A stretch of 64,000 nt of DNA. Origin: Nostoc sp. JL33 (GTDB taxonomy: Bacteria > Cyanobacteriota > Cyanobacteriia > Cyanobacteriales > Nostocaceae). The notes beneath the pieces are model-generated. The model made no database searches. It was not told where the DNA came from and was given only the letters and a program-made list of their open reading frames with translations. A program made the position numbers and the translations under genes. The stretch is from contig NZ_JABXKP010000106.1 of assembly GCF_017114985.1 (NCBI RefSeq), positions 1-64,000 on the forward strand, written 5' to 3'. This document shows positions 1 through 64,000 of the stretch, one piece after another; the first letter of the stretch is position 1; every line of letters starts with the position of its first letter.

Positions 1-30
1 CGTTAATATACTCCATCATCCCATACTGTA

Positions 31-285
31 TTGTACTCAAGCAGGAACCGCTATATAATTATCCCCATGTCATTCTTAGGGGCAACCTTCTTTGATCCTG
101 ATACATTACCAGTTGCTCTGAAAGTCGTATACCTGTTACCGTTTAGCTACGGCAGCATCGGACTGCGTGTAGTTGCTGATTTACCCTTGTCCCAGTTTCC
201 TTCGTACAGCATACCGATTTTGCTGGTGATCGCGATCGCTCTTTCTCTGTGGGGTGGTTATAAATTCGCTCATCAACAAAATTAA
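31..285 (+). pseudogene. C-terminal remnant of an ABC-2 type transporter permease
   Basis: The readable frame ends in a pattern typical of the last part of ABC-2 permeases: an IIIPMSFLGATFF segment, a short loop with a DTLP motif, then a hydrophobic helix (IPILLVIAIALSLWGGY) and a short charged tail. ABC-2 permeases are about 250 residues, so only the final third is here. A TAA lies in the same frame at 4-6, and neither other forward frame supplies the missing part within the window. It is therefore either a decayed copy or a gene with a frameshift just at the window edge. The first ATG is at 67. What it once exported cannot be told. Confidence 0.5.
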
Positions 286-293
286 AGCCTTGA

Positions 294-857
294 TCACAAC
301 CTGTGCTTTAACTGTTGGATTTTCTGTAAAACTTTTTCTTGATGCTGCGTAAGCTTGATCCATCGGGGTAGGCGACTGGCAAGACTGCCATTGTGCCAGC
401 CTAATGTGTCATCTGGCAAACGTTCTCGCAACCTTGATTGAACATAGCTTTCCAGAAAGTTCAAATGTGCTTCATTATACGCCCAAAGCACCTGACCGCA
501 ACAAGAGGTTTGTAGCCACAGGGGCAAGCCAAAAAAATGGTCTAATATTCCATAGCTGGAATTCCTTTGAGCCATGTAATTGTTTTGCCACAATAACAGT
601 GCAGGTTTTCCTTTGGCAGCATTTGACTGTTGTTTTGTATAGCTACAATGCTGACAGCTAATTCTTTTGATTGAACCCAGACTTGATTGCTCAGAGTTTA
701 CAGTTAATATTTTGGCAGTGCGTAGGCGCAGCCTGCCGTAGGCATCGCATTGTGGACAACGAACTAAAATTTCTTCCTCAAAATCAGAAAGCCGTTTGCC
801 ATAGTCTCTAAACCTTATAACCATTTCAGATACGCACTTATACCGTTTGTGCAACAA
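294..857 (-). CDS. Zinc-ribbon protein of unknown function carrying an in-frame repeat insert
   Basis: A 187-residue protein with two CxxC pairs, C34-x2-C37 (RCPQC) and C68-x2-C71 (SCQHC), which should form one zinc ribbon; the rest is rich in Trp, Leu and basic residues and matches no family that I can name. Residues about 38-47 (DAYGRLRLRT) are encoded by a GC-rich interspersed repeat at 717-750 that recurs at about 37071-37100, so the ribbon loop has been lengthened by repeat DNA without breaking the frame. The gene is divergent from the acetyltransferase next door; the two overlap slightly only if the upstream GTG start of that gene is used. It may bind nucleic acid, but this is inference. 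Confidence 0.6.
   Translation of the reverse strand: MLHKRYKCVSEMVIRFRDYGKRLSDFEEEILVRCPQCDAYGRLRLRTAKILTVNSEQSSLGSIKRISCQHCSYTKQQSNAAKGKPALLLWQNNYMAQRNSSYGILDHFFGLPLWLQTSCCGQVLWAYNEAHLNFLESYVQSRLRERLPDDTLGWHNGSLASRLPRWIKLTQHQEKVLQKIQQLKHRL
717..750. repeat. GC-rich interspersed repeat inside a coding region
   Basis: The stretch contains GCGTAGGCGCAGCCTGCC followed by GTAGGCATCGC, which can fold because GCGTAGG/CCTGC-type segments are partly complementary. A sister copy reads GCGTAGGTCTTGCCCGCC followed by GTAGGCATCGC near 37071-37100. Both lie in frame within protein-coding genes. Confidence 0.75.
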
Positions 858-869
858 ATTCCAGAATTT

Positions 870-1343
870 ATGCTGATCCGCTCTGCTACAACAACTGACG
901 TACCCGCAGTTTTACCAATGGTTGCCAAAATTTGTGCTTTGCATGAATCTTGGGATTCCGCTAAATATGGTTTTCTAACCCATCCAGAACAGCGTTATGA
1001 ACAATGGTTGACGCGTTTAGCAAATAGCGAGCGCAGTATATTTCTAGTATCAGAAAATGAAGGGCAACTTGTAGCTTTTCTGGTGGCAACAGTTGAGCGA
1101 GAAATACCAATTTATCGGTTACAGGAATTTGCTTTTATTCATGATATCTGGGTTGAGCCGGAATATCGCCAAAAGGGAATCGCGCGGCAGATGGTAATGC
1201 TAAGTGTTGAACGCTTTCATCAGATGGGTGTCAAGCAAATCCGTTTAGATACAGCAGCTGCTAACGAGGCTTCACGGCGGTTATTTGCATCTTGTGGTTT
1301 TCGATTCAGCATTATTGAAATGCTGATTGAATTGAGTCATTAG
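870..1343 (+). CDS. GNAT-family N-acetyltransferase
   Basis: A 157-residue protein with the GNAT fold pattern: an N-terminal beta strand (MLIRSATTTDVPAV), the acetyl-CoA loop EYRQKGIARQMV (Q/R-x-x-G-x-A type, motif A), and the C-terminal NEASRRLFASCGF helix-strand found in small-molecule or peptide acetyltransferases. The transferred group is acetyl from acetyl-CoA; the acceptor is not predictable. I chose ATG 870 over the upstream GTG at 849 because the GTG start would overlap the divergent zinc-ribbon gene and adds residues with no GNAT character. It ends next to a hairpin repeat. Confidence 0.8.
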   Translation: MLIRSATTTDVPAVLPMVAKICALHESWDSAKYGFLTHPEQRYEQWLTRLANSERSIFLVSENEGQLVAFLVATVEREIPIYRLQEFAFIHDIWVEPEYRQKGIARQMVMLSVERFHQMGVKQIRLDTAAANEASRRLFASCGFRFSIIEMLIELSH

Positions 1344-1372
1344 TCATTAGTTATGAGCAAATGACTAATGAA

Positions 1373-1416
1373 CGCCACTTGCTTTAACGGGGGGAACCCC
1401 CGCAACGCAGTGGCTC
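1373..1416. repeat. Hairpin repeat of the CGCCACTTGC...AACGCAGTGGCTCC family
   Basis: Outer arms GCCACT and AGTGGC pair, and the centre GGGGGGAACCCCC forms a strong hairpin. Related copies with different central stems lie at 12137-12179, 37615-37682 (inside recO) and 52581-52624 (inside tnpB). It separates the convergent acetyltransferase and ndhN genes. Confidence 0.8.
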
Positions 1417-1423
1417 CTAATGA

Positions 1424-1900
1424 CTAACTAGCTAACAGAGTTTTTTCTAGAGAAGTCCAACGGAAAGCGCGATCGCCACCTCTCTCAATGACTACTCTTA
1501 CTCGTGGTTCTAGCTGAGGCAAATTCGTTAAATACTCAAGTTCCTCATTGGAAAGAATATGCCCTTCAATAATCCACAAGACCAGCCCCTTTGACTTTGG
1601 TGGTAGCTGTTCTAAATGAGAATTGAGAATTGGTGGCAGATAGTACACATAACCTACTGCGGCACCGCTACCATTACTTTTTTTGCCAAGATGAGGAGGT
1701 CTGACTCCATGAATTCTTGTGAGATACGCAGCTACGTCGCCCAGTCCCTTGGCAGTAATGTGGAGGGTGGTATAGCCAGCGGCGCGTAGTCGGCGCTGAT
1801 ATCGACCTTCATAACCCCCTTCCAGAGGTACATACACTCCAAGAGCGCCAAATTTTTCCAGATCGCGGATTAAACCGTTGCCAGTGGTAATTAGTGCCAT
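1424..1900 (-). CDS. ndhN: NAD(P)H-quinone oxidoreductase (NDH-1) subunit N
   Basis: The 158-residue product matches the oxygenic-phototroph-specific subunit NdhN throughout: start MALITTGNGLIRDLEKFGALGVYVP, a middle GYVYYLPPILNSHLEQLPP block and an end with GGDRAFRWTSLEKTL. NdhN is a peripheral subunit of the thylakoid NDH-1 complex, which takes electrons from ferredoxin to plastoquinone and supports cyclic electron flow, respiration and CO2 uptake. The length is that of the family. It is transcribed away from the ribosomal cluster, with almost 1 kb between the two starts, so this gap probably holds both promoters. Only phototrophs of the cyanobacterial/plastid line carry this subunit, which supports the taxonomic call. 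Confidence 0.95.
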   Translation of the reverse strand: MALITTGNGLIRDLEKFGALGVYVPLEGGYEGRYQRRLRAAGYTTLHITAKGLGDVAAYLTRIHGVRPPHLGKKSNGSGAAVGYVYYLPPILNSHLEQLPPKSKGLVLWIIEGHILSNEELEYLTNLPQLEPRVRVVIERGGDRAFRWTSLEKTLLAS

Positions 1901-2858
1901 AGATTTTCGTTTTATCCCACTTAGATATCTCTATTATTTACCCTGAATCGATAGATTAAGTTAAAGCATTTTCTTTGGGCATGGGGCATTGGGGATGAGG
2001 CATAGTTATTTTCCTTGTCCCCTTGTCCCCTTGTCTCCCCCCCAATCCCCATTCCCCAAAAATAACTCTATAAACTACTGGACAAACATAAATAAATAAT
2101 TTATATTATTAGATTGTGACCAAACACGCAAATTAGGTGTCCTTTTTAGTGTGATTCTGAGGTAGTTTTAGCATCAAAAGCTGATGACTTAATCCAAATA
2201 GGATAATCTAACTCAGATTGATCATAGACTGGTAAACTAAGAAAGGTTTCAGGTCAACATTGGAGCTTATGGAAGAATAACCAAAGCTAATCCTAAGCTC
2301 CAGAGTACATTTACTCCTGTGCCTCTGAAAAAACGGGCAAAATCTTAAACAATAGTTTAAGGTGTTTAAGGAAGTAAAAACTGAGCAGCAATGTTGGTTT
2401 CATGGCATTACCTCAGTCTCAGTTAAGGGATACTGGGCGGTAAAAACCGCTTAAGTCCAACTGCAACACGGCAGTAGCCAACCTCCGGGAAGCCGCCCTT
2501 CGGGCGTGTACGAATCGGAAAACCCGCCGACAGCGCTGCCTCCAGAAAGTGCCAGAGCAATTGCTTGGACGAAAGCATTGCTGCACACAGCTTTAAGCTG
2601 TAGCGCCTTGCATTGATTCCAGAAGTTACTCCTTCCCAATGGGAAGGGACTTGTGGCTGTTCTGGTGATCTAGTGAGTGAATCTGTTTAGCTTCACCAAG
2701 CAGTACGGACACGGTTTGTTGTGTCCCAAAGCATTTGGAGCGGTTTATTTAAACCATTCCAAATTTCGCAGGCTAACCCAGCCTAAACTGATGCGTACAA
2801 AGCGTGTCCTCTAGAGTCCAATTCCAAGGTCAGCAAGTAGAAAGGAGAACCAGTTACT
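1901..2858. other. Long intergenic region between ndhN and rplC
   Basis: No protein gene is convincing here. About 1965-2060 has C-rich heptamer-like tracts (repeats of CCCTTGT and CCCCAAT type). About 2090-2430 is AT-rich and plain, and may hold promoters for both neighbours. 2436-2647 is a GC-richer hairpin cluster described separately. 2650-2858 is the likely leader of the ribosomal operon and ends in AAAGGAGAA, a good ribosome binding site for rplC. Confidence 0.6.
2436..2647. other. Hairpin-dense segment, possible structured leader RNA or composite repeat
   Basis: Five short perfect hairpins or palindromes occur in about 210 nt: GCGGT-aaaa-ACCGC (2437-2450), CGCCC-TTC-GGGCG (2494-2506), AGCAATTGCT (2556-2565), ACAGCTTTAAGCTGT (2587-2601) and CCTTCCC-AAT-GGGAAGG (2631-2647). 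The surrounding DNA is AT-rich and unstructured. An untranslated leader, a small RNA, or a composite of mobile repeats would all fit. I cannot decide between them. Confidence 0.4.
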
Positions 2859-3491
2859 GTGTCTGTAGGTATTCTCGGCACCAAGCTGGGCATGACTCAA
2901 ATATTTGACGAAGCAGGAGTAGCCATTCCTGTGACTGTCATTCAAGCAGGGCCATGCACCGTTACACAAGTTAAAACGAAACAAACCGACGGTTACTTTG
3001 CCATTCAAGTAGGTTATCGCGAAGTTAAACCAAAGGCACTGAACAGACCACTACTGGGTCATTTGGCAAAATCATCTGCCCCAGCATTGCGTCACTTAAA
3101 TGAATATCACACCGAAAGTTCTGGTGATTATGCTTTAGGTCAACAGATTAAAGCAGATATTTTTAGTGCGGGTCAAATTGTCGATGTAGTCGGCACAAGC
3201 ATCGGTCGCGGCTTTGCGGGAAACCAGAAGCGTAACAACTTTGGTCGCGGGCCAATGTCACACGGTTCCAAAAACCACAGAGCGCCCGGTTCTATTGGTG
3301 CTGGTACAACACCAGGTCGTGTCTATCCAGGTAAGCGGATGGCAGGGCGTTTAGGTGGGAAACGCATCACAATCCGCAAGCTGACCATAGTGAGAGTTGA
3401 CCCAGAACGCAACTTATTGCTAATTAAGGGAGCCATTCCTGGTAAACCGGGTGCTCTAGTAAGTGTTGTGCCTGCAAACATAGTGGGATAG
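2859..3491 (+). CDS. rplC: Large ribosomal subunit protein L3
   Basis: The 210-residue product starts [15 protein letters not shown] and contains the L3 signature block [30 protein letters not shown], the loop that reaches the peptidyl transferase centre. It binds 23S rRNA early in 50S assembly. The start is GTG 2859, set by AAAGGAG nine bases upstream. It opens the S10/spc-type cluster; rpsJ, which precedes rplC in E. coli, is not here, as usual in cyanobacteria where rpsJ follows tuf elsewhere. Followed by about 100 nt of heptamer repeats before rplD. Confidence 0.97.
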
Positions 3492-3590
3492 TCAAAAGTC
3501 ATTAGTCAAAAGTCATTAGTCAAAAGTCATTGGCTAAGGACAAATGGCAAAAGACCAATGACGACAAATGACAAAGGACAGATAACAAAG
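3492..3590. repeat. Short tandem heptamer-type repeats between rplC and rplD
   Basis: Tandem AAAGTCATTAGTC units followed by AATGACAAA/GGACAAA units fill the gap. This is the first of many such blocks between the ribosomal genes. The AAAGGACAG at the end may act as a weak ribosome binding site for rplD. Confidence 0.8.
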
Positions 3591-4229
3591 ATGGTTGAAA
3601 GCGTAGTTAAAAATTGGCAAGGAGAACAGGTCGGTGAGACGACCTTCGAGTTGCGCGTTGCCAAGGAACAAACAGCGTCTCATATTGTACACCGCGCCTT
3701 AGTACGGCAATTGACCAATGCTCGTCAAGGAAATGCCAGTACAAAAACTCGTTCTGAAGTTAGGGGTGGCGGCCGTAAACCTTGGCGGCAAAAAGGTACT
3801 GGTCGCGCTCGTGCAGGCTCTATTCGTTCACCACTGTGGCGTGGTGGTGGTGTCATCTTTGGGCCAAAACCCAGAGACTTCAACCTCAAGTTGAACCGCA
3901 AAGAGCGACGTTTAGCACTGCGGACAGCATTTGTAAGCCGCATTGACGACTTGATAGTAGTAGAAGAATTTAGCACCGAGCTATCTCGCCCGAAGACTAA
4001 AGATTTAGTCTCAGCGCTTGCCCGTTGGGGAGTAGTACCAGAAAGCAAGTCACTGTTAATTTTGTCTGAAATTGCGGATACAGATAACGTTTATTTGTCA
4101 GCCCGCAACATTGAAAATTTAAAACTAATTGCAGCCGACCAGTTAAATGTTTTTGATTTACTGCACGCTGACAAGATTGTAGTTACGGCATCAGCCCTAG
4201 AAAAAATTCAGGAGGTCTACAGTGCCTAG
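3591..4229 (+). CDS. rplD: Large ribosomal subunit protein L4
   Basis: A 212-residue L4. The conserved start is [16 protein letters not shown], followed by the long basic loop ([27 protein letters not shown]) that lines the peptide exit tunnel, and the globular C-terminal half. An earlier in-frame ATG at 3558 would add 11 residues coded by heptamer repeats, so I place the start at 3591. In E. coli L4 represses its own operon by binding the leader; whether that holds here cannot be read. Its last codons overlap rplW by 8 nt, so the two are translationally coupled. Confidence 0.96.
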
Positions 4230-4536
4230 CTTTGACCCCCGCGACCTTGCCGACTTAGTGCGTCGCCCAATTGTCACCGAGAAAGCGACCATCTTGATGG
4301 AGCAGAACAAGTACACCTTTGAAGTAATTCCAAAGGCATCTAAGCCAGAAATCAAGGCTGCGATCGAAGACTTGTTTCAGGTCAAGGTTGTAAAAGTCAA
4401 CACCATCCTACCACCGCGTAAAAAGCGGCGCGTTGGTAAATTTATTGGTTATAAACCCCAATATAAGCGAGCCATTGTCACCCTCGCACCTGGGGATGAA
4501 GACAAGATTAGACAAGTTCTATTCCCAGAAGTCTAG
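4222..4536 (+). CDS. rplW: Large ribosomal subunit protein L23
   Basis: A 104-residue L23 with [25 protein letters not shown] at the N-terminus and the [31 protein letters not shown] core. It sits at the tunnel exit and serves as a docking site for trigger factor and SRP. The start is GTG 4222, inside the end of rplD, preceded by CAGGAGG at 4210-4216, a strong ribosome binding site. A 154-nt repeat block follows before rplB. Confidence 0.96.
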
Positions 4537-4690
4537 GAATTTTAGATTTTAGATTTTAGATTTTAGATTGAGGAGTTTACTGAATAAGTCCCAAAGATGG
4601 TCACAATTAGTTAAACACTCATTAAATCCAAAATCCAAAATTCAAAATCCAAAATTAAGTAAATCCAAAATCCAAAATCCAAAATAGATT
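4537..4690. repeat. Heptamer repeats (TTTAGAT / AATCCAA type) between rplW and rplB
   Basis: Direct units of TTTTAGAT at 4540-4570 are followed by AAAATCC units at 4625-4685. The two arms are complementary (TTTGGATTTTAGATT vs AATCCAAAATCC), so the transcript could fold. The same pairing recurs at 5610-5740 and 16335-16500. Confidence 0.75.
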
Positions 4691-5554
4691 ATGGGTACTC
4701 GTTCTTATCGCCCTTATACCCCCAGCACTCGCCAAGTTACAATCTCTGACTTTGCGGAAATTACCAAAACCGAACCAGAGAAATCCCTAACTACCTCGAA
4801 GCATCGCGCCAAAGGTCGGAATAATCACGGACGGATTACTAGTCGTCGCCGGGGTGGCGGACACAAACAGCTTTACCGGATCATCGATTTTAAAAGGGAT
4901 AAACATAATATTCCTGCCAAAGTCGCAGCGATTGAATACGATCCTAACCGCAATGCCCGAATTGCCCTTTTGTATTACCAAGATGGCGAAAAGCGGTACA
5001 TCCTCCACCCCAACGGGTTAAAAGTTGGAACAATAGTTATTGCTGGGCCTGAGGCTCCCTTTGAAGATGGTAATGCCTTACCGCTCTGGAAGATTCCCTT
5101 GGGTACTAGTGTTCACAACCTAGAACTGACTCCTGGTAAAGGTGGTCAAATCGTGCGTGCTGCTGGTGCTAGCGCCCAAGTCGTGGCAAAAGAAGGTAAT
5201 TATGTAACTCTGAAGTTGCCTTCAGGAGAAGTCCGCTTGATTCGACGCGAGTGCTACGCCACCATTGGGCAAGTAGGCAACACCGATGCAAGAAACCTGA
5301 GTGCAGGTAAAGCCGGACGAAATCGCTGGAAAGGTCGCCGTCCTAAGGTTAGAGGTAGCGTCATGAACCCAGTTGATCACCCACATGGTGGTGGTGAAGG
5401 TAGGGCACCTATCGGTAGATCTGGGCCTGTTACACCTTGGGGTAAACCCACATTGGGTGCGAAGACACGCAATCGCAAGAAACTCAGCAGCAAATTGATT
5501 GTGCGTCGTCGCCGTAAGTCTTCTAAACGCGGTCGCGGTGGTCGTGAATCATAG
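4691..5554 (+). CDS. rplB: Large ribosomal subunit protein L2
   Basis: A 287-residue L2 of normal cyanobacterial length. It carries the hallmark [19 protein letters not shown] near residues 222-242, with the histidine needed for peptidyl transferase function in the mature subunit, and the basic C-terminal tail [18 protein letters not shown]. It binds 23S rRNA domain IV and joins the subunits. The ATG at 4691 follows AT-rich repeat DNA without a clear Shine-Dalgarno sequence. The gap after it holds a strong hairpin. Confidence 0.97.
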
Positions 5555-5569
5555 AATTTTAGATTTTGC

Positions 5570-5609
5570 GAAAAGTCGGAGCGGAGGTTTCCTCCGATCT
5601 GAACTTTTC
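5570..5609. repeat. Two-tier hairpin, member of the GAAGT...ACTTC repeat family
   Basis: Outer stem GAAAAGT/ACTTTTC (5570-5576 with 5603-5609), inner stem CGGAGG-TTT-CCTCCG (5582-5596). Similar outer arms (GAAGTCTGA...TCAGAACTTC) recur at 38399-38434 and 42365-42464. It lies inside the operon and has no T tract, so I read it as a mobile repeat rather than a terminator. Confidence 0.65.
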
Positions 5610-5743
5610 AAGACAGATTTTGGATTTTAGATTGGGGTCTACTTGTGAACATTGAAAATTTGTGAAACTTGAAAAGACAGCTAATTATCCAAAATCCGAA
5701 ATTCTAAATCCTAATTCCTAAATCCTAAATCCAAAATTGAACT

Positions 5744-6022
5744 ATGGGTCGTTCTCTAAAAAAAGGTCCTTTTGTTGCGGATCATCTCCTAAAGAAAATT
5801 GAAAAGCTCAACGACAACAACAGAAAAGAAGTTATTAAAACTTGGTCACGAGCTTCGACAATTTTGCCCCTAATGGTAGGTCATACCATAGCTGTTCACA
5901 ACGGACGCCAACACGTTCCAGTTTTTGTAAATGAACAGATGGTAGGACACAAATTGGGGGAATTTGCCCCAACACGCACCTACAGGGGTCACGGAAAAAG
6001 CGACAAAAAAGCAGGTAGGTAG
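5744..6022 (+). CDS. rpsS: Small ribosomal subunit protein S19
   Basis: A 92-residue S19. It opens with [18 protein letters not shown] and contains the conserved [35 protein letters not shown] block. It binds the head of 16S rRNA with S13. The length equals that of the family. It is preceded by about 130 nt of TTTAGAT/AATCC heptamer repeats and followed by a short ATTAGTC block. Confidence 0.97.
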
Positions 6023-6103
6023 TTATTAGTCATGAAGTCATTAGTCATTAGCTAAAGACAAGTGACAAATGACCAATGACAAATGACAAAATTGGAGAAA
6101 ATT

Positions 6104-6460
6104 ATGGCTAATGATACTACTGAAGTAAAGGCGATCGCCCGTTTTATCCGCATCTCGGCCTATAAAGTGCGTCGGGTACTCGATCAAATCCGGGGGCGAT
6201 CGTACCGAGAAGCGCTAATTATTCTGGAATTCATGCCCTATCGCGCCACTGAACCCATATTGAAGGTTCTCAGAAGCGCTGCTGCCAATGCCGAACACAA
6301 CGCTGGGTTAGATCGGACTCAACTAGTGATTACTAAAGCTTATGCCGATCAAGGGCCGCCGTTGAAGCGGTTCCAGCCAAGGGCGCAAGGTCGAGCTTAC
6401 CAAATTCGCAAGCCGACGTGTCATATTACTGTGGCTGTTGCAGCCGCCCCAGAAAAATAA
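6104..6460 (+). CDS. rplV: Large ribosomal subunit protein L22
   Basis: A 118-residue L22 with [29 protein letters not shown] at the start and the tunnel-lining hairpin [32 protein letters not shown] near the end. It binds all domains of 23S rRNA and shapes the exit tunnel where macrolides act. The start ATG 6104 is fixed by GGAGAAA at 6094-6100; an earlier ATG at 6083 would read through the heptamer repeat. Confidence 0.96.
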
Positions 6461-6514
6461 GCTTTTTTTACACGAATAAATTGCGTAAAGTAAGAAATTT
6501 TAGAGGAAGCATTC

Positions 6515-7297
6515 GTGGGACAGAAGATTCATCCAGTTGGTTTTCGCCTGGGTATTACACATGAACATCAATCCCGTTGGTTTGCTGTTCCTGATCGCTA
6601 TCCAGAACTTCTCCAAGAAGATTACAAACTCCGTCAATACATAGAACAAAAGCTGGGTAGACAGGCTCAAAACAACGCCGGAATTTCCGAAGTACGGATT
6701 GAGCGCAAAGCCGACCAAATCGACTTAGAAGTACGCACAGCTAGACCAGGCGTAGTAGTTGGTCGTGGTGGACAAGGTATCGAATCCTTACGTACCGGAC
6801 TTCAAGGACTGTTGGGTAGTAATCGCCAAATTCGGATTAACGTAGTTGAAGTTCAACGAGTTGATGCTGATGCCTACCTAATTGCCGAATACATTGCTCA
6901 ACAATTGGAACGCCGGGTTTCCTTTCGGCGGGTAGTGCGACAGTCAATTCAACGTGCCCAACGCGCTGGTGTCCAAGGTATTAAAATCCAAGTCAGTGGT
7001 CGGCTCAACGGTGCAGAAATTGCCCGGACAGAGTGGACTCGTGAAGGTAGAGTACCTTTACATACCTTACGGGCTGACATTGACTACTCTTATTGCACGG
7101 CAAAAACTGTTTACGGTATCTTGGGCATCAAAGTATGGGTGTTTAAAGGAGAAATTATTCCTGGACAGGAAGAAACTCCGCTACCACCCGCAAGCCGCGA
7201 TCGCGAACGCGATCCCCGTGATCGTGATCGTGAACCCCGTCGTCGTCAGCAACAACGTCGTCGCCAGCAATTTGAAGACCGTTCAAATGAAGGATAA
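6515..7297 (+). CDS. rpsC: Small ribosomal subunit protein S3
   Basis: A 260-residue S3: [24 protein letters not shown] start, a KH domain with [12 protein letters not shown] near residues 80-92, and the C-terminal S3 domain with [13 protein letters not shown]. The last 35 residues are an Arg/Asp-rich tail ([20 protein letters not shown]), part of it coded by a tract of overlapping CGATCGCGA and GATCGTGATCG units. The tail lengthens the protein beyond the roughly 240 residues common in the group and is probably disordered. Start is GTG 6515 after AGAGGAAG. S3 helps form the mRNA entry channel. Confidence 0.96.
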
Positions 7298-7378
7298 ATC
7301 GTCATTAGTCATTAGTCATTAGTAAATGGCAGATGACAAATGACAAATAGACAAGTGACAAATGACAAATGACAAACC

Positions 7379-7804
7379 ATGTTAAGCCCTAGAAGAACTA
7401 AATTCCGCAAACAACAGCGCGGACGCATGCAGGGACTAGCCACTCGTGGCAGCACCCTCAACTTCGGTGATTTTGCACTCCAAGCGCAAGAACCTGCTTG
7501 GATTACCTCGCGGCAAATCGAGGCTTCTCGTCGGGCAATGACCCGTTATATTCGTCGGGGTGGACAAATCTGGATTCGGATTTTCCCTGATAAACCTGTA
7601 ACCATGCGTCCTGCTGAAACCCGGATGGGTTCCGGTAAAGGTAATCCAGAATTTTGGGTAGCGGTAGTCAAACCAGGGCGAATTTTGTTTGAAATCGGTG
7701 GGGTTTCTGAAGAAATCGCCCGTGAAGCTATGCGCTTGGCTTCATTTAAACTGCCCATAAAAACTAAGTTTATTGTGCGCTCTCAACCACAGGAGCAGGA
7801 GTAG
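7379..7804 (+). CDS. rplP: Large ribosomal subunit protein L16
   Basis: A 141-residue L16 starting [19 protein letters not shown], with the conserved [42 protein letters not shown] centre. It sits at the A-site side of the 50S central protuberance and helps position tRNA. The start follows an 80-nt AAATGAC heptamer run that gives no clear Shine-Dalgarno sequence. rpmC follows after 3 nt, so the two are probably coupled. Confidence 0.97.
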
Positions 7805-7807
7805 CTG

Positions 7808-8035
7808 ATGCCTCTTCCCAAGATTTCAGAAGCTAGAGAATTAAGTGACGATAAGCTTTCCGAAGAAATTGTCGCGATCAAAAGACAACTATTTCAGTTG
7901 CGCTTGCAAAAAGCCACCAGACAACTAGAAAAGCCCCACCAGTTCCGGCAAATCCGACACCGCCTAGCCCAATTGCTGACAATAGAAACAGAACGCAAAC
8001 GGGCAGCAAGTCAATCGGCTAAAGAAGAAAAGTAG
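7808..8035 (+). CDS. rpmC: Large ribosomal subunit protein L29
   Basis: A 75-residue, helical, basic protein with the L29 pattern ISEARELSDDKLSEEIVAIKRQLFQLRLQKATRQLEKPHQFRQIRHRLAQLLTIE. It lies at the tunnel exit next to L23. It follows rplP at once and precedes rpsQ by 6 nt, the tightest group in the cluster, where no repeats have inserted. Confidence 0.95.
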   Translation: MPLPKISEARELSDDKLSEEIVAIKRQLFQLRLQKATRQLEKPHQFRQIRHRLAQLLTIETERKRAASQSAKEEK

Positions 8036-8041
8036 GAGATT

Positions 8042-8290
8042 ATGGCAGTCAAAGAACGAGTTGGCTTGGTAGTGAGCGATAAAATGCAAAAAACTGTGGT
8101 AGTAGCCATAGAAAACCGCGCTCCTCACCCCAAGTACGGCAAGATTGTAGTCAACACCCAACGATATAAAGTTCACGACGAAGAAAATAAGTGTAAAGTA
8201 GGCGATCGCGTTCGCATTCAGGAAACTAGACCCCTGAGTAAAACCAAGCGCTGGAAAATCACAGAAGTCCTGAACGTCAAACCCACTTAA
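8042..8290 (+). CDS. rpsQ: Small ribosomal subunit protein S17
   Basis: An 82-residue OB-fold protein with [36 protein letters not shown] and the [25 protein letters not shown] signature. It binds 16S rRNA in the body of the 30S subunit. GTAGGAG at 8033-8039 is a clear ribosome binding site that overlaps the rpmC stop. Confidence 0.96.
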
Positions 8291-8340
8291 ACCTCATCGT
8301 TGTTAGAAACTAACAACATTCATTACAAGGGAGAATAATT

Positions 8341-8709
8341 GTGATTCAACCCCAGACTTACCTGAATGTCGCAGATAATAGCGGCGCCCGTAAACTAATG
8401 TGCATCCGCATCTTAGGTGGAGGCAACCGCCGTTATGGTTTTATTGGCGATAAAATTATCGCCGTTGTCAAAGATGCTGCACCTAACATGGCTGTAAAAA
8501 AGTCTGATGTCGTGGAAGCAGTAATTGTCCGAACTCGTAAAGCTGTATCTCGTGACAGCGGCATGAGTATTCGCTTTGATGATAACGCCGCTGTGATCAT
8601 CAACAAAGACGGTAATCCCAGAGGCACACGGGTTTTTGGCCCAGTTGCACGGGAACTGCGCGATAAAAACTTTACTAAAATTGTTTCTCTGGCTCCGGAG
8701 GTGCTTTAA
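8341..8709 (+). CDS. rplN: Large ribosomal subunit protein L14
   Basis: A 122-residue L14 with [27 protein letters not shown], an [22 protein letters not shown] middle and the end [28 protein letters not shown]. It forms the subunit bridge B5 and is the known docking partner of the silencing factor RsfS, whose gene also lies in this window (43074-43532). Start GTG 8341, preceded by AAGGGAG. Its TAA shares one base with the rplX start. Confidence 0.97.
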
Positions 8710-9062
8710 TGGCAACCAAACAGGGTACGCCCAAAGTATTCCACAAAATGCACGTCAAAACTGGCGACACCGTACAAGTGATTGCTGGCAAAGACAAAGG
8801 AAAAGTTGGCGAAATTACTCAGGCACTTCCCCAACTGAGTAAAGTTATCGTCAAAGGTGTCAACATTAAAACCAAGCACGTCAAACCCCAGCAAGAAGGG
8901 GAATCAGGGCGAATTATTACCCAAGAATTCCCGATTCATAGCTCCAACGTGATGCTTTATTCCACCAAGCAAAACGTTGCCAGTCGTGTTTGTTATACCT
9001 TTACATCAGAAGGCAAAAAAGTCAGAAAACTCAAGAAAACTGGCGAGATTCTGGATAAATAG
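8709..9062 (+). CDS. rplX: Large ribosomal subunit protein L24
   Basis: A 117-residue L24 with the KOW motif [23 protein letters not shown] and the [21 protein letters not shown] block. It starts 50S assembly by binding the 5' end of 23S rRNA. The start ATG overlaps the rplN stop (TAATG), and CGGAGG lies just upstream at 8696-8701. A run of ATAACTC heptamers follows. Confidence 0.96.
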
Positions 9063-9137
9063 TTAGAAGTTAGGAATTAAGAGTTAGGAATTAAATTTAA
9101 CTCATAACTCATAACTCATAACTCATAACTCATAACT
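9063..9137. repeat. Tandem ATAACTC heptamers
   Basis: At least five head-to-tail ACTCATA units at about 9100-9137, preceded by GTTAGAA/ATTAAGA units of the complementary register. Typical short tandem repeat block of filamentous cyanobacteria. Confidence 0.85.
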
Positions 9138-9179
9138 TTGTTCCCTGACCAAGCCCAGGGATATCAGGACAAAAAAATT

Positions 9180-9728
9180 ATGCCGACAACAAGACTCAAA
9201 AGCTTATATCAAGAGACAATCGTCCCCAAACTGATCAATCAGTTTCAATATACCAACGTTCATCAAGTACCGAAGTTGGTAAAGGTTACGATTAACCGAG
9301 GTTTGGGTGAAGCAGCTCAAAATGCGAAGTCACTAGAGGCATCCATTAACGAAATTGCCTTGGTAACAGGTCAAAAACCAGTGGTGACACGGGCGAAAAA
9401 GGCGATCGCTGGCTTTAAGATTCGTCAAGGTATGCCTGTGGGGATCATGGTTACTCTCAGAGCCGAACGGATGTATGCTTTTTTCGACCGACTAGTTAGC
9501 CTGTCATTACCCAGAATCCGAGATTTTCGTGGCGTTAGCCCTAAAAGCTTTGACGGACGCGGTAACTACACTCTAGGTGTAAGAGAACAGCTAATTTTTC
9601 CAGAAGTCGAATACGACAGCATCGATCAAGTCCGTGGGATGGATATTTCCATCATCACGACAGCAAGAAACGACGAAGAGGGACGCGCCTTACTTAAAGA
9701 ATTAGGAATGCCCTTTCGCGATCAATAA
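9180..9728 (+). CDS. rplE: Large ribosomal subunit protein L5
   Basis: A 182-residue L5 that starts [24 protein letters not shown] and carries [39 protein letters not shown] and the [34 protein letters not shown] block. It binds 5S rRNA. An upstream TTG would add 14 residues, but ATG 9180 gives the family length and follows ATCAGGAC. rpsN (S14), which follows rplE in E. coli, is absent; rpsH follows directly. Confidence 0.96.
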
Positions 9729-9748
9729 GTTCATCTATAGAGGGAACG

Positions 9749-10150
9749 ATGGCGGCTAACGACACAATTGCAGATATGCTGACGCGCATCCGCAATGCCA
9801 ACCTGGCGCGGCATCAAACTACACAAGTGCCAGCTACAAAAATGACCCGGAGTATTGCCAAAGTACTACGGGAGGAAGGCTTTATTGCTGAAATTGAAGA
9901 AGCAGAAGAAGGGGTAAAACACAATCTGGTGATTTCCCTGAAATACAAGGGTAAAAACCGTCAGCCTCTGATCACCGCCTTAAAGCGAGTGAGTAAGCCT
10001 GGCTTACGTGTTTATTCCAACAGAAAAGAATTACCAAGGGTACTAGGTGGCATTGGCATTGCCATTATTTCTACATCCAGTGGGATTATGACTGACCGCG
10101 AAGCGCGGCGTCAGAACTTGGGTGGCGAAGTGCTTTGTTACGTTTGGTAG
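9749..10150 (+). CDS. rpsH: Small ribosomal subunit protein S8
   Basis: A 133-residue S8 with [28 protein letters not shown] at the start and the C-terminal [26 protein letters not shown]. It binds the central domain of 16S rRNA; in E. coli it is also the translational repressor of the spc operon. GAGGGAAC precedes the ATG. Confidence 0.97.
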
Positions 10151-10236
10151 TCATTGGTCATTAGTCATTTGTCATTAGTCATTAGTGAAAGACAAAAGAC
10201 AAAGGACAAAGGACAAATAACAAAGGACAAAAAGTC
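10151..10236. repeat. ATTAGTC / AAAGGAC heptamer block before rplF
   Basis: Runs of GTCATTAGTCATT followed by AAAGACA/AAAGGAC units. The unit AAAGGAC contains a Shine-Dalgarno-like core. Confidence 0.8.
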
Positions 10237-10785
10237 ATGTCTCGTATTGGTAAACGTCCAATTACTATTCCCGCCAAAGTTCAAGTGGCGATCGATGGTA
10301 CGAATATTGTGGTGAAAGGGCCGAAAGGAGAACTTTCTCGCACTCTCACAGCTAATGTCTCAGTCTCCCAAGAGGGAGAAATATTACAGGTAAATCGTCG
10401 GGATGAAACTCGTACCTCAAAGCAGCTGCACGGCTTGAGCCGCACTTTAGTTGCCAACATGGTCGAGGGAGTTTCCCAAGGTTTTCAGCGCCGTTTAGAA
10501 ATTCAAGGTGTTGGTTACCGGGCACAACTTCAAGGGCGTAACCTAGTTTTAAATATGGGTTTCAGCCATCAGGTGCAAATTGTTCCCCCAGATGGAATTC
10601 AGTTTGCAGTAGAAGGTACCACTAACGTCATTGTCAGCGGCTATGACAAAGAAATCGTAGGCAACACAGCCGCAAAAATCCGTGCCGTTCGTCCACCAGA
10701 ACCTTACAAAGGTAAAGGCATTCGCTATGCCGGTGAAGTGGTTAGACGGAAAGCTGGTAAGACTGGTAAGGGTGGTAAGAAGTAA
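10237..10785 (+). CDS. rplF: Large ribosomal subunit protein L6
   Basis: A 182-residue L6 with two repeated domains. It starts [21 protein letters not shown] and ends with the signature [34 protein letters not shown]. It lies near the factor-binding site of the 50S subunit. Only 2 nt separate it from rplR. Confidence 0.97.
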
Positions 10786-10787
10786 AA

Positions 10788-11150
10788 ATGAAACTTACTC
10801 GTAGAGAATCAAAAAACCGTCGCCATCGACGCGTTCGTGGCAAAGTTATTGGCTCCCCAGAACGTCCGCGTTTAGCGGTATTTCGTTCTAATGAGCATAT
10901 TTATGCCCAGTTAATTGATGATACTCAGCATCAAACTATAGTGGCAGCATCGACTGTAGAACCAGAGTTGAAATCTAGTTTAACCTCATGTGCAAACCGC
11001 GACGCATCGGTGCAAGTTGGTAAGCTGATCGCAGTGCGATCGCTAGAAAAAGGCATCACCAAAGTAGTCTTTGATCGCGGTGGTAACTTATATCATGGTC
11101 GTGTCAAAGCACTAGCTGATGCAGCACGCGAAGCTGGTTTAGATTTCTAA
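10788..11150 (+). CDS. rplR: Large ribosomal subunit protein L18
   Basis: A 120-residue L18 with a basic N-terminus ([19 protein letters not shown]) and the [19 protein letters not shown]...[26 protein letters not shown] pattern. It binds 5S rRNA together with L5. The gene is followed by an 87-nt composite repeat before rpsE. Confidence 0.97.
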
Positions 11151-11207
11151 AGTCATTGGTCATTAGTCATTAGTCATTGGATAAATGACAAAAGACAAAT
11201 GACAACT

Positions 11208-11294
11208 GACCCTTCGGGTGACGCTCCTACGTCGCTATCGCTTCGCTAACGCCAGTTACTCATGCGGGAAACCCCCAAGACCGCACTGGCTCAC
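11208..11294. repeat. Composite repeat, short form (GACCCTTCGGGTGACGC...CCGCACTGGCTCAC)
   Basis: Starts GACCCTTCGGGTGACGCTCC and ends AGACCGCACTGGCTCAC. Longer relatives occur at 11902-12123 (same orientation) and 17902-18013 (opposite orientation). The three share both ends but differ by internal insertions. Confidence 0.85.
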
Positions 11295-11320
11295 AAATGA
11301 CGTTCACCAGAGCATAAATT

Positions 11321-11848
11321 ATGGCAACAGAGCGTAAAAGTAGAACAAAGCGTGCCAAAAAAGAAGAAACCACTTGGCAAGAGCGGGTAATCCAAATCCG
11401 ACGCGTGAGTAAAGTGGTCAAAGGTGGTAAAAAACTCAGCTTCCGAGCGATCGTTGTCGTCGGTAACGAACGCGGTCAAGTTGGTGTCGGAGTAGGCAAA
11501 GCCTCAGATGTAATTGGCGCCGTCAAAAAAGGCGTAGCCGACGGCAAAAAACACCTCATTGATATCCCAATCACCAAATCCAACTCCATCCCCCATCCCA
11601 TTGATGGTGTAGGTGGCGGTGCAAAGGTGATTATGCGTCCAGCCTCACCTGGTACTGGGGTAATTGCTGGTGGAGCTGTACGAACTGTGTTGGAATTGGC
11701 AGGAGTTCGTAACGTCTTAGCCAAGCAACTTGGCTCCAACAATCCGCTCAATAATGCTAGAGCCGCAGTCAATGCCTTATCTACACTGCGTACTCTTTCT
11801 GAGGTCGCCGAAGATCGCGGTATTCCTATTCAAAATCTCTACATCTAA
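11321..11848 (+). CDS. rpsE: Small ribosomal subunit protein S5
   Basis: A 175-residue S5 with [31 protein letters not shown] in the double-stranded RNA-binding domain and the conserved [23 protein letters not shown] helix. It sits near the mRNA entry and helps set decoding accuracy. rpmD (L30), which follows rpsE in E. coli, is absent; instead a 222-nt composite repeat leads to rplO. Confidence 0.97.
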
Positions 11849-11901
11849 GTGGTCATTTGTCTGTAGTCCCTAGTCCTTTGCTCTTAGCTATGACGACAAA
11901 T

Positions 11902-12123
11902 GACCCTTTGGGTGATACTCCTACGTCGCTACTGCTTCTCTAAAAGACGTGCAAGGGACGCTAACGCCAGTTGCTCATGAGGTGAAACCCCCAGACGCTC
12001 GTAAGCGTTGCGTTAGGGACTGTGCGTAGCGTCTGACTCGCTCTTTGTGGCGCTATCGCTTTTAGCCTCTCCCCAACTCCAAAAGACGCTCCTTCGCGTT
12101 GGGAGAAGACCGCACTGGCTCAC
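11902..12123. repeat. Composite repeat, long form with nested insertions
   Basis: Same ends as the 87-nt copy at 11208-11294, but expanded to about 222 nt by inner modules that include GTGCGTAGCGTCTGACTCGC and TTAGCCTCTCCCCAACTCC. It fills the rpsE-rplO gap. Confidence 0.8.
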
Positions 12124-12136
12124 AAACGACAAATGA

Positions 12137-12179
12137 CGCCACTTGCTACAAGCCGGGAAACCCGTCCAACGCAGTGGCT
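12137..12179. repeat. CGCCACTTGC...AACGCAGTGGC hairpin repeat
   Basis: Arms GCCACT/AGTGGC with a central CCGGGAAACCCG stem. It sits directly after the long composite repeat and differs from the copy at 1373-1416 mainly in the central stem. Confidence 0.8.
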
Positions 12180-12216
12180 TACAAATGACAAACGACAAAT
12201 GACAACTTGATAACTT

Positions 12217-12660
12217 ATGAGACTCCATGATGTTAAGCCCCAAAAAGGCTCAAAGAAACGCAAGAAGCGTGTAGCTAGAGGTATTTCTGCCGGTCAAGGT
12301 GCTAGTGCTGGTCTAGGTATGCGAGGTCAAAAATCTCGTTCTGGTAGTGGTACTCGACCAGGTTTTGAAGGTGGTCAACAGCCATTGTACCGCCGCTTGC
12401 CTAAGCTGAAGGGCTTTCCGATTGTGAATCAGAAGATTTACACTACGATTAATGTAGAGAAGCTAGCCTCCCTTCCCGCTAATACGGAAGTAACTTTGAC
12501 CTCCTTGAAAGCGGCAGGTATCCTGACTGCTGTCAAGGGACCATTGAAAATTTTAGGTAACGGGGAATTGAGCACTCCGCTCAAGGTACAAGCGGCAGCT
12601 TTCACAGGTACAGCTCGGAGCAAAATTGAGGCAGCTGGGGGGAGTTGTGAAGTCTTATGA
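12217..12660 (+). CDS. rplO: Large ribosomal subunit protein L15
   Basis: A 147-residue L15 with the Gly-rich extended N-terminus ([46 protein letters not shown]) that threads into 23S rRNA and a globular C-terminal half ending AAGGSCEVL. The ATG follows a heptamer/repeat zone. secY follows after 74 nt, as in nearly all bacteria. Confidence 0.97.
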
Positions 12661-12734
12661 GTGAGCCGGAACAGCGCACTTAAATGCAAGCCAACTCGCT
12701 GTCAGCGCCTGGTTCACTATAAAGGTAGCACTCT

Positions 12735-14048
12735 ATGATCAGTCGAGATAAAGCCCCAACGGCTCAAGAAACTTTTATGCAGATGGCACAAGCAGCCGGG
12801 CTTAGAGGTAGGCTGCTTGTCACTGTCGGTATTTTAATTTTGGTTCGCCTGGGTATCTTTTTGCCCATACCAGGAATTAATCGAGAACGGTTTCATGAAG
12901 CCATTTCGGGAAATAATTCCGTATTCGGTTTATTGGATATATTTTCAGGACGCGGACTTTCAACTTTAGGCGTCTTTGCTTTAGGGATTTTGCCCTTCAT
13001 TAATGCGTCTATTATTATCCAATTACTCACTGCGGCAATTCCATCTTTAGAAAATTTACAGAAAAATGAAGGCGAAGCGGGTCGGCGGAAAATATCGCAA
13101 ATTACCCGCTATGTAACTGTATGTTGGGCAATTATTCAAAGTACAGCTTTCTCGGCATTATTCCTCCAGCAATTTGCCTTAAACCCAGGCCCAATCTTCG
13201 TTGCTGAAACGGCGATCGCTCTGACTGCTGGTTCCATGTTCGTAATGTGGGCATCAGAACTAATTACAGAACGTGGAATTGGAAATGGAGCATCCTTGTT
13301 GATTTTTGTCAACATTGTTGCGTCATTACCAAAAGCTTTAGGCGATACTATCGACTTGGTGCAAGTCGGCGGTCGGGAAACAGTTGGCCGCGTGATAGTA
13401 CTGATCTTAGTTTTCCTGGCAACCATTGTTGGTATTGTGGTTGTGCAGGAAGGAATGCGCCGCATCCCGATTATTTCGGCTCGTCGCCAAGTAGGTCGTC
13501 GAGTTTTGGCAGAGCAACGTAGCTTTTTACCCTTGCGGCTAAATCAAGGCGGCGTAATGCCAATTATTTTTGCCGCGGCCATCCTCAGTTTGCCACTGCT
13601 GATAGCCAATTTCGCCAAGAATGCCGAATTGGCAAATATAATTAACACTTATCTCAGTCCAAGCGGTTCTAGCTCCTGGGTGTATGCTTTGGTCTACATG
13701 ATTTCGATCATTTTCTTCAGCTACTTCTATTCTTCGTTGATTCTCAACCCAGTAGATGTGGCGCAGAACTTGAAGAAAATGGGTTCTAGTATTCCTGGCA
13801 TTCGTCCCGGTAAGGCAACTAGCGAGTATATTGAGCGGGTGTCAAACCGACTCACTTTTTTGGGTGCGATCTTTTTGGGACTGGTTGCTATTATCCCAAC
13901 CGGTGTGGAAAGTGCTTTAGGTGTACCCACCTTTAAAGGACTGGGTGCTACCTCTCTGTTAATTCTAGTTGGTGTGGCGATTGATACGGCAAGACAAATC
14001 CAAACTTACGTGATCTCTCAGCGCTATGAAGGAATGGTGAAACAATAG
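12735..14048 (+). CDS. secY: Preprotein translocase channel subunit SecY
   Basis: A 437-residue membrane protein with ten hydrophobic helices. Recognisable parts are the plug/TM2 region ([29 protein letters not shown]), [19 protein letters not shown] in the cytoplasmic loop and the C-terminal [11 protein letters not shown]. SecY forms the protein-conducting pore of plasma and thylakoid membranes with SecE and SecG; secG is at 32042-32275. The stop overlaps the adk start by one base (TAGTG). Confidence 0.97.
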
Positions 14049-14602
14049 TGACGCGACTAATCTTCTTGGGACCGCCTGGAGCTGGTAAAGGAACACAAGC
14101 TCAAACGTTGGCTGAACACTTGAATATTCCCCATATTTCTACTGGTGAAATATTAAGACAAGCCATGAAAGAGCAAACTCATTTGGGAATCAAGGCTCAA
14201 AACTATGTAAATAGCGGTGAGTTAGTACCCGATCAGCTAGTGCAGGACTTGGTACAGGAGCGCCTCAGTCAACCAGATGCAAAAAATGGTTGGATTCTTG
14301 ATGGTTTTCCCCGGAAAGTGACGCAAGCGGCTTTTTTAGAAGAATTGCTGCAAACAATACATCAGAGTGGCGAAAGGGTAGTCAATCTAGATGCACCTGA
14401 TGAAGTTGTGATCGCACGTTTGCTAGCTAGAGGACGAAAAGATGATACCGAAGAGGTGATTCGTCGTCGATTAGAAGTGTACCGCTCTGAAACTGCACCC
14501 TTAATTGATTATTACGGCGATCGCCAAAAACTCCTAACAGTAAATGGCAATCAGTCCCAAGAAGATGTCACTGGTGAACTCCAAAAGGTAATCGCTTCCT
14601 GA
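14048..14602 (+). CDS. adk: Adenylate kinase
   Basis: A 184-residue short-type adenylate kinase, interconverting ATP + AMP and 2 ADP. It has the P-loop [11 protein letters not shown] at residues 7-17, the AMP-binding [11 protein letters not shown] and [11 protein letters not shown] segments, and the short LID region [19 protein letters not shown], without the long zinc-type LID. Start GTG 14048 overlaps the secY stop, so translation is coupled, an arrangement conserved in many bacteria. Confidence 0.96.
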
Positions 14603-14771
14603 AAAGCAAGGGGAGTAGAGAATTCACCACTCACCACTCCCCCTACCAAGAAGCAGATCAATTTTAGCTAAGATATATTAATAAACTGTTGATATTTTTC
14701 TTAAAATGTGTTTGTTTGCAGATGAAGTGCTGCAACTGAACAAAAGATTGTTGAGTTGAGGAAAAAACAAA

Positions 14772-14996
14772 TTGTCTAAACAAGATTTGATTGAAATGGA
14801 AGGCACGGTTACAGAGTCTTTGCCCAATGCGATGTTTCGCGTTGACTTGGACAATGGCTTTAACGTGCTGGCACATATTTCCGGCAAGATTCGCCGCAAT
14901 TATATCAAGATTTTGCCCGGCGATCGCGTCAAGGTAGAGTTAACCCCCTACGATTTGAGTAAAGGCAGAATTACCTATCGACTACGAAAGAAGTAA
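14772..14996 (+). CDS. infA: Translation initiation factor IF-1
   Basis: A 74-residue OB-fold protein: [44 protein letters not shown]...[18 protein letters not shown], the IF-1 consensus throughout. It occupies the A site of the 30S subunit during initiation. The start is TTG 14772, since no ATG or GTG lies at the right distance, and GAGGAAAA at 14757-14764 gives a good ribosome binding site. The weak start codon may keep expression low. Confidence 0.95.
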
Positions 14997-15113
14997 GTAT
15001 ATGTAGAGAATTATACCATAAAACCATTTTCTTGACTGTTTACTAGTCAATTAACTGGATTAATTTCCCTAGAAATGCTATGATTTTATATTTGGAGTCA
15101 AAGAATAAAAGGC

Positions 15114-15227
15114 ATGAAAGTTAGAGCCTCAGTCAAGAAAATCTGTGAAAAATGTAACGTGATCAAACGTCGTGGTCGCGTCATGGTGATATGCGTGAAC
15201 CCCAAGCACAAGCAACGTCAAGGATAA
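15114..15227 (+). CDS. rpmJ: Large ribosomal subunit protein L36
   Basis: A 37-residue protein, [20 protein letters not shown] followed by [17 protein letters not shown]. Zinc ligands C11, C14, C27 and H32 are all present, so this is the zinc-binding form. L36 is a late-assembling 50S protein. It stands between infA and rpsM, as in most bacteria. Its last 15 codons form one arm of a long inverted repeat with the DNA downstream. Confidence 0.95.
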
Positions 15228-15269
15228 CGCTCTTACCAACAGAGCCAGCTGTAACACGCATATCATCAT
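15183..15269. other. Long inverted repeat spanning the rpmJ 3' end
   Basis: 15183-15197 (ATGGTGATATGCGTG) pairs with 15255-15269 (CACGCATATCATCAT): 15 base pairs with one G-T. The 57-nt loop holds a second hairpin, GCTCT-7-AGAGC (15229-15245). There is no T tract, so it is not an ordinary terminator; it might slow decay or ribosomes at the end of rpmJ. Confidence 0.6.
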
Positions 15270-15347
15270 TAAAACAAAACGAAAAGACGCGATTAATCAC
15301 GTTTTTCTAACCAACAGTAATTGCGAGAACAATAGGGAGAGTTCATT

Positions 15348-15728
15348 GTGGCACGTATTGCCGGAGTAGACCTTCCACGCGATAAGCGCGTCGAGATCGG
15401 TCTGACTTACATCTACGGAATTGGGTTATCACGCTCTCAAGAAATTATAGCGGCTACTGGTGTGAACCCAGACACCCGCGTTAAGGACTTAAGTGATACC
15501 GATGTGACAGCCCTGCGAGGGGAAATAGAAAGCAACTATCAAGTTGAAGGCGACTTGCGGCGCTTGGAGTCTTTGAACATCAAGCGCTTAGTTGACATTG
15601 GTACCTACAGAGGGCGTCGTCATCGCATGGGCTTACCAGTCAGAGGCCAAAGAACTCGCACAAATGCCAGAACCCGTCGAGGAAGAAGGCAGACAGTGGC
15701 TGGGAAGAAGAAGGCTCCAGGGAAATAA
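15348..15728 (+). CDS. rpsM: Small ribosomal subunit protein S13
   Basis: A 126-residue S13 with [26 protein letters not shown], a helix-hairpin-helix region and the signature [26 protein letters not shown] that contacts the P-site tRNA. GTG start at 15348, preceded by TAGGGAGAG. It begins the alpha-operon part of the cluster. Confidence 0.97.
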
Positions 15729-15782
15729 TTTTGCAACGCTTGCTAATCCGAGCAAGTTTTACCTTAAATCAACTAAACAAGT

Positions 15783-16178
15783 ATGGCGAGACAACCAACT
15801 AAAAAATCCGGGAGCAAGAAGCAGAAACGGAATGTACCCAGTGGGATGGCCTACATCCAGTCTACTTTCAACAATAGCATTGTCACCATTACCGATCAAA
15901 ATGGAGATGTCATCTCCTGGGCTAGTGCTGGTTCTAGCGGTTTTAAGGGAGCAAAAAAGGGAACTCCCTTTGCAGCGCAAACCGCAGCTGAAAGTGCAGC
16001 CCGTCGAGCTATTGATCAAGGAATGCGCCAAATTGAGGTAATGGTCAGTGGGCCAGGAGCAGGTAGAGAAACCGCTATCCGGGCACTTCAAGGAGCAGGA
16101 CTGGAAATTACACTGATTCGGGATATTACCCCGATTCCTCACAATGGTTGTCGTCCACCCAAGCGCCGTCGAGTTTAA
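15783..16178 (+). CDS. rpsK: Small ribosomal subunit protein S11
   Basis: A 131-residue S11 with [46 protein letters not shown] and the C-terminal [16 protein letters not shown]. It lies on the 30S platform near the E-site mRNA. rpsD, which follows rpsK in E. coli, is not here; rpoA comes next after a 385-nt gap with repeats. Confidence 0.97.
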
Positions 16179-16563
16179 ACACCAAGACTTGGGCAGTGAG
16201 GACGAAAAGTTACAGCCAGCAATGACCGCTTGGGCGTCTAACGTGCAAAGTGTCATTGGGTGAAAGCTTGGGCGACCAGAAGCGTGTCAGATTTTCCCGC
16301 CGGGAAAGCTGTTCAACTTCCGGCTACCCAAAATATATTAATCAATTTTGGATTTTAGATTTGCGATTTTAGATTGAACCCGACTACAAGGGTGCGGGGC
16401 TTCGTGGATTTTAAGTTGATGATTTAAAATTTGTTGTGCCTACAAGAGGCGGAGCATGAACCAAAGAAGCAGAATCCAAAATCCAAAATCCAAAATTGGC
16501 AATCAATTCAGGAGGCAATTGATTTGTCTGCTAGCAGCACCTTAGAAAAAGGGAGGCTCATCC
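16179..16563. other. rpsK-rpoA intergenic region with inverted heptamer blocks
   Basis: No gene seen. 16340-16376 carries TTTTAGATT-type units and 16475-16500 carries AATCCAAAATCC-type units in the complementary register, so the transcript could fold on itself. It ends with GGGAGGCTC just before the rpoA GTG, a strong ribosome binding site. Whether a separate rpoA promoter exists here cannot be read. Confidence 0.6.
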
Positions 16564-17511
16564 GTGGCGCAGTTTCAAATTGAATGTGTAGAGTCGAATA
16601 CCGAGGAAAGCCGGAACCATTACAGTAAATTTGTTTTGGAACCTCTAGATCGCGGTCAAGGAACAACTGTTGGCAACGCACTGCGGCGGGTTTTACTGTC
16701 TAATCTAGAAGGTACAGCAGTAACAGCAGTGCGGATTGCAGGCGTTTCACATGAGTTCGCCACAGTTCCGGGCGTGCGGGAAGATGTGCTGGAAATCCTC
16801 ATGAAAATGAAGGAAGTTATCCTGAAAAACTATTCTTCGCAGCCCCAGATTGGTAGATTACTCGTTAGCGGTCCAACAACAATCACTGCGGCGCATTTTG
16901 ATTTGCCCAGTGAAGTAGAAGTCATCGATCCGACCCAGTATGTAGCCACCATCGCTGAGGGTGGAAAGCTGGAAATGGAATTTCGGATCGAGAAAGGCAA
17001 AGGCTATCGCACCGTTGAGCGAGGACGTGAGGAAGCCACATCGTTGGATTTTCTCCAAATCGACTCGATATTTATGCCGGTGCGAAAAGTCAACTACAGT
17101 GTTGAAGAATCTCGTGGGGAAGGCTTGATTCCAAAAGACCGACTACTGTTGGAAGTTTGGACAAATGGTAGTATTTCCCCCCAGGAAGCACTATCTTCGG
17201 CCGCGGCAATCTTGGTAGATTTATTCAACCCGTTGAAAGACATCTCCCTAGAACCAACAGACACAGGTTCGGATATTCCAGACGACCCAACTGCCCAGAT
17301 ACCCATCGAAGAGTTACAACTTTCTGTGCGGGCATATAACTGTCTCAAACGGGCACAAGTTAACTCTGTGGCAGATTTGTTGGATTATACCCAAGAAGAC
17401 CTCTTAGAAATTAAGAACTTTGGGCAGAAGTCAGCAGAAGAGGTTGTGGAAGCTTTGCAGCGACGCTTGGGTATCACCCTGCCAATGGAAAGAGGCTCTA
17501 AACACCCTTAA
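16564..17511 (+). CDS. rpoA: RNA polymerase alpha subunit
   Basis: A 315-residue alpha subunit. The N-terminal dimerisation domain (about 1-230) has the GQGTTVGNALRRVLLSNLEGTAVTAVRIAGV signature; a short acidic linker follows (EPTDTGSDIPDDPTAQIP); the C-terminal domain (about 245-315) has LSVRAYNCLKRAQVNSVADLLDYTQEDLLEIKNFGQKSAEEVVEAL, which binds UP elements and activators. Start GTG 16564 with GGGAGG upstream. rplQ follows after 32 nt, the usual order. Confidence 0.97.
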   Translation: MAQFQIECVESNTEESRNHYSKFVLEPLDRGQGTTVGNALRRVLLSNLEGTAVTAVRIAGVSHEFATVPGVREDVLEILMKMKEVILKNYSSQPQIGRLLVSGPTTITAAHFDLPSEVEVIDPTQYVATIAEGGKLEMEFRIEKGKGYRTVERGREEATSLDFLQIDSIFMPVRKVNYSVEESRGEGLIPKDRLLLEVWTNGSISPQEALSSAAAILVDLFNPLKDISLEPTDTGSDIPDDPTAQIPIEELQLSVRAYNCLKRAQVNSVADLLDYTQEDLLEIKNFGQKSAEEVVEALQRRLGITLPMERGSKHP

Positions 17512-17543
17512 GAAAAACCGTTCATAATTCATAGTGCATAATT

Positions 17544-17894
17544 ATGCGTCACCGTTGTCGCGTCAAAAAACTCAGTAAACCAGCCGATCAACGCCGTGCT
17601 TTACTGCGATCGCTCGCCACCGAGCTGATCCGTCATGGTAAGATCACCACCACTTTAATTAGAGCGAAAGTTCTCCGAAGTGAAGTGGAAAAAATGATTA
17701 CCCTAGCCAAAAATGGCTCCTTATCAGCACGCCGGGAAGCTCTTGGCTATATCTTCGACAAACAACTGGTTCACGCTCTATTTGAGCAAGCTCCGACTCG
17801 ATATGGTAGTCGTCAGGGCGGTTATACCCGCATCCTGCATACCGTACCGCGTCGGGGTGATAATGCAAAAATGGCAATAATTGAATTGGTTTAA
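17544..17894 (+). CDS. rplQ: Large ribosomal subunit protein L17
   Basis: A 116-residue L17: [45 protein letters not shown], then a helical middle and the [25 protein letters not shown] end. It lies near the tunnel exit opposite L23. A 112-nt composite repeat separates it from truA. Confidence 0.97.
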
Positions 17895-17901
17895 GTCATT
17901 A

Positions 17902-18013
17902 GTGAGCCAGTGCGGTCTTCTCCCAAAGGGAGAGGCTAGCGCCAAGGGGGTTTCCCCCATGAGTAAGTGGCGTTAGCGAAGCGATAGCGACGTAGGAGCG
18001 TCACCCGAAGGGT
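17902..18013. repeat. Composite repeat, intermediate form, inverted
   Basis: Reverse complement starts GACCCTTCGGGTGACGCTCC and ends ACCGCACTGGCTCAC, so it is the same element as at 11208-11294 in opposite orientation, with an extra 25-nt internal piece (TAGCCTCTCCCTTTGGGAGA). Confidence 0.85.
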
Positions 18014-18050
18014 CATTGACTCTTGACCAATGACAAAGGACGAAATCTGT

Positions 18051-18911
18051 ATGTTAGAAAGCCACCAGCCTACACAAACTCATCGAGTAGCCTTGGTAAT
18101 CCAATACCTGGGCACTCATTTTCATGGCTGGCAACGGCAAAAAAAACAGCGGACAGTCCAAGAAGAGATAGAAACAGCGCTCGCTACTATTCTTGGGCAT
18201 CATGTGACACTACACGGTGCCGGACGAACCGATTCTGGAGTTCACGCTGCTGCTCAAGTAGCCCATTTTGAAGCAACGGGTTTAATTCCGCCTCACAAGT
18301 GGGCAACAATCCTAAATAGCTATCTGCCGTCAGATATATTAATCAGGGCTTCAGCTAGTGTAGATAACCGTTGGCACGCTCGCTTTAGTGCAGCCTATCG
18401 ACGGTATCGCTACACAATATACACTGAAGATCGACTTAACTTGTTTGTAAGACCCTTCAGTTGGCATTATTATTATGCACCCCTGGATGAATCTTTAATT
18501 GAAGCTGCCCTGAAACCTCTCTTGGGAAAGCATCACTTAGCTGCTTTTCACCGTGCAGGCTCAAAGCGATCGCATTCTTGGGTAGAGGTGCAAGCAGCAG
18601 AGTGTCGTCGCAGTGGGCCATTTATCCATATTGAAATACAGGCAGATGGATTTTTGTATGGCATGGTACGGCTGTTGGTAGGGATGCTGGTACAAGTAGG
18701 TTCTGAACAACGAACACTTTCTAGCTTCACCGAACTCTGGAAAGAACAACGCCGGGAAGAAGTGAAATATGCCGCACCGCCTCAAGGCTTGTGCTTGTTG
18801 CGAGTCGGCTATCCAGATTTTCCCTTTCCAAAAGAGATTTGGTACGACAGCTTGCCAAAGTTCGTCACTAGTCAAGAGTCATTAGTCATTGGTCAGTATA
18901 GACGCGATTAA
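18051..18911 (+). CDS. truA: tRNA pseudouridine(38-40) synthase TruA
   Basis: A 286-residue TruA with IQYLGTHFHGWQRQ, the catalytic motif GAGRTDSGVHA (Asp nucleophile), FHRAGSKRSHSW and the RNA-binding FIHIEIQADGFLYGMVRLLVG. It converts U38-U40 of the anticodon arm to pseudouridine. The start ATG 18051 follows AAAGGA at 18035-18040; an earlier ATG at 18030 reads from the heptamer repeat. The last 14 residues (TSQESLVIGQYRRD) are coded by repeats, and the TAA stop lies at the centre of a 28-nt palindrome, so the native C-terminus has probably been replaced by repeat DNA. Confidence 0.94.
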   Translation: MLESHQPTQTHRVALVIQYLGTHFHGWQRQKKQRTVQEEIETALATILGHHVTLHGAGRTDSGVHAAAQVAHFEATGLIPPHKWATILNSYLPSDILIRASASVDNRWHARFSAAYRRYRYTIYTEDRLNLFVRPFSWHYYYAPLDESLIEAALKPLLGKHHLAAFHRAGSKRSHSWVEVQAAECRRSGPFIHIEIQADGFLYGMVRLLVGMLVQVGSEQRTLSSFTELWKEQRREEVKYAAPPQGLCLLRVGYPDFPFPKEIWYDSLPKFVTSQESLVIGQYRRD

Positions 18912-18923
18912 TCGCGTCTATAC
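18896..18923. repeat. 28-nt perfect palindrome at the truA stop
   Basis: The core AGACGCGATTAATCGCGTCT is flanked by GTAT/ATAC, which extends the perfect pairing to 28 nt. The same 20-nt core occurs at 31965-31984 and 50828-50847, and a decayed copy lies near 15287-15308. It can fold as a hairpin in transcripts of either strand. Confidence 0.9.
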
Positions 18924-19022
18924 AATGGTCATTAGTGAATAACAAAGGACAAAGGACAACTGACAAATGACAAAAGACAATTGACTAATGACAAATTAAA
19001 AATGACAAAGGACAAATGACAA
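18924..19022. repeat. AAATGAC / AAAGGAC heptamer run ahead of rplM
   Basis: About twelve degenerate heptamer units. One AAAGGAC unit at 19008-19014 and one AAATGAC unit that runs into 19023-19026 seem to provide the ribosome binding site and start codon of rplM. Confidence 0.8.
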
Positions 19023-19484
19023 ATGACAACAAGTAAAACATACCTTCCTTCTCAAGCATCGCTTGAGCGTGAGTGGTACATAGTAGATGCCACCGATAAA
19101 CGCCTCGGTCGCCTCGCCAGCGAAATCGCCCAGGTATTGAGAGGCAAAAAGAAACCCGAATATACACCCCACCTAGATACAGGTGACTTCGTAATCGTCA
19201 TCAATGCCGAGAAAGTAGCAGTCACAGGCAAAAAGCGCACTCAAAAGCTTTACCGTCGCCATTCTGGTCGTCCTGGTGGGATGAAAACGGAAACTTTCGC
19301 TAAGTTGCAACAGCGCATACCAGAGCGGATTTTAGAACAAGCTGTTAAAGGTATGCTACCTAAAAATAGCCTGGGTAAGCAGTTGTTCACTAAGCTGAAA
19401 GTCTACGCTGGGCCCACACATCCCCATGATGCTCAAAAACCTAAAGAACTAAAAGTTAGTACAATTCCTGGAGAAGAAAATTAA
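19023..19484 (+). CDS. rplM: Large ribosomal subunit protein L13
   Basis: A 153-residue L13 with [61 protein letters not shown] and [10 protein letters not shown] near the end. It is an early assembly protein on 23S rRNA. The ATG used (19023) is part of the repeat AAATGAC; the next in-frame Met is some 80 codons on, so the repeat start must be the real one. AAAGGA nine bases upstream, also within the repeat, is the only Shine-Dalgarno candidate. The stop overlaps the rpsI start (TAATG). Confidence 0.95.
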
Positions 19485-19900
19485 TGGTAGTAGCAGACGC
19501 CAATAGCGGTCGCGCCGTATACTGGGGTACTGGCCGTCGTAAGAACGCAGTAGCACGGGTACGCTTGGTTCCAGGCAGCGGTCAACTGACTGTGAACGGT
19601 AAAGATGGAAACTTGTATTTCCAATTTAACCCCAACTACCTGGGAGTCATCAAAGCACCCCTGGAAACTCTGGGATTAGAAAACGAATATGACATTTTGG
19701 TGAAAGCAGAAGGCGGCGGCTTGACCGGACAGGCTGATTCTGTGCGTTTGGGAGTTGCTCGTGCTTTGTGCCAGCTAGACCCAGACAACCGCCCACCTTT
19801 GAAAACCGAAGGTTATCTGACTCGTGATCCCAGAGCAAAAGAGCGGAAGAAATATGGTTTACATAAAGCTCGGAAAGCGCCTCAGTACTCTAAGCGTTAG
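19484..19900 (+). CDS. rpsI: Small ribosomal subunit protein S9
   Basis: A 138-residue S9 with [28 protein letters not shown] and the C-terminal [25 protein letters not shown], whose last Arg contacts P-site tRNA. Translation is coupled to rplM by a one-base overlap; GGAGAAG precedes the start. The L13-S9 pair is universal. Confidence 0.97.
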
Positions 19901-20046
19901 GGAATTGGGCATTGGTGAAGAAGGTGATAGGTTACAGGGGACAGGTGATAGTTTTCTGTTAGCTGTAACCTGTTCCCTTCTCCCTTCTTCTAGCTGCAAT
20001 TGAAACCTGAAAGTTATAATAGATATAGATTCAACACAAAAAAACA

Positions 20047-20289
20047 ATGGCTAAATCTGATATTCACCCCAAGTGGTATCCAGACGCTAAAGTTTACTGC
20101 AACGGTCAAGTTGTTATGACCATTGGCTCTACCAAGCCAGAATTGCACGTAGATGTTTGGTCTGGAAATCACCCATTTTACACCGGCACTCAGAAGATTA
20201 TTGACACCGAGGGTCGAGTAGAGCGCTTCCTCCGCAAGTACGGCATGAGCAGCACTCAAACATCTGGCGACGACCAAAACAAAAAGTAG
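20047..20289 (+). CDS. rpmE: Large ribosomal subunit protein L31, zinc-free form
   Basis: An 80-residue L31 with KSDIHPKWYPDAKVYCNGQVVMTIGSTKPELHVDVWSGNHPFYTG. Of the four cysteines that bind zinc in the C+ type, only C19 (in YCNGQ) is left; the DVCSKCH stretch has become DVWSGNH. It is therefore the C- type, which in other bacteria is made when zinc is short, although here it sits in the main ribosomal cluster. L31 bridges the two subunits. Confidence 0.94.
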   Translation: MAKSDIHPKWYPDAKVYCNGQVVMTIGSTKPELHVDVWSGNHPFYTGTQKIIDTEGRVERFLRKYGMSSTQTSGDDQNKK

Positions 20290-20393
20290 CGGGTTGGCTC
20301 TGCTGTTAACGACGGCCCTGCATCAGCTGGGTCGATTTTGATTTATATGCTCGAGCCAATTTGTTATTTTTTTAAGGAGCGATCGCACTGGTC

Positions 20394-21491
20394 ATGGCTG
20401 AATCATACTTACTGGACAAACTAAAATCCGTTGAACAAACCTTTAATGAATTAACACGTCGTCTTGGCGACCCCGATACCGCTAGCAATCCTGATGAATA
20501 TCAAGAAATTGCTAAGTCTCGTTCTTCTTTGGAAGAGGTAGTTGATACTTATGAAATTTGGAAAACAGCCCAAGAAGACTTGATCGGAGCGCGTCAGGTT
20601 TACAAAGAATCTGCAAGTGACCCAGAGTTGCAAGAAATGGCAGCACTGGAAGTAAAGGAGCTTGAACAAAAAATAGAATATTTAGAGACTCGCTTAAAAG
20701 TCTTACTGCTACCACGCGACCCCAATGATGAAAAGAATATCATGTTGGAAATTCGCGCTGGTACTGGTGGCGATGAAGCAAGTATTTGGGCTGGCGATTT
20801 GATGCAGATGTACACCCGCTATGCTCAGACTCAAGGTTGGAAAGTTTCTCTAGTGAGCGAATCTCGAGGAGAAATGGGTGGCTGGAAAGAGGTCATTCTC
20901 GAAATTAAAGGTAATGACGTTTACAGCCAGTTAAAGTTTGAAGCTGGAGTGCATCGTGTGCAGCGCGTGCCGGCAACTGAATCTGGGGGACGAGTTCATA
21001 CTTCCACAGCCACCGTGGCGATTATGCCAGAGGTGGATGATGTGGAAATTCACATTGACCCCAAAGATATTGAAATGACTACAGCTCGTTCTGGTGGTGC
21101 TGGTGGGCAAAACGTCAACAAGGTGGAAACAGCCGCCGACTTGATGCACAAACCGACAGGAATTCGGATTTTCTGTACAGAAGAACGCAGCCAGTTGCAA
21201 AACAAAGAACGGGCGATGCAAATTCTGCGGGCGAAGTTGTATGAGATGAAGTTACGCGAACAACAAGAGGCTGTAACTTCCATGCGGCGATCGCAGGTTG
21301 GTACTGGATCGCGATCGGAAAAAATTCGCACTTACAATTATAAAGATAACCGCGCTACTGATCATCGGTTAGGTCAGAATTATTCCCTTAACCCTGTTTT
21401 AGAAGGTGATTTAGAGACACTTATCCAATCTTGCATATCTCTAGACCAGCAAGAACGTCTCGCGGAGTTAGCGACTTCTGCCGCTAACTAA
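20394..21491 (+). CDS. prfA: Peptide chain release factor 1
   Basis: A 365-residue class I release factor. The stop-codon reading motif is PAT (in [14 protein letters not shown]), which marks RF1, reading UAA and UAG; the hydrolysis motif is GAGGQNVNK. The N-terminal helical domain (1-100) and C-terminal [15 protein letters not shown] block are normal. It ends the plus-strand translation cluster, and follows rpmE after about 100 nt with an AAGGAGCGATCGC sequence 8-20 nt before the ATG. Confidence 0.96.
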
Positions 21492-21500
21492 TTTTTGCTG

Positions 21501-21947
21501 TTAAAAATACTGTAAAACCACTTGTTGCGCCGTTACTTTTAACACACACAGGTGGTTTTCTAATATCGCGTGGAGTGCATCTTCCATTTCACTGGGATAA
21601 TTGTAATAGGCAAATTCATACTTCATGACGTAATTTAGCTTCGCCCATTCCTTCAGGTTTTGACAGGTATGAATTAGCTTTTCTGCTTCTTGTTGCCAAC
21701 GCGCAAAAATCCGGTAGCTGTAAAAGCTGCTGCACACGTTACCTTGATTATCCCAGTAGGAAATACATACCTGATGCTTCAGGCGATGGATTTTTTTGAT
21801 TTGTTTAACATCGTAGCCTTTAGCTTTCAAAGCTTCTTTGGCTTCAGCCTCCGAAATGTGCCACTGTTCTGGTTTAATTTTATTAGTGGCTATAAGGTTT
21901 TTACCTTTGCGGCGATATTGATTAACTTTGTATGGCTTGTGAAACAT
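21501..21947 (-). CDS. Conserved-looking protein of unknown function
   Basis: A 148-residue protein, convergent with prfA and 9 nt from its stop. It starts MFHKPYKVNQYRRKGKNLIATNK and has a lysine-rich N-terminal half, then an aromatic-rich middle (YWDNQGNVCSSFYSYRIFARWQQEAEKLI) and ends in a beta-like VTAQQVVLQYF. There is no signal peptide or membrane segment, and I recognise no family. The composition and codon use match the surrounding core genes, so it is probably a resident gene and not a recent arrival. Confidence 0.6.
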   Translation of the reverse strand: MFHKPYKVNQYRRKGKNLIATNKIKPEQWHISEAEAKEALKAKGYDVKQIKKIHRLKHQVCISYWDNQGNVCSSFYSYRIFARWQQEAEKLIHTCQNLKEWAKLNYVMKYEFAYYNYPSEMEDALHAILENHLCVLKVTAQQVVLQYF

Positions 21948-22127
21948 GATGCACCTTTGATATTATTTCTTCGCAGCAAAGTCTGGCTACTAGCACAAGC
22001 GCCGTAGCAAACTAAGTTTTTTGGATTGGTTAAAGATAGATGGGTTAGTCTACTAGCTTAATGCCTGTAGTTGCCGATTTACAACCAGAGATATAGTTTA
22101 GTACTGAAACACAAGGCTGTCAATATA

Positions 22128-22161
22128 AAAGTAAACTTGTATTATTGAAAGTAAACTTGTA
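22128..22161. promoter_or_regulatory. Paired direct repeat, probable operator of the XRE gene
   Basis: AAAGTAAACTTGTA occurs twice, at 22128-22141 and 22148-22161, with start-to-start spacing of exactly 20 bp (two helical turns). Each copy contains the inverted element AAGT-AA-ACTT. The second ends 26 bp before the GTG start. This is the layout expected for two regulator dimers bound on one face of the DNA; autoregulation by the downstream gene is inference. Confidence 0.6.
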
Positions 22162-22187
22162 AATACAGTTGGCTAGCCATATAAGCA

Positions 22188-22550
22188 GTGAAGATCGAAA
22201 GCAAACAAAAACTGATTGAAATCATTAAACTAGCTCGCGGTTCAATGAGTCAGCGAGCGTTTGGTAAGCTTTTGGGAGTATCTGCTACTGCTGTTCAGAT
22301 GTGGGAAAAAGGTGTGAAGGTGCCAGATACAGAAAATTTGGCTCAAATCGCATCGAAAGCAGGCTACACAATGGAAGAATTAATCAGCTGCATAGATGGC
22401 AAGCCAATTCCAGAAACCTCAGATTTGAGTCTGATTCTGAGACAAATCCAGCATATGCCTCTGGGACAAGTGGCTCAAATTGTGCAAGCTGCGGCAGATA
22501 GATTGGCTGCTGTGGCTGAAGCATCCGGGGATGAAGCAAAAGCAAGTTGA
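22188..22550 (+). CDS. XRE-family helix-turn-helix regulator
   Basis: A 120-residue protein whose residues about 8-58 form a Cro/CI-type HTH: ARGSMSQRAFGKLLGVSATAVQMWEKGVKVPDTENLAQIA. The C-terminal half (TSDLSLILRQIQHMPLGQVAQIVQAAADRLAAVAEA) is helical and may dimerise. Start GTG 22188 is weakly supported; no strong ribosome binding site is seen. The paired 14-mer direct repeat just upstream is a likely operator. No partner toxin gene lies on either side, so it is more likely a lone regulator than an antitoxin. Confidence 0.75.
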   Translation: MKIESKQKLIEIIKLARGSMSQRAFGKLLGVSATAVQMWEKGVKVPDTENLAQIASKAGYTMEELISCIDGKPIPETSDLSLILRQIQHMPLGQVAQIVQAAADRLAAVAEASGDEAKAS

Positions 22551-22576
22551 ATATTAAAATAATTCGTAATTCGTAA

Positions 22577-22690
22577 TGACGCTCTCTACGAACGCGAATA
22601 GCGTGTCGCAGACAGACGCTAAAAGCGTAGCTTGTCCTCCGCAGGAGTACGCGGACTCGCTAACGCTGCGCTAACGTAATTCGTAATTAA
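22577..22690. repeat. Composite repeat rich in GCGTAGC / GCTAACG modules
   Basis: Flanked by AATTCGTAATTCGTAAT on both sides (about 22563-22578 and 22674-22688), with an interior built from GACGCTAAAAGCGTAGC and CTCCGCAGGAG-type hairpins. It looks like modules inserted into a heptamer (AATTCGT) tract. Confidence 0.65.
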
Positions 22691-22763
22691 GTTTTTTAAG
22701 AGCGATTTAGCGCAAAATCGGATCAAACTAGCTCGTGGTCTTTTGTTGTCAAGATTCAACTCT

Positions 22764-23222
22764 ATGGACAAACTTTTTTTGTATGACCAAGACTTCTATG
22801 GCTGGACACAGCAGCAGGCTAAAGCGTTAGAGCAGAGGCTAGTTATGGAACTAGATTGGCAACACCTGCAAGAGGAAATTCAAGCTTTGGGCAGACAGGA
22901 GTATCGAGAACTCGTAAGTCATTTGAGTTTATTACTCGGCTATCTCTTGAAGTGGGAGTATCAACCCGAACAACGCGATCGCAGTTGGTTTTTAACAATT
23001 CGAGAACAGCGTCGCGCCATCCACAGACATCTGCGACAGAACCCCAGCTTAAAGTCTCGAATAGAAGAAGCCTTGTTAGATGGCTTTGAAGCGGGAGTGG
23101 ATTTGGCGCTACGAGAAACTAACTTACCATTACGAGCTTTTCCAGAGCATTGCCCCTATTTATTTGATGATGCGATCGCAGACAATTTTCTGTGCGATAC
23201 TCGTCAAGACTGGGAAGGATAA
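22764..23222 (+). CDS. DUF29 domain protein
   Basis: A 152-residue protein of the cyanobacteria-enriched DUF29 family: LYDQDFYGWTQQQAKALEQRL, then ELDWQHLQEEIQALGRQEYRELVSHLSLLLGYLLKWEYQPE and the C-terminal LPLRAFPEHCPYLFDDAI. The family is all-helical, usually present in many copies per genome, and its function is unknown. ATG 22764 is used because a DUF29 N-terminus starts there; the upstream TTG 22743 has nothing to favour it. A second, divergent copy is at 33485-33928. Confidence 0.85.
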   Translation: MDKLFLYDQDFYGWTQQQAKALEQRLVMELDWQHLQEEIQALGRQEYRELVSHLSLLLGYLLKWEYQPEQRDRSWFLTIREQRRAIHRHLRQNPSLKSRIEEALLDGFEAGVDLALRETNLPLRAFPEHCPYLFDDAIADNFLCDTRQDWEG

Positions 23223-23274
23223 TTCCTGCCATTTTTTTGACGCTCATTTTTTATATGGATACACGTTATATTTG

Positions 23275-24012
23275 TTAATAAATAATAGAAACTAGTTTTT
23301 CAAAATCTTGTAAATCACAGCTTTGCTGTTTTTGAACATCTTGAACATATATATTGTAGTACAGCTTATTTTCTTGAAATTTGAAGAAAGAGCCTACTAT
23401 GGGTAACTGCTCACCTTTAAGTCTGAAAACTATTCTGTTAAGTTTATATTTTCCGTATTTATTAACAAGATAAACAAAGCTATCAAAACTTCCATTTACA
23501 GCTTTTTCAAATTCGAGTATATTTTTATCTAATTTATTAGAACTTTGCAAGATTAAAGCTGGTATATCTTCAAGATTATTGAGAGTATTACTCATAAATA
23601 CTCCATCTTTTTTTATATAAGCAATAATTTGGTGATAATTGTATAAAATACCAATTTCTGAACAAGATTGTTTTAGGTATCTTTCAATCTGCTTCTCATG
23701 ATTCCGTAAGTTTTCTTCTTCTCGCTTGACTTCCACAATCATTAGAGGAGGTAAATATGGTTTAAAATATTCATTTTCCGCAGTTTTATATAATTCTATA
23801 TCATGATTATCAGATTCCACCCTTATATCAATTTTATTTGGGAATAGTCCACTTTGATTTACTAAAAAGTAGAGAAACAATTGCCTAATTTTTTCTTCTG
23901 GTCGTCCATCAAGAACAATTTCCCTCCTTCTAATCAAACACTTTGTATATTCTGCATAGTCTATCTTATATATATTTAGTTTTCTGGATATTTCTTCACT
24001 TAAGCTAGTCAT
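23275..24012 (-). CDS. HsdR-N-like PD-(D/E)XK nuclease domain protein
   Basis: A 245-residue protein whose N-terminal half follows the type I restriction HsdR N-terminal domain: GRPEEKIRQLFLYFLVNQSGLFPNKIDIRVE (residues 36-66), Asp71 in HDIELY, and the catalytic-type LPPLMIVEVKRE with Glu94 and Lys96. A helix QIERYLKQSCSEIGILYNYHQIIAYIKKDG follows, as in such domains. No helicase, methyltransferase or specificity gene is present, so it is not part of a type I system. It lies 91 nt downstream of the P-loop NTPase gene on the same strand and is AT-rich like it; the two are likely co-transcribed. The C-terminal 110 residues match nothing that I know. Confidence 0.65.
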   Translation of the reverse strand: MTSLSEEISRKLNIYKIDYAEYTKCLIRRREIVLDGRPEEKIRQLFLYFLVNQSGLFPNKIDIRVESDNHDIELYKTAENEYFKPYLPPLMIVEVKREEENLRNHEKQIERYLKQSCSEIGILYNYHQIIAYIKKDGVFMSNTLNNLEDIPALILQSSNKLDKNILEFEKAVNGSFDSFVYLVNKYGKYKLNRIVFRLKGEQLPIVGSFFKFQENKLYYNIYVQDVQKQQSCDLQDFEKLVSIIY

Positions 24013-24103
24013 AGATAGTCAGGTTGGTTTATAAACTGGTTATAGGGATGCAATAATATTGCATCTCTTAGTATTTACCATGCGATTTTAAATTGCTATC
24101 TGT

Positions 24104-26134
24104 CTATTTTTCTCCGAAAAAGCTTAATATTTTAGTAACTAATTCTGCCCAATACTCACCTGCTTTAATCTCTAAAAATGTATTGAGGCTTTGCTCACTT
24201 TCAAGTTCGTTCTTCAATGTCCTACATACATTCTTTGTATAGTTCTCACCTGGAAGCTGTACCTTGCCTTTCTCTTTAATTAAAGCCGTCCAGAATTCAG
24301 AATCTGCGCTTTGAGGTGATAATTTTCTTCTAGCTTCATATTGAACTTTGACACCTACTTCACTTATAAAATTGTCATAAAATGAGTTAAGTTGTATGAC
24401 TAATTCAGGAATAAATGTTTTTAAAGATTCATTCGCAGATGTAAGCTCATTAAGGATATTTTCTAATTCCTGTTTTGGTTGTTTGGTAAACTTCTTCAGC
24501 ATTTCATCTTCATTTCTTCCCTCAGCAAAAACCCTCATATCGTAATATATGTCTATATTTCTTGGCTCATAGTAACCGAAGTTTCTATGGATAGCATGTT
24601 TAGTGTTCCATGCCTTAGGATTGGTACGATAATGTTCAACATACTTAGTAACAAAACCTTTATCTGTACCTTGGTCTTTATAATTAAAACTTTGTACTCT
24701 TTTACTTAAATCCCGTAAATCCTTTATCTTCTGAATGGCATTTTCAATTGCCTTGATTTCTGCTTCGGTCAAAGCATCACCATTTTTTATTCTCGTAAAG
24801 TTTTCTTGGATATTCTTTATTTCACCCAATAAAATATTTCGTCTACGTTCTACTACACCGGCTATGGCTTCAATGAATTCATTTTTATCTGCCTGTACAT
24901 TTTCATCACTGTAAATATCAGTATTTAGCTTGACTATATCATCACGGTAGTACCTAAAAGCATCATAGAACAAAATGTTTTCCAGGAAAAAATCTAGGTT
25001 TAAATTCCTAAATGTAGCTTGAACTTCTTCTTTTCTGATTTGAATTCCTGTATCCCAATCTCCATCACATCCATTCACTTTTTCAGGTTGATTTTTGTGA
25101 GGCAATACCAAAGTTATAAATCTATGATGAAAATCTTTGGATTTAGATGTAAGATGATAACCTATTAAATCCCTAATATTAGTTTCAGGAGCATCATTAA
25201 AGGGAGTGACAAAGAGACAGATAGTATCCTGATTTTCAATATATTTCTGCAAGTCTTTACGAATTGGATTTTCATCAAGTCCTTTAGTATCTACAACTGA
25301 ATCGAACTGAGACAAGTTTGATCCAGATAAAACATCATAGCTCACATAAAGATATATTTTTCTCGGAATAGCAAATTCCTCAAGCTCAACATTATTGATG
25401 GCAGCAAAGGTATTTTTTATCCATTCTTGCTCATTTTTTTGATTATTAAATTCAATCTTATTCGTAGTTCTAGATTCAAGCTTTGCATTATTCAAAGCAA
25501 GTTTTTTTAATTCATCTAATCCTAGCTTATCAAATTCTTCCTTAGCTATATCTATTTCAATTTTCTTTTTTTCTCCATCATTAATTGTTTTATAGTGTAA
25601 CTTCATTTTTGTAACATTCCTAATAGCCCTTTCAATTTCTTTAGAAATAATTATCTTCTGATCTGCTTGAGGATTGTCTTTATTTGCAATATGTTCGCAA
25701 AACTCAAAAATAAGATTTTCCATTTCGTCAACTGCATAAGGCTCTATCTCTATGTAAGTTTTTTCCGCAGCTTTGATAATTACTTCACATATAGTAGTTT
25801 TACCTCCTCCCGTTGATAGTAATTCTTTAGTTTCGGTTATATTCCGAGGTTTACCAGCAATAGTTTTGGAAACATTGAAGTCGCTTATTAAGTTAAAAAT
25901 ATGGCAAATAGCTGTGGTCTTTCCTTGACCAATAGTACCTATAAAAGCAATTTTATATTTTTCTATACTAAGAATTTTATCTATTTCATCTAATCGCTCT
26001 AACTTGGATTTCAGGTTATTGATGCAAATATGATTAGATATATTAATTTCCGAATGACCTGATATTTTTTTAATTTCTTTCCTCAAATTTTGTTTCAAGG
26101 ATGCAATTTCTTCTTGCCACGTTATCGTCAACAT
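24104..26134 (-). CDS. Dynamin-like P-loop NTPase of unknown function
   Basis: A 676-residue protein. Residues 66-74 (GTIGQGKTT) are a Walker A/G1 loop; 281-285 (VDTKG) is the DxxG element of GTPases; 107-114 (STGGGKTT) is a second glycine-rich loop at the place of switch I, where a Thr could coordinate magnesium. No clear NKxD is seen. Between 120 and 250 and again after 420 the chain is charged and helical, with coiled-coil character, as in large dynamin-like proteins. There is no transmembrane segment; the end (YWAELVTKILSFFGEK) is amphipathic. It is strongly AT-rich with no HIP1 site over 2 kb, unlike its neighbours, which suggests horizontal transfer. With the nuclease-like gene downstream it makes a plausible two-gene defence unit; this role is inferred. 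Confidence 0.6.
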   Translation of the reverse strand: MLTITWQEEIASLKQNLRKEIKKISGHSEINISNHICINNLKSKLERLDEIDKILSIEKYKIAFIGTIGQGKTTAICHIFNLISDFNVSKTIAGKPRNITETKELLSTGGGKTTICEVIIKAAEKTYIEIEPYAVDEMENLIFEFCEHIANKDNPQADQKIIISKEIERAIRNVTKMKLHYKTINDGEKKKIEIDIAKEEFDKLGLDELKKLALNNAKLESRTTNKIEFNNQKNEQEWIKNTFAAINNVELEEFAIPRKIYLYVSYDVLSGSNLSQFDSVVDTKGLDENPIRKDLQKYIENQDTICLFVTPFNDAPETNIRDLIGYHLTSKSKDFHHRFITLVLPHKNQPEKVNGCDGDWDTGIQIRKEEVQATFRNLNLDFFLENILFYDAFRYYRDDIVKLNTDIYSDENVQADKNEFIEAIAGVVERRRNILLGEIKNIQENFTRIKNGDALTEAEIKAIENAIQKIKDLRDLSKRVQSFNYKDQGTDKGFVTKYVEHYRTNPKAWNTKHAIHRNFGYYEPRNIDIYYDMRVFAEGRNEDEMLKKFTKQPKQELENILNELTSANESLKTFIPELVIQLNSFYDNFISEVGVKVQYEARRKLSPQSADSEFWTALIKEKGKVQLPGENYTKNVCRTLKNELESEQSLNTFLEIKAGEYWAELVTKILSFFGEK

Positions 26135-26307
26135 ACTGTTTACCCTTTTTCGATGCTTACTTACTTGATATTTACAGTATGCCCATTATGGTTGAATATC
26201 TAACAAAAGCCTCATAAAACCACCAAACGCGCCTATGGCAAGCCTTTAGTCACTTGGATATGAGCAGAGCGATCGCTAATTTTGGCTGAGTTAGAGGTTC
26301 TGGTAGA

Positions 26308-26413
26308 AATACATAACGGCTGCACAAACTAAGTCCGCCTGCATGGACTCCAGCAAGTTGAAACCCACGGAGGTGGGTTTTGTCTGTATAGCTGCGATTT
26401 CTAATCGCCAGGG
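26308..26413. repeat. Three-hairpin interspersed repeat (MITE-like)
   Basis: Consecutive hairpins AGTCCGCCTGCATGGACT, AACCCACGGAGGTGGGTT and CTGCGATTTCTAATCGCCAG. This order is a pattern common in Nostoc-type genomes. It lies between the AT-rich unit and the next plus-strand gene, so may mark an insertion edge. Confidence 0.8.
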
Positions 26414-26490
26414 CTAGGATATTTTTACTGGCAGTTAAGGAATAAATGGTTTTAAAATGGTGCAATCTTAAATGATTTATGGGTGCAGCT

Positions 26491-26988
26491 ATGTCGCTAC
26501 GCAATGAGCCTTTAGATTGGCAAGTTGAATCAAATGATCCTTATATACCAGTTTATCATCAAGGTGATTTGGTGGGATTTTTTAAACCAGATTATGCCAG
26601 TGAAGTTATTAAGTTTTTAAATGAGCAAGTAGTTTTAAAGAAAGCCTTAAAAATGGCTTGTACTGATTTAATTAAAAAAATGGGCGGCGATCCGAATAAA
26701 GTCAATTATTTAATGGGTAAATATATAATAACTAGTGAGCGTCCCAAGCATGGAACTAGAGCGATCGCTATTCTACTTACTGATCGACAAAAAGAACTTG
26801 ACTTGAGTAACCAGGAGTTTACTAAATTCTGCGATAGCTTTAAATTATCCCCCGATGAACTGAATAATATTTATGCTGGAGAAGCATTTGATGATAGTTT
26901 GTTAGCGCCCATATCACGTATATTAGGGATTGCAAAAGAGCGGTTGCTGGAAGTGCGGGATGGTTCTGAAGAACAAAGTAACATATAA
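26491..26988 (+). CDS. Hypothetical protein, possible regulator
   Basis: A soluble protein of about 165 residues. The N-terminal part reads SLRNEPLDWQVESNDPYIPVYHQGDLVGFFKPDYASEVIKFLNEQ, a segment typical of small cyanobacterial unknowns; the C-terminal part (TDRQKELDLSNQEFTKFCDSFKLSPDELNNIYAGEAFDDSLLAPISRILGIAKERLLEVRDG) has the helical spacing of an HTH domain without a firm match. ATG 26491 is chosen; an ATG at 26479 is also possible. It may regulate the adjacent accessory genes, but nothing shows this directly. Confidence 0.55.
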   Translation: MSLRNEPLDWQVESNDPYIPVYHQGDLVGFFKPDYASEVIKFLNEQVVLKKALKMACTDLIKKMGGDPNKVNYLMGKYIITSERPKHGTRAIAILLTDRQKELDLSNQEFTKFCDSFKLSPDELNNIYAGEAFDDSLLAPISRILGIAKERLLEVRDGSEEQSNI

Positions 26989-27022
26989 ACAGCAAATTAA
27001 AATATTCAAATGATATAAAATA

Positions 27023-27856
27023 GTGAAAACAGACATCATCTTTTATCGGCTGTTTTAAGAATTCCCTGATATCTTTTTTGAACTTATTGGTAATCCTCCA
27101 GAATCAGCTAGCCTCTATCAATTTTCATCAGTTGAAATCAAACAAACAGGCTTCAGAATCGATGGTGTATTTCTGCCTACACAAGGAAGCGAGAACCAGA
27201 TTTACTTTGTGGAAGTGCAATTTCAAGCTGATGGGGAAATTTATTCACGGCTAATTGCAGAAATATGTTTATACCTCCGTCAGAATCAACCATTAAATGA
27301 CTGGGGTGCTGTGGTTTTATACCCAAACAGGAATATAGATACAGGCGATATCAAACATTACCGTGAGTTTTTCACAAGTGGGCGCGTCAGGCGCATTTAT
27401 TTGGATGAATTAGGTGAGGCTGCATCGCTTCCAATTGGCATTGCAACTGCTAAATTAGTAATTGCAACCGATGATATAGCGATCGCACAAGCAAGAGAGT
27501 TAATAGACAGAACCAAGTCAGAGATAAGCTCACCACCAAAACAGCAGCAATTATTACAATTTATAGAGACTATTTTGGCTTACAAATTTCCCACAATAAC
27601 TAGGGAGGAGATGGAGCAAATGTTTGGATTAAGCGAGTTAAAGCAAACCAGATTTTATCAGGAAGCTTTTCAGGAAGGTCTTGAACAAGGCATTGAACGA
27701 GGCATTAAACAAGGCATTGAACAAGGCATTGAACAAGGTGAGCTTAAAGGTAAACTAAAAGCAGTACCAGGAATGTTGGCAGCAGGGTTGACTGTAGAAC
27801 AAGTAGCAGAAGCGTTAGATTTGAGTGTCGAAGAAGTCAGACAAGCCGCGCAGTAG
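27023..27856 (+). pseudogene. Rpn/DUF2887-type PD-(D/E)XK nuclease gene with an internal stop
   Basis: From GTG 27023 the frame reads MKTDIIFYRLF, then TAA at 27056-27058 (codon 12), then EFPDIFFELIGNPPESASLYQFSSVEIKQTGFRIDGVFLP...IYFVEVQFQADGEIYSRLIAEICLYLR, the standard start of this family of recombination-promoting nuclease/transposase-like proteins. One C-to-T change (CAA to TAA) accounts for the stop. The nuclease residues Asp (FRIDGV) and E-x-Q (VEVQ) lie after it. A GTG at 27209 could restart translation, but would lose the Asp. The C-terminus has the usual EQGIERGIKQGIEQG repeats and a terminal TVEQVAEALDLSVEEV module. Probably a recent pseudogene. Confidence 0.75.
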
Positions 27857-27907
27857 GATTCTTCTGATCAAGGAGTAGAGGAATTGGTGGACTACAACAT
27901 AGGAACT

Positions 27908-28219
27908 ATGAGTTTCAAAGATACAAAAGTTTATCAAGAAGCATTTGAAGAAGGGCGTTTGGAAGGTTTAATGCAATCAGTACCTCGTCTATTAGATTTA
28001 GTTTTAACTATTGAGCAAGTTGCGGAGGGATTAGGTTTAACCATAAACCAAGTTCAAAACGCAAAAGCTTATCATGATGCCATGCAAGAAGGAGAGCGTA
28101 GAGCCAAATTAAAATTAATACCCACCTTATTAAAATTGGGGGTGACTGTGGAACAAGTGGCAGAGGCATTTAGTTTCAGTGTCGAAGAAGTCAAACAAGT
28201 AGCACAAACTCAGCCTTGA
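27908..28219 (+). CDS. Small protein with two copies of the Rpn C-terminal module
   Basis: About 103 residues. It consists of two repeats, KVYQEAFEEGRLEGLMQSVPRLLDLVLTIEQVAEGLGLTINQV and KAYHDAMQEGERRAKLKLIPTLLKLGVTVEQVAEAFSFSVEEV, each like the last 45 residues of the broken nuclease gene upstream (FYQEAFQEG...TVEQVAEALDLSVEEV). It carries no nuclease core. It is either a free-standing relic left by duplication or a small protein that pairs with Rpn-type proteins. A TTG start at 27884 would add eight residues. Confidence 0.55.
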   Translation: MSFKDTKVYQEAFEEGRLEGLMQSVPRLLDLVLTIEQVAEGLGLTINQVQNAKAYHDAMQEGERRAKLKLIPTLLKLGVTVEQVAEAFSFSVEEVKQVAQTQP

Positions 28220-28374
28220 GGGGGATGTGGTAAATTTTATGGGTGGCTCAAGTCAAATTTGGTTTGTGGCTTCCAGACTTGATCACGACGAATTTATAGT
28301 TAATTTTTGTTAATATTAGAGGCGGTGTTAGTACTTCGTCCTCAACCACCCACTCCCTACCTGAGAGAAACTTA

Positions 28375-30060
28375 ATGCTGCGACTAGAACATATAAGTAA
28401 AATTTATCCCACAGGCGAAGTTCTCAAAGATATCAACTGGGAAGTTAAACCAGGCGATCGCATTGGCTTAGTCGGTGTCAACGGTGCTGGAAAATCCACC
28501 CAACTCAAAATCATTTCTGGGGAAATTGAACCCACCGCCGGCGAAATTATCCGTCCTAATAGCTTACACATAGCCTACCTCAACCAAGAGTTTGAAGTAG
28601 ACCCCACCCGCACCGTTAGAGAAGAATTTTGGACTGTCTTCAAAGAAGCCAACGAAGTACAGTTATCTCTGGCGCATGTGCCACAAGAGATGGAAACGGC
28701 TACCCCAGAGGAACTGGATCGACTGATCGACAAGTTAGATCGCTTGCAGCGCAAATTTGAAGCCTTGGATGGTTACAACTTAGATGCACGCATCGGAAAA
28801 ATCTTACCAGAGATGGGGTTTGGGCTAGAAGATGGCGATCGCCTCGTCAGCGCTTTCAGTGGTGGTTGGCAAATGCGGATGAGTTTAGGTAAAATCCTCC
28901 TGCAAAAACCCGACTTGTTGCTGCTGGATGAACCGACTAACCACCTGGATTTAGAAACCATTGAGTGGTTGGAAAATTACCTCAGAGGGCTGATTACGCC
29001 GATGGTAATAGTTTCCCATGACCGGGAGTTCCTTGACCGCCTCTGCACCCAAATTGTGGAAACTGAACGTGGCGTTTCCAGTAGTTACCAAGGTAACTAC
29101 TCGGCATATTTGTCACAAAAAGCCGAAAGTCAATTAGCACAACTTAGCGCTTACGAACGCCAACAGAAAGAATTAGAGAAACAACAAACCTTTGTTGATA
29201 GATTTCGTGCCAGTGCTACTCGCAGTACCCAGGCAAAAAGCCGGGAAAAGCAACTCGACAAAATCGAGCGCATTGAAGCACCCGTTGGTGGTATGAGAAC
29301 TCTACACTTCCGTTTTCCCCCTGCACCCCGCAGTGGACGCGAGGTAGTGGAAATTAAAGATTTAACTCATCTTTATGGTGATAAAATCCTGTTTTTGGCA
29401 GCAAATCTCCTGATTGAAAGGGGCGATCGCATTGCATTTCTTGGCCCCAACGGTGCAGGAAAATCTACCCTTTTACGCGTGATTATGGGTATGGAACCAC
29501 CCACAGAAGGTAGCGTTAAATTAGGCGATCACAACGTTCTTCCGGGTTACTTTGAGCAAAATCAAGCTGAAGCCTTGGATTTGAAGAAAACTGTCATGGA
29601 AACTATCCATGATGAAGTTCCTGACTGGGATAATCAAGAAGTCCGCACGCTTTTGGGACGCTTCTTATTTAGTGGTGACACAGTATTTAAGGCAGTTGGG
29701 GCATTAAGTGGAGGAGAAAAAGCTCGTCTGGCGTTGGCAAAAATGCTCTTACGTCCCGCGAACTTACTAATTTTAGATGAGCCGACAAACCACCTAGATA
29801 TTCCAGCTAAAGAAATGCTGGAAGAAGCGCTCAAAAATTATGATGGTACGGCAATTGTAGTTTCCCACGATCGCTATTTTATTTCTGAGGTAGCGAACAA
29901 AATCGTCGAAATTCGTGATGGTGAATTCCGCGTTTACTTAGGAGATTATCATTACTATCTCCAGAAAATTGCCGAAGAAAAAGAACAGGCAAAGTTAGCT
30001 GCGATCGCTGCGGAAAAAGCTGCGAAGAAAGCTGCAAAAGCTTCCACGAAAAGGAAATGA
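28375..30060 (+). CDS. ABC-F family ATPase (translation factor type)
   Basis: A 561-residue cytoplasmic protein with two ATP-binding cassettes and no membrane domain. Cassette 1: GVNGAGKST, signature FSGGWQMR, LLLLDEPTNHLD. Cassette 2: GPNGAGKST, LSGGEKAR, LLILDEPTNHLD. The linker between them (about 235-320) is Glu/Lys/Arg-rich, as in the interdomain helices that reach the ribosomal P/E site. The C-terminus is a short Lys/Ala-rich tail (AKLAAIAAEKAAKKAAKASTKRK). ABC-F proteins relieve stalled ribosomes or protect them from antibiotics; which role applies here is not evident. A terminator-like hairpin follows. Confidence 0.92.
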   Translation: MLRLEHISKIYPTGEVLKDINWEVKPGDRIGLVGVNGAGKSTQLKIISGEIEPTAGEIIRPNSLHIAYLNQEFEVDPTRTVREEFWTVFKEANEVQLSLAHVPQEMETATPEELDRLIDKLDRLQRKFEALDGYNLDARIGKILPEMGFGLEDGDRLVSAFSGGWQMRMSLGKILLQKPDLLLLDEPTNHLDLETIEWLENYLRGLITPMVIVSHDREFLDRLCTQIVETERGVSSSYQGNYSAYLSQKAESQLAQLSAYERQQKELEKQQTFVDRFRASATRSTQAKSREKQLDKIERIEAPVGGMRTLHFRFPPAPRSGREVVEIKDLTHLYGDKILFLAANLLIERGDRIAFLGPNGAGKSTLLRVIMGMEPPTEGSVKLGDHNVLPGYFEQNQAEALDLKKTVMETIHDEVPDWDNQEVRTLLGRFLFSGDTVFKAVGALSGGEKARLALAKMLLRPANLLILDEPTNHLDIPAKEMLEEALKNYDGTAIVVSHDRYFISEVANKIVEIRDGEFRVYLGDYHYYLQKIAEEKEQAKLAAIAAEKAAKKAAKASTKRK

Positions 30061-30075
30061 GGGATTGGGTAATGC

Positions 30076-30107
30076 CTTAGTAGTAGTGCACAAGCGCTAC
30101 TACTAAG
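30076..30107 (+). terminator. Terminator-like hairpin after the ABC-F gene
   Basis: CTTAGTAGTAGTGC (30076-30089), loop ACAA, GCGCTACTACTAAG (30094-30107): 14 pairs with one G-T. No long T tract follows, so it may act as an mRNA end protector rather than a strong terminator. Confidence 0.5.
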
Positions 30108-30280
30108 TAATCACTCCTTATTAGCGTTCAAAAAGATCACAGGAAAATTACTAAAAGTTAAAAATATTTCAAAAAACTGCAAGTCCCTCATAAAACAAGT
30201 TAATAAGCAAAAATTCACTTGCGGCGTGGATTAGCAGTGGTATCATTCGGGTATTACAAACAGTAAAGGGCAATTTTACT

Positions 30281-31879
30281 ATGACCAAAGCACCTGTTGC
30301 TCCTGTGGTGCTAGTCATTTTAGACGGATGGGGCTACTGCGAGGAAACGCGAGGAAACGCTATTGTTGCTGCTAAAACTCCCATCGTGGACAGTTTATGG
30401 GCAGCTTACCCGCATACCCTCATCCACACATCAGGAAAAGCCGTAGGGTTGCCAGAAGGTCAAATGGGCAACTCGGAAGTTGGTCATTTGAACATTGGTG
30501 CTGGGCGAGTTGTACCGCAAGAACTGGTACGCATCTCTGATGCGGTCGAAGACGGTTCTATTGCCTTAAACCCAGCACTCGTCAAAATTTGCCAGGAAGT
30601 TCGTTCTCGGAATAGCAAGCTGCATCTAGTCGGGCTTTGTTCTGAGGGAGGGGTACATTCGCATATCACCCATCTATTCGGACTACTTGACTTAGCCAAG
30701 AAAGAGCGAATTCCAGAAGTTTGTATCCACGCCATCACCGATGGTCGTGACACCGCCCCAACTGACGGTGTAAGAGCAATCACACTGCTGCAAGATTATA
30801 TAGACCGCACAGGAATTGGGCGCATAGTCACCCTCAGCGGTCGCTACTACGCGATGGATCGCGATCACCGCTGGGATCGGGTCAAACGCGCCTATGATGT
30901 GATGACTCAAGATAGTGTTGGTAATGGTCTCAAAGCTGTGGAAGTCTTGAAAGCATCTTACGCCGAAGGGGTAAAAGACGAATTTATCAACCCAATTAGA
31001 ATTGCTCCCGGCGCAATAGAACCAGGGGACGGGGTGATATTTTTCAACTTCCGCCCCGATCGCTCTAGACAACTGACTCAAGCTTTGGTCAGTCCCACAT
31101 TTAACGGTTTTGAAAGAGAGCAAATCACACCGCTATCTTTTGTCACCTTTACGCAGTATGATTCAGACTTACCCGTGGCTGTAGCCTTTGAGCCTCAGAA
31201 TCTCAGTAACATTCTGGGAGAAGTCATAGCCAATCATAGTCTAAATCAGTTCCGCACCGCCGAAACAGAAAAATACGCCCACGTCACCTATTTCTTTAAT
31301 GGGGGTCTGGAGGAACCTTTTGCTGGAGAAGATCGAGAACTAGTAAGCAGCCCGATGGTAGCGACTTACGATCACGCCCCAGCGATGTCAGCAGTAGCAG
31401 TTACAGATGTAGCGATCGCCGCGATTCAAAAGGGCATATATTCTCTAGTTGTGATTAACTATGCCAACCCAGACATGGTTGGGCATACTGGTCAAATCGA
31501 CGCTACCATTACAGCAGTTGAAACAGTTGATCGCTGTTTGGGACGCTTGTTAGAGAGCGTTATCAAAGCCGGGGGTACAACAATTATTACTGCCGATCAC
31601 GGTAACGCTGAGTATATGGTAGATGATGGGGGTAATCCCTGGACAGCTCATACCACTAACCCAGTCCCCTTGATCTTGGTGGAAGGAGAGAAAGTCAAAA
31701 TCCCTGGATATGGTACAAATGTCGAACTGCGAAGCGATGGCAAGCTATCCGACATCGCCCCCACAATTCTAGAGATTTTACAGCTGCCTCAGCCACCAGA
31801 AATGACAGGGCGATCGCTCTTAAAAACAGCAGAATATGAGCTGCAACGCAGTCGCACCCCCGTGCAAGTAGGGCTGTAA
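30281..31879 (+). CDS. gpmI: 2,3-bisphosphoglycerate-independent phosphoglycerate mutase
   Basis: A 532-residue iPGM of the alkaline-phosphatase superfamily, interconverting 3- and 2-phosphoglycerate. Metal and catalytic residues are visible: Asp15 in VILDGWGY, Ser65 in QMGNSEVGHLNIGAGR, HAITDGRDTAP, FNFRPDRSRQL, the NYANPDMVGHTG block and ADHGNAEYM. It is essential in cyanobacterial glycolysis and carbon flow; in Synechocystis it is known to be a target of PII-regulated PirC. secG follows on the same strand. Confidence 0.96.
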   Translation: MTKAPVAPVVLVILDGWGYCEETRGNAIVAAKTPIVDSLWAAYPHTLIHTSGKAVGLPEGQMGNSEVGHLNIGAGRVVPQELVRISDAVEDGSIALNPALVKICQEVRSRNSKLHLVGLCSEGGVHSHITHLFGLLDLAKKERIPEVCIHAITDGRDTAPTDGVRAITLLQDYIDRTGIGRIVTLSGRYYAMDRDHRWDRVKRAYDVMTQDSVGNGLKAVEVLKASYAEGVKDEFINPIRIAPGAIEPGDGVIFFNFRPDRSRQLTQALVSPTFNGFEREQITPLSFVTFTQYDSDLPVAVAFEPQNLSNILGEVIANHSLNQFRTAETEKYAHVTYFFNGGLEEPFAGEDRELVSSPMVATYDHAPAMSAVAVTDVAIAAIQKGIYSLVVINYANPDMVGHTGQIDATITAVETVDRCLGRLLESVIKAGGTTIITADHGNAEYMVDDGGNPWTAHTTNPVPLILVEGEKVKIPGYGTNVELRSDGKLSDIAPTILEILQLPQPPEMTGRSLLKTAEYELQRSRTPVQVGL

Positions 31880-31964
31880 AAGAGTTAGGAGTTAATAGTG
31901 AGGAGTTAATAATTAAGAGTTAATAGTGATCAATTAAAACTTTCCTAACTTTTAACTCCTGTAC

Positions 31965-31984
31965 AGACGCGATTAATCGCGTCT
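31965..31984. repeat. AGACGCGATTAATCGCGTCT palindrome
   Basis: Second copy of the 20-nt palindrome. The flank CTCCTGTAC matches the copy at 50828-50847, so the repeat unit is longer than the palindrome itself. It lies between gpmI and secG among TTAGGAGT heptamers. Confidence 0.9.
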
Positions 31985-32041
31985 CTACTCCCAACTCCCA
32001 ACTCCTCTTTTTTGAAACTTTTTATAAATGAGATTCCTCCC

Positions 32042-32275
32042 ATGACAGTTAATAATATCGTGCAAGGCATTTGGGCATTTTCTGCCACTGGTTTGATTAT
32101 CTTAGTTTTACTGCATAGCCCCAAAGGCGATGGCATTGGAGCCATTGGCGGACAAGCCCAGCTATTTAGCAGCGCCAAAAGTGCAGAAAACACTTTAAAC
32201 CGAATTACTTGGGCATTGACAGTAATTTTTCTCGGTTTAACAGTAGTTTTAAGTGCTGGTTGGCTGCCTAAATAA
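32042..32275 (+). CDS. secG: Preprotein translocase subunit SecG
   Basis: A 77-residue protein with two hydrophobic helices (VNNIVQGIWAFSATGLIILVLLH and ITWALTVIFLGLTVVLSAGWL) joined by the conserved loop SPKGDGIGAIGGQAQLFSSAKSAENTLNRI. This is the SecG pattern. It assists SecYE in cycling SecA during export. The start MTVNN at 32042 gives the normal length and follows an AGATTCCTCCC sequence rather than a standard Shine-Dalgarno. The protease gene follows after 10 nt, so the two are likely in one transcript. Confidence 0.93.
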   Translation: MTVNNIVQGIWAFSATGLIILVLLHSPKGDGIGAIGGQAQLFSSAKSAENTLNRITWALTVIFLGLTVVLSAGWLPK

Positions 32276-32285
32276 GGATAGGTAA

Positions 32286-33101
32286 ATGGGGAAAAGAACC
32301 CAACACCAGATAGTTAACACCCTAATAAATTTAATTTCACGACGGTTAATTACAGCTCTTGCCTTGTTTATTGGCACAGGGCTATTAATCATTCTTACTA
32401 ATCTCCAGTCGAGTGATGCGTTTACAATAATACCAAAATATGAATATTCAAGTTTAATAATTTCTCTCCCCACTTCATCTCCCCCAAAACTCCATCCCTT
32501 ACCGCCCACACTCGCAGAGTGGCAAGATAGCACTAACAGTGGTGACTACTTTTCCCAAGTCAGAACAACCCAAGTTGGTTATTTAGTCTGGTCACAATTT
32601 CCTGTTCGAGTTTACGTAGAACCACCAAAAACCGTCAGCGAAAAACAAGCTCAAGCATGGGTTAACAATGTTTTGCAGGGTGTACAGGAGTGGAGTATTT
32701 ATTTACCTTTAACAATAGTCGAACAGCCAGAAATTGCTGATATTACGATTGTGCGAAAAGCGCCACCTCTACAAATTTCTCCTGGTAGTAATATACCCCG
32801 TGCGCGATCGGCACAAACTACTTACGAGTTATACACCAGCAACAAAGTTTTATCCCACCGCTTCACCATCTTGTTAAGTCCCAGTCAAACAGGTGAGTAT
32901 ATCCAAGCAGCAGCCCGTCACGAATTCGGTCATGCGCTAGGAATTTGGGGTCATAGTCCGCTACAAACTGATGCTTTATACTTTTCTCAAGTTCGTAACC
33001 CGTCGCCTATTTCTCCCAGAGATGTAAATACTCTAAAGCGGGTTTATGAACAGCCAACTACTTTAGGATGGTCTTTAATAGATAATTCAAAGATTAATTA
33101 A
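32286..33101 (+). CDS. Matrixin-like (M10-type) zinc metallopeptidase, membrane-anchored
   Basis: A 271-residue protein. Residues 20-40 (LITALALFIGTGLLIILTNLQ) form an N-terminal membrane anchor or signal. The catalytic domain carries RHEFGHALGIWGHS, with His212, Glu213, His216 and His223 fitting the metzincin HExxHxxGxxH zinc site. LYFSQVRNPSPISPRDVNTLKRVYEQPT follows, as in matrixins, where a Met-turn would be expected; no clear Met is present, which is odd. It probably faces the periplasm or lumen and cleaves protein there. Its placement right after secG may be chance. Confidence 0.82.
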   Translation: MGKRTQHQIVNTLINLISRRLITALALFIGTGLLIILTNLQSSDAFTIIPKYEYSSLIISLPTSSPPKLHPLPPTLAEWQDSTNSGDYFSQVRTTQVGYLVWSQFPVRVYVEPPKTVSEKQAQAWVNNVLQGVQEWSIYLPLTIVEQPEIADITIVRKAPPLQISPGSNIPRARSAQTTYELYTSNKVLSHRFTILLSPSQTGEYIQAAARHEFGHALGIWGHSPLQTDALYFSQVRNPSPISPRDVNTLKRVYEQPTTLGWSLIDNSKIN

Positions 33102-33184
33102 TTGATTGATAGGTAGACTATACAAAAATTTGGGCTGAGGGTAGTTTCACCCAAAGAATTCTTGCAAATAGTAGGAGAAATCCC

Positions 33185-33421
33185 ATGACTAACTTAAATG
33201 TACAGCTAGCCGAATCTTTATATAAACAAATTGAAGTTTTAGCAGCAAGAGAAAATATTTCCATTGAACAACTTGCAACCATTGCCTTATCTGCACAAGT
33301 TTCCGCATGGATGACCAAAGGCTATTTGGAAGAAAAAGCCAAAAGCGGTAGTTGGGAAAAATTTCAGCAAGTTTTGAATAAAGTGCCTAACGTAGAACCA
33401 GAAGAATATGATAAATTGTAA
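33185..33421 (+). CDS. Small antitoxin-like protein
   Basis: A 78-residue protein whose N-terminal half (NLNVQLAESLYKQIEVLAARENISIEQLATIALSAQVSAWMT) has the strand-helix-helix spacing of a ribbon-helix-helix DNA-binding protein; the rest (GYLEEKAKSGSWEKFQQVLNKVPNVEPEEYDKL) resembles the toxin-binding tail of small antitoxins. GTAGGAG precedes the ATG. No toxin gene follows within the 60 nt before the next, opposed gene, so it would be an orphan. Confidence 0.6.
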   Translation: MTNLNVQLAESLYKQIEVLAARENISIEQLATIALSAQVSAWMTKGYLEEKAKSGSWEKFQQVLNKVPNVEPEEYDKL

Positions 33422-33484
33422 TGACTTAATTTTATGATGTTGCTGAATTAAAATATGAATATGTGTCGTGTAAAGAATCAGAGA

Positions 33485-33928
33485 TTAAGGCAACCAATTT
33501 TTATCCAAAATTTGCTCTAAGGTATAAGGACATAATTCAGGTAAATTGGTTAAATTTGTTTTAGCCTTAACATAATCTAAGGCATTGCTATAAATTATGC
33601 TGAAATTCTCTTCTAAATGATTGCGTAAATTGGCACTTAAATCTTCATTTAGCTGGTTCCGAAAACTAATAATTTCAGCAGCCCAATGATTAGCATTTCT
33701 TGGCTTTTCTAAATCCCAATATTGAGAAAGTAATAAATGTCTAATAATTTGTTCCAATAAACTTCTTACTCGCCTTTTTTCCTTCTTAGCCAAATCTTCC
33801 AATTCTTCTATTAAGTTTTCATAGTCAACGTCTGCTAATTGTCGATTTTTGAGACATTTAATAGTCTCCTCTAACCATTGCAGGTAATTGGATTCATATA
33901 ATGTTTTTATGTCGATGATTGCAGTCAT
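33485..33928 (-). CDS. DUF29 domain protein
   Basis: A 147-residue helical protein: LYESNYLQWLEETIKCLKNRQLADVDYENLIEELEDLAKKEKRRVRSLLEQIIRHLLLSQYWDLE and the end LTNLPELCPYTLEQILDKNWLP, the DUF29 pattern. It shares the layout of the copy at 22764-23222 but little identity, so the two are old paralogues. Function unknown. It faces the antitoxin-like gene tail to tail. Confidence 0.85.
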   Translation of the reverse strand: MTAIIDIKTLYESNYLQWLEETIKCLKNRQLADVDYENLIEELEDLAKKEKRRVRSLLEQIIRHLLLSQYWDLEKPRNANHWAAEIISFRNQLNEDLSANLRNHLEENFSIIYSNALDYVKAKTNLTNLPELCPYTLEQILDKNWLP

Positions 33929-34201
33929 TTGTTGATTTTGTAGCTTTAATTTACTGTTATTTATTATTTCATGTTAACTAATTCAGGACTAGACGTATGT
34001 TCGGCAGCACTTTCCATCTTCTAGCTGCTCTAAGTCAGGGATATTTTTCAACTTTATCTGACTTGCATCATACTTCATTTCGTTAACTCTAGATGGTTGG
34101 TAAAACTGGTAAGAGAATTCTTAGTCAGGTATCTGTATTTTGCCCGATCGCACTCATTGCCATCTAATAATTTACAGTGCGATCGCACTTATTCTCTTTC
34201 C

Positions 34202-35350
34202 CTACGCTCTACGACTTAGCGGTAGAGGTCGCTGTGCTAAAACTTCTTTATAAAGTTCTTCCAGCAGAGTAATATTTTTACTAAGGGTATAGCGGTCTAA
34301 TACACGCTGTCTAGCTTTTTGCCCCAGTAAGGTTGTTAACTCTGGATGGTCTTGGAAGACTGGCAAAAGGGTTCTTAATTGCGATCGCGCTGTTTTTGTA
34401 TTAATAACTACACCTGCGCCCTTTTCCAATACTTCTCCATCTGCACCCACATCTGTTGCCAAACAAGCTAGTCCACATGACATTGCTTCTAACAGAGATA
34501 GGGACAAACCCTCTACCAATGAAGGTAAAACAAATACATCTGCGCCCCGCAAAATTTCGATGCGCCGGTCTTCATCAGCGACAAATCCTAACCAGGTAAT
34601 GCCGTATTCTGAACCAAAAAACGGCTCTAAAGAAGACTTCAAAGGGCCATCGCCAACAATCAATAACTTAGTACCAGGTTCCATTGCCGACTGCTTCCAA
34701 GCCCGGAGGAGGGCTTCGACATTTTTCTCTGGTGCTATCCGACCCTGATAAACAAACAAGCGTTCAGCTTTAAATTCTGTTTTGACTTGAGAAAGTCCTG
34801 GAGAATACTTAGCGGTATCAACACCGTTGGGAATTACAGCAATATTTTCTTTCCTTACACCCATCCCTGCCAATAATTCTCGCTGAATTTGAGAAAATAC
34901 AATCACGCGATCGTAATTAACTAAAAAAGGTGCGTAGAGCTGATAAGCCAAAAGTTGTGTACCCGATATCAGTTTTGCCCCTTTACCAGCAAAAGGTGTA
35001 TGAAAGGTGGCAACTAGGGGCAACCTCAGTTCCTCACAGATTTCCGGTAGAAAAAAGTCTAGAGGAGATAGCGTCAAGGAAGCATGGACTATATCTGGCT
35101 TGATTTTCCGCAACGAATCGGTTAAAACTTTGGTCGCTTTAAAAGTGGGAATTGTGTAAACCTGGGACTTGTAAATGAAAGGGAGAGAAACCTCTCGAAG
35201 ATTTGGCCAGTTGTCAGGTTCCGACTCTTCCTGGGCGAAGTGAAGAAAGCTAACTTGATGTCCCCTATCTAGCAAGGAATTTGTAATTTCTCGACTGTAG
35301 GTGACATTGCCGCAAAAGGGCGATTTTTTTCCAATCCAGGCTATACGCAT
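34202..35350 (-). CDS. GT4-family glycosyltransferase (possibly a digalactosyl lipid synthase)
   Basis: A 382-residue GT-B enzyme: MRIAWIGKKSPFCGNVTYSREI at the N-terminus, VIPNGVDTAKYSPG at the domain joint, FVYQGRIAPEKNVEALLRAW, and the donor-binding E-x7-E in SLVEGLSLSLLEAMSCG. No membrane span is seen, so it would be membrane-associated. The N-terminus resembles what I recall of cyanobacterial digalactosyldiacylglycerol synthase DgdA; this is from memory and unverified. The other option is a general polysaccharide or lipid glycosyltransferase. A 349-nt AT-rich gap precedes it. Confidence 0.8.
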   Translation of the reverse strand: MRIAWIGKKSPFCGNVTYSREITNSLLDRGHQVSFLHFAQEESEPDNWPNLREVSLPFIYKSQVYTIPTFKATKVLTDSLRKIKPDIVHASLTLSPLDFFLPEICEELRLPLVATFHTPFAGKGAKLISGTQLLAYQLYAPFLVNYDRVIVFSQIQRELLAGMGVRKENIAVIPNGVDTAKYSPGLSQVKTEFKAERLFVYQGRIAPEKNVEALLRAWKQSAMEPGTKLLIVGDGPLKSSLEPFFGSEYGITWLGFVADEDRRIEILRGADVFVLPSLVEGLSLSLLEAMSCGLACLATDVGADGEVLEKGAGVVINTKTARSQLRTLLPVFQDHPELTTLLGQKARQRVLDRYTLSKNITLLEELYKEVLAQRPLPLSRRA

Positions 35351-35699
35351 TCTTTATTTAGCTGTAAGAAAAGCGGGTTTGATTTATTATCTTGTGTGTC
35401 CCTTGTGATTTTTATATCTAGCTATACTTGCTGGTTTTTTTATTTATTACATCCCACCACAATCTAGTTTAAAAACCCTATTTTAAGGTGATTAAACCAG
35501 TGGATTTATGGCTTTATTTATTCTACTTATAAGCTGTTAATTTCTGATATTTAAACAACTTATTCTGACTAATGTCAGATTGATATCCCGCAAGTATGTG
35601 ATAAATTTTCACTGACGACAGTTTACCATGAACACAAAAGCTTTAAAGAAATTAGTAATTACTTCAAGGTAATGAATAATAACTCCTGTTAGCTAATAA
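35351..35699. other. AT-rich intergenic region
   Basis: No gene, repeat family or clear terminator is seen in this 349-nt gap between two minus-strand genes. It should contain the promoter of the glycosyltransferase gene. I cannot pick out convincing -35/-10 elements. Confidence 0.4.
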
Positions 35700-37376
35700 C
35701 TACTTATGTGAGTTATACCAGGTTAATATACCTCCTGAAAAGACGATCGCTGCTAATCCCAAAAAAACTACCTGTAATCCCAGAAAGGTTTCTGCTACAC
35801 CAGCTAATGCCAAAGGTAAGGAGAGGGCAATATTAATTACATTGTTCTGCAAGCCAAAAACTTTACCACGCATTTCTGGAGGTGTTTCTGTTTGGATCGC
35901 TGTTTGCATGGGAATTCCTACTAGCGCTCCAAAGATACCTAATAGCGCCACCAGTAACAAGACTAGCCACAGTTGGGTTGTAAATACTGATAGACCAATC
36001 AGGGATGCTGCCATGCCCATAGAACCATACAGGCTTAGTTGGGTATAGGAGAAGCGTTGACCAAATTGACCGAGAATTGTTGCTCCCGCAGCGATGCCAA
36101 CACCGCCGGCTGCTAGTAAAAAGCCGAACTGGGAGGCTTTCATGTTGGGAATTATTTCTGCCATGCGAACGGCTAGAACAGTTAATGCTGCAAAGACAGA
36201 AAACAAGATAATCAGCTGAAGCAAAGCATTGCGGATGCGATGATTTGCTTTGAGGTAGCCGAAACCATCCCGCAAGTCAGAGAATACGTGAGGGAATTCT
36301 GTATCGGGGTCGTGGTGTTTTTCCTTGGTTGCCAGGAGGAATAAAATTAGTCCAGCGATCGCATAACTGCCACCTACTAAAAATTCTTTGCCCAAACTAC
36401 CACTACCACCAATTTGCAACCAAAGTCCATCGGCGATCGCTAACAATGGTTCCCCAACGGCAAACCCCACAATCACTGATGCCATCATCGTTGTCGTGTA
36501 AAGCGAATTTGCCGAGAGTAAATGCTGTTCTTCTACGATCAAAGGAATTGCCGCCTGTTCTGCCGGTGCAAAAAACTGCGTCAGAGTTGAAACTAAAAAA
36601 GTTACACAGAGGATGATTATAAAACCTACTGGCAGCACTCCTATGGGTTGCAAATCATGAGTCAACCACACCAGGAAGGGAATTGATAAAACCAGGATGC
36701 CGCGCCAAACATTTGTTGCCACCAGCACAGCCTTTTTCGACCAGCGATCGACAAACACGCCAGCAACGGAACCAAACAATACTGCTGGAATAGTAAAAGC
36801 CATCATCAAGACTGATACCCAACCACTAATACTCTGATTACTAGCCTGAAACTGAGTATTAATCAAAGCAATCATCAGCACCAAATAAACTTTATCTGCT
36901 AGTTGGGAAAAAACTTGACCGCCCCAAAGAGCCAGGAAATTAGGGTTTTTTAATACAGGCCAAAACCCCTGCTGTGTTACGTTTCCCGAAACAATTTTTC
37001 CACCTGAACCAGACCCATCTAATTTCGGTGGTTCTTTTTCTGGAATAGTGGCTGCTGGCAAATTCTGCCCATTGCGTAGGTCTTGCCCGCCGTAGGCATC
37101 GCCGTTGCTATCTACCTCAGCAGTGGTTAATTTGTCCTCAGATGGTGTTTCTAATTGACTTGAAACATCAGTTTTTGGGATCTCCTCTGTCCAACTTTGA
37201 TCGTTTTTAGAAGCGTCTTTTGGGGACATTTCTTGTCCATTCATTTGACTAGGTGTACACTTGGAAATGGCACTCAAGTGATTCTTAACTGTAGGATCTA
37301 ATGCCCGATTCTCTTTTTTGACAAGGCTTGGTGACAAAGGCAGGATTTTTTTATCCAAATCAGACGGTTGCATCAT
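35700..37376 (-). CDS. MFS transporter with a long N-terminal tail
   Basis: About 558 residues. The C-terminal 420 form a 12-helix major facilitator ([48 protein letters not shown] as motif [12 protein letters not shown]) of the EntS/MefA exporter type. The first 135 residues are hydrophilic, rich in Ser, Lys, Glu and Asp, and must be a cytoplasmic tail; residues about 96-109 ([14 protein letters not shown]) derive from a GC-rich repeat. The substrate is unknown. The start is set at the second Met (37376); an upstream ATG at 37388 adds four residues. It overlaps the recO stop, so is translated after recO. Confidence 0.85.
37071..37100. repeat. GC-rich interspersed repeat inside the MFS gene
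   Basis: GCGTAGGTCTTGCCCGCC then GTAGGCATCGC; sister of the copy at 717-750 in the zinc-ribbon gene. In frame, coding for part of the disordered N-terminal tail. Confidence 0.75.
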
Positions 37377-38352
37377 GGTTGGCAGCAAAATAAGAGTCGA
37401 TCAAGGTAGCAGAGCGAATAGGGCGACCTAATTGATACTGGGCATACTGGCGCAAAATCTGCTCAACAGATAACCAGTCATGATCTCTAGCACTATCAAT
37501 TTGCATTATCTCTGGTTGTGACAGATGTTGAAGCAAAGCCAGTTCAATAGCACCCAGACGACTAGAAATCACAGGTATTTCTTGCCGATGCACAACAACT
37601 GTTTGGGCATTGGGGAGCCAGTGCGTTGCGGAGGTTCCCTCCGTTGTTCGCGCAGCGTCTCCGACAGGAGAGGCAACTGGCGTCATTGGGAATGGGACAT
37701 GGGGCATTGGGAATTGGTCTGTTGCCATCTCCCTCATCTCCCTCATCTCCCTATCCCCCTCTCTTCGTAAACGTTCCCAAGCTTCTAAGTAAACCGTTCC
37801 ACCCGCAGGGATGCTAAATCCTACCTGCCAGTTGGGGTCTGTAAAGTCTGGCTTCAGGGAGCGCCCAGATAGGCAGCAGACTTGCACTTGCGGTGTCAGT
37901 CCTGCTAAGGCTAAAAGGTGAAACACTCCATGAGCCAGATGAGCCAAAACACCAGATGGATTTGCACTAGACACCGCCTCCAACCGATGGAGATGTTCAT
38001 TGAACAACTCATAAAGTTCTTCTTGGGGTTGTTCGCTCAAAGCTAGACACAGAACTATTTCTGCTAAATACTGGCCAGCAGCCAATTTTCCCAAATCTTT
38101 AGCTAAACCAGGATAAGTTTTTAACGTCTGTGCTTGAGTAATCTTATCAAGCGATCGCCCTTTGGCAATCAATAGTTCATTCACAACGAACATACCGCTC
38201 CTACCGCCCAGGCTGGAGTGGTGCTTACGTGCTCCTGGAGCTACTGCTCGAATTAGACCGAATTCTCGTGTCAAAATCGTCACTATTTTATCTGATTCTC
38301 CCAACACCTGGGTTTTAAGATTAATTCCGGTTGCTTTGTAGGTTCTACTCAT
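37360..38352 (-). CDS. recO: DNA repair protein RecO with a repeat-derived insertion
   Basis: A 330-residue RecO, longer than usual. The N-terminal OB fold is clear ([49 protein letters not shown]), as is the helical core with [20 protein letters not shown]. Residues about 197-250 ([19 protein letters not shown]...HWLPNAQ) are low-complexity and coded by CTCCCTCAT and CCCCAAT heptamers plus a GAGCCAGTGCGTTGCG hairpin repeat. After it normal sequence resumes ([23 protein letters not shown]). RecO loads RecA with RecF and RecR. Cysteines 159/160 occur, but the second zinc pair is missing. Confidence 0.9.
37600..37765. repeat. Composite repeat block inside recO
   Basis: Three parts: a hairpin repeat (37615-37682) with GCGGAGG-TTC-CCTCCG and GCGTCTCCGACAGGAG modules, a CCCCAAT/CCCCATG-type stretch (37683-37720), and tandem CTCCCTCAT units (37727-37755). 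It keeps the reading frame open. Confidence 0.85.
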
Positions 38353-38398
38353 TAGTCATTGGTCAATAGTCATTGGTCATTAGGTTAGGACAAAAACA

Positions 38399-38434
38399 GA
38401 AGTCTGATCAGAGGTTTGGGATGATCAGAACTTC
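38399..38434. repeat. GAAGTCTGATCA...TGATCAGAACTTC inverted repeat
   Basis: Outer arms pair over 12 bp with one bulged base. Same family as 5570-5609 and 42365-42464. It lies in the recO-deoC gap with ATTAGTCATTGGTC heptamers. Confidence 0.65.
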
Positions 38435-38494
38435 AGGGACAAATGACATAGACGCGCCCGCAACTTACCGCAGGGTAGGACGAGAAACAAATGA

Positions 38495-39175
38495 CTATTC
38501 ACCCTTTCCCAGGTTATCGCGCTGGCGGAGCAAATCCATACCGCGAGATGTGCCTAATCTAGTAGCACCCGCTACGATTAAGTCTAGGGCTTGATTGATA
38601 GTGTGGATACCACCTGAAGCTTTAATTCCCACTCTTTCTTTTGCCAATTCTTGTAAAAGTCGCACATCTGCCACTGTTGCACCACCATTCCAACCAGTAC
38701 TAGTTTTTAAGAATGCTGCTCCTGCCTCCATAGCTATTTCAGCAGCTATTTTTTTCTCCGCATCTGTCAACAGGTTAGTTTCCAAAATTACCTTGACTGT
38801 TTGTCCAGTCTCTTCACAAATTTCGGCAATCTCCCGGTGGACTTCTTCAGTTTTGCCAGCTTTCAACCAGCCCAAGTTCATGACTACATCCAACTCAGTG
38901 GCCCCACTATCCGCCGCTTCTTGAGCTTCGTACAGTTTCACGGCTGAAGTCGTTGCACCAGAAGGAAAACCAATCACCGTACAGACTTTGGGGTTTTTAC
39001 CGTGGAGGAGTTCTACTGCTTGCTTAACATTAGTGGGGAATAGACAAACCGCCGCAAAGTTGAATCTATATGCTTCTTCACACCATTGCTCAACCTGCTC
39101 TGGAGTAGCCGTTGGCATTAACAGGGAGTGATCGATGAATGGCGCAATATCAATGTCTGGATAGTCTGCTGCCAT
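38495..39175 (-). CDS. deoC: Deoxyribose-phosphate aldolase
   Basis: A 226-residue TIM-barrel aldolase: [53 protein letters not shown], and the Schiff-base Lys157 in [10 protein letters not shown], with GIKASGGI as the second lysine strand. It splits 2-deoxyribose-5-phosphate into glyceraldehyde-3-phosphate and acetaldehyde in nucleoside salvage. It is upstream of recO on the same strand, separated by about 140 nt of repeats; the deoC-recO order is frequent in cyanobacteria as I recall. Confidence 0.95.
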
Positions 39176-39345
39176 CGTGTCTTCTGCCAGTAATTGATTA
39201 TTAAACTTTATAAAAAACTAAAACATTTCTTATATATATATTAAACCATATTTATTACGAGTTTATCCTGAAAACAAGCTGCTAACTCGTCTTGGATGTC
39301 GGCTTTGTAGATGTCGCGGAATTATTGTAAGTATTTAAGTTGACA

Positions 39346-40524
39346 TTAGGCAATAATAAGGTGAGGAATATCAACAGGATTGGTCACGCCAGTTCCTAAG
39401 AAGTTAATAATAGTTTTAGCTAACGCCTTCGATGCCAAATATGGGACACCGTTACCAATAGTCTTAAACATATTCGTGAGCGACATATTCGCTGGAAGTA
39501 CGAAATTTGCAGGCAAAGATTGTATGGCTAAAGCTTCGGCCACAGATATTCGCCGGATTTTATAGGGATGCAAATGTACTTCATTATTCCCATAGCAAGC
39601 TGTCGGAGAGTAACGCCATCTGTGAAGACGCTTAAAAGACTTTTTAGAAACATCTCCTTCATCAATAGCAGCAAATCTTCTAATACCTGCCCTTGGTTGA
39701 AAACAGTTTTCAGCATTCGGATGCTTCAGCACATTATTTTTTCTAAACCAGTATTCTACAGTGAGTTCTTGAGGGATGCCATCAGGACAAGGCTTTATGG
39801 AATTTTCTTGGAATGGTTCGTACTTTTGCCAAGGATAAGCAAAAACCTTTTTTTGAGGATATAAAATCTGATTGTCCCAAGGAAAATATCTCTCAGGTAG
39901 TAACTTTTCACTACCGACTTTTATTCCTATATCGTTGATAAAATTATTTCGGAAACCAATGAGAATAATTCTTTCTCTATCCTGGGGTACACCATATTCG
40001 ATAGCATTAATTAACCGCTCTGTTAATATATATCCTGCTTTCAGTAATTGTTGCTTGAGCGATTCAAAAAATAAACGGTGCTTTGTCGTTCTCCACAACC
40101 CCTTAACGTTCTCAAATAAAAAGAAATCTGGAAGATTGCGGCAAATTAATTCAACATAAGAAGCGGAAAGCTTGCCATTATCTCCTAAACGCCCTCTATT
40201 TTTCCCGCCAATAGAAAAATCAGGACAGGGAGGCCCGCCAATGAAGCCCACAATATTATTAGATTTGCGGCAGTCTTGTACTAACTCCCGGAGGTGTTGT
40301 GTTTGTAAACTTTCGAGAAGTTGGGTTACGTTTCCTGCGTCTTTGTCATAATACCCGTATTCTGGCAACGGTAGATTGAGAACCTGCCGGGAATAGCGGT
40401 ATGCAGCCATGAATGAGGAAAAAATTTCATTGACGTAAACAATATTAAAACCGCTAGTTTCAAAACCTAAATCTAGGAAACCTGAGCCAGCAAAAAAGGA
40501 GAAGATACAAGGGCGATCGCTCAT
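39346..40524 (-). CDS. DNA cytosine-5 methyltransferase, apparently orphan
   Basis: A 392-residue C5 methyltransferase with the motifs in order: I FFAGSGFLDLGFE (10-22), IV GGPPCPDFS with the catalytic Cys100 (PCP in place of the common PCQ), VI ENVKG (138-142), VIII QDRERI, and X GNGVP near the end. It moves a methyl group from AdoMet to cytosine in a target that cannot be read from sequence. No nuclease gene adjoins it. A GCGATCGC site covers codons 2-4. A near-identical but truncated copy of its first 43 codons is at 48433-48600. Confidence 0.92.
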   Translation of the reverse strand: MSDRPCIFSFFAGSGFLDLGFETSGFNIVYVNEIFSSFMAAYRYSRQVLNLPLPEYGYYDKDAGNVTQLLESLQTQHLRELVQDCRKSNNIVGFIGGPPCPDFSIGGKNRGRLGDNGKLSASYVELICRNLPDFFLFENVKGLWRTTKHRLFFESLKQQLLKAGYILTERLINAIEYGVPQDRERIILIGFRNNFINDIGIKVGSEKLLPERYFPWDNQILYPQKKVFAYPWQKYEPFQENSIKPCPDGIPQELTVEYWFRKNNVLKHPNAENCFQPRAGIRRFAAIDEGDVSKKSFKRLHRWRYSPTACYGNNEVHLHPYKIRRISVAEALAIQSLPANFVLPANMSLTNMFKTIGNGVPYLASKALAKTIINFLGTGVTNPVDIPHLIIA

Positions 40525-40930
40525 TCAATACCTAAGTAAGTGGGCGTGAATAATTAAAGGTTTGCAGTAAGATAGGGAGCCGCTTACTACGAGCCAATTT
40601 AATTAATTTTAGATTGCGTAACATAGTTTAATTTATTCTTTCCCACTTACTTAGTATGGTGGAACAGTCTTAATTTATATCGGAAAGCTTAGGGTTTATA
40701 CTTACGCACTAGTTCAGATATGTACACTTTAAATACCACTTAAATAGTCAAAAAAATTCACAGTATTCCTAAGTATTTAATATCAAAGTTTACTCAATCT
40801 TTAAGGAAAATACCTGACAGAAAAACAGTCTGAAGCGACAATTAGATATAGGAGTTTCCAAGCTCCAAATTATGTTTAAGACAAATATTTGTCATTAAAT
40901 AAAAAACCGGGGTACTTCAGACTAATTTTT
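40525..40930. other. Divergent promoter region
   Basis: A 406-nt AT-rich gap between divergent genes. It must hold promoters for both the methyltransferase and the glycosyltransferase. It contains no repeat family seen elsewhere in the window and no gene that I can support. Confidence 0.45.
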
Positions 40931-42202
40931 ATGCGAATTTTAATTTACTCCTACAACTACTATCCAGAGCCAATTGGTATTGCCCCACTGATGACTGAAC
41001 TAGCAGAGGGACTAGTCAAGCGTGGGCATCAAGTGCGCGTAGTCACCGCTATGCCCAACTACCCTGAGCGTCAAATTTACCAGGAATATCGGGGCAAGTG
41101 GTATCTCAACGAATACAAAAATGGCGTTCAAATTCAACGCAGTTACGTTTGGATTCGTCCCCAACCCAACCTATTAGATCGGGTGTTACTGGATGCTAGT
41201 TTCGTTGTCACTAGTTTTGTACCCGCTCTCATCGGTTGGCGTCCAGATGTTATTCTCTCAACATCGCCATCCTTGCCAAGCTGTGTACCAGTTGCTCTTT
41301 TAGGATGGTTACGTGCTTGTCCTGTGATCTTAAATCTACAAGATATTTTACCAGAAGCAGCCGTCCACGTCGGTCTAATCAAAAATAAATTGCTCATCCA
41401 GTTGTTTACATTATTGGAAAAATTTGCTTACCATAGTGCCAGCAAAATTAGCGTTATCGCTGATGGGTTTGTGGACAATTTGCGATCTAAGGGCGTAGAA
41501 GCTGACAAAATTGTGCAAATTCCCAACTGGGTTGATGTAAATTTTATCCGCCCTTTGCCTAAAGAAAATAACCCTTTCCGGGCAGCACATAATCTCAATG
41601 GCAAATTTGTAGTACTTTATTCTGGTAACATTGCCCTAACCCAAGGCTTAGAAAGCGTCGTCAAAGCTGCTTCTGTGTTGCGCCATATCCCAGATATTGT
41701 TTTTGTGATCGTTGGAGAGGCAAAAGGTTTACAGCGATTGCAACAGGAATGTCTAGACTGGGGCGCAGATAATGTTTTGCTACTGCCATTTCAACCGCGC
41801 AAATATTTGCCACAAATGTTAGCAGCTGCCGATGTTGGCTTGGTGGTGCAAAAGAAAAATATTGTATCCTTCAATATGCCGTCAAAAATTCAAGTGCTAC
41901 TTGCCAGTGGAGCGGCTTTAATTGCCTCTGTCCCTGACAATGGTACAGCAGCAAAAGCCATCAGGCAAAGTGGCGGCGGAGTTATCGTTCCTCCAGAAGA
42001 TCCCCAAGCTTTAGCAATGGCAATTTTAGATTTGTACCAAAACCCCGAAAAAGTCAAAACTCTGGGTTATAAAAGTCGCCAATATGCCGTCGAAAACTAT
42101 GCTTTTGAGCAAGCTTTAAATCAGTATGAGTCATTGTGTTACTCATTGACGGCAAATCGGGGAGCAATTCAGTCAACAATAGTTACAAAACAAGAAGTTT
42201 AA
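40931..42202 (+). CDS. WcaI-type GT4 glycosyltransferase
   Basis: A 423-residue GT-B enzyme like the colanic-acid WcaI group: MRILIYSYNYYPEPIGIAPLMTELAEGLVKRGHQVRVVTAMPNYPERQIYQEYRGKWY, the LNLQDILPEAAVHVG block, VIPNWVD-like joint (IVQIPNWVDVNFIRP), VVLYSGNIALTQGLE and NMPSKIQVLLASGAALIAS. It probably adds a sugar to a lipid-linked exopolysaccharide unit at the inner membrane face. Start 40931 is preferred to an upstream TTG/ATG because the fold begins there. No other polysaccharide gene adjoins it. Confidence 0.88.
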   Translation: MRILIYSYNYYPEPIGIAPLMTELAEGLVKRGHQVRVVTAMPNYPERQIYQEYRGKWYLNEYKNGVQIQRSYVWIRPQPNLLDRVLLDASFVVTSFVPALIGWRPDVILSTSPSLPSCVPVALLGWLRACPVILNLQDILPEAAVHVGLIKNKLLIQLFTLLEKFAYHSASKISVIADGFVDNLRSKGVEADKIVQIPNWVDVNFIRPLPKENNPFRAAHNLNGKFVVLYSGNIALTQGLESVVKAASVLRHIPDIVFVIVGEAKGLQRLQQECLDWGADNVLLLPFQPRKYLPQMLAAADVGLVVQKKNIVSFNMPSKIQVLLASGAALIASVPDNGTAAKAIRQSGGGVIVPPEDPQALAMAILDLYQNPEKVKTLGYKSRQYAVENYAFEQALNQYESLCYSLTANRGAIQSTIVTKQEV

Positions 42203-43073
42203 TCTCCGGCACTAGAGTTAGATTACATACCCGCGCCTTCAGTGCGATTATACTTAATTCTACCCTCAGTATCTAAGTCAAAATGGATTTGAGGGTAATT
42301 TATTATACTTAAACAATACAGTAATAGACCAATACGCTTGGGTAAAGGAAATGTATCTGTTGAAGAAGTCTGAGCCGTTCGCGGAGCGTCTGGTTGGTGC
42401 AGCCTCCAGTAGAGAAGAGAGGCTCCCGACGATCGCGGACTCACTAACCCCCGCTCAGAACTTCTCCTGTCAAAGACGCTACGCGAACGCAAGGGAGCAT
42501 CACACTTTTGGTAGACCAGGCATGAATCTGCTGTGTTGTATTGTAGTTTTTAGTAGATAGCCTAAAACATAGATGTGGCGTTACCTGTAAATTATTAGTG
42601 CTGGATGGGGGAAATAACTATCCAGTTTAAAAAGGTAACAAAAGCTTAATTTACATGCTTTGTTTGCTCATGCCTCGTTGCACTAGCTTTAGAATATTAT
42701 GCTGTTTAATTAGTCTGCGTTTATTTTCGCCAGAAATTCTTATTGAAAAGCTATTGGTTGATTTATCGCTGCACAATAACCATCCGCAACTGCACAAAAG
42801 CTGATGTCGAAATCTAAACAGCCAATTATCAAACTAGTACAGCACGGCATAAATAAACCACCGATTCCAAATCAATGAAACGCTTACGGTGCATTAATTT
42901 TGAATTTTGAATGCAAGAATTTTGAATTCCGCCTTGTGGTACTAGCCCCATAGACTCCTGTTTTTTTGTTAGTATTCAAAAAAACCTATTGACACATTTG
43001 TCAGATCAATTGTTTGTTGTTTGTAAGTAAATGTAAACAATTGTTTCAAAAGAAAGAAAGCACCTGAGGTTTA
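42203..43073. other. Long intergenic region with a nested repeat
   Basis: 871 nt with no convincing gene. 42365-42464 is a nested repeat (next entry), followed by GTCAAAGACGCTACGCGAACGC at about 42470-42491 of another repeat family. 42560-43070 is AT-rich and plain, and likely carries the rsfS promoter. Confidence 0.5.
42365..42464. repeat. GAAGTCTGAGC...GCTCAGAACTTC repeat with inner insertion
   Basis: The arms GAAGTCTGAGC (42365-42375) and GCTCAGAACTTC (42453-42464) match those of the small copies at 5570 and 38399, but the interior has grown to about 77 nt with GTTCGCGGAGCGTCTGG and AGAGGCTCCCGACG modules. Confidence 0.7.
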
Positions 43074-43532
43074 ATGACTGATTATTTCCAAGGAAATTTC
43101 CCATTACAATCTGTCCCACTGACGAAGAGTGTGGTAAAGAGCCACGCCCAAACCGAAGAAGCGAGCGGAGTATTAGCTGCAACGATAGCAGAAGCGGCGT
43201 CAGATCGTAAAGCAGGTGAGATTATATTGCTCAAAGTAGCAGAGGTATCTTACCTAGCTGATTACTTTGTGATGATGACTGGCTATTCTAGGGTACAAGT
43301 AAGGGCGATCGCTCAAGCAATTGAAGGCAAAGTCGAAAGTGAGTTGCAGCGACGTCCGATAAGGACAGAAGGAAAACTCGAAGGGAGTTGGGTACTACAA
43401 GACTACGGTGATGTGATCGTTCACATCATGATGCCCAAAGAACGGGAGTTTTATAATTTAGAAGCGTTCTGGATTCATGCAGAGCGTATTTCCCTTCCAG
43501 AATCTGATGAGGGTGAGGGTAAGCCAACATGA
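43074..43532 (+). CDS. rsfS: Ribosomal silencing factor RsfS
   Basis: A 152-residue RsfS/Iojap protein. After a 35-residue variable N-terminus comes the fold: [51 protein letters not shown], then [31 protein letters not shown]. It binds L14 and blocks subunit joining when nutrients are short. The stop overlaps the next start by 4 nt (ATGA), so the CGLD27 gene is translationally coupled. Confidence 0.94.
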
Positions 43533-44029
43533 TTAGGTCTTCGGTTTCAAATTGCCCAGTTCCCACAGACCAACAACCTCTGAATGAGTACGAAGAGTTA
43601 AAAGCTTCCTGGCTGTTTCGTGATAGCACTTTAGATTGGCGCGAGTATATCACGAAAATTGTTTGGATATGGGGTTTATCTTGGCTCTTCGCAGGGCCTA
43701 TAGCTGCGGGAAGTTTTCCCCCTCACAAGTATATTGCACATTTTATGCTCTGTGGTGCAGCAGGAGCGAGTGTCGGAGTAGTGCTGGCACTGGTAAGGTT
43801 GTACTTAGGCTGGTTCTACGTGTGCGATCGCCTTTGTAGTCCCACAGTATTTTATGAAGAGTCAGGCTGGTACGACGGCCAAACTTGGACGAAGCCACAG
43901 GAAGTCCTCAACCGCGATCGCTTGATTGTTGCATACGAAATCAAACCTATTCTGCGACGGTTACAATTTACCTTTGCTGGCTTGGCGGGAATGTACGTTA
44001 TTGGTACTATAGTTTGGCATTTGTTTTAA
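43529..44029 (+). CDS. CGLD27/Ycf36-like membrane protein (DUF1230)
   Basis: A 166-residue protein with [33 protein letters not shown], then hydrophobic helices ([62 protein letters not shown]) and [35 protein letters not shown]. This is the CGLD27 family, found in cyanobacteria, plastids and plants and linked there to photoacclimation and iron; its molecular role is unresolved. Coupled to rsfS by an ATGA overlap. Confidence 0.9.
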
Positions 44030-44148
44030 AAGTTAGGAGTCAGGAGTTAGGAGTGATTAGTTAATAATTCATAACTCTTAACCGGAGGCAAAGCGTCTCC
44101 GGCTGTACTCCTAACTCCTAACTAAAAAAAGGTGATAAATATAAACCC

Positions 44149-45102
44149 ATGACAATGGGAAAACGAACTCAAGCCGCAGCACTGGAAGTCCGGTTGCTGC
44201 GGGAAGGTATTATTGAATCCAGGCATATAGTCCAAGCTGTTGTATGCGACGAACGAGGACGGGTTCTAACCGTTGCCGGAAATTCTGAAACTGCTGCATT
44301 TATCCGTTCAGCCCTCAAACCATTTCAGGCACTCGCAGTCACCACTACAGGTACACTGGAACGCTATGACCTCAGCGATCGCGACTTAGCAATTATTACA
44401 AGTTCCCACAAAGGAACAATAGAGCAAGTCCGACAGGTATTTAACATCCTTTGGCGGGCTGATCTTGACCCAACTGTACTCCAGTGTCCGATTCCTGAAG
44501 GTAAGCGGAGTCCTCTGGAATACAATTGCTCTGGTAAACATGCAGGCATGTTAGCTGTTTGTCAACAACGCCATTGGCCCTTGAATAACTACTTGGATCG
44601 CAAGCACCCAATACAGCAATTAATTTTGGGCAAAGTAGCAGAGTTGCTGCGAATGCCAGCTGAGGAATTTATCAGCGCTCATGATGACTGTGGCGCACCG
44701 ACTTATTTGATGCAACTCGGTCATATGGCCTCTTTGTATGCGCTGTTAGCCTCTAGTACCAATTTGGATCTGGAGCGCATTGTCCGTGCTATGACTCATC
44801 ACCCCGCGATGGTAGCAGGAGATGGAGAATTTGATACGGAACTGATGCGCTTAACTCCAGGGGAACTGGTCAGTAAAGCTGGTGCCGAAGGAGTGCAGTG
44901 CATTGGTAGACTCGGTGAAGGCATGGGATTGGCAATCAAAGTCATGGATGGGGCAAAACGGGCAAAATATGCCGTTGCTATTCACTTACTCCAGCAAATG
45001 GGTTGGATTAGTCCCAGCGCCGCCGAAAGCCTCTGTGAAAAGTTTGTTACCTTGGGAAAATACAAGCGTTTAGAAGTAATTGGAGAATTATCATTTTTGT
45101 AG
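44149..45102 (+). CDS. Asparaginase II family protein
   Basis: A 317-residue protein of the thermolabile asparaginase family (the Rhizobium AnsA type), not of the E. coli type. Signatures: ALEVRLLREGIIESRHIVQAVVCDERGRVL, FIRSALKPFQALAV, IITSSHKGTIEQV, YNCSGKHAGMLAVC and DDCGAPTYLMQL, which hold the Ser, Lys and Cys residues of this fold. It should hydrolyse L-asparagine to aspartate and ammonia in the cytoplasm. It stands just upstream of the initiator tRNA. A heptamer block (AGGAGTTAGGAG) precedes it. Confidence 0.9.
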   Translation: MTMGKRTQAAALEVRLLREGIIESRHIVQAVVCDERGRVLTVAGNSETAAFIRSALKPFQALAVTTTGTLERYDLSDRDLAIITSSHKGTIEQVRQVFNILWRADLDPTVLQCPIPEGKRSPLEYNCSGKHAGMLAVCQQRHWPLNNYLDRKHPIQQLILGKVAELLRMPAEEFISAHDDCGAPTYLMQLGHMASLYALLASSTNLDLERIVRAMTHHPAMVAGDGEFDTELMRLTPGELVSKAGAEGVQCIGRLGEGMGLAIKVMDGAKRAKYAVAIHLLQQMGWISPSAAESLCEKFVTLGKYKRLEVIGELSFL

Positions 45103-45148
45103 TTGCCAAACTCTTGACTATAGGTTATGCTATAAAAGTCAAGAGCGA

Positions 45149-45225
<77 letters not shown>

Positions 45226-45235
45226 AATAAAAGAT

Positions 45236-45279
45236 AAAACAAAACCCCCCAATATTTAAATATTGGGGGGTTTTGTTTT
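45236..45279 (+). terminator. Rho-independent terminator after tRNA-fMet
   Basis: A perfect 44-nt inverted repeat: AAAACAAAACCCCCCAATAT to 45255 and its exact complement to 45279, with the C6/G6 block in the stem and TTTTGTTTTATTTTG after it. It has A and T tracts on the two sides, so can work in both directions. Confidence 0.92.
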
Positions 45280-45328
45280 ATTTTGATCTATTCTGGAAGA
45301 AATAGCCATCCAAAAAGCGCGGAGACTC

Positions 45329-46786
45329 ATGGTTGTGAAGTTGCAGCGACCAATTTTAGTGGGAGGATTGGGACTGTCCTTTTCTCTGTGGATGTTACAA
45401 AGTTGGCATCATTCAATAATGCAGGTGGGTGAATTTAGTTTATTGAGTGCCCTAGCTGTAGGCGGTGGTTTGTGGTTATTCCGACAAAATCGCCCGAAAG
45501 ACAGTTTAGAGCAGCTAGATGGTATGCTCGTAAATCGGGCGACTGTAGAAGGTGCGATCGCTAAAGCTGAAACTGTTATTAACCAACTGGCACAAGAAGC
45601 AGAAAACCATCGGGCGTTAGAGACACTCAGAGAACGAGTAGGCCAATTGTTGTTGGAATTAGACAGGCAAGAAATTAAAGTTGCTGTGACTGGCGGTAAA
45701 TCCGTAGGTAAAAGCACTTTAATTCAAGTGCTAAAGCAAAATGTAGAGACACGAAATTTTGTGTCTTTAGAAGAAACAGCACCTTTATTTAGAGAAGCGG
45801 GAGACAATTCAGATACAGATGTTTTAGCCGAAGTGGCAAAATCAGATTTTGTTCTGTTCCTGACTAACGGTGATTTGACAGACTCAGAATTTCAAGCCTT
45901 ACAGCAGCTAAAAGCAGCAAATCAGCCCACAATCCTGGTTTTAAACAAACAAGACCAGTATTTAGCCGATGAAAGCGCTAGCATTTTGCTGTCATTGAAA
46001 CAGCGAATGCAGGGAAATGTAGTTGCAACTGCGGCCTCTCCCATTTCCATCAAAGTCCGAAAGCATGAGGCTGATGGTTCTGTGCAAGAGTGGATGGAAC
46101 AACCAGCACCAAATATCCAGCAGTTGAGGGGGCAGTTGGGTGAATTGGTACAGCAGGGACGACAACGCCTGATCTGGGTAACAACCATGAGAAAAGCTGG
46201 GTTGTTGAAAGCTGAGGCGAAAAACTGGTTGAATGGAACTAGACGCGATCGCGCCACCCCAATTATTGAACAATATCAATGGATAGCTGCTGCTGCTGCC
46301 TTTGCTAACCCAGTCCCAGCCCTTGATATCTTGGCGACTGCGGCAATTAATGCTCAGATGGTAATGGATTTGGGTAATATTTATCAGCAGAAATTTTCCT
46401 TGGAACAGGCGCAAACCGTAGCTGGAACAATGGGAAGTTTAATGCTGAAATTGGGTTTAGTTGAACTTTCTACAAAAGCGATTAGTACTGTTCTGAAAAG
46501 TAATGCCATTACCTTTGTTGCTGGTGGTGTAGTGCAGGGAGTAAGTGCAGCTTATCTGACTAGAGTAGCAGGGTTAAGCCTAGTTGAATATTTCCAACAG
46601 CAGGAAATAGCTATAGATTCTGGAACTGGTTTAAATTTGGAGAATTTGCGGCAAACTTTGCAAAAGGTGTTTGGGCAAAATCAGCAAATTGGTTTTTTGC
46701 AGGGGTTTGTTAAGCAAGGTATGAAGCGTTTGTTGCCAGAAGTACAGCAGGTAGAAGTAGTTGGTGTTGAGAAGTTTGTAGGTTAA
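45329..46786 (+). CDS. Membrane-associated GTPase with DUF697 domain
   Basis: A 485-residue protein. Two hydrophobic segments near the start (RPILVGGLGLSFSLWML; FSLLSALAVGGGLWLF) anchor it. The Era-like GTPase part has G1 GGKSVGKSTL (about 120-129) and G4 LNKQD; G3 is degenerate (DFVLFLTNGDLTDSE). From about 325 the DUF697 domain follows, with Ala/Gly-rich helices (WIAAAAAFANPVPALDILATAAINAQMVMDLGNIY). Cyanobacteria have several such proteins, with proposed roles in membrane or thylakoid upkeep. It lies alone between the tRNA terminator and an accessory patch. Confidence 0.85.
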   Translation: MVVKLQRPILVGGLGLSFSLWMLQSWHHSIMQVGEFSLLSALAVGGGLWLFRQNRPKDSLEQLDGMLVNRATVEGAIAKAETVINQLAQEAENHRALETLRERVGQLLLELDRQEIKVAVTGGKSVGKSTLIQVLKQNVETRNFVSLEETAPLFREAGDNSDTDVLAEVAKSDFVLFLTNGDLTDSEFQALQQLKAANQPTILVLNKQDQYLADESASILLSLKQRMQGNVVATAASPISIKVRKHEADGSVQEWMEQPAPNIQQLRGQLGELVQQGRQRLIWVTTMRKAGLLKAEAKNWLNGTRRDRATPIIEQYQWIAAAAAFANPVPALDILATAAINAQMVMDLGNIYQQKFSLEQAQTVAGTMGSLMLKLGLVELSTKAISTVLKSNAITFVAGGVVQGVSAAYLTRVAGLSLVEYFQQQEIAIDSGTGLNLENLRQTLQKVFGQNQQIGFLQGFVKQGMKRLLPEVQQVEVVGVEKFVG

Positions 46787-46881
46787 GTTTACGCAGAGGC
46801 GCAGAGTTTTTCTTTGCGCCTTTGCATTAGGCTAAAAAATATGATAATTGTTGCGACTCCTGTTTTGAGGATAGGTAAATC

Positions 46882-47898
46882 ATGAAAACGCCTTATCTTA
46901 CAAATCCAGAAGGTGTTTTTAACAAAGATTTGTTAGAAACTATTGACATAAATGAGCTTCAAAACCTAGTTATTCAAACTAGACACAGGTTGGAAGAACG
47001 TATTAGTTCCCAATCTCCAGCCACTTCAATGTTTGTACAAATAACTCATTTGGCAGCTTCAGCTGAAGCGGCTAACGACTTATCAATAAAATCTCATAAA
47101 TTCCAAGAAGCAAGTAATCTAGCTTTCAAACTTGCACAAGAGTATCAGGAAAATAACCTAAATACAGTTTTTGAATTATTAAAAAATTATTCATATTTAT
47201 TACAAATAAATAAAAAGTTTTCTCTGGCGTTATATTACTTAAATTTAGCCAAGGAAGCTAAAACTAACAATAAGAAAGCAACACAATACAAAAACTATAC
47301 TGAAGCCTTCAAATTACTCACAGAAGTTGTCACAAATTATTGGAAGCGTTGCCCGACCTACGTCCGTTGGATGCTAGATATTTCAGCTAACAAACTGCTT
47401 GTAGATCAAGAACTGGGGCAAAAAAAAGTATTGTCTGAAATGAAGTTTTGGTTTCAGATGCTTTTACCTTCAATCAAAAGTTGTAAAAACTTAGTTGCTA
47501 ATTACAAAAAGGCAAAAAAAGAGTACATACGTTCTGTATTAATTAACGTAGAAATATATCCAGATTTATATCTTCCTTCAGCAGAAAATATTAATTCTAT
47601 TAAAGAATATGGTTTAACTCTCGATGATGTTCTTTCCGTACATAAATATGCATACCGGGATACGAAATTTCCTCAATTACAAGCCGTTCTATATGAAGCG
47701 ATAGAAGAAACTATACAAATGATGAAAATGGGTGTAGATATTAGCGATCCATTAGTAATTACACCTGTGGGATGGATAGCACAAAAATACCCAGAAATTT
47801 CTAAATATTGTAATCAAATTCTCACAGAATTAGTAGAAAAGCAATTCAGTAATCCTTTGTTAGAAAATGAGGATCAAACAATGACAGGTGAGTTTTAA
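46882..47898 (+). CDS. Unknown helical protein of an AT-rich accessory patch
   Basis: 338 residues, AT-rich, with no HIP1 site. It seems all-helical, with TPR-like pairs (HKFQEASNLAFKLAQEYQENNLNTVFELLKNYSYLLQINKKFSLALYYLNLAKEAKTNNKKATQYKNYTEAF), no signal or membrane segment, and no catalytic motif. I recognise no family. The next gene, a small nuclease-like protein, begins 18 nt after its stop, which suggests co-transcription and a joint role. A scaffold or adaptor partner for the nuclease would fit, but this is conjecture. Confidence 0.5.
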   Translation: MKTPYLTNPEGVFNKDLLETIDINELQNLVIQTRHRLEERISSQSPATSMFVQITHLAASAEAANDLSIKSHKFQEASNLAFKLAQEYQENNLNTVFELLKNYSYLLQINKKFSLALYYLNLAKEAKTNNKKATQYKNYTEAFKLLTEVVTNYWKRCPTYVRWMLDISANKLLVDQELGQKKVLSEMKFWFQMLLPSIKSCKNLVANYKKAKKEYIRSVLINVEIYPDLYLPSAENINSIKEYGLTLDDVLSVHKYAYRDTKFPQLQAVLYEAIEETIQMMKMGVDISDPLVITPVGWIAQKYPEISKYCNQILTELVEKQFSNPLLENEDQTMTGEF

Positions 47899-47916
47899 CA
47901 AAACAATATATCAAGC

Positions 47917-48426
47917 ATGAACTGGGAAGAATTAAAAAGTGAGGGAGATGTTGCAGTCAAAAAGGTTTGTGATGGATTAGAAAAAAGAGGTATTAATGTG
48001 GGAAAGTCGATTATGAGTCAGTTTGGTATTGATGAAGACATTCCCGTGTATGATAGTTTAGGTAATAAACTGTTTTGGATATCTGTAAAAAGCGTGCCTG
48101 GAAACACTACAGATCCTAAGAAATTGCCACCAGGTTATAAAGGATGGATGTGTGGCGAAGTAGAAAGTAAACAGTGGATATATCCACCTAAAGTAATTAT
48201 TTGGTATTGTTTAAAGTCTAATGTAGCTTGGGGAGCAATAACACCAAAACGTCCTAGTACTGAGTGGTTTATTTATCCTGATAGGTATGGCATCATCAAA
48301 GATCAGCGTAAAAGTTATCTATCAGGTGAAATTTATTACATTTATCCATCTTATTGTGTGCCAGTTGAAAGAATCATCAATAAAGACCAAGTTATTGAAT
48401 ATATTAAACAATTATCCAGTCTTTAA
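47917..48426 (+). CDS. Small restriction-nuclease-like protein
   Basis: 169 residues. MNWEELKSEGDVAVKKVCDGLEKRGINVGKSIMSQFGIDEDIPVYDSLGNKLFWISVKSVPG has the layout of small PD-(D/E)XK nucleases: a helix, an Asp (D46) at the end of a strand, and a lysine strand ISVKS (S57-V-K59). The normal Glu of ExK is Ser here, so activity is uncertain. The aromatic-rich rest (GYKGWMCGEVESKQWIYPPKVIIWYCLKSNVAWGAITP) could bind DNA or a partner. Its stop is 6 nt before a cytosine methyltransferase remnant, so it may be the R half of a lost restriction-modification pair. Confidence 0.5.
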   Translation: MNWEELKSEGDVAVKKVCDGLEKRGINVGKSIMSQFGIDEDIPVYDSLGNKLFWISVKSVPGNTTDPKKLPPGYKGWMCGEVESKQWIYPPKVIIWYCLKSNVAWGAITPKRPSTEWFIYPDRYGIIKDQRKSYLSGEIYYIYPSYCVPVERIINKDQVIEYIKQLSSL

Positions 48427-48432
48427 TTTAGA

Positions 48433-48600
48433 ATGCGCGATCGCTGTTGTATTTTCTCCTTTTTTGCTGGCTCAGGGTTCCTAGATTTAGGTTTTGAAAC
48501 CAGCGATTTTAACATTGTTTATGTCCAAGAAATATTCTCACAATTCATGCCAGCATATTGCCATTTACACGGGGTTCACTTTTTACTTTTTACCTGTTAA
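48433..48600 (+). pseudogene. N-terminal remnant of a cytosine-5 methyltransferase
   Basis: A 55-codon frame, MRDRCCIFSFFAGSGFLDLG then FETSDFNIVYVQEIFSQFMP and AYCHLHGVHFLLFTC. The first 42 residues match the start of the full methyltransferase at 39346-40524 (MSDRPCIFSFFAGSGFLDLG, FETSGFNIVYVNEIFSSFMA) with motif I intact; after AY the similarity ends and so does the frame. Motifs IV to X are gone. It starts 6 nt after the nuclease-like gene, the spacing of a coupled R-M pair. Confidence 0.85.
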
Positions 48601-48645
48601 GCAGAGAATGATAGTTGTGTGGTGCTATAAGTAAACCTAAAATTT

Positions 48646-48671
48646 ACCCAAGCCTATTTTTAGGCTTGGGT
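48646..48671. terminator. Hairpin between convergent transcripts
   Basis: ACCCAAGCCTA (48646-48656), loop TTTT, TAGGCTTGGGT (48661-48671): 11 perfect pairs. It lies between a plus-strand remnant and the minus-strand sugar transferase, so may serve both as a terminator, although T tracts are short. Confidence 0.6.
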
Positions 48672-48729
48672 GTATTTAAGAATTATCGTGATTGCGAGTT
48701 ACCAAAAAATTGTGAATAAGGGTAGTTAG

Positions 48730-49779
48730 CTAAACAGCACCACTGTTTCTATTAAATAGAATAGCTATAGTTTTGAAAATTAGCTTTAAATCGTACACCA
48801 AACTCCAATTTTTTTGATACTGCAAATCCAGGCGAATTACATCTTCAAAACTACGGACTGTAGAACGTCCATTTACTTGCCATTCGCCAGTCATACCGGG
48901 TTTAACATCGAAACGTTGCCACTCCGGTACTTCGTAGCGTTCCACTTCATCAGGCGTGGGTGGTCGGGTGCCTACTAAACTCATTTCTCCTTTGAGGACG
49001 TTCCAAAATTGGGGTAGTTCATCGAAACTTGTTCGCCGTAAAAAGCGCCCTACCTTGGTAATTCTGGGGTCATTCTCATTCTTGAAAAAAGCACCTTGCA
49101 CTTGATTTTTAACTTCGGATTTCTTCGCTTCCGCATCCACACACATGGAGCGGAATTTCCAAATTTTAAACCGCTTCCCCATCCAACCACAACGGGTTTG
49201 ACTAAAGAAAATGGGCCCAGGATCATTAATTTGAATAGCGATCGCAATCGGAATAAACAAAACTCCTGTAATTAATAAACCGATCACTGACCCTACAATG
49301 TCTAATAACCGTTTCATCCAAGATGCCACAGAAGGGTGAGTAGTTGGTAACTGCTTTTCTTTACGGGAAGTTGTCTTGCGATTATCTACTAAGTCTTCTT
49401 GTTCTATTAGCGACCCATCGACCACAAGCTCTAGGGGAAAAATCTGATCCAATCCCGTGAGTTTTAGAACTGCCATTACCTGAGGTGTTACATTCCGTAG
49501 TGTTAATGTAATCCCTTTCGCCTGGGCGTATTTAAAATTACTTACCAGGGCACCTAAACCACTACTATCCATAAAAGTAGTTTGGTGAAAGTCAATGATG
49601 ATTTGCTTGGGATGTGAATTCGGCTGGATTAAGCCTTGGCACGCTTGCTTAAAGCCTAAAGCCTCTAGCACGCTCAACCGCGTGGGCATCTGCACTATAG
49701 CCGTGTCGTTTAGGGAATTAACTGGGAAATCGACCTCTGTCGGTTGGCTAGTCATGAAGCTCTGCACTTTCGTTGCCAT
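48730..49779 (-). CDS. STAS domain fused to a polyprenyl-phosphate sugar transferase
   Basis: 349 residues in two parts. Residues about 25-130 form a STAS domain of the anti-anti-sigma type, with the phospho-site Ser72 in [14 protein letters not shown]. After a Lys-rich linker comes the transferase: membrane segment [27 protein letters not shown] (160-186), [43 protein letters not shown] and [13 protein letters not shown], the bacterial sugar transferase signature. It should pass hexose-1-phosphate to undecaprenyl phosphate to begin exopolysaccharide repeat synthesis. The STAS part suggests control by a partner-switching kinase or phosphatase; no such partner is nearby. Confidence 0.9.
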
Positions 49780-49977
49780 GTATAATGTAATCTGTCAAAC
49801 ATTATTTTGTCCGAGAAAATTACTTAACCTAATATTGGAATCAGTAGTAATAAGGACTAATTGCTATTTACTGGGGCTGAGATTGGAGATCGCCAGCGAC
49901 GATTCACAATAGAACAAGAAGCCAAAAAACATCCTTGCTGTTGTGCCGACGCAGCGCGATCGCGTTGCTCTGATCAA

Positions 49978-50775
49978 ATGATTGCTAAAACTACGCTTAC
50001 ACCTACTGCACGCCTGATTGAGGTCTTTTCTGCCATTCAAGGGGAAGGACTGAATGTAGGGACACGTCAGATTTTTATTCGTTTTGCTTTGTGTGATTTG
50101 CGCTGTCACTTTTGTGATAGTGCCCAGACTTGGAATGCACCTGCGACTTGTCGGATAGAGCGATCGCCTGGATTGCGCGACTTTGAAATCCACTCTAACC
50201 CTGTCCCATTACCAATATTAATGGAATGGGTGGAACGACAAAATCTACCTTGTCTACACGATAGCATTAGCTTAACTGGGGGTGAACCACTTCTTCATGC
50301 CCCATTTTTAACCCAGTTTCTACCCGAAGTGCGAGCCATAACTGGTCTACCTATATACTTAGAAACTGGCGGGCATCGCCCAGAACAACTAGCGATGATT
50401 CTCCCCTACTTAGACTCTGTGGGTATGGATTTCAAATTGCCCAGTGTTAGCGGCGAAAGTCATTGGCAAGAACATAGTAAATTTCTCCAATTATGTCATG
50501 ATTCATATTTAAATGTTTTTGTCAAGATAATTGTGTCTCAAAACACAGATCCCGCCGAGTTGGAACGTTCAGCTTTGCTGGTGGCAGAGGTTAGTCCAGA
50601 TATCTCAGTATTTTTACAACCTGTTACGCCTTTGGCAGCATCTGAACAATTTTCCCCAATACCTGTGCTTGCGCCTTCGAGCGATCAAGTTTTGACGTGG
50701 CAAGCTTTGATGAAGGGGTTTGTCAAGCAAGTGCGCGTGATCCCCCAAACGCATAAAATGCTGAATCAGCTTTGA
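49978..50775 (+). CDS. queE: 7-carboxy-7-deazaguanine synthase
   Basis: A 265-residue radical SAM enzyme. It has EVFSAIQGEGLNVGTRQIFIRFALCDLRCHFCD, where C39-x3-C43-x2-C46 binds the 4Fe-4S cluster, and SLTGGEPLLH for AdoMet. It converts 6-carboxy-tetrahydropterin to CDG in the path to queuosine and other deazaguanines. ATG 49978 is used; an upstream TTG at 49861 would add 39 residues of no family character. It is divergent from the sugar transferase. Confidence 0.93.
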   Translation: MIAKTTLTPTARLIEVFSAIQGEGLNVGTRQIFIRFALCDLRCHFCDSAQTWNAPATCRIERSPGLRDFEIHSNPVPLPILMEWVERQNLPCLHDSISLTGGEPLLHAPFLTQFLPEVRAITGLPIYLETGGHRPEQLAMILPYLDSVGMDFKLPSVSGESHWQEHSKFLQLCHDSYLNVFVKIIVSQNTDPAELERSALLVAEVSPDISVFLQPVTPLAASEQFSPIPVLAPSSDQVLTWQALMKGFVKQVRVIPQTHKMLNQL

Positions 50776-50827
50776 GGAGTGAGGAGTTTCAAGTTTGAAG
50801 TTCACTCATAATTCATAACTCCTGTAC

Positions 50828-50847
50828 AGACGCGATTAATCGCGTCT
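50828..50847. repeat. AGACGCGATTAATCGCGTCT palindrome, third copy
   Basis: Flanked by CTCCTGTAC and CTCCTAACTCCTAACT. It lies between the convergent queE and DUF3318 genes. Confidence 0.9.
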
Positions 50848-50865
50848 CTCCTAACTCCTAACTAA

Positions 50866-51510
50866 TTACAGTGCGCCCTCATCTGTAGTTTTGGATTTAG
50901 CTTTTGCCTTATTGGCACTGCGTTTGAGGGCAGAGAGCCTTGCTTCGTATCTCGACCGTTGGCGCTTACTAGGAGTATTGTCAATCAGGGTTTTCAAGGC
51001 GCTACCAAGACTCTTGTAGGCATTGGGGAGGCTATAACCAAAACGAGTTGCCAAGGCGATCGCTTTCTCATCAGCATTGAGCAATTCTTTTAGTTGCTTT
51101 TCCCCACTATTCTTTTGGTACAGTCGCCAGCCTGACACACCACAGAGCGACAAAGCTAACACCAGCAGCAATGCATCTTGTACCCACAATTCGCCGACAG
51201 CACCACCTAAACCGATGGCTAGTGCTGCCATTTCCCAACCATCTTTAGGAATTGTGTCATTTTGAACGCGAGCAACTTCATGCCAGAACAACAGATTACG
51301 CTGATCCATTGCGAGGGCATCCCATTTCACCAAGTCAATTTGAATTTCTACCTGGTCTTTACCAATTTCTTCGCAACGAACCAGGGGTGGATTGACCTCA
51401 GTTGTGCCTTCAACCGTGACCCAGCTCTGTAATTCTGGCGGTAATAAGCCTTTCAACCGCCGTAGTTCACTCATTTCCGCTTTGGCAGAGGAGGTTGCAT
51501 AGGATGTCAT
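50866..51510 (-). CDS. DUF3318 family protein
   Basis: A 214-residue cyanobacterial protein: SAKAEMSELRRLKGLLPPELQSWVTVEGTTEVNPPLVRCEEIGKDQVEIQIDLVKWDALAMDQRNLLFWHEVARVQNDTIPKDGWEMAALAIGLGGAVGELWVQD, with hydrophobic helices at about 90-130 (MAALAIGLGGAVGEL; ALLLVLALSLCGVSGW), then a basic helical tail (SKRQRSRYEARLSALKRSANKAKAKSK). This is the DUF3318 pattern. An HEVAR element follows the first domain but lacks the rest of a zinc protease site. Function unknown. Confidence 0.8.
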   Translation of the reverse strand: MTSYATSSAKAEMSELRRLKGLLPPELQSWVTVEGTTEVNPPLVRCEEIGKDQVEIQIDLVKWDALAMDQRNLLFWHEVARVQNDTIPKDGWEMAALAIGLGGAVGELWVQDALLLVLALSLCGVSGWRLYQKNSGEKQLKELLNADEKAIALATRFGYSLPNAYKSLGSALKTLIDNTPSKRQRSRYEARLSALKRSANKAKAKSKTTDEGAL

Positions 51511-51587
51511 AATATCCAGCCCCAGAAAATTTCAGTATATAGTGAGGGTATCACTTTGGAGTATAGCTATTTAAGTGATGATCCGGC

Positions 51588-52145
51588 TCACTCGCCCTTA
51601 AAAGTTCCTCGCTTTTTTCGCGCTTCCATTGCTTTTTCCAGCAAATCTAGCAATCCTGGGGCTTCTTCTTGGATACTGAGTAACAATCTTTCCCCAAGTT
51701 CCATATTCCCCGGATCAATACCTGTTGTCATCACTTCTTTCAGGCGAGGTATTGCTATGCCATCCACAATCTGAATTAACCCACTCAGACAACGGTGAAA
51801 TTGTTTTTCTGTGAGAATCGAGTCTTCTAGAGGAAACTCAATAATGGCACGGATTTCGCCATCGGATGGGTCATACTCCCATTGCAACATTTTGGTTTCC
51901 CAGGAAATGGCAAGCATTGTCTGTAAGATAGCTCCCTTGTGAGGATGGTCTTGAATTCCTGCCAGAACTTGAGGGGCAAATACCCGAAAAAATTTTCCCT
52001 CTTCATCCAGCTGGACAACTATTAGGAAATCTTCTAGATTATCAGCCTCCACACCTGTTATAATTCGGTCTTCTTCATCATCCAAACGGTAGTCCCAACC
52101 AAGGTTATCTAAATAGTTGGCAATCTGTTTGAGGTTAGCTCCCAT
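51588..52145 (-). CDS. YbjN-like protein
   Basis: A 185-residue soluble acidic protein: LKQIANYLDNLGWDYRLDDEEDRIITGVEADNLEDFLIVVQLDEEGKFFRVFAPQVLAGI, then MLAISWETKMLQWEYDPSDGEIRAIIEFPLEDSILTEKQFHRCLSGLIQIVD. This is the YbjN/secretion-chaperone-like fold common in cyanobacteria. No enzyme motif is present; such proteins are thought to bind partners. It lies 78 nt upstream of the DUF3318 gene on the same strand, so the two may share a transcript. Confidence 0.8.
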   Translation of the reverse strand: MGANLKQIANYLDNLGWDYRLDDEEDRIITGVEADNLEDFLIVVQLDEEGKFFRVFAPQVLAGIQDHPHKGAILQTMLAISWETKMLQWEYDPSDGEIRAIIEFPLEDSILTEKQFHRCLSGLIQIVDGIAIPRLKEVMTTGIDPGNMELGERLLLSIQEEAPGLLDLLEKAMEARKKRGTFKGE

Positions 52146-52468
52146 AAAAGCCTCATAAGGAACGTGGAGCAGCTGTTAACAGACCTAGTTTAACCTGCTA
52201 GGGGAGTTGTTTAGGTTGGTGTGGCTACAAGCGATCGCATAGAAGTATGCAATTAGGGTATTGGGCATGGGGCATTGGGCATTGAAGAGCCGGAAAAATA
52301 GATGATCGTTCGGCGCTGTGAATGATATTTTCTTTTATGACTCTTGTTCATTATTAAAGAAGCAAAAATCACTATTTTTCAAATATTAGCCAGTGAAGGA
52401 TATAGTACTAACTCGCTAAAATTTTAATATTTTCTTCTAGGTTGAATGGATGTATTACTAATTGAACC
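52146..52468. other. Gap between the YbjN gene and the TnpB element
   Basis: No gene seen. It has a GCGATCGC site near 52231, a GGCATGGGGCATTGGGCATTG heptamer stretch at 52264-52284, and AT-rich DNA from 52330. The bases next to 52469 would be the guide sequence of the element if it makes an omega RNA. Confidence 0.5.
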
Positions 52469-52476
52469 TCACACGA

Positions 52477-53745
52477 CTAAAGTCGCGTGATTCCTGCTTC
52501 AACGATCTCCGCCTGAATTGCTCCAGGACTTACAAGTTCTTCACAGGCGTTTAAAGCCTCCGGGATACCCACGGCGGCTACGCCAGGTGCTTTATGCCGG
52601 GAAACCCGTCCACCGCACTGGCTCATTAATCTCAAGCCCTCACCCAATATGTTCAAAGCTGCATTATTGTCTCTCAAATTATAACTATTACAACCAGGGC
52701 AAGACCATTCACGCAGCTTTAAATCTTTGACTAGTGGGTTAATAAAACCACAATGGTTGCAAGTCTGAGATGAGGGGTAAAATATACCAACTTTCTGCAC
52801 AATTCTGTCATGCCACAAAGCCTTGTATTCTAACATAGTAACGAACTTAGTCCAACTGGTATCAGAAATACTTATTGCCAATTTGCGATTCTTCACCATG
52901 TTGGCAACTCGCAAATCTTCGATACAGATAATACTGTTTTCTTTGATTAAACGAGTTGAGAGCTTGTGCAAAAAGTCATCTCTCAGATTTGTAATTCGAA
53001 CGCAAGAACGAGCCAGCTTGATTTTCGCTTTGACTCGATTACTACTACCTTTTACAGTGCGGGATAGTTTTTTGTGTGCTTTACGTAATTTCCTTTTTTG
53101 AGTCCGGTAATATTTGGGATTATCTACAATTTCACCATTGCTTGTAACGAGATAAGATTTAATTCCCAAGTCTAAGCCAATATTTTGAGTAACTTGAGAG
53201 TGTTTCTCTATCTCTGTTTCACACAAAATACTAGCAATATATTTACCTGATGAAGTACGAATTAGCGTGACATTTACCAGCTTCCCTTCAATATTTTGTG
53301 ATTTGTGGAACCTTACCCACCCTAACTTAGGAAGTTTTAAACGATTCTCTATTAACTGAATATTCCCGTTGGTCAGGTTAGTTTTGTAAGACTGCTTGCA
53401 TCCATGCTTCTTTTTGAATTTAGGGAAGCCGACACCTTTCTTGCCTTTGGTTTTCTGATTATCAGAGAAGAAGTTTTTGTATGCTGTCTCTAAATTCTTG
53501 AGTGAGTTCTGCAAGGCAAACTTATCTACCTCTTTGAGCCATTCAATCTCTTTTTTAAGCAGAGTTAACTGCTGGCTGCAAGCATTGTAGTTTAGGTTTT
53601 TTTGTTCAGTACTATATAACTCTTTTCTTAATGCCAAAAAGCGGTTGTACACAAATCTTGCACAACCGATAGTCTTGTTAATTAAGACTTCTTGACTGTG
53701 TGTCACGATCAGAGTAACTTTAAACGCTTTTTGGATGGTCGGCAA
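52477..53745 (-). CDS. tnpB: RNA-guided endonuclease TnpB (IS200/IS605 family)
   Basis: A 422-residue TnpB. The helix-turn-helix N-terminus (KTIGCARFVYNRFLALRKELY) is followed by the RuvC parts: GLDLGIKSYLV (first Asp), IICIEDLRVANM (Glu), a zinc ribbon C-x2-C/C-x2-C (SQTCNHCGF...WSCPGCNSY) and the last Asp in LRDNNAALNI. All three catalytic residues are present, so the enzyme may be active. From about residue 370 the tail MSQCGGRVSRHKAPGVAAVGIPEALNACEE is coded in part by the CGCCA...GTGGC hairpin repeat (52581-52624), not by normal TnpB sequence. Confidence 0.93.
   Translation of the reverse strand: MPTIQKAFKVTLIVTHSQEVLINKTIGCARFVYNRFLALRKELYSTEQKNLNYNACSQQLTLLKKEIEWLKEVDKFALQNSLKNLETAYKNFFSDNQKTKGKKGVGFPKFKKKHGCKQSYKTNLTNGNIQLIENRLKLPKLGWVRFHKSQNIEGKLVNVTLIRTSSGKYIASILCETEIEKHSQVTQNIGLDLGIKSYLVTSNGEIVDNPKYYRTQKRKLRKAHKKLSRTVKGSSNRVKAKIKLARSCVRITNLRDDFLHKLSTRLIKENSIICIEDLRVANMVKNRKLAISISDTSWTKFVTMLEYKALWHDRIVQKVGIFYPSSQTCNHCGFINPLVKDLKLREWSCPGCNSYNLRDNNAALNILGEGLRLMSQCGGRVSRHKAPGVAAVGIPEALNACEELVSPGAIQAEIVEAGITRL
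52581..52624. repeat. CGCCA...CACTGGCTC hairpin repeat inside tnpB
   Basis: CGCCAGGTGCTTTATGCCGG, then GAAACCCGTCC and ACCGCACTGGCTC. Closest to the copy at 12137-12179 (same central CCGGGAAACCCG). It lies in frame in the C-terminal part of tnpB. Confidence 0.8.
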
Positions 53746-53793
53746 CTTTTTGCAATTATTAGGATAGACCTTAATTTTAACACGAAGTCACGC

Positions 53794-54291
53794 TCAATAT
53801 AGAACGCCTAACTCATGACTGGAAGTCACGAGTGTGCGGCTTGAAGAAATCAAAAACCCGCCCCAGTCAGGACTACGAAGCCCAACAATTCCCCCCGGTT
53901 TCAAAACTCGCCACACTTCCCGTAACGCCTGCGCTGGTTCTTGGAGATGCTCAAACAGCGCATGAGAAAAGATTGCATCAAATGAGTTATCCCAGAAGGG
54001 TAGAGCATATATATTTCCCTCCAGAAAATTAGCATTACTAACACCTTGAGTAAAAGCACTTTCAGCAGCTATGCGAATTTGAGAGGCTTCTCGATCAATA
54101 CCTGTAAGCGTACCAGGAGCGATCGCTTTTGCTAAACCTAAAGCGATCGTCCCAGGTCCGCAACCACAATCTAACAATTTCATCCCTGGACGTAAATAAG
54201 GCTTGAAAAACGCACCATGAGTATCTAAGCTGCGTTTTGCCATGAAATTCGTCGCATTGCTTGAATAGCCTGGAGTATACTTTTCCTGCAT
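53794..54291 (-). pseudogene. SAM-dependent methyltransferase truncated by the TnpB element
   Basis: The frame begins MQEKYTPGYSSNATNFMAKRSLDTHGAFFKPYLRPGMKLLDCGCGPGTIALGLAKAI: a class I methyltransferase with the AdoMet loop LDCGCGPGTI, then GIDREASQI and the LKPGGIVGLRSPDWGGFL strand. After about 150 residues the frame runs into the left end of the element (SSRTLVTSSHELGVLY) and stops. The roughly 100 residues that normally follow are not found past the right end either. Start 54291 is preferred; earlier in-frame starts read AT-rich DNA. Likely non-functional. Confidence 0.8.
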
Positions 54292-54394
54292 TGCTCTGAT
54301 TCCCTGCGATATTTGTATAAGTATCATAAGCAGGTACTTTTCAGATGTCCAATATATATTTAAATAAAATTGAAACTTATAAAATATCAAAAAA

Positions 54395-55279
54395 ATGGAA
54401 TTGCGACACCTGCGCTACTTTATTGCTGTCGCTGAAGAACTGCACTTCAGTAGAGCCGCCGAGCGATTGCACATTGCTCAACCGCCCTTAAGCCAGCAAA
54501 TTCAGCAACTAGAAACACAATTGGGAGTAGAACTGTTTCAGCGTAAAACCAAACGACAGGTGCAGTTAACGGAAGCTGGACAAGTATTTTTGCAAGAAGC
54601 TTATCAACTTTTAGCTCAACTGAAAAAGGCAATTGAGCTAACCCAAAAAACAGGAAGAGGTGAAAAGGGACAATTGCGAATCGGGTTTACCAGTTTGGTA
54701 ACTTACGATTTGCTTCCTGTAATTTTGCGACGGTTTCGAGAACAATTTCCAGAAGTAGAGTTGATTTTGCAGGAATTAACCACAACTCAGCAGGAGCAAG
54801 CACTACAAGAACGTCGCATTCATGTAGGCTTTGCCCATCCACCGTTAGAAGACAATACACTCAATCAAGAGTGCATTCAGCGAGAAGCTTTAATTGTGGC
54901 TATGTTAGAAACTCATCCCTTAGCTGAACAAGAAAAGATTTCAGTGCGATCGCTAGTAAACGAAAACTTTATCATGTTCCCTCGCCATTTGGGGCCCGGA
55001 CTTTACGACCAAATCGTAAGTCTTTGCCAGCAAGGAAATTTCAGCCCAAAAGTGACTCAAGAAGCGATTCAGATGCAGACAATTATCGGATTGGTTTCAG
55101 CGGGAATGGGGATTGCGATCGCACCGTCTTCATTGCAAAATCTTCAGAGAGTTGGTGTAGTTTATCGCGCTGTAGAGGAGAAAACACCATTAGTAGAAAC
55201 GGCTGTAGTGTGGCGGGAAGAAGATATGACACCTGTACTAAGGGAATTTCTGCAAGTTGTCATGAGTATCTGTGGTTAA
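54395..55279 (+). CDS. LysR-type transcriptional regulator
   Basis: A 294-residue LTTR. HTH: MELRHLRYFIAVAEELHFSRAAERLHIAQPPLSQQIQQLETQLGVELFQRKTKRQVQLTEAG (1-62); a helical linker; then the substrate-binding domain from about 90 (LRIGFTSLVTYDLLPVILRRFREQFPEVEL), with IGLVSAGMGIAIAPSSL near 230. It is divergent from the truncated methyltransferase gene, about 100 nt apart; LTTRs often control the divergent gene, so its former target may be the one that the element destroyed. The inducer is unknown. Confidence 0.93.
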   Translation: MELRHLRYFIAVAEELHFSRAAERLHIAQPPLSQQIQQLETQLGVELFQRKTKRQVQLTEAGQVFLQEAYQLLAQLKKAIELTQKTGRGEKGQLRIGFTSLVTYDLLPVILRRFREQFPEVELILQELTTTQQEQALQERRIHVGFAHPPLEDNTLNQECIQREALIVAMLETHPLAEQEKISVRSLVNENFIMFPRHLGPGLYDQIVSLCQQGNFSPKVTQEAIQMQTIIGLVSAGMGIAIAPSSLQNLQRVGVVYRAVEEKTPLVETAVVWREEDMTPVLREFLQVVMSICG

Positions 55280-55283
55280 TTGA

Positions 55284-55910
55284 TTAGTTGTCTCCACGCC
55301 ATGTAAAAATAATTTGTTCATCAGCTTGCCTAAACTCAATATTAAATTTATCAAATACAACTTCTCTTCCTAGAAGTAATTGTTCTCCACCTGTATTAGT
55401 TTGTAACCATGCCACAGCAGCAATAAAACTGTGTTCATCAATTGTCATTTCAACATTACGTAAAACATACTCAACTCTTCCACCGATGGTTTCTGCTAAT
55501 AATGTTGATTCGGCATCAGCCAAAGCATAGCCTAAATCTTGACCGAGTTTGAAGGAAATTAAACTTAATTCAGCACCAGAGTCTACTAACATTATTGTAG
55601 AAACTTCTATATCTTTATGCTTCAGCTTTACATGATAATTTGGTTGCCAATCATGCCGAGCAACTGTACGAAAGCGAATTGGGAGAATTTGGATAGAAGC
55701 AGTGCGACGCGGAACTAAGTAAATTACAAATAGCTGTTCTGAAGCCTCTGCCAATTTTATAACTTCACGCAGATTTTCACTGTGAGCGATTAAGCCATTA
55801 GCATTGTAAGCAATATATTGATTTTTATATAAATCTAATAACATTTGGCGATTCTGGTTTAGCCACTTCAGCATTTGCTGACTTTCATCGGCAGAGGGTG
55901 TTTTATTCAT
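55284..55910 (-). CDS. Retropepsin-like aspartic protease domain protein with N-terminal DUF5678-like part
   Basis: About 208 residues. The first 75 (MLKWLNQNRQMLLDLYKNQYIAYNANGLIAHSENLREVIKLAEASEQLFVIYLVPR) resemble the short DUF5678 domain. The second part has the aspartic-protease flap and active-site pattern TIMLVDSGAELSLISFKLGQDLGY, with DSGA in place of DTGA, and LLLGREVVFDKFNIEF near the end (LGR-x-V...F, a retropepsin hallmark). As a single domain it must dimerise to be active. Start ATG 55910 is used; the DNA just upstream is a copy of the 5' region of the gene at 57063-57425. Confidence 0.7.
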   Translation of the reverse strand: MNKTPSADESQQMLKWLNQNRQMLLDLYKNQYIAYNANGLIAHSENLREVIKLAEASEQLFVIYLVPRRTASIQILPIRFRTVARHDWQPNYHVKLKHKDIEVSTIMLVDSGAELSLISFKLGQDLGYALADAESTLLAETIGGRVEYVLRNVEMTIDEHSFIAAVAWLQTNTGGEQLLLGREVVFDKFNIEFRQADEQIIFTWRGDN

Positions 55911-55920
55911 AGATTTTGCT

Positions 55921-56009
55921 GACAATTTCAGCCATTTTCTACCAGCTTGCCTTTTACTTATGATTGTATCTGCGATCGCTCTGCATCTTCTGGTTAAAAT
56001 GAGCGATCG
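55921..56009. repeat. 89-bp duplicated upstream region, copy A
   Basis: About 95% identical by eye to 57411-57499 (copy B). It includes, on the minus strand, ATGGCTGAAATTGTC, the first five codons of the gene at 57063-57425, and the upstream DNA with a GCGATCGC site. Confidence 0.85.
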
Positions 56010-56047
56010 CCTTAACTAAAATAATATTCCAGCCTGAATAACCTTTA

Positions 56048-56314
56048 TTAATCATAATGATATTTGCAAGTCAAAATAATCAATAAATCTTCTTGCAGCT
56101 TGTAAACTAATCTATGTTCATCTGTGATCCGCCTTGACCAGTAACCTTGTAGTTCATATTTTAATGGTTCTGGCTTCCCTATCCCCGCAAAAGGATCTCT
56201 TTGTATATCTCTAATCAGTTCCAATATTTTTTTGAAAATTTTCTTGTCTTCTGTTGCCCACTGACCTAATTGTTCAAAAGCTTCTGGTTCAAAGGCAACT
56301 TTTTTCATATTCAT
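56048..56314 (-). CDS. YoeB/Txe-type toxin
   Basis: An 88-residue RelE-superfamily toxin: KVAFEPEAFEQLGQWATEDKKIFKKILELIRDIQRDPFAGIGKPEPLKYELQGYWSRRITDEHRLVYKLQEDLLIILTCKYHYD. The KPEPLK-x-L-x-G-x-WSRRI-x-x-EHRLVY run and the terminal KYHYD (with the catalytic-type His and Tyr) are diagnostic of YoeB, a ribosome-dependent mRNA endonuclease. Its start overlaps the end of the antitoxin gene by 26 nt; a second ATG at 56308 is also possible. Confidence 0.9.
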   Translation of the reverse strand: MNMKKVAFEPEAFEQLGQWATEDKKIFKKILELIRDIQRDPFAGIGKPEPLKYELQGYWSRRITDEHRLVYKLQEDLLIILTCKYHYD

Positions 56315-56540
56315 CTAAATCTACATAAATTAGGTTTCCTTCTTTTACATTCTCTAAGGCTTTGAGCAGATATTTTTTATTAGTTTCTGATTTCAGAAGA
56401 TAGGTAGTTTCATCTTCTTCATCTGGTGCTTCAACTAACACTATGACTTCTACAACAGTTCCTTCAGGTAATTCCGTTGCAGACAGTTCAATCTTGCCAT
56501 CTTTTCCAACAATAGCCTTTTGTTTAATTCCACTAAGCAT
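56289..56540 (-). CDS. Antitoxin partner of YoeB
   Basis: An 83-residue protein. The first half (KQKAIVGKDGKIELSATELPEGTVVEVIVLVEAP) resembles a short AbrB-like strand motif, the second (LLKSETNKKYLLKALENVKEGNLIYVDLDEYEKSCL) the Phd/YefM C-terminal toxin-binding region. The gene is first in the pair and overlaps the toxin gene, the classic order of type II modules. It should bind YoeB and repress the pair's promoter. An AbrB-like front on a YefM-like tail is less common than a plain YefM. Confidence 0.75.
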   Translation of the reverse strand: MLSGIKQKAIVGKDGKIELSATELPEGTVVEVIVLVEAPDEEDETTYLLKSETNKKYLLKALENVKEGNLIYVDLDEYEKSCL

Positions 56541-56622
56541 AATTCTTATTTACTCCCATCTTTACCACTTTATTTTAACTGTATTTGAGTGAGATGAATT
56601 TGAGCGATCGCTCATCTGCGGT

Positions 56623-57057
56623 TCATTCAATCCTCTGGAGGATGCCAACCCGCAAGTACCCAATAACTGGAACTTCCAGTGCATCTGCATCATCACTCAA
56701 ATGTAGAACTACAATAGTTGCTCTACCAGTCGGCGTTTTGCCAACAATACGTAGACCATCTTCACTCCAGCCAAAATGCTCTAACCAGACTTGAGTACGA
56801 GGGTTAAATAGCCTTACCGTTTCGCTCGTCTCTGGATCAACCCCTGTAGTTTTATCACTTTTGTAGCGATTACACAGGGGACAAGCTAGCCATAAGTTTG
56901 ATTCATCATTGCTACCATTTTTAGATATGGGAATAATATGTTCAATTTCCAAACGTGCCATTACTAAACGCTGAGGACTTAAACAATAGCCACAGCGATT
57001 TTGAGCATCGGTGCGGACACGACGTTCTATTTCTACAGAAATGTAAAAGCGGGCCAT
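56623..57057 (-). CDS. HNH endonuclease
   Basis: A 144-residue protein with an HNH core: RCGYCLSPQRLVMARLEIEHIIPISKNGSNDESNLWLACPLCNRYKSD. C22/C25 and C59/C62 bind the structural zinc; His40 (EHIIP), Asn54 and His/Asp equivalents make the active site. The C-terminal half (VRLFNPRTQVWLEHFGWSEDGLRIVGKTPTGRATIVVL) is the part that follows the HNH in a common cyanobacterial subfamily. It lies 5 nt after the next gene on the same strand and is probably co-expressed with it. Its biological target is unknown. Confidence 0.88.
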   Translation of the reverse strand: MARFYISVEIERRVRTDAQNRCGYCLSPQRLVMARLEIEHIIPISKNGSNDESNLWLACPLCNRYKSDKTTGVDPETSETVRLFNPRTQVWLEHFGWSEDGLRIVGKTPTGRATIVVLHLSDDADALEVPVIGYLRVGILQRIE

Positions 57058-57062
57058 TGCTG

Positions 57063-57425
57063 TTAATTGAGGGCTGGTTTCAAGCCGCGTTCAACAGCCA
57101 CTTTTAAAGCTCTTGCTTTACTTACTAAGCCATGTCGATAGACCTGCATTAGTTCATCTAGTTGACGAATTTCTGCATCATTCAGCTGTCCCTCTCGGTG
57201 ACGCGCTTGCAAGTCACTGAAAACTTCTTGCTGCTGAGTTTCCATCTGCATATCGCATATAGCCAAAACCTGCTCATCGGGTAGAGACTCCAGAGGTAGT
57301 TCGGTAATGGCGCTCTCAATCCATTCTAGTAATACATCTTCAAGTCGCCGATGTGTGAAAGCAGCGATTTCCTTTGCTTTTTGTGCCAGTGTTTCAGGAA
57401 GTTGAAGGGTGACAATTTCAGCCAT
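57063..57425 (-). CDS. Partner protein of the HNH nuclease, function unknown
   Basis: A 120-residue protein: MAEIVTLQLPETLAQKAKEIAAFTHRRLEDVLLEWIESAI has ribbon-helix-helix spacing, then an acidic stretch (ELPLESLPDEQVLAICDMQMETQQQEVFSDLQARHREGQLNDAEIRQLDELMQVYRHGLVSKARALKVAVERGL). It is upstream of the HNH gene by 5 nt; I recall this pair as recurrent in cyanobacteria. It could act as a DNA-binding regulator or an immunity-type protein. The first codons and upstream DNA occur again at 55921-56009. Confidence 0.65.
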   Translation of the reverse strand: MAEIVTLQLPETLAQKAKEIAAFTHRRLEDVLLEWIESAITELPLESLPDEQVLAICDMQMETQQQEVFSDLQARHREGQLNDAEIRQLDELMQVYRHGLVSKARALKVAVERGLKPALN

Positions 57426-57499
57426 TTTCTGCCAGGTTGCCTTTTACTTATGATTGTATCTGCGATCGCTCTGCATCTTCTGGTTAAAAAGAGCGATCA
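57411..57499. repeat. 89-bp duplicated upstream region, copy B
   Basis: The original copy, as it carries the intact start of the gene at 57063-57425. It differs from copy A (55921-56009) at about four positions. Confidence 0.85.
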
Positions 57500-57549
57500 C
57501 TTTTCTTTTTTAGCGTGGGCGGTTCGTTAAAAAGAGCGATCGCTATTAG

Positions 57550-57711
57550 AGTTTTAAATCTTACCAAACAGAAGTACAAGCAATATCCCAACTAGGAATC
57601 AGCTTTCATGATTGGCTTAAATTAACTCCGTCTACAGAAATTAAACCAGACGGCGCAGAATTAATGTACATAATTCCATCCAAACCTTTAGAGTTACAGC
57701 CTTCCATCTGA
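57550..57711 (+). pseudogene. C-terminal fragment of an unidentified protein
   Basis: A 53-codon frame without a start: SFKSYQTEVQAISQLGISF, HDWLKLTPSTEIKPDGAELM, YIIPSKPLELQPSI, then TGA. It follows a TAG in frame. The composition is protein-like, and it is the only plus-strand coding trace among minus-strand genes. I cannot name the family. It is likely the tail of a gene lost by rearrangement. Confidence 0.4.
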
Positions 57712-57735
57712 ACTAATTACAGGATTAAAGATGAA

Positions 57736-58152
57736 TTAATCAAGGTCAATAAAGTCTCTAGGAGTAATAATCTGGTTTTGATATTCGGCTAGGGTCTTGA
57801 GTGATAAAAGGTCTTGATCTCCTGTGATTACAAATTCTGCATTGGCATCTTTAACAAGTTCTAAAAATTTATTGTCATCTGGATCTCTACAGGTGTTTAT
57901 TTGAAATTTTATTTCTATAAATTGACTGTATTTTTTAATTATGTCCAAAAAATCTTGTCGGTCTTCATCTGAGATATATTTATCGAACTTACGTTTGTAA
58001 ATTCGTGTGTTTAATTCTTGATAAGTTTCATCACTTTGAGCAATTTTGAATTCTTTATAGACTTTATCTAGGGCTTTACGGGCTGTTCCATTAGGACTTA
58101 GAACAGCACTAAGTAAAACATTTGTGTCAATGACAATTAGTTTATGATTCAT
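57736..58152 (-). CDS. PIN-domain toxin
   Basis: A 138-residue PIN domain of the toxin type: LIVIDTNVLLSAVLSPNGTARKAL (first Asp), EELNTRIYKRKFDKYISDEDRQDFLDII (Glu), TCRDPDDNKFLELVKDANAEFVITGDQDLLSL (the Asp cluster D-P-D-D and GDQDLL). This four-acid site binds magnesium and cuts RNA. It overlaps the antitoxin gene upstream by 11 nt. Confidence 0.9.
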   Translation of the reverse strand: MNHKLIVIDTNVLLSAVLSPNGTARKALDKVYKEFKIAQSDETYQELNTRIYKRKFDKYISDEDRQDFLDIIKKYSQFIEIKFQINTCRDPDDNKFLELVKDANAEFVITGDQDLLSLKTLAEYQNQIITPRDFIDLD

Positions 58153-58369
58153 CGGCGAGTAATTCTTCTAGAGTTTCTTCGGTTAATCCTTTGGCTTGAG
58201 CATTTCTGCCGATTCTGTCAAAAACACTAAGTAAATCTTCATCTTTATTATTTGAAGAGGTTTTCTTTATTTCTTGAATAAGTTGTTCTTGTTCTTGTGC
58301 GGGAAGTTGTAGGACAAGATTAAGAATTTGCTCGAAGGTTAGGGGTAGTTGATAGGTTTTTTGAGTCAT
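58142..58369 (-). CDS. Antitoxin of the PIN toxin
   Basis: A 75-residue acidic protein: QLPLTFEQILNLVLQLPAQEQEQLIQEIKKTSSNNKDEDLLSVFDRIGRNAQAKGLTEETLEELLADES. The LPxxEQxxLI-x-EI helix and the C-terminal GLTEETLEELLADE are usual in antitoxins of PIN toxins in cyanobacteria. It has no evident DNA-binding domain. The overlap and order fit a type II module. Confidence 0.78.
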   Translation of the reverse strand: MTQKTYQLPLTFEQILNLVLQLPAQEQEQLIQEIKKTSSNNKDEDLLSVFDRIGRNAQAKGLTEETLEELLADES

Positions 58370-58444
58370 GGTGAGTTCTGGAGTTAGGGAATAGAAACTT
58401 GTTAGCTTTTTTAATCAGGTTTGAGCCAGTTTTCTACTTTTAAA

Positions 58445-58693
58445 TCACGATTCCTCTATACCTTGGCGAATTGCATTATCCATATCCTCAAGAGTTTTGG
58501 GTTTACCTTGATATTTTAAGCAACCTGCTACATCATCTAATTTAGTTTCTGGAAAAGATTTCTTAGGCTTTAAAAGAATTCCATCACCCATATCAATAAT
58601 AATAAATTCTTGACCTACTCCCCATTGATCAGCTTCCCGCAAAGATTGGGGAATAATTACTTGTCCTTGAGAAGACAATTTTGTAATTTCCAT
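58445..58693 (-). CDS. AbrB/MazE-type antitoxin, without a toxin gene
   Basis: An 82-residue protein with a swapped-hairpin AbrB domain, MEITKLSSQGQVIIPQSLREADQWGVGQEFIIIDMGDGILLKPKK, followed by a toxin-binding tail (LDDVAGCLKYQGKPKTLEDMDNAIRQGIEES) typical of VapB antitoxins. The next gene downstream is the PIN/antitoxin pair, which already has its own antitoxin, so this is an orphan or a second regulator of the pair. Confidence 0.85.
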   Translation of the reverse strand: MEITKLSSQGQVIIPQSLREADQWGVGQEFIIIDMGDGILLKPKKSFPETKLDDVAGCLKYQGKPKTLEDMDNAIRQGIEES

Positions 58694-58825
58694 TAACTTA
58701 AAAAGTAAAAAACTAAGACTAATATAAAAATTTTAGCATTTTTAATTATCCCAATCTCTCCTCTTCCTCTGCGTTCTCTGCGCCTCTGCGGTAGCCTGCG
58801 GCAAGCCGCTCCGCGTCTACGTAAT

Positions 58826-58851
58826 AAAAAAGGCGAACCCAAAAGTTCGCC
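58826..58851 (-). terminator. Rho-independent terminator of the chlL-chlN unit
   Basis: On the minus strand: GGCGAAC, loop TTTTGG, GTTCGCC, then TTTTTT. It lies about 40 nt after the chlN stop and is a textbook intrinsic terminator. Confidence 0.92.
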
Positions 58852-58891
58852 CATAATATCCTATTATGATGTTGCTCAATAAAACCCAAAT

Positions 58892-60460
<1,569 letters not shown>

Positions 60461-61249
60461 TTATGCGTTAGGGAAGAGGCGGGCAATTTCTGATTCATCA
60501 AAAACGCCTGCTGGCAGTTCTTCCCCCAAAAAATCGTTACTTTCTTCAGCCTTTTGCAAAGCTGTTTGATCACCCCAGACATCTGACAACACGTCTTTAA
60601 ACGCATTCTCATCTAATGGACTATCCTCAAACGCCTCGTCGTCATCCAGCTTCATTTCCATTGCAGCTGTTGCATCGAAGGCAATTTCCCCAAACTCATC
60701 TGCTTCTAGACTAGCGATTTGGAGAGACTCATCTTTTGAGTCGTATCCGTTGGATGAGGAAATATCGCCAAAGGCATTTTCGGTTTCCTCCAACTCGCCG
60801 ATCCCCAGACTTTGATCATCAGAATCCACGATTGCGAACTCTTGAGCTACCGCCACTGAAGCAAAGCCATTTGTATGAGAATGTGTCAATGTTTCATCTT
60901 CAGGCTTTTCGTCAATGACAACTGCTGAATCATCTCCGTATTTTTCCGGTTCTGGGTTGATGGCAAAGCGATTACCGAGAGCGAAATCTGGGTCAAAATG
61001 CAAATCCAGCACCTCAATCAGCGTATCGGCGTCAGGATTAAGTTTGGCAAAGGGCAACATTAACTGCGCTAGCTTTGGTTCTAGGGCGTTAACTACTCCC
61101 AGGATGAGGTAAGAAGGTGGTCGCTTCCCGCCATCAGGCGTATACACTGATTCTACTTGCATGTGCAGGGTAATCCAGTCTCGATTGTTCTGGAAAAATT
61201 GCAACCACTTTTGCTTTAATGAATCCGTAAAGCTGTGAAAGAAAGCCAT
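60461..61249 (-). CDS. DUF5331 acidic protein between chlL and chlN
   Basis: A 262-residue protein. The N-terminal 100 residues are folded and conserved (MAFFHSFTDSLKQKWLQFFQNNRDWITLHMQVESVYTPDGGKRPPSYLILGVVNALEPKLAQLMLPFAKLNPDADTLIEVLDLHFDPD); the rest is very acidic and low in complexity (DEKPEDETL, ELEETENAFGDI, KLDDDEAFEDSPLDENAFKDVLSDVWGD). It lies 32 nt after chlL on the same strand, an arrangement kept in many cyanobacteria, so a link to dark chlorophyll synthesis is plausible. No enzyme motif is seen. Confidence 0.85.
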   Translation of the reverse strand: MAFFHSFTDSLKQKWLQFFQNNRDWITLHMQVESVYTPDGGKRPPSYLILGVVNALEPKLAQLMLPFAKLNPDADTLIEVLDLHFDPDFALGNRFAINPEPEKYGDDSAVVIDEKPEDETLTHSHTNGFASVAVAQEFAIVDSDDQSLGIGELEETENAFGDISSSNGYDSKDESLQIASLEADEFGEIAFDATAAMEMKLDDDEAFEDSPLDENAFKDVLSDVWGDQTALQKAEESNDFLGEELPAGVFDESEIARLFPNA

Positions 61250-61281
61250 ATTATTGTTCCCCATCCTGAGAAGTTGGTGAT

Positions 61282-62148
61282 TTATACAATCATCAAGTCT
61301 AGTTCCTCTTCTGAATTAGGAACCTGGGGTTTACCCGGATTTAAATAAAAATCGGACAACAAAGAGAACAATTCCCGATCTGGTGTGTCGTTAGGGACAA
61401 CACCTTCGGGACGCGCCAGAATTTGGTCAGCGATGTTGAGATAGTAATCGCAAACGTAGTCTAGGGAAGGGTCTTGCTCTGCCATCTCAAACAAAGTTTT
61501 CCCTTTCACACGGGAAACACGGATATCTTCAATCAAAGGCAAAACTTCTAGAACTGGCATGGGCACTGCTTCTATATATTTTTCAATCAAGTCACGTTTG
61601 GAGGTGCGGTTGCCAATTAACCCAGCTAGACGCAGTGGGTGAGTTCGGGCTTTTTCGCGGACTGAAGCAGCAATCCGGTTAGCCGCAAACAAAGCATCAA
61701 AGCCGTTGTCTGTAACGATCAGGCAGTAATCTGCATAGTTGAGTGGTGCAGCAAAACCACCGCAAACTACGTCACCCAGAACATCAAAAAGAATTATATC
61801 GTATTCATCAAAGGCGTTGAGTTCCTTAAGTAATTTCACGGTCTCACCGACTACGTAGCCGCCGCACCCAGCACCCGCAGGTGGGCCACCAGCTTCTACG
61901 CAATCAACACCGCCGTAGCCTTTGTAAATCACATCTTCCGGCCAGACATCTTCGTAGTGATAGTCCTTTTCTTGGAGGGTGTCGATAATTGTGGGAATCA
62001 AAAACCCAGTCAGGGTAAAGGTGCTGTCATGTTTCGGGTCACAGCCAATTTGCAGCACTTTCTTGCCACGTTTAGCTAGGGCGACCGATATATTACAGCT
62101 AGTCGTGGATTTACCGATACCACCTTTTCCGTAGACTGCTAGTTTCAC
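61282..62148 (-). CDS. chlL: Light-independent protochlorophyllide reductase iron-sulfur ATPase
   Basis: A 288-residue nitrogenase-iron-protein homologue. P-loop [14 protein letters not shown] (6-19), Cys95 (GAGCGGY) and Cys129 (DVVCGGF), which hold the 4Fe-4S cluster between two subunits, and switch region FDVLGDVV. It passes electrons to ChlN-ChlB with ATP. The start is GTG 62148, giving the family N-terminus [10 protein letters not shown]; an upstream ATG would add ten unusual residues. First gene of the chlL-DUF5331-chlN unit. The 690-nt upstream gap should hold its promoter. Confidence 0.97.
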
Positions 62149-62838
62149 TGTTGTTTGCCTCTTATAGCTTTTTATCAAACTTGTGGCTCAAACATTTGCC
62201 TTCACCTGTCCTGAGATGGCGATGCGTGAGGTCTGTTGATGTCATTATTGGGCAAATTACATAGAAAAGAAAGTGGCTGTTAATTTGTAAAACGGTCTTA
62301 TGTCATGAATTAAATCAAAAATGTATCTCTTTGGGGTTTTATCAGGCTTAAAGACCTTATTAGCCCTAAAAACAGACAATAAAAAGTTTTTATTAATTTT
62401 TTTTATAAAAATAGTTACAAAATACAAAAAACTGAAAATCGGCTTTTTTGAATGCTTTTCATAGAATTAGCTGATGTTTATACAACGTGTTTTCAAGGCA
62501 TTGGGGCGCAGGGCCAAGGGTAAACAGAGGTATATGCAGCCTGATGCTGGAAATATTACTGAAATTTGCGTTAGCGTAGCTCACCGTTCGCGTAGCGTCT
62601 CGTAGAGAAGGTATCGCAGATAAATTGGCAGTTTTCAGCCGGTAGCCAAGACCGTTTAATTACTGCTTGAGAGTAAGTTAGTCTGGTTTTGTAAAAAATT
62701 ATTAAATTCCCAGATGTTGTTTAAGATTATTAACCTGGAAATGCCTGCTATTGTGCTGCTGCCGCCTGTGAAGGAGGCGGAACCTCCAACGACGGGCTAT
62801 TCCCAGTCAGAGACTCTTAACGAGGCTAACGAGGCTAA
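62149..62838. other. chlL upstream region
   Basis: 690 nt without a gene. 62149-62460 is AT-rich and probably holds the chlL promoter and leader. 62563-62612 is a composite repeat (GCGTTAGCGTAGCTCACC, GTTCGCGTAGCGTCTCGTAG). 62760-62835 has a GTGAAGGAGGCGGAACCTCC hairpin and a doubled ACGAGGCTA. Confidence 0.55.
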
Positions 62839-63093
62839 TTAGGACACCTCAGTTTCAAGTCCGTGGATTTCCTGTAATGTTTGCCAGCCAGCTTGCCACT
62901 GGGAGTTATCTTGTAATAATTTGGCATTTATCCAGAAACGGACTTTAGGATCACAAGCAGCAACCATTTCCGCGTAAACCCACTTAGCCTGATTTTTACG
63001 GTTGACAACTTGGAAGTGCCGCCAGCCATCAACTTTTTGCTGTGCCGTCCACTTAGAACCAACTAGGTAAGGAAATTTTTGTTTTTTTGTCAT
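62839..63093 (-). CDS. Trp-rich protein, TIGR02450 family
   Basis: An 84-residue protein: KKQKFPYLVGSKWTAQQKVDGWRHFQVVNRKNQAKWVYAEMVAACDPKVRFWINAKLLQDNSQWQAGWQTL. The spacing of Trp residues and the KxPYLVGSKWTA start define the family, which is small, soluble and of unknown role, in cyanobacteria and some proteobacteria. Length as expected. Confidence 0.88.
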   Translation of the reverse strand: MTKKQKFPYLVGSKWTAQQKVDGWRHFQVVNRKNQAKWVYAEMVAACDPKVRFWINAKLLQDNSQWQAGWQTLQEIHGLETEVS

Positions 63094-63212
63094 TAGTCAT
63101 TAGTCATTAGTCATTTGTTATTGAGCATTGGCCATTGGGCATTGCTTATTTCTCCCTCATCCCCCTCATCCCCCCCACTCCCCACTCCCCACTCCCCACT
63201 CCCCACTCCCCA
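63094..63212. repeat. ATTAGTC and CCCCACT tandem heptamers
   Basis: ATTAGTC units at 63093-63113, then GCATTGG-type units, TCATCCCCC units, and a clean run of at least five CCCCACT units at about 63174-63210. The last is one of the classic cyanobacterial heptamer families. Confidence 0.9.
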
Positions 63213-63213
63213 G

Positions 63214-63588
63214 CTAAGATGTCACTAAATCACCATTACGGGTAAACTTGTGACAATGCAACTCACTATCTTGCTGGACACATAGCGAAAACCATCTGAT
63301 ATGGCTCCAGCAGGTGTTGATGTTGTTGGTAATTTTGCGCTTTTTCTTGGAAAGGCGTTGCCTTACGACTTCATTAGGGCAAAGAATTTCTAACGTACCC
63401 GTACCATCTTCGTAATTGACGATCCGAAATAGACAGTCTTGTAACATAGCACGGCTGCTGCTGTCGAAGAACCGCTTAAATCGCTGTAGCTTTTCCCCTT
63501 CAGTCATTTGGCTGATCGGTTTTATTTTAAATAACTCTTCATCCTCAAAGTCAAAGTCATCATCTTCAAAGTCGTAGGGGTCAATCAT
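63214..63588 (-). CDS. Small acidic-to-basic unknown protein
   Basis: A 124-residue protein beginning MIDPYDFEDDDFDFEDEELFKIKP, a strongly acidic head, then a mixed domain (MTEGEKLQRFKRFFDSSSRAMLQDCLFRIVNYEDGTGTLEILCPNEVVRQRLSKKKRKITNNINTCWSHIRWFSLCVQQDSELHCHKF). The second part has the strand-turn-strand look of a small RNA- or DNA-binding fold, and the lysine-rich KKKRK stretch supports this. I know no family name. The sequence looks native to the genome. Its last codons touch the CCCCACT run. Confidence 0.6.
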   Translation of the reverse strand: MIDPYDFEDDDFDFEDEELFKIKPISQMTEGEKLQRFKRFFDSSSRAMLQDCLFRIVNYEDGTGTLEILCPNEVVRQRLSKKKRKITNNINTCWSHIRWFSLCVQQDSELHCHKFTRNGDLVTS

Positions 63589-63697
63589 TTTCAGCATCCA
63601 CTAGGCGACCTGGAATTATGGTAACTCTGTGTGGAGGCAAGGTAGAAGAACTTTAATACGTCATGCTTGGTGTACGCATTTAGATTTATGCTGAGGT

Positions 63698-64000
63698 TCA
63701 GCCAGCTTCGGCAATAACCTTGCCAATTTCTTGAAGGGTTACACCTGTTGCCAGCATCGCACGTATCAACAGTTCAATTGAAACTGAAGCATCACCATTC
63801 TCTGCCTTAGCAACACGCGGTTGACTTGAGTGAATTCTCTCGGCTAATTCAACTTGTGTCATTACTTTTTGTCGTCGTGCTTTTAAACTCCGGCTGAGTG
63901 CTAGTTTGATTCCAATCAGAGCATTTTCTTCTGGCGTTAGTTCCAAAAATTCTGAAACTGTACTAACCTTCCAACCCTTTGCTTCTAGACGTTCCTTTTT
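63698..64000 (-). CDS. XRE-family antitoxin-type regulator, 5' end outside the window
   Basis: The frame stays open to the window edge: KKERLEAKGWKVSTVSEFLELTPEENALIGIKLALSRSLKARRQKVMTQVELAERIHSSQPRVAKAENGDASVSIELLIRAMLATGVTLQEIGKVIAEAG. The HTH (MTQVELAERIHSSQPRVAKAENG) and the KKERLEAKGW front are usual in HigA-like antitoxins next to RelE/HigB-type toxins. A TTG at 63946 could be taken as a start, but the family motif before it shows that the gene begins beyond base 64000. The toxin gene, if any, would lie outside as well. Confidence 0.82.
   Translation of the reverse strand, partial: KKERLEAKGWKVSTVSEFLELTPEENALIGIKLALSRSLKARRQKVMTQVELAERIHSSQPRVAKAENGDASVSIELLIRAMLATGVTLQEIGKVIAEAG

Follow-up and report, generated by a model that had tools for sequence, protein, structure and literature searches.

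A dynamin-like NTPase and an HsdR-type nuclease form an apparently undescribed, possibly antiviral gene pair in Nostoc

Animals possess antiviral dynamins, the Mx proteins. In bacteria, DynA of Bacillus subtilis is described as a dynamin-superfamily protein that protects against phage, delays lysis and clusters on the membrane (PMC8844932). The NTPase reported here belongs to the same superfamily, but the abstract of the DynA study names no nuclease partner (PMC8844932), whereas our NTPase has one and is without a marked hydrophobic stretch. "Dynamins", LeoABC and Eleos are entries in defense catalogues, where dynamin-like proteins are counted as a defense system; our NTPase, in contrast, drew no match at E-values up to 1 from the PADLOC models, a library that may lack LeoABC and Eleos. 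To our knowledge, the partners in LeoABC and Eleos are not nucleases. The second protein shares its fold and catalytic residues with the N-terminal nuclease of type I restriction HsdR (3h1t, EcoR124I), but it has a tail of its own and a dynamin partner, and no helicase, HsdM or HsdS was recognized with it. Conflict systems built on DO-GTPases and GAP1 also join a P-loop switch protein to a downstream partner and effectors, but their description as TRAFAC double GTPases with GAP1 sets them apart from our pair (PMC7159879). HEC-01 and AriA, AAA_21 ATPase systems in PADLOC, are linked to the pair through NTPase relatives that are fused to such an ATPase, but the pair itself gave no AAA_21 match in Pfam. 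SNIPE, finally, is presented in its abstract, from which dynamin is absent, as a single membrane-bound nuclease; it would resemble our pair, if the spatial reading considered below were true, in having a nuclease positioned to cut incoming phage DNA (PMC13190303). No account matching the pair was found in open-access full text, and the words "dynamin", "GTPase" and "HsdR" do not occur in the main text of PMC12839542 or PMC13092281. As the original prediction had supposed, the pair looks undescribed, and it may be one that fights viruses.

The window, by which we mean the whole 64,000-nt stretch of DNA analyzed, carries the two predicted minus-strand genes 91 nt apart. The features of the locus are as follows.

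23269..26268, no strand: exchangeable segment, judged from the closest unoccupied sites
23275..24012, minus strand: nuclease (245 aa) with an HsdR-type PD-(D/E)XK domain and a C-terminal tail, possibly Sm/Hfq-like (Pfam, AlphaFold2, structural matches)
23278..23487, minus strand: nuclease tail, residues 176-245, helix and five strands, possibly Sm/Hfq-like
23527..23913, minus strand: nuclease domain, residues 34-162
23725..23733, minus strand: predicted catalytic E94-V-K96; E94 and K96 invariant in a 38-row alignment and in all 21 full-length copies from the genus
23800..23802, minus strand: predicted catalytic D71, invariant in the 38-row alignment and the genus copies
24013..24103, no strand: intergenic gap of 91 nt
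24104..26134, minus strand: dynamin-like NTPase (676 aa; AlphaFold2 pLDDT 79.7; structural matches; Foldseek)
25088..25099, minus strand: G4 place, HKNQ instead of N/TKxD, residues 346-349, after model strand 339-344
25280..25291, minus strand: G3 motif DTKG, residues 282-285; D282, T283 and G285 invariant in a 22-row divergent alignment
25781..25819, minus strand: switch-like LSTGGGKTTICEV, residues 106-118, possible G2; G111 and T114 invariant in the 22-row alignment
25913..25939, minus strand: P-loop (G1) GTIGQGKTT, residues 66-74; G66, G69, G71, K72 and T74 invariant in the 22-row alignment

The block is AT-rich, as had been claimed, with a GC content of 30.5% against 42.6% for the window, and the GC minimum among 2,860-nt segments taken in 100-nt steps starts at about 23200. 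The window contains 53 copies of HIP1 (GCGATCGC), which is missing, again as claimed, over about 3 kb (23172 to 26269, 3,097 nt); this absence alone is weak evidence, because about 5% of 2,860-nt segments contain no HIP1. The claimed lack of a helicase, methyltransferase or specificity subunit held among the ORFs of at least 80 aa read by eye between 18 and 32 kb and in Pfam searches of six proteins, and the combination of HsdM, HsdS and an HsdR helicase that marks a type I restriction-modification locus was not found in the ORFs of that interval. To the left of the pair lie a DUF29 gene (22743-23222; Pfam) and genes that we take, by eye, to be ribosomal-protein and prfA genes; to the right is a 169-aa gene (26479-26988) without a Pfam match. 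The nearest homologues carry the label Nostoc. Also seen by eye were a stretch rich in repeats at 22560-22690, to the left of the pair and flanked by two small genes, and, at 27209-28219, two adjacent ORFs with "EGIEQG"-type repeats that are presumably Rpn/DUF2887-type remnants.

Both NTPase motifs named at the outset, GTIGQGKTT with Lys72 and VDTKG, are present, and the dynamin-like assignment was borne out at the level of the fold. All 50 of the 50 structural matches listed are dynamins, Foldseek agrees, and the model has a dynamin GTPase domain with a helical bundle or stalk. The patterns GxxGxGKxT and DTxG are invariant, as are K72 and D282-T283-K284-G285 in a 37-row alignment that includes the window protein; residues 109-114 are modeled with a pLDDT below 50. 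The canonical guanine motif at G4 of dynamins is N/TKxD; in the pair family this place is degenerate, mostly [HR]Kx[EQ] with exceptions, and the motif leaves the choice of nucleotide undecided. Pfam Dynamin_N matched four of 22 divergent members at E-values up to 0.1 (best 1.1e-4), and Pfam found neither Dynamin_N nor an HTH domain in the window NTPase. Two other identities were rejected: the AAA_22 and AAA matches are weak and under the cut-off while the model is that of a dynamin, and the match to the SRP receptor FtsY (E 0.003) is confined to the P-loop stretch. Action at a membrane is unsupported, because the NTPase is without a strong hydrophobic stretch (hydropathy maximum 1.07, 19-residue Kyte-Doolittle).

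The assignment of the partner as an HsdR-type nuclease fared equally well. PEE (38-40), Asp71 and VEVK (93-96) are where they had been placed; in the 38-row alignment, window protein included, E39, E40, D71, E94 and K96 are invariant, P38 is nearly so and V93 is variable. Pfam HSDR_N_2 matches with a score better than its curated cut-off (E 7.9e-8), and the fold is supported by an AlphaFold2 model (pLDDT 91.7) and by structural matches taken from the VIA-align list, HsdR among them, so that both the fold and the D...ExK residues of HsdR_N/PD-(D/E)XK nucleases are present. A sequence search of the PDB gave no match, and the one PADLOC model matched by the nuclease is that of a type I methyltransferase.

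The tail, a helix and five strands in its model, is possibly Sm/Hfq-like; the fold is uncertain, and its structural match ties with unrelated chains. Searched as a profile against 166 genomes of the order to which the L033 genome belongs, it gave three strong matches, all adjoining the NTPase (the L033 genome itself, G042, and G1555, whose locus overlaps L019); in 178 genomes of the corresponding class, the strong match was to the L033 genome alone. Both samples are small, and the remaining matches (E 0.002-0.006) were rated as chance. The partner gene of L033 (8498-9304) keeps the tail, while its front part differs, is frame-broken and is possibly another effector domain.

The original prediction turned on how often the two genes are neighbors, and here the result was positive. 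Scanning the genome_contigs collection by pattern gave 43 NTPase loci, and a nuclease match lies directly downstream in 30 of them (partial in L027 and L036), including loci from Contendobacter, a Chitinophagaceae and two planctomycetes. The other 13 are L033, with the tail only, and 12 loci without a nuclease match, among which the end of L025 is close to the contig edge and L044 has an NTPase cut short. A sample of 53 genomes from the genus had any NTPase match in 26, an open full-length NTPase in 14 and a full-length nuclease in 21; all 21 nuclease genes have an NTPase gene no more than about 110 nt away, its frame open in 14 cases and broken in seven. That every one adjoins an NTPase gene led us to reject a decayed type I restriction remnant. 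With longest-frame starts, six of 16 listed loci have the two genes abutting or overlapping (L018, L019, L026, L029, L054 and L154). Distances between NTPases and between nucleases correlate strongly (r 0.95 over 17 pairs, with 0 of 2000 permutations as high), which is expected of co-inheritance and therefore does not prove contact between the proteins. Chance does not account for this arrangement, which is conserved across phyla. The NTPase is nevertheless able to exist without the nuclease, since solo NTPases occur and eight of 13 genomes searched had no nuclease match; the five that did were those with pairs (L024, L029 and L034), L033 with its tail, and L043, with a weak match inside a 1,205-aa frame. 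One pair copy is followed by an N6_N4_Mtase DNA methyltransferase gene (L154 2-526). In Contendobacter (L024 7865-11968), the NTPase frame stays open far upstream into another ORF, which we presume to be RecB-type from its resemblance to that nuclease; this is either a fusion or the mere lack of a stop.

The two genes have been passed on as a pair, by inheritance and by transfer, among widely differing bacteria. An NTPase tree was built from 31 rows (L055, L062 and L169 left out, L034 as its first piece only, HTH rows minus 70 start residues, AAA21-fusion rows cut to 620). A branch with 100/100 support sets its 14 pair-bearing rows, together with L033 and two cyanobacterial solos (L030 and L031), apart from the others, and L024 from Contendobacter clusters with a copy from Phormidium and one from a Pseudanabaena plasmid, also at 100/100. 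Both planctomycete loci have a broken NTPase frame. The gene is rare: any match, fragments included, was found in eight of 386 sampled cyanobacteria, all of one family, and long matches in 3/395, 1/294 and 4/398 genomes of the L033, L034 and L024 phyla, counts that each include the chosen center genome.

Closer to home, the site is polymorphic. We read 30 loci, the window's own included, of the 42 genomes with the 169-aa gene: eight have the NTPase start (in one, G400, it is broken further on), two have remnants, 13 have a whole or partial DUF29 gene nearby and no trace of the pair, and seven are not judgeable. Compared with the closest unoccupied sites, homology stops at 23268 in four and is picked up again at 26269-26270 in six; at other unoccupied sites the edges fall at 23237-23294 and 26352-26442, tens to about 170 nt off. 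Six unoccupied sites align well with one another, and one of these, L069, has a 154-aa ORF (791-1255) in place of the pair. G425 lacks the pair at the site and has it elsewhere in the same genome. A 490-aa transposase-like ORF (L188 259-1731) splits the NTPase of G400 just after DTKGLDENP; by its look we take it to be an IS66-type transposase. The pair has been repeatedly lost and replaced. Thirteen loci, the window's included, are linked to one another by sharing at least three flanking genes, and the pair is therefore mobile yet an established resident in this lineage. The transfer proposed from base composition thus stands as gain or exchange, which the site polymorphism and the cross-phylum tree support, but not as a very recent arrival, which we rejected because relatives share the site.

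Relatives of the NTPase extend well beyond the pair. Plasmid records yielded 19 NTPase matches, 13 of them annotated HTH or XRE and largely from Rhizobium and sphingomonads; HTH_31 matches eight of 22 aligned members, and a DUF262 protein is the next gene in two sphingomonad plasmids. Fusions to an AAA_21 ATPase were found in three of 398 genomes of the Contendobacter genome's phylum.

L168 145-3156: NTPase-AAA_21 fusion, then a small ORF
L169 310-3246: NTPase-AAA_21 fusion, then a small ORF
L170 1393-4416: NTPase-AAA_21 fusion, then a small ORF

The small ORF begins alike in all three genomes; that of L168 has a weak HEC-01B match (E 2e-4), and the ATPase part of the locus matches HEC-01A and AriA. 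Solo NTPases were found in Shewanella, Alishewanella, Nitrincola and Marinobacterium. Three of the solo proteins (L037, L038 and L040), from three gammaproteobacterial genera, are near-identical amid differing neighbors, which suggests recent transfer. E. coli genomes searched with one HTH-type relative gave no match, phage records gave no NTPase match at E-values up to 1e-5, and viral contigs contained one solo-type relative. A third protein search, with the divergent alignment, returned mostly Nostoc-type members again.

The expectation that the pair would fall in defense islands was mostly disappointed for its chromosomal loci. PADLOC models matched two of the 20 nearest neighbors at E-values up to 1e-10 (ORFs of at least 100 aa on either side of ten loci, which are not all independent and were scored without a control set), namely ankyrin repeats next to L016 and a C5 DNA methyltransferase next to L018. 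Of ten neighbors searched with Pfam, the one at L008 is a Uma2 "putative restriction endonuclease" and the others are mostly ordinary genes. By annotation, restriction, toxin-antitoxin or similar genes lie near six of nine plasmid loci (L054, L057, L058, L059, L061 and L062), and no restriction or toxin-antitoxin genes lie near L055, L056 and L060; these nine represent the wider NTPase family, the pair being present in L054 alone.

We hold with moderate confidence that the two genes form one mobile conflict module, a dynamin switch with a nuclease, most likely directed against viruses or mobile elements. Its computed basis is the dynamin fold, the HsdR-type fold with conserved catalytic residues, the tight adjacency, the cross-phylum spread and the repeated loss and replacement. 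The dynamin-like NTPase would serve as sensor and switch: upon infection it would bind NTP and assemble, and the assembly would recruit or license the HsdR-type nuclease, probably via the conserved tail, so that DNA would be cut by the licensed enzyme. We infer NTP-driven assembly, a contact through the tail, DNA as the substrate and phages or plasmids as the trigger. By itself the nuclease would plausibly do no harm and would need the NTPase, because it is full length in seven genomes with a broken NTPase. The argument is weak, since gene length alone would put all seven breaks in the NTPase with a probability of about 0.11, and since the genomes are relatives of one another.

A restriction mechanism of type IV character, in which the NTPase would load on DNA and steer the nuclease to DNA that is modified or foreign, without any part for a membrane, appears to be an unlikely account. 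McrBC follows this logic, its NTPase loading on DNA and directing a nuclease, and nuclease domains of the HsdR type usually partner with an NTP-driven DNA motor. The HsdR match of our nuclease fits such a scheme, as do the solo relative L035, which adjoins a full HsdR, the methyltransferase gene after the L154 pair, and the XRE-type HTH domains on NTPase relatives, which could bind DNA; but the fold of the NTPase is that of a dynamin, neither AAA+ nor helicase, and the window protein has no HTH match.

That the genes serve DNA handling or membrane maintenance and are mobile by happenstance strikes us as quite unlikely. The mostly ordinary neighbors tested in cyanobacterial chromosomes are in line with such a role, and the bacterial dynamin DynA has membrane roles, as described in its abstract (PMC8844932), but the patchiness, decay, site polymorphism, cross-phylum spread and plasmid copy better fit a dispensable conflict module. 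Adjacency, a nuclease and mobility would also suit a toxin-antitoxin pair with an NTPase restraining a toxic nuclease, an identity that we rejected as highly improbable: seven of the 21 nuclease genes persist beside a broken NTPase, each with every catalytic residue that was checked. Such tolerance argues against toxin-antitoxin logic and for activation, with less force if upstream breaks act by polar effects.

Our preferred reading of a dynamin switch with a licensed nuclease invites a bolder version, about which we are doubtful: a bacterial dynamin may have been turned from membrane remodeller into nuclease trigger, its assembly upon infection gathering the nuclease through an Sm-like tail, so that the DNase would be gated in space and independent of DNA modification, with the same switch reused for other outputs. 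If this is true, the dynamin switch reused in HTH and AAA_21 ATPase fusions would constitute a new class of immune switch. The conserved pair, with its clear nuclease, offers a directly testable case of how a bacterial dynamin could be coupled to a defined effector, and the wider unnamed NTPase family, whose attached domains vary, could represent a switch that recurs in prokaryotic conflict.
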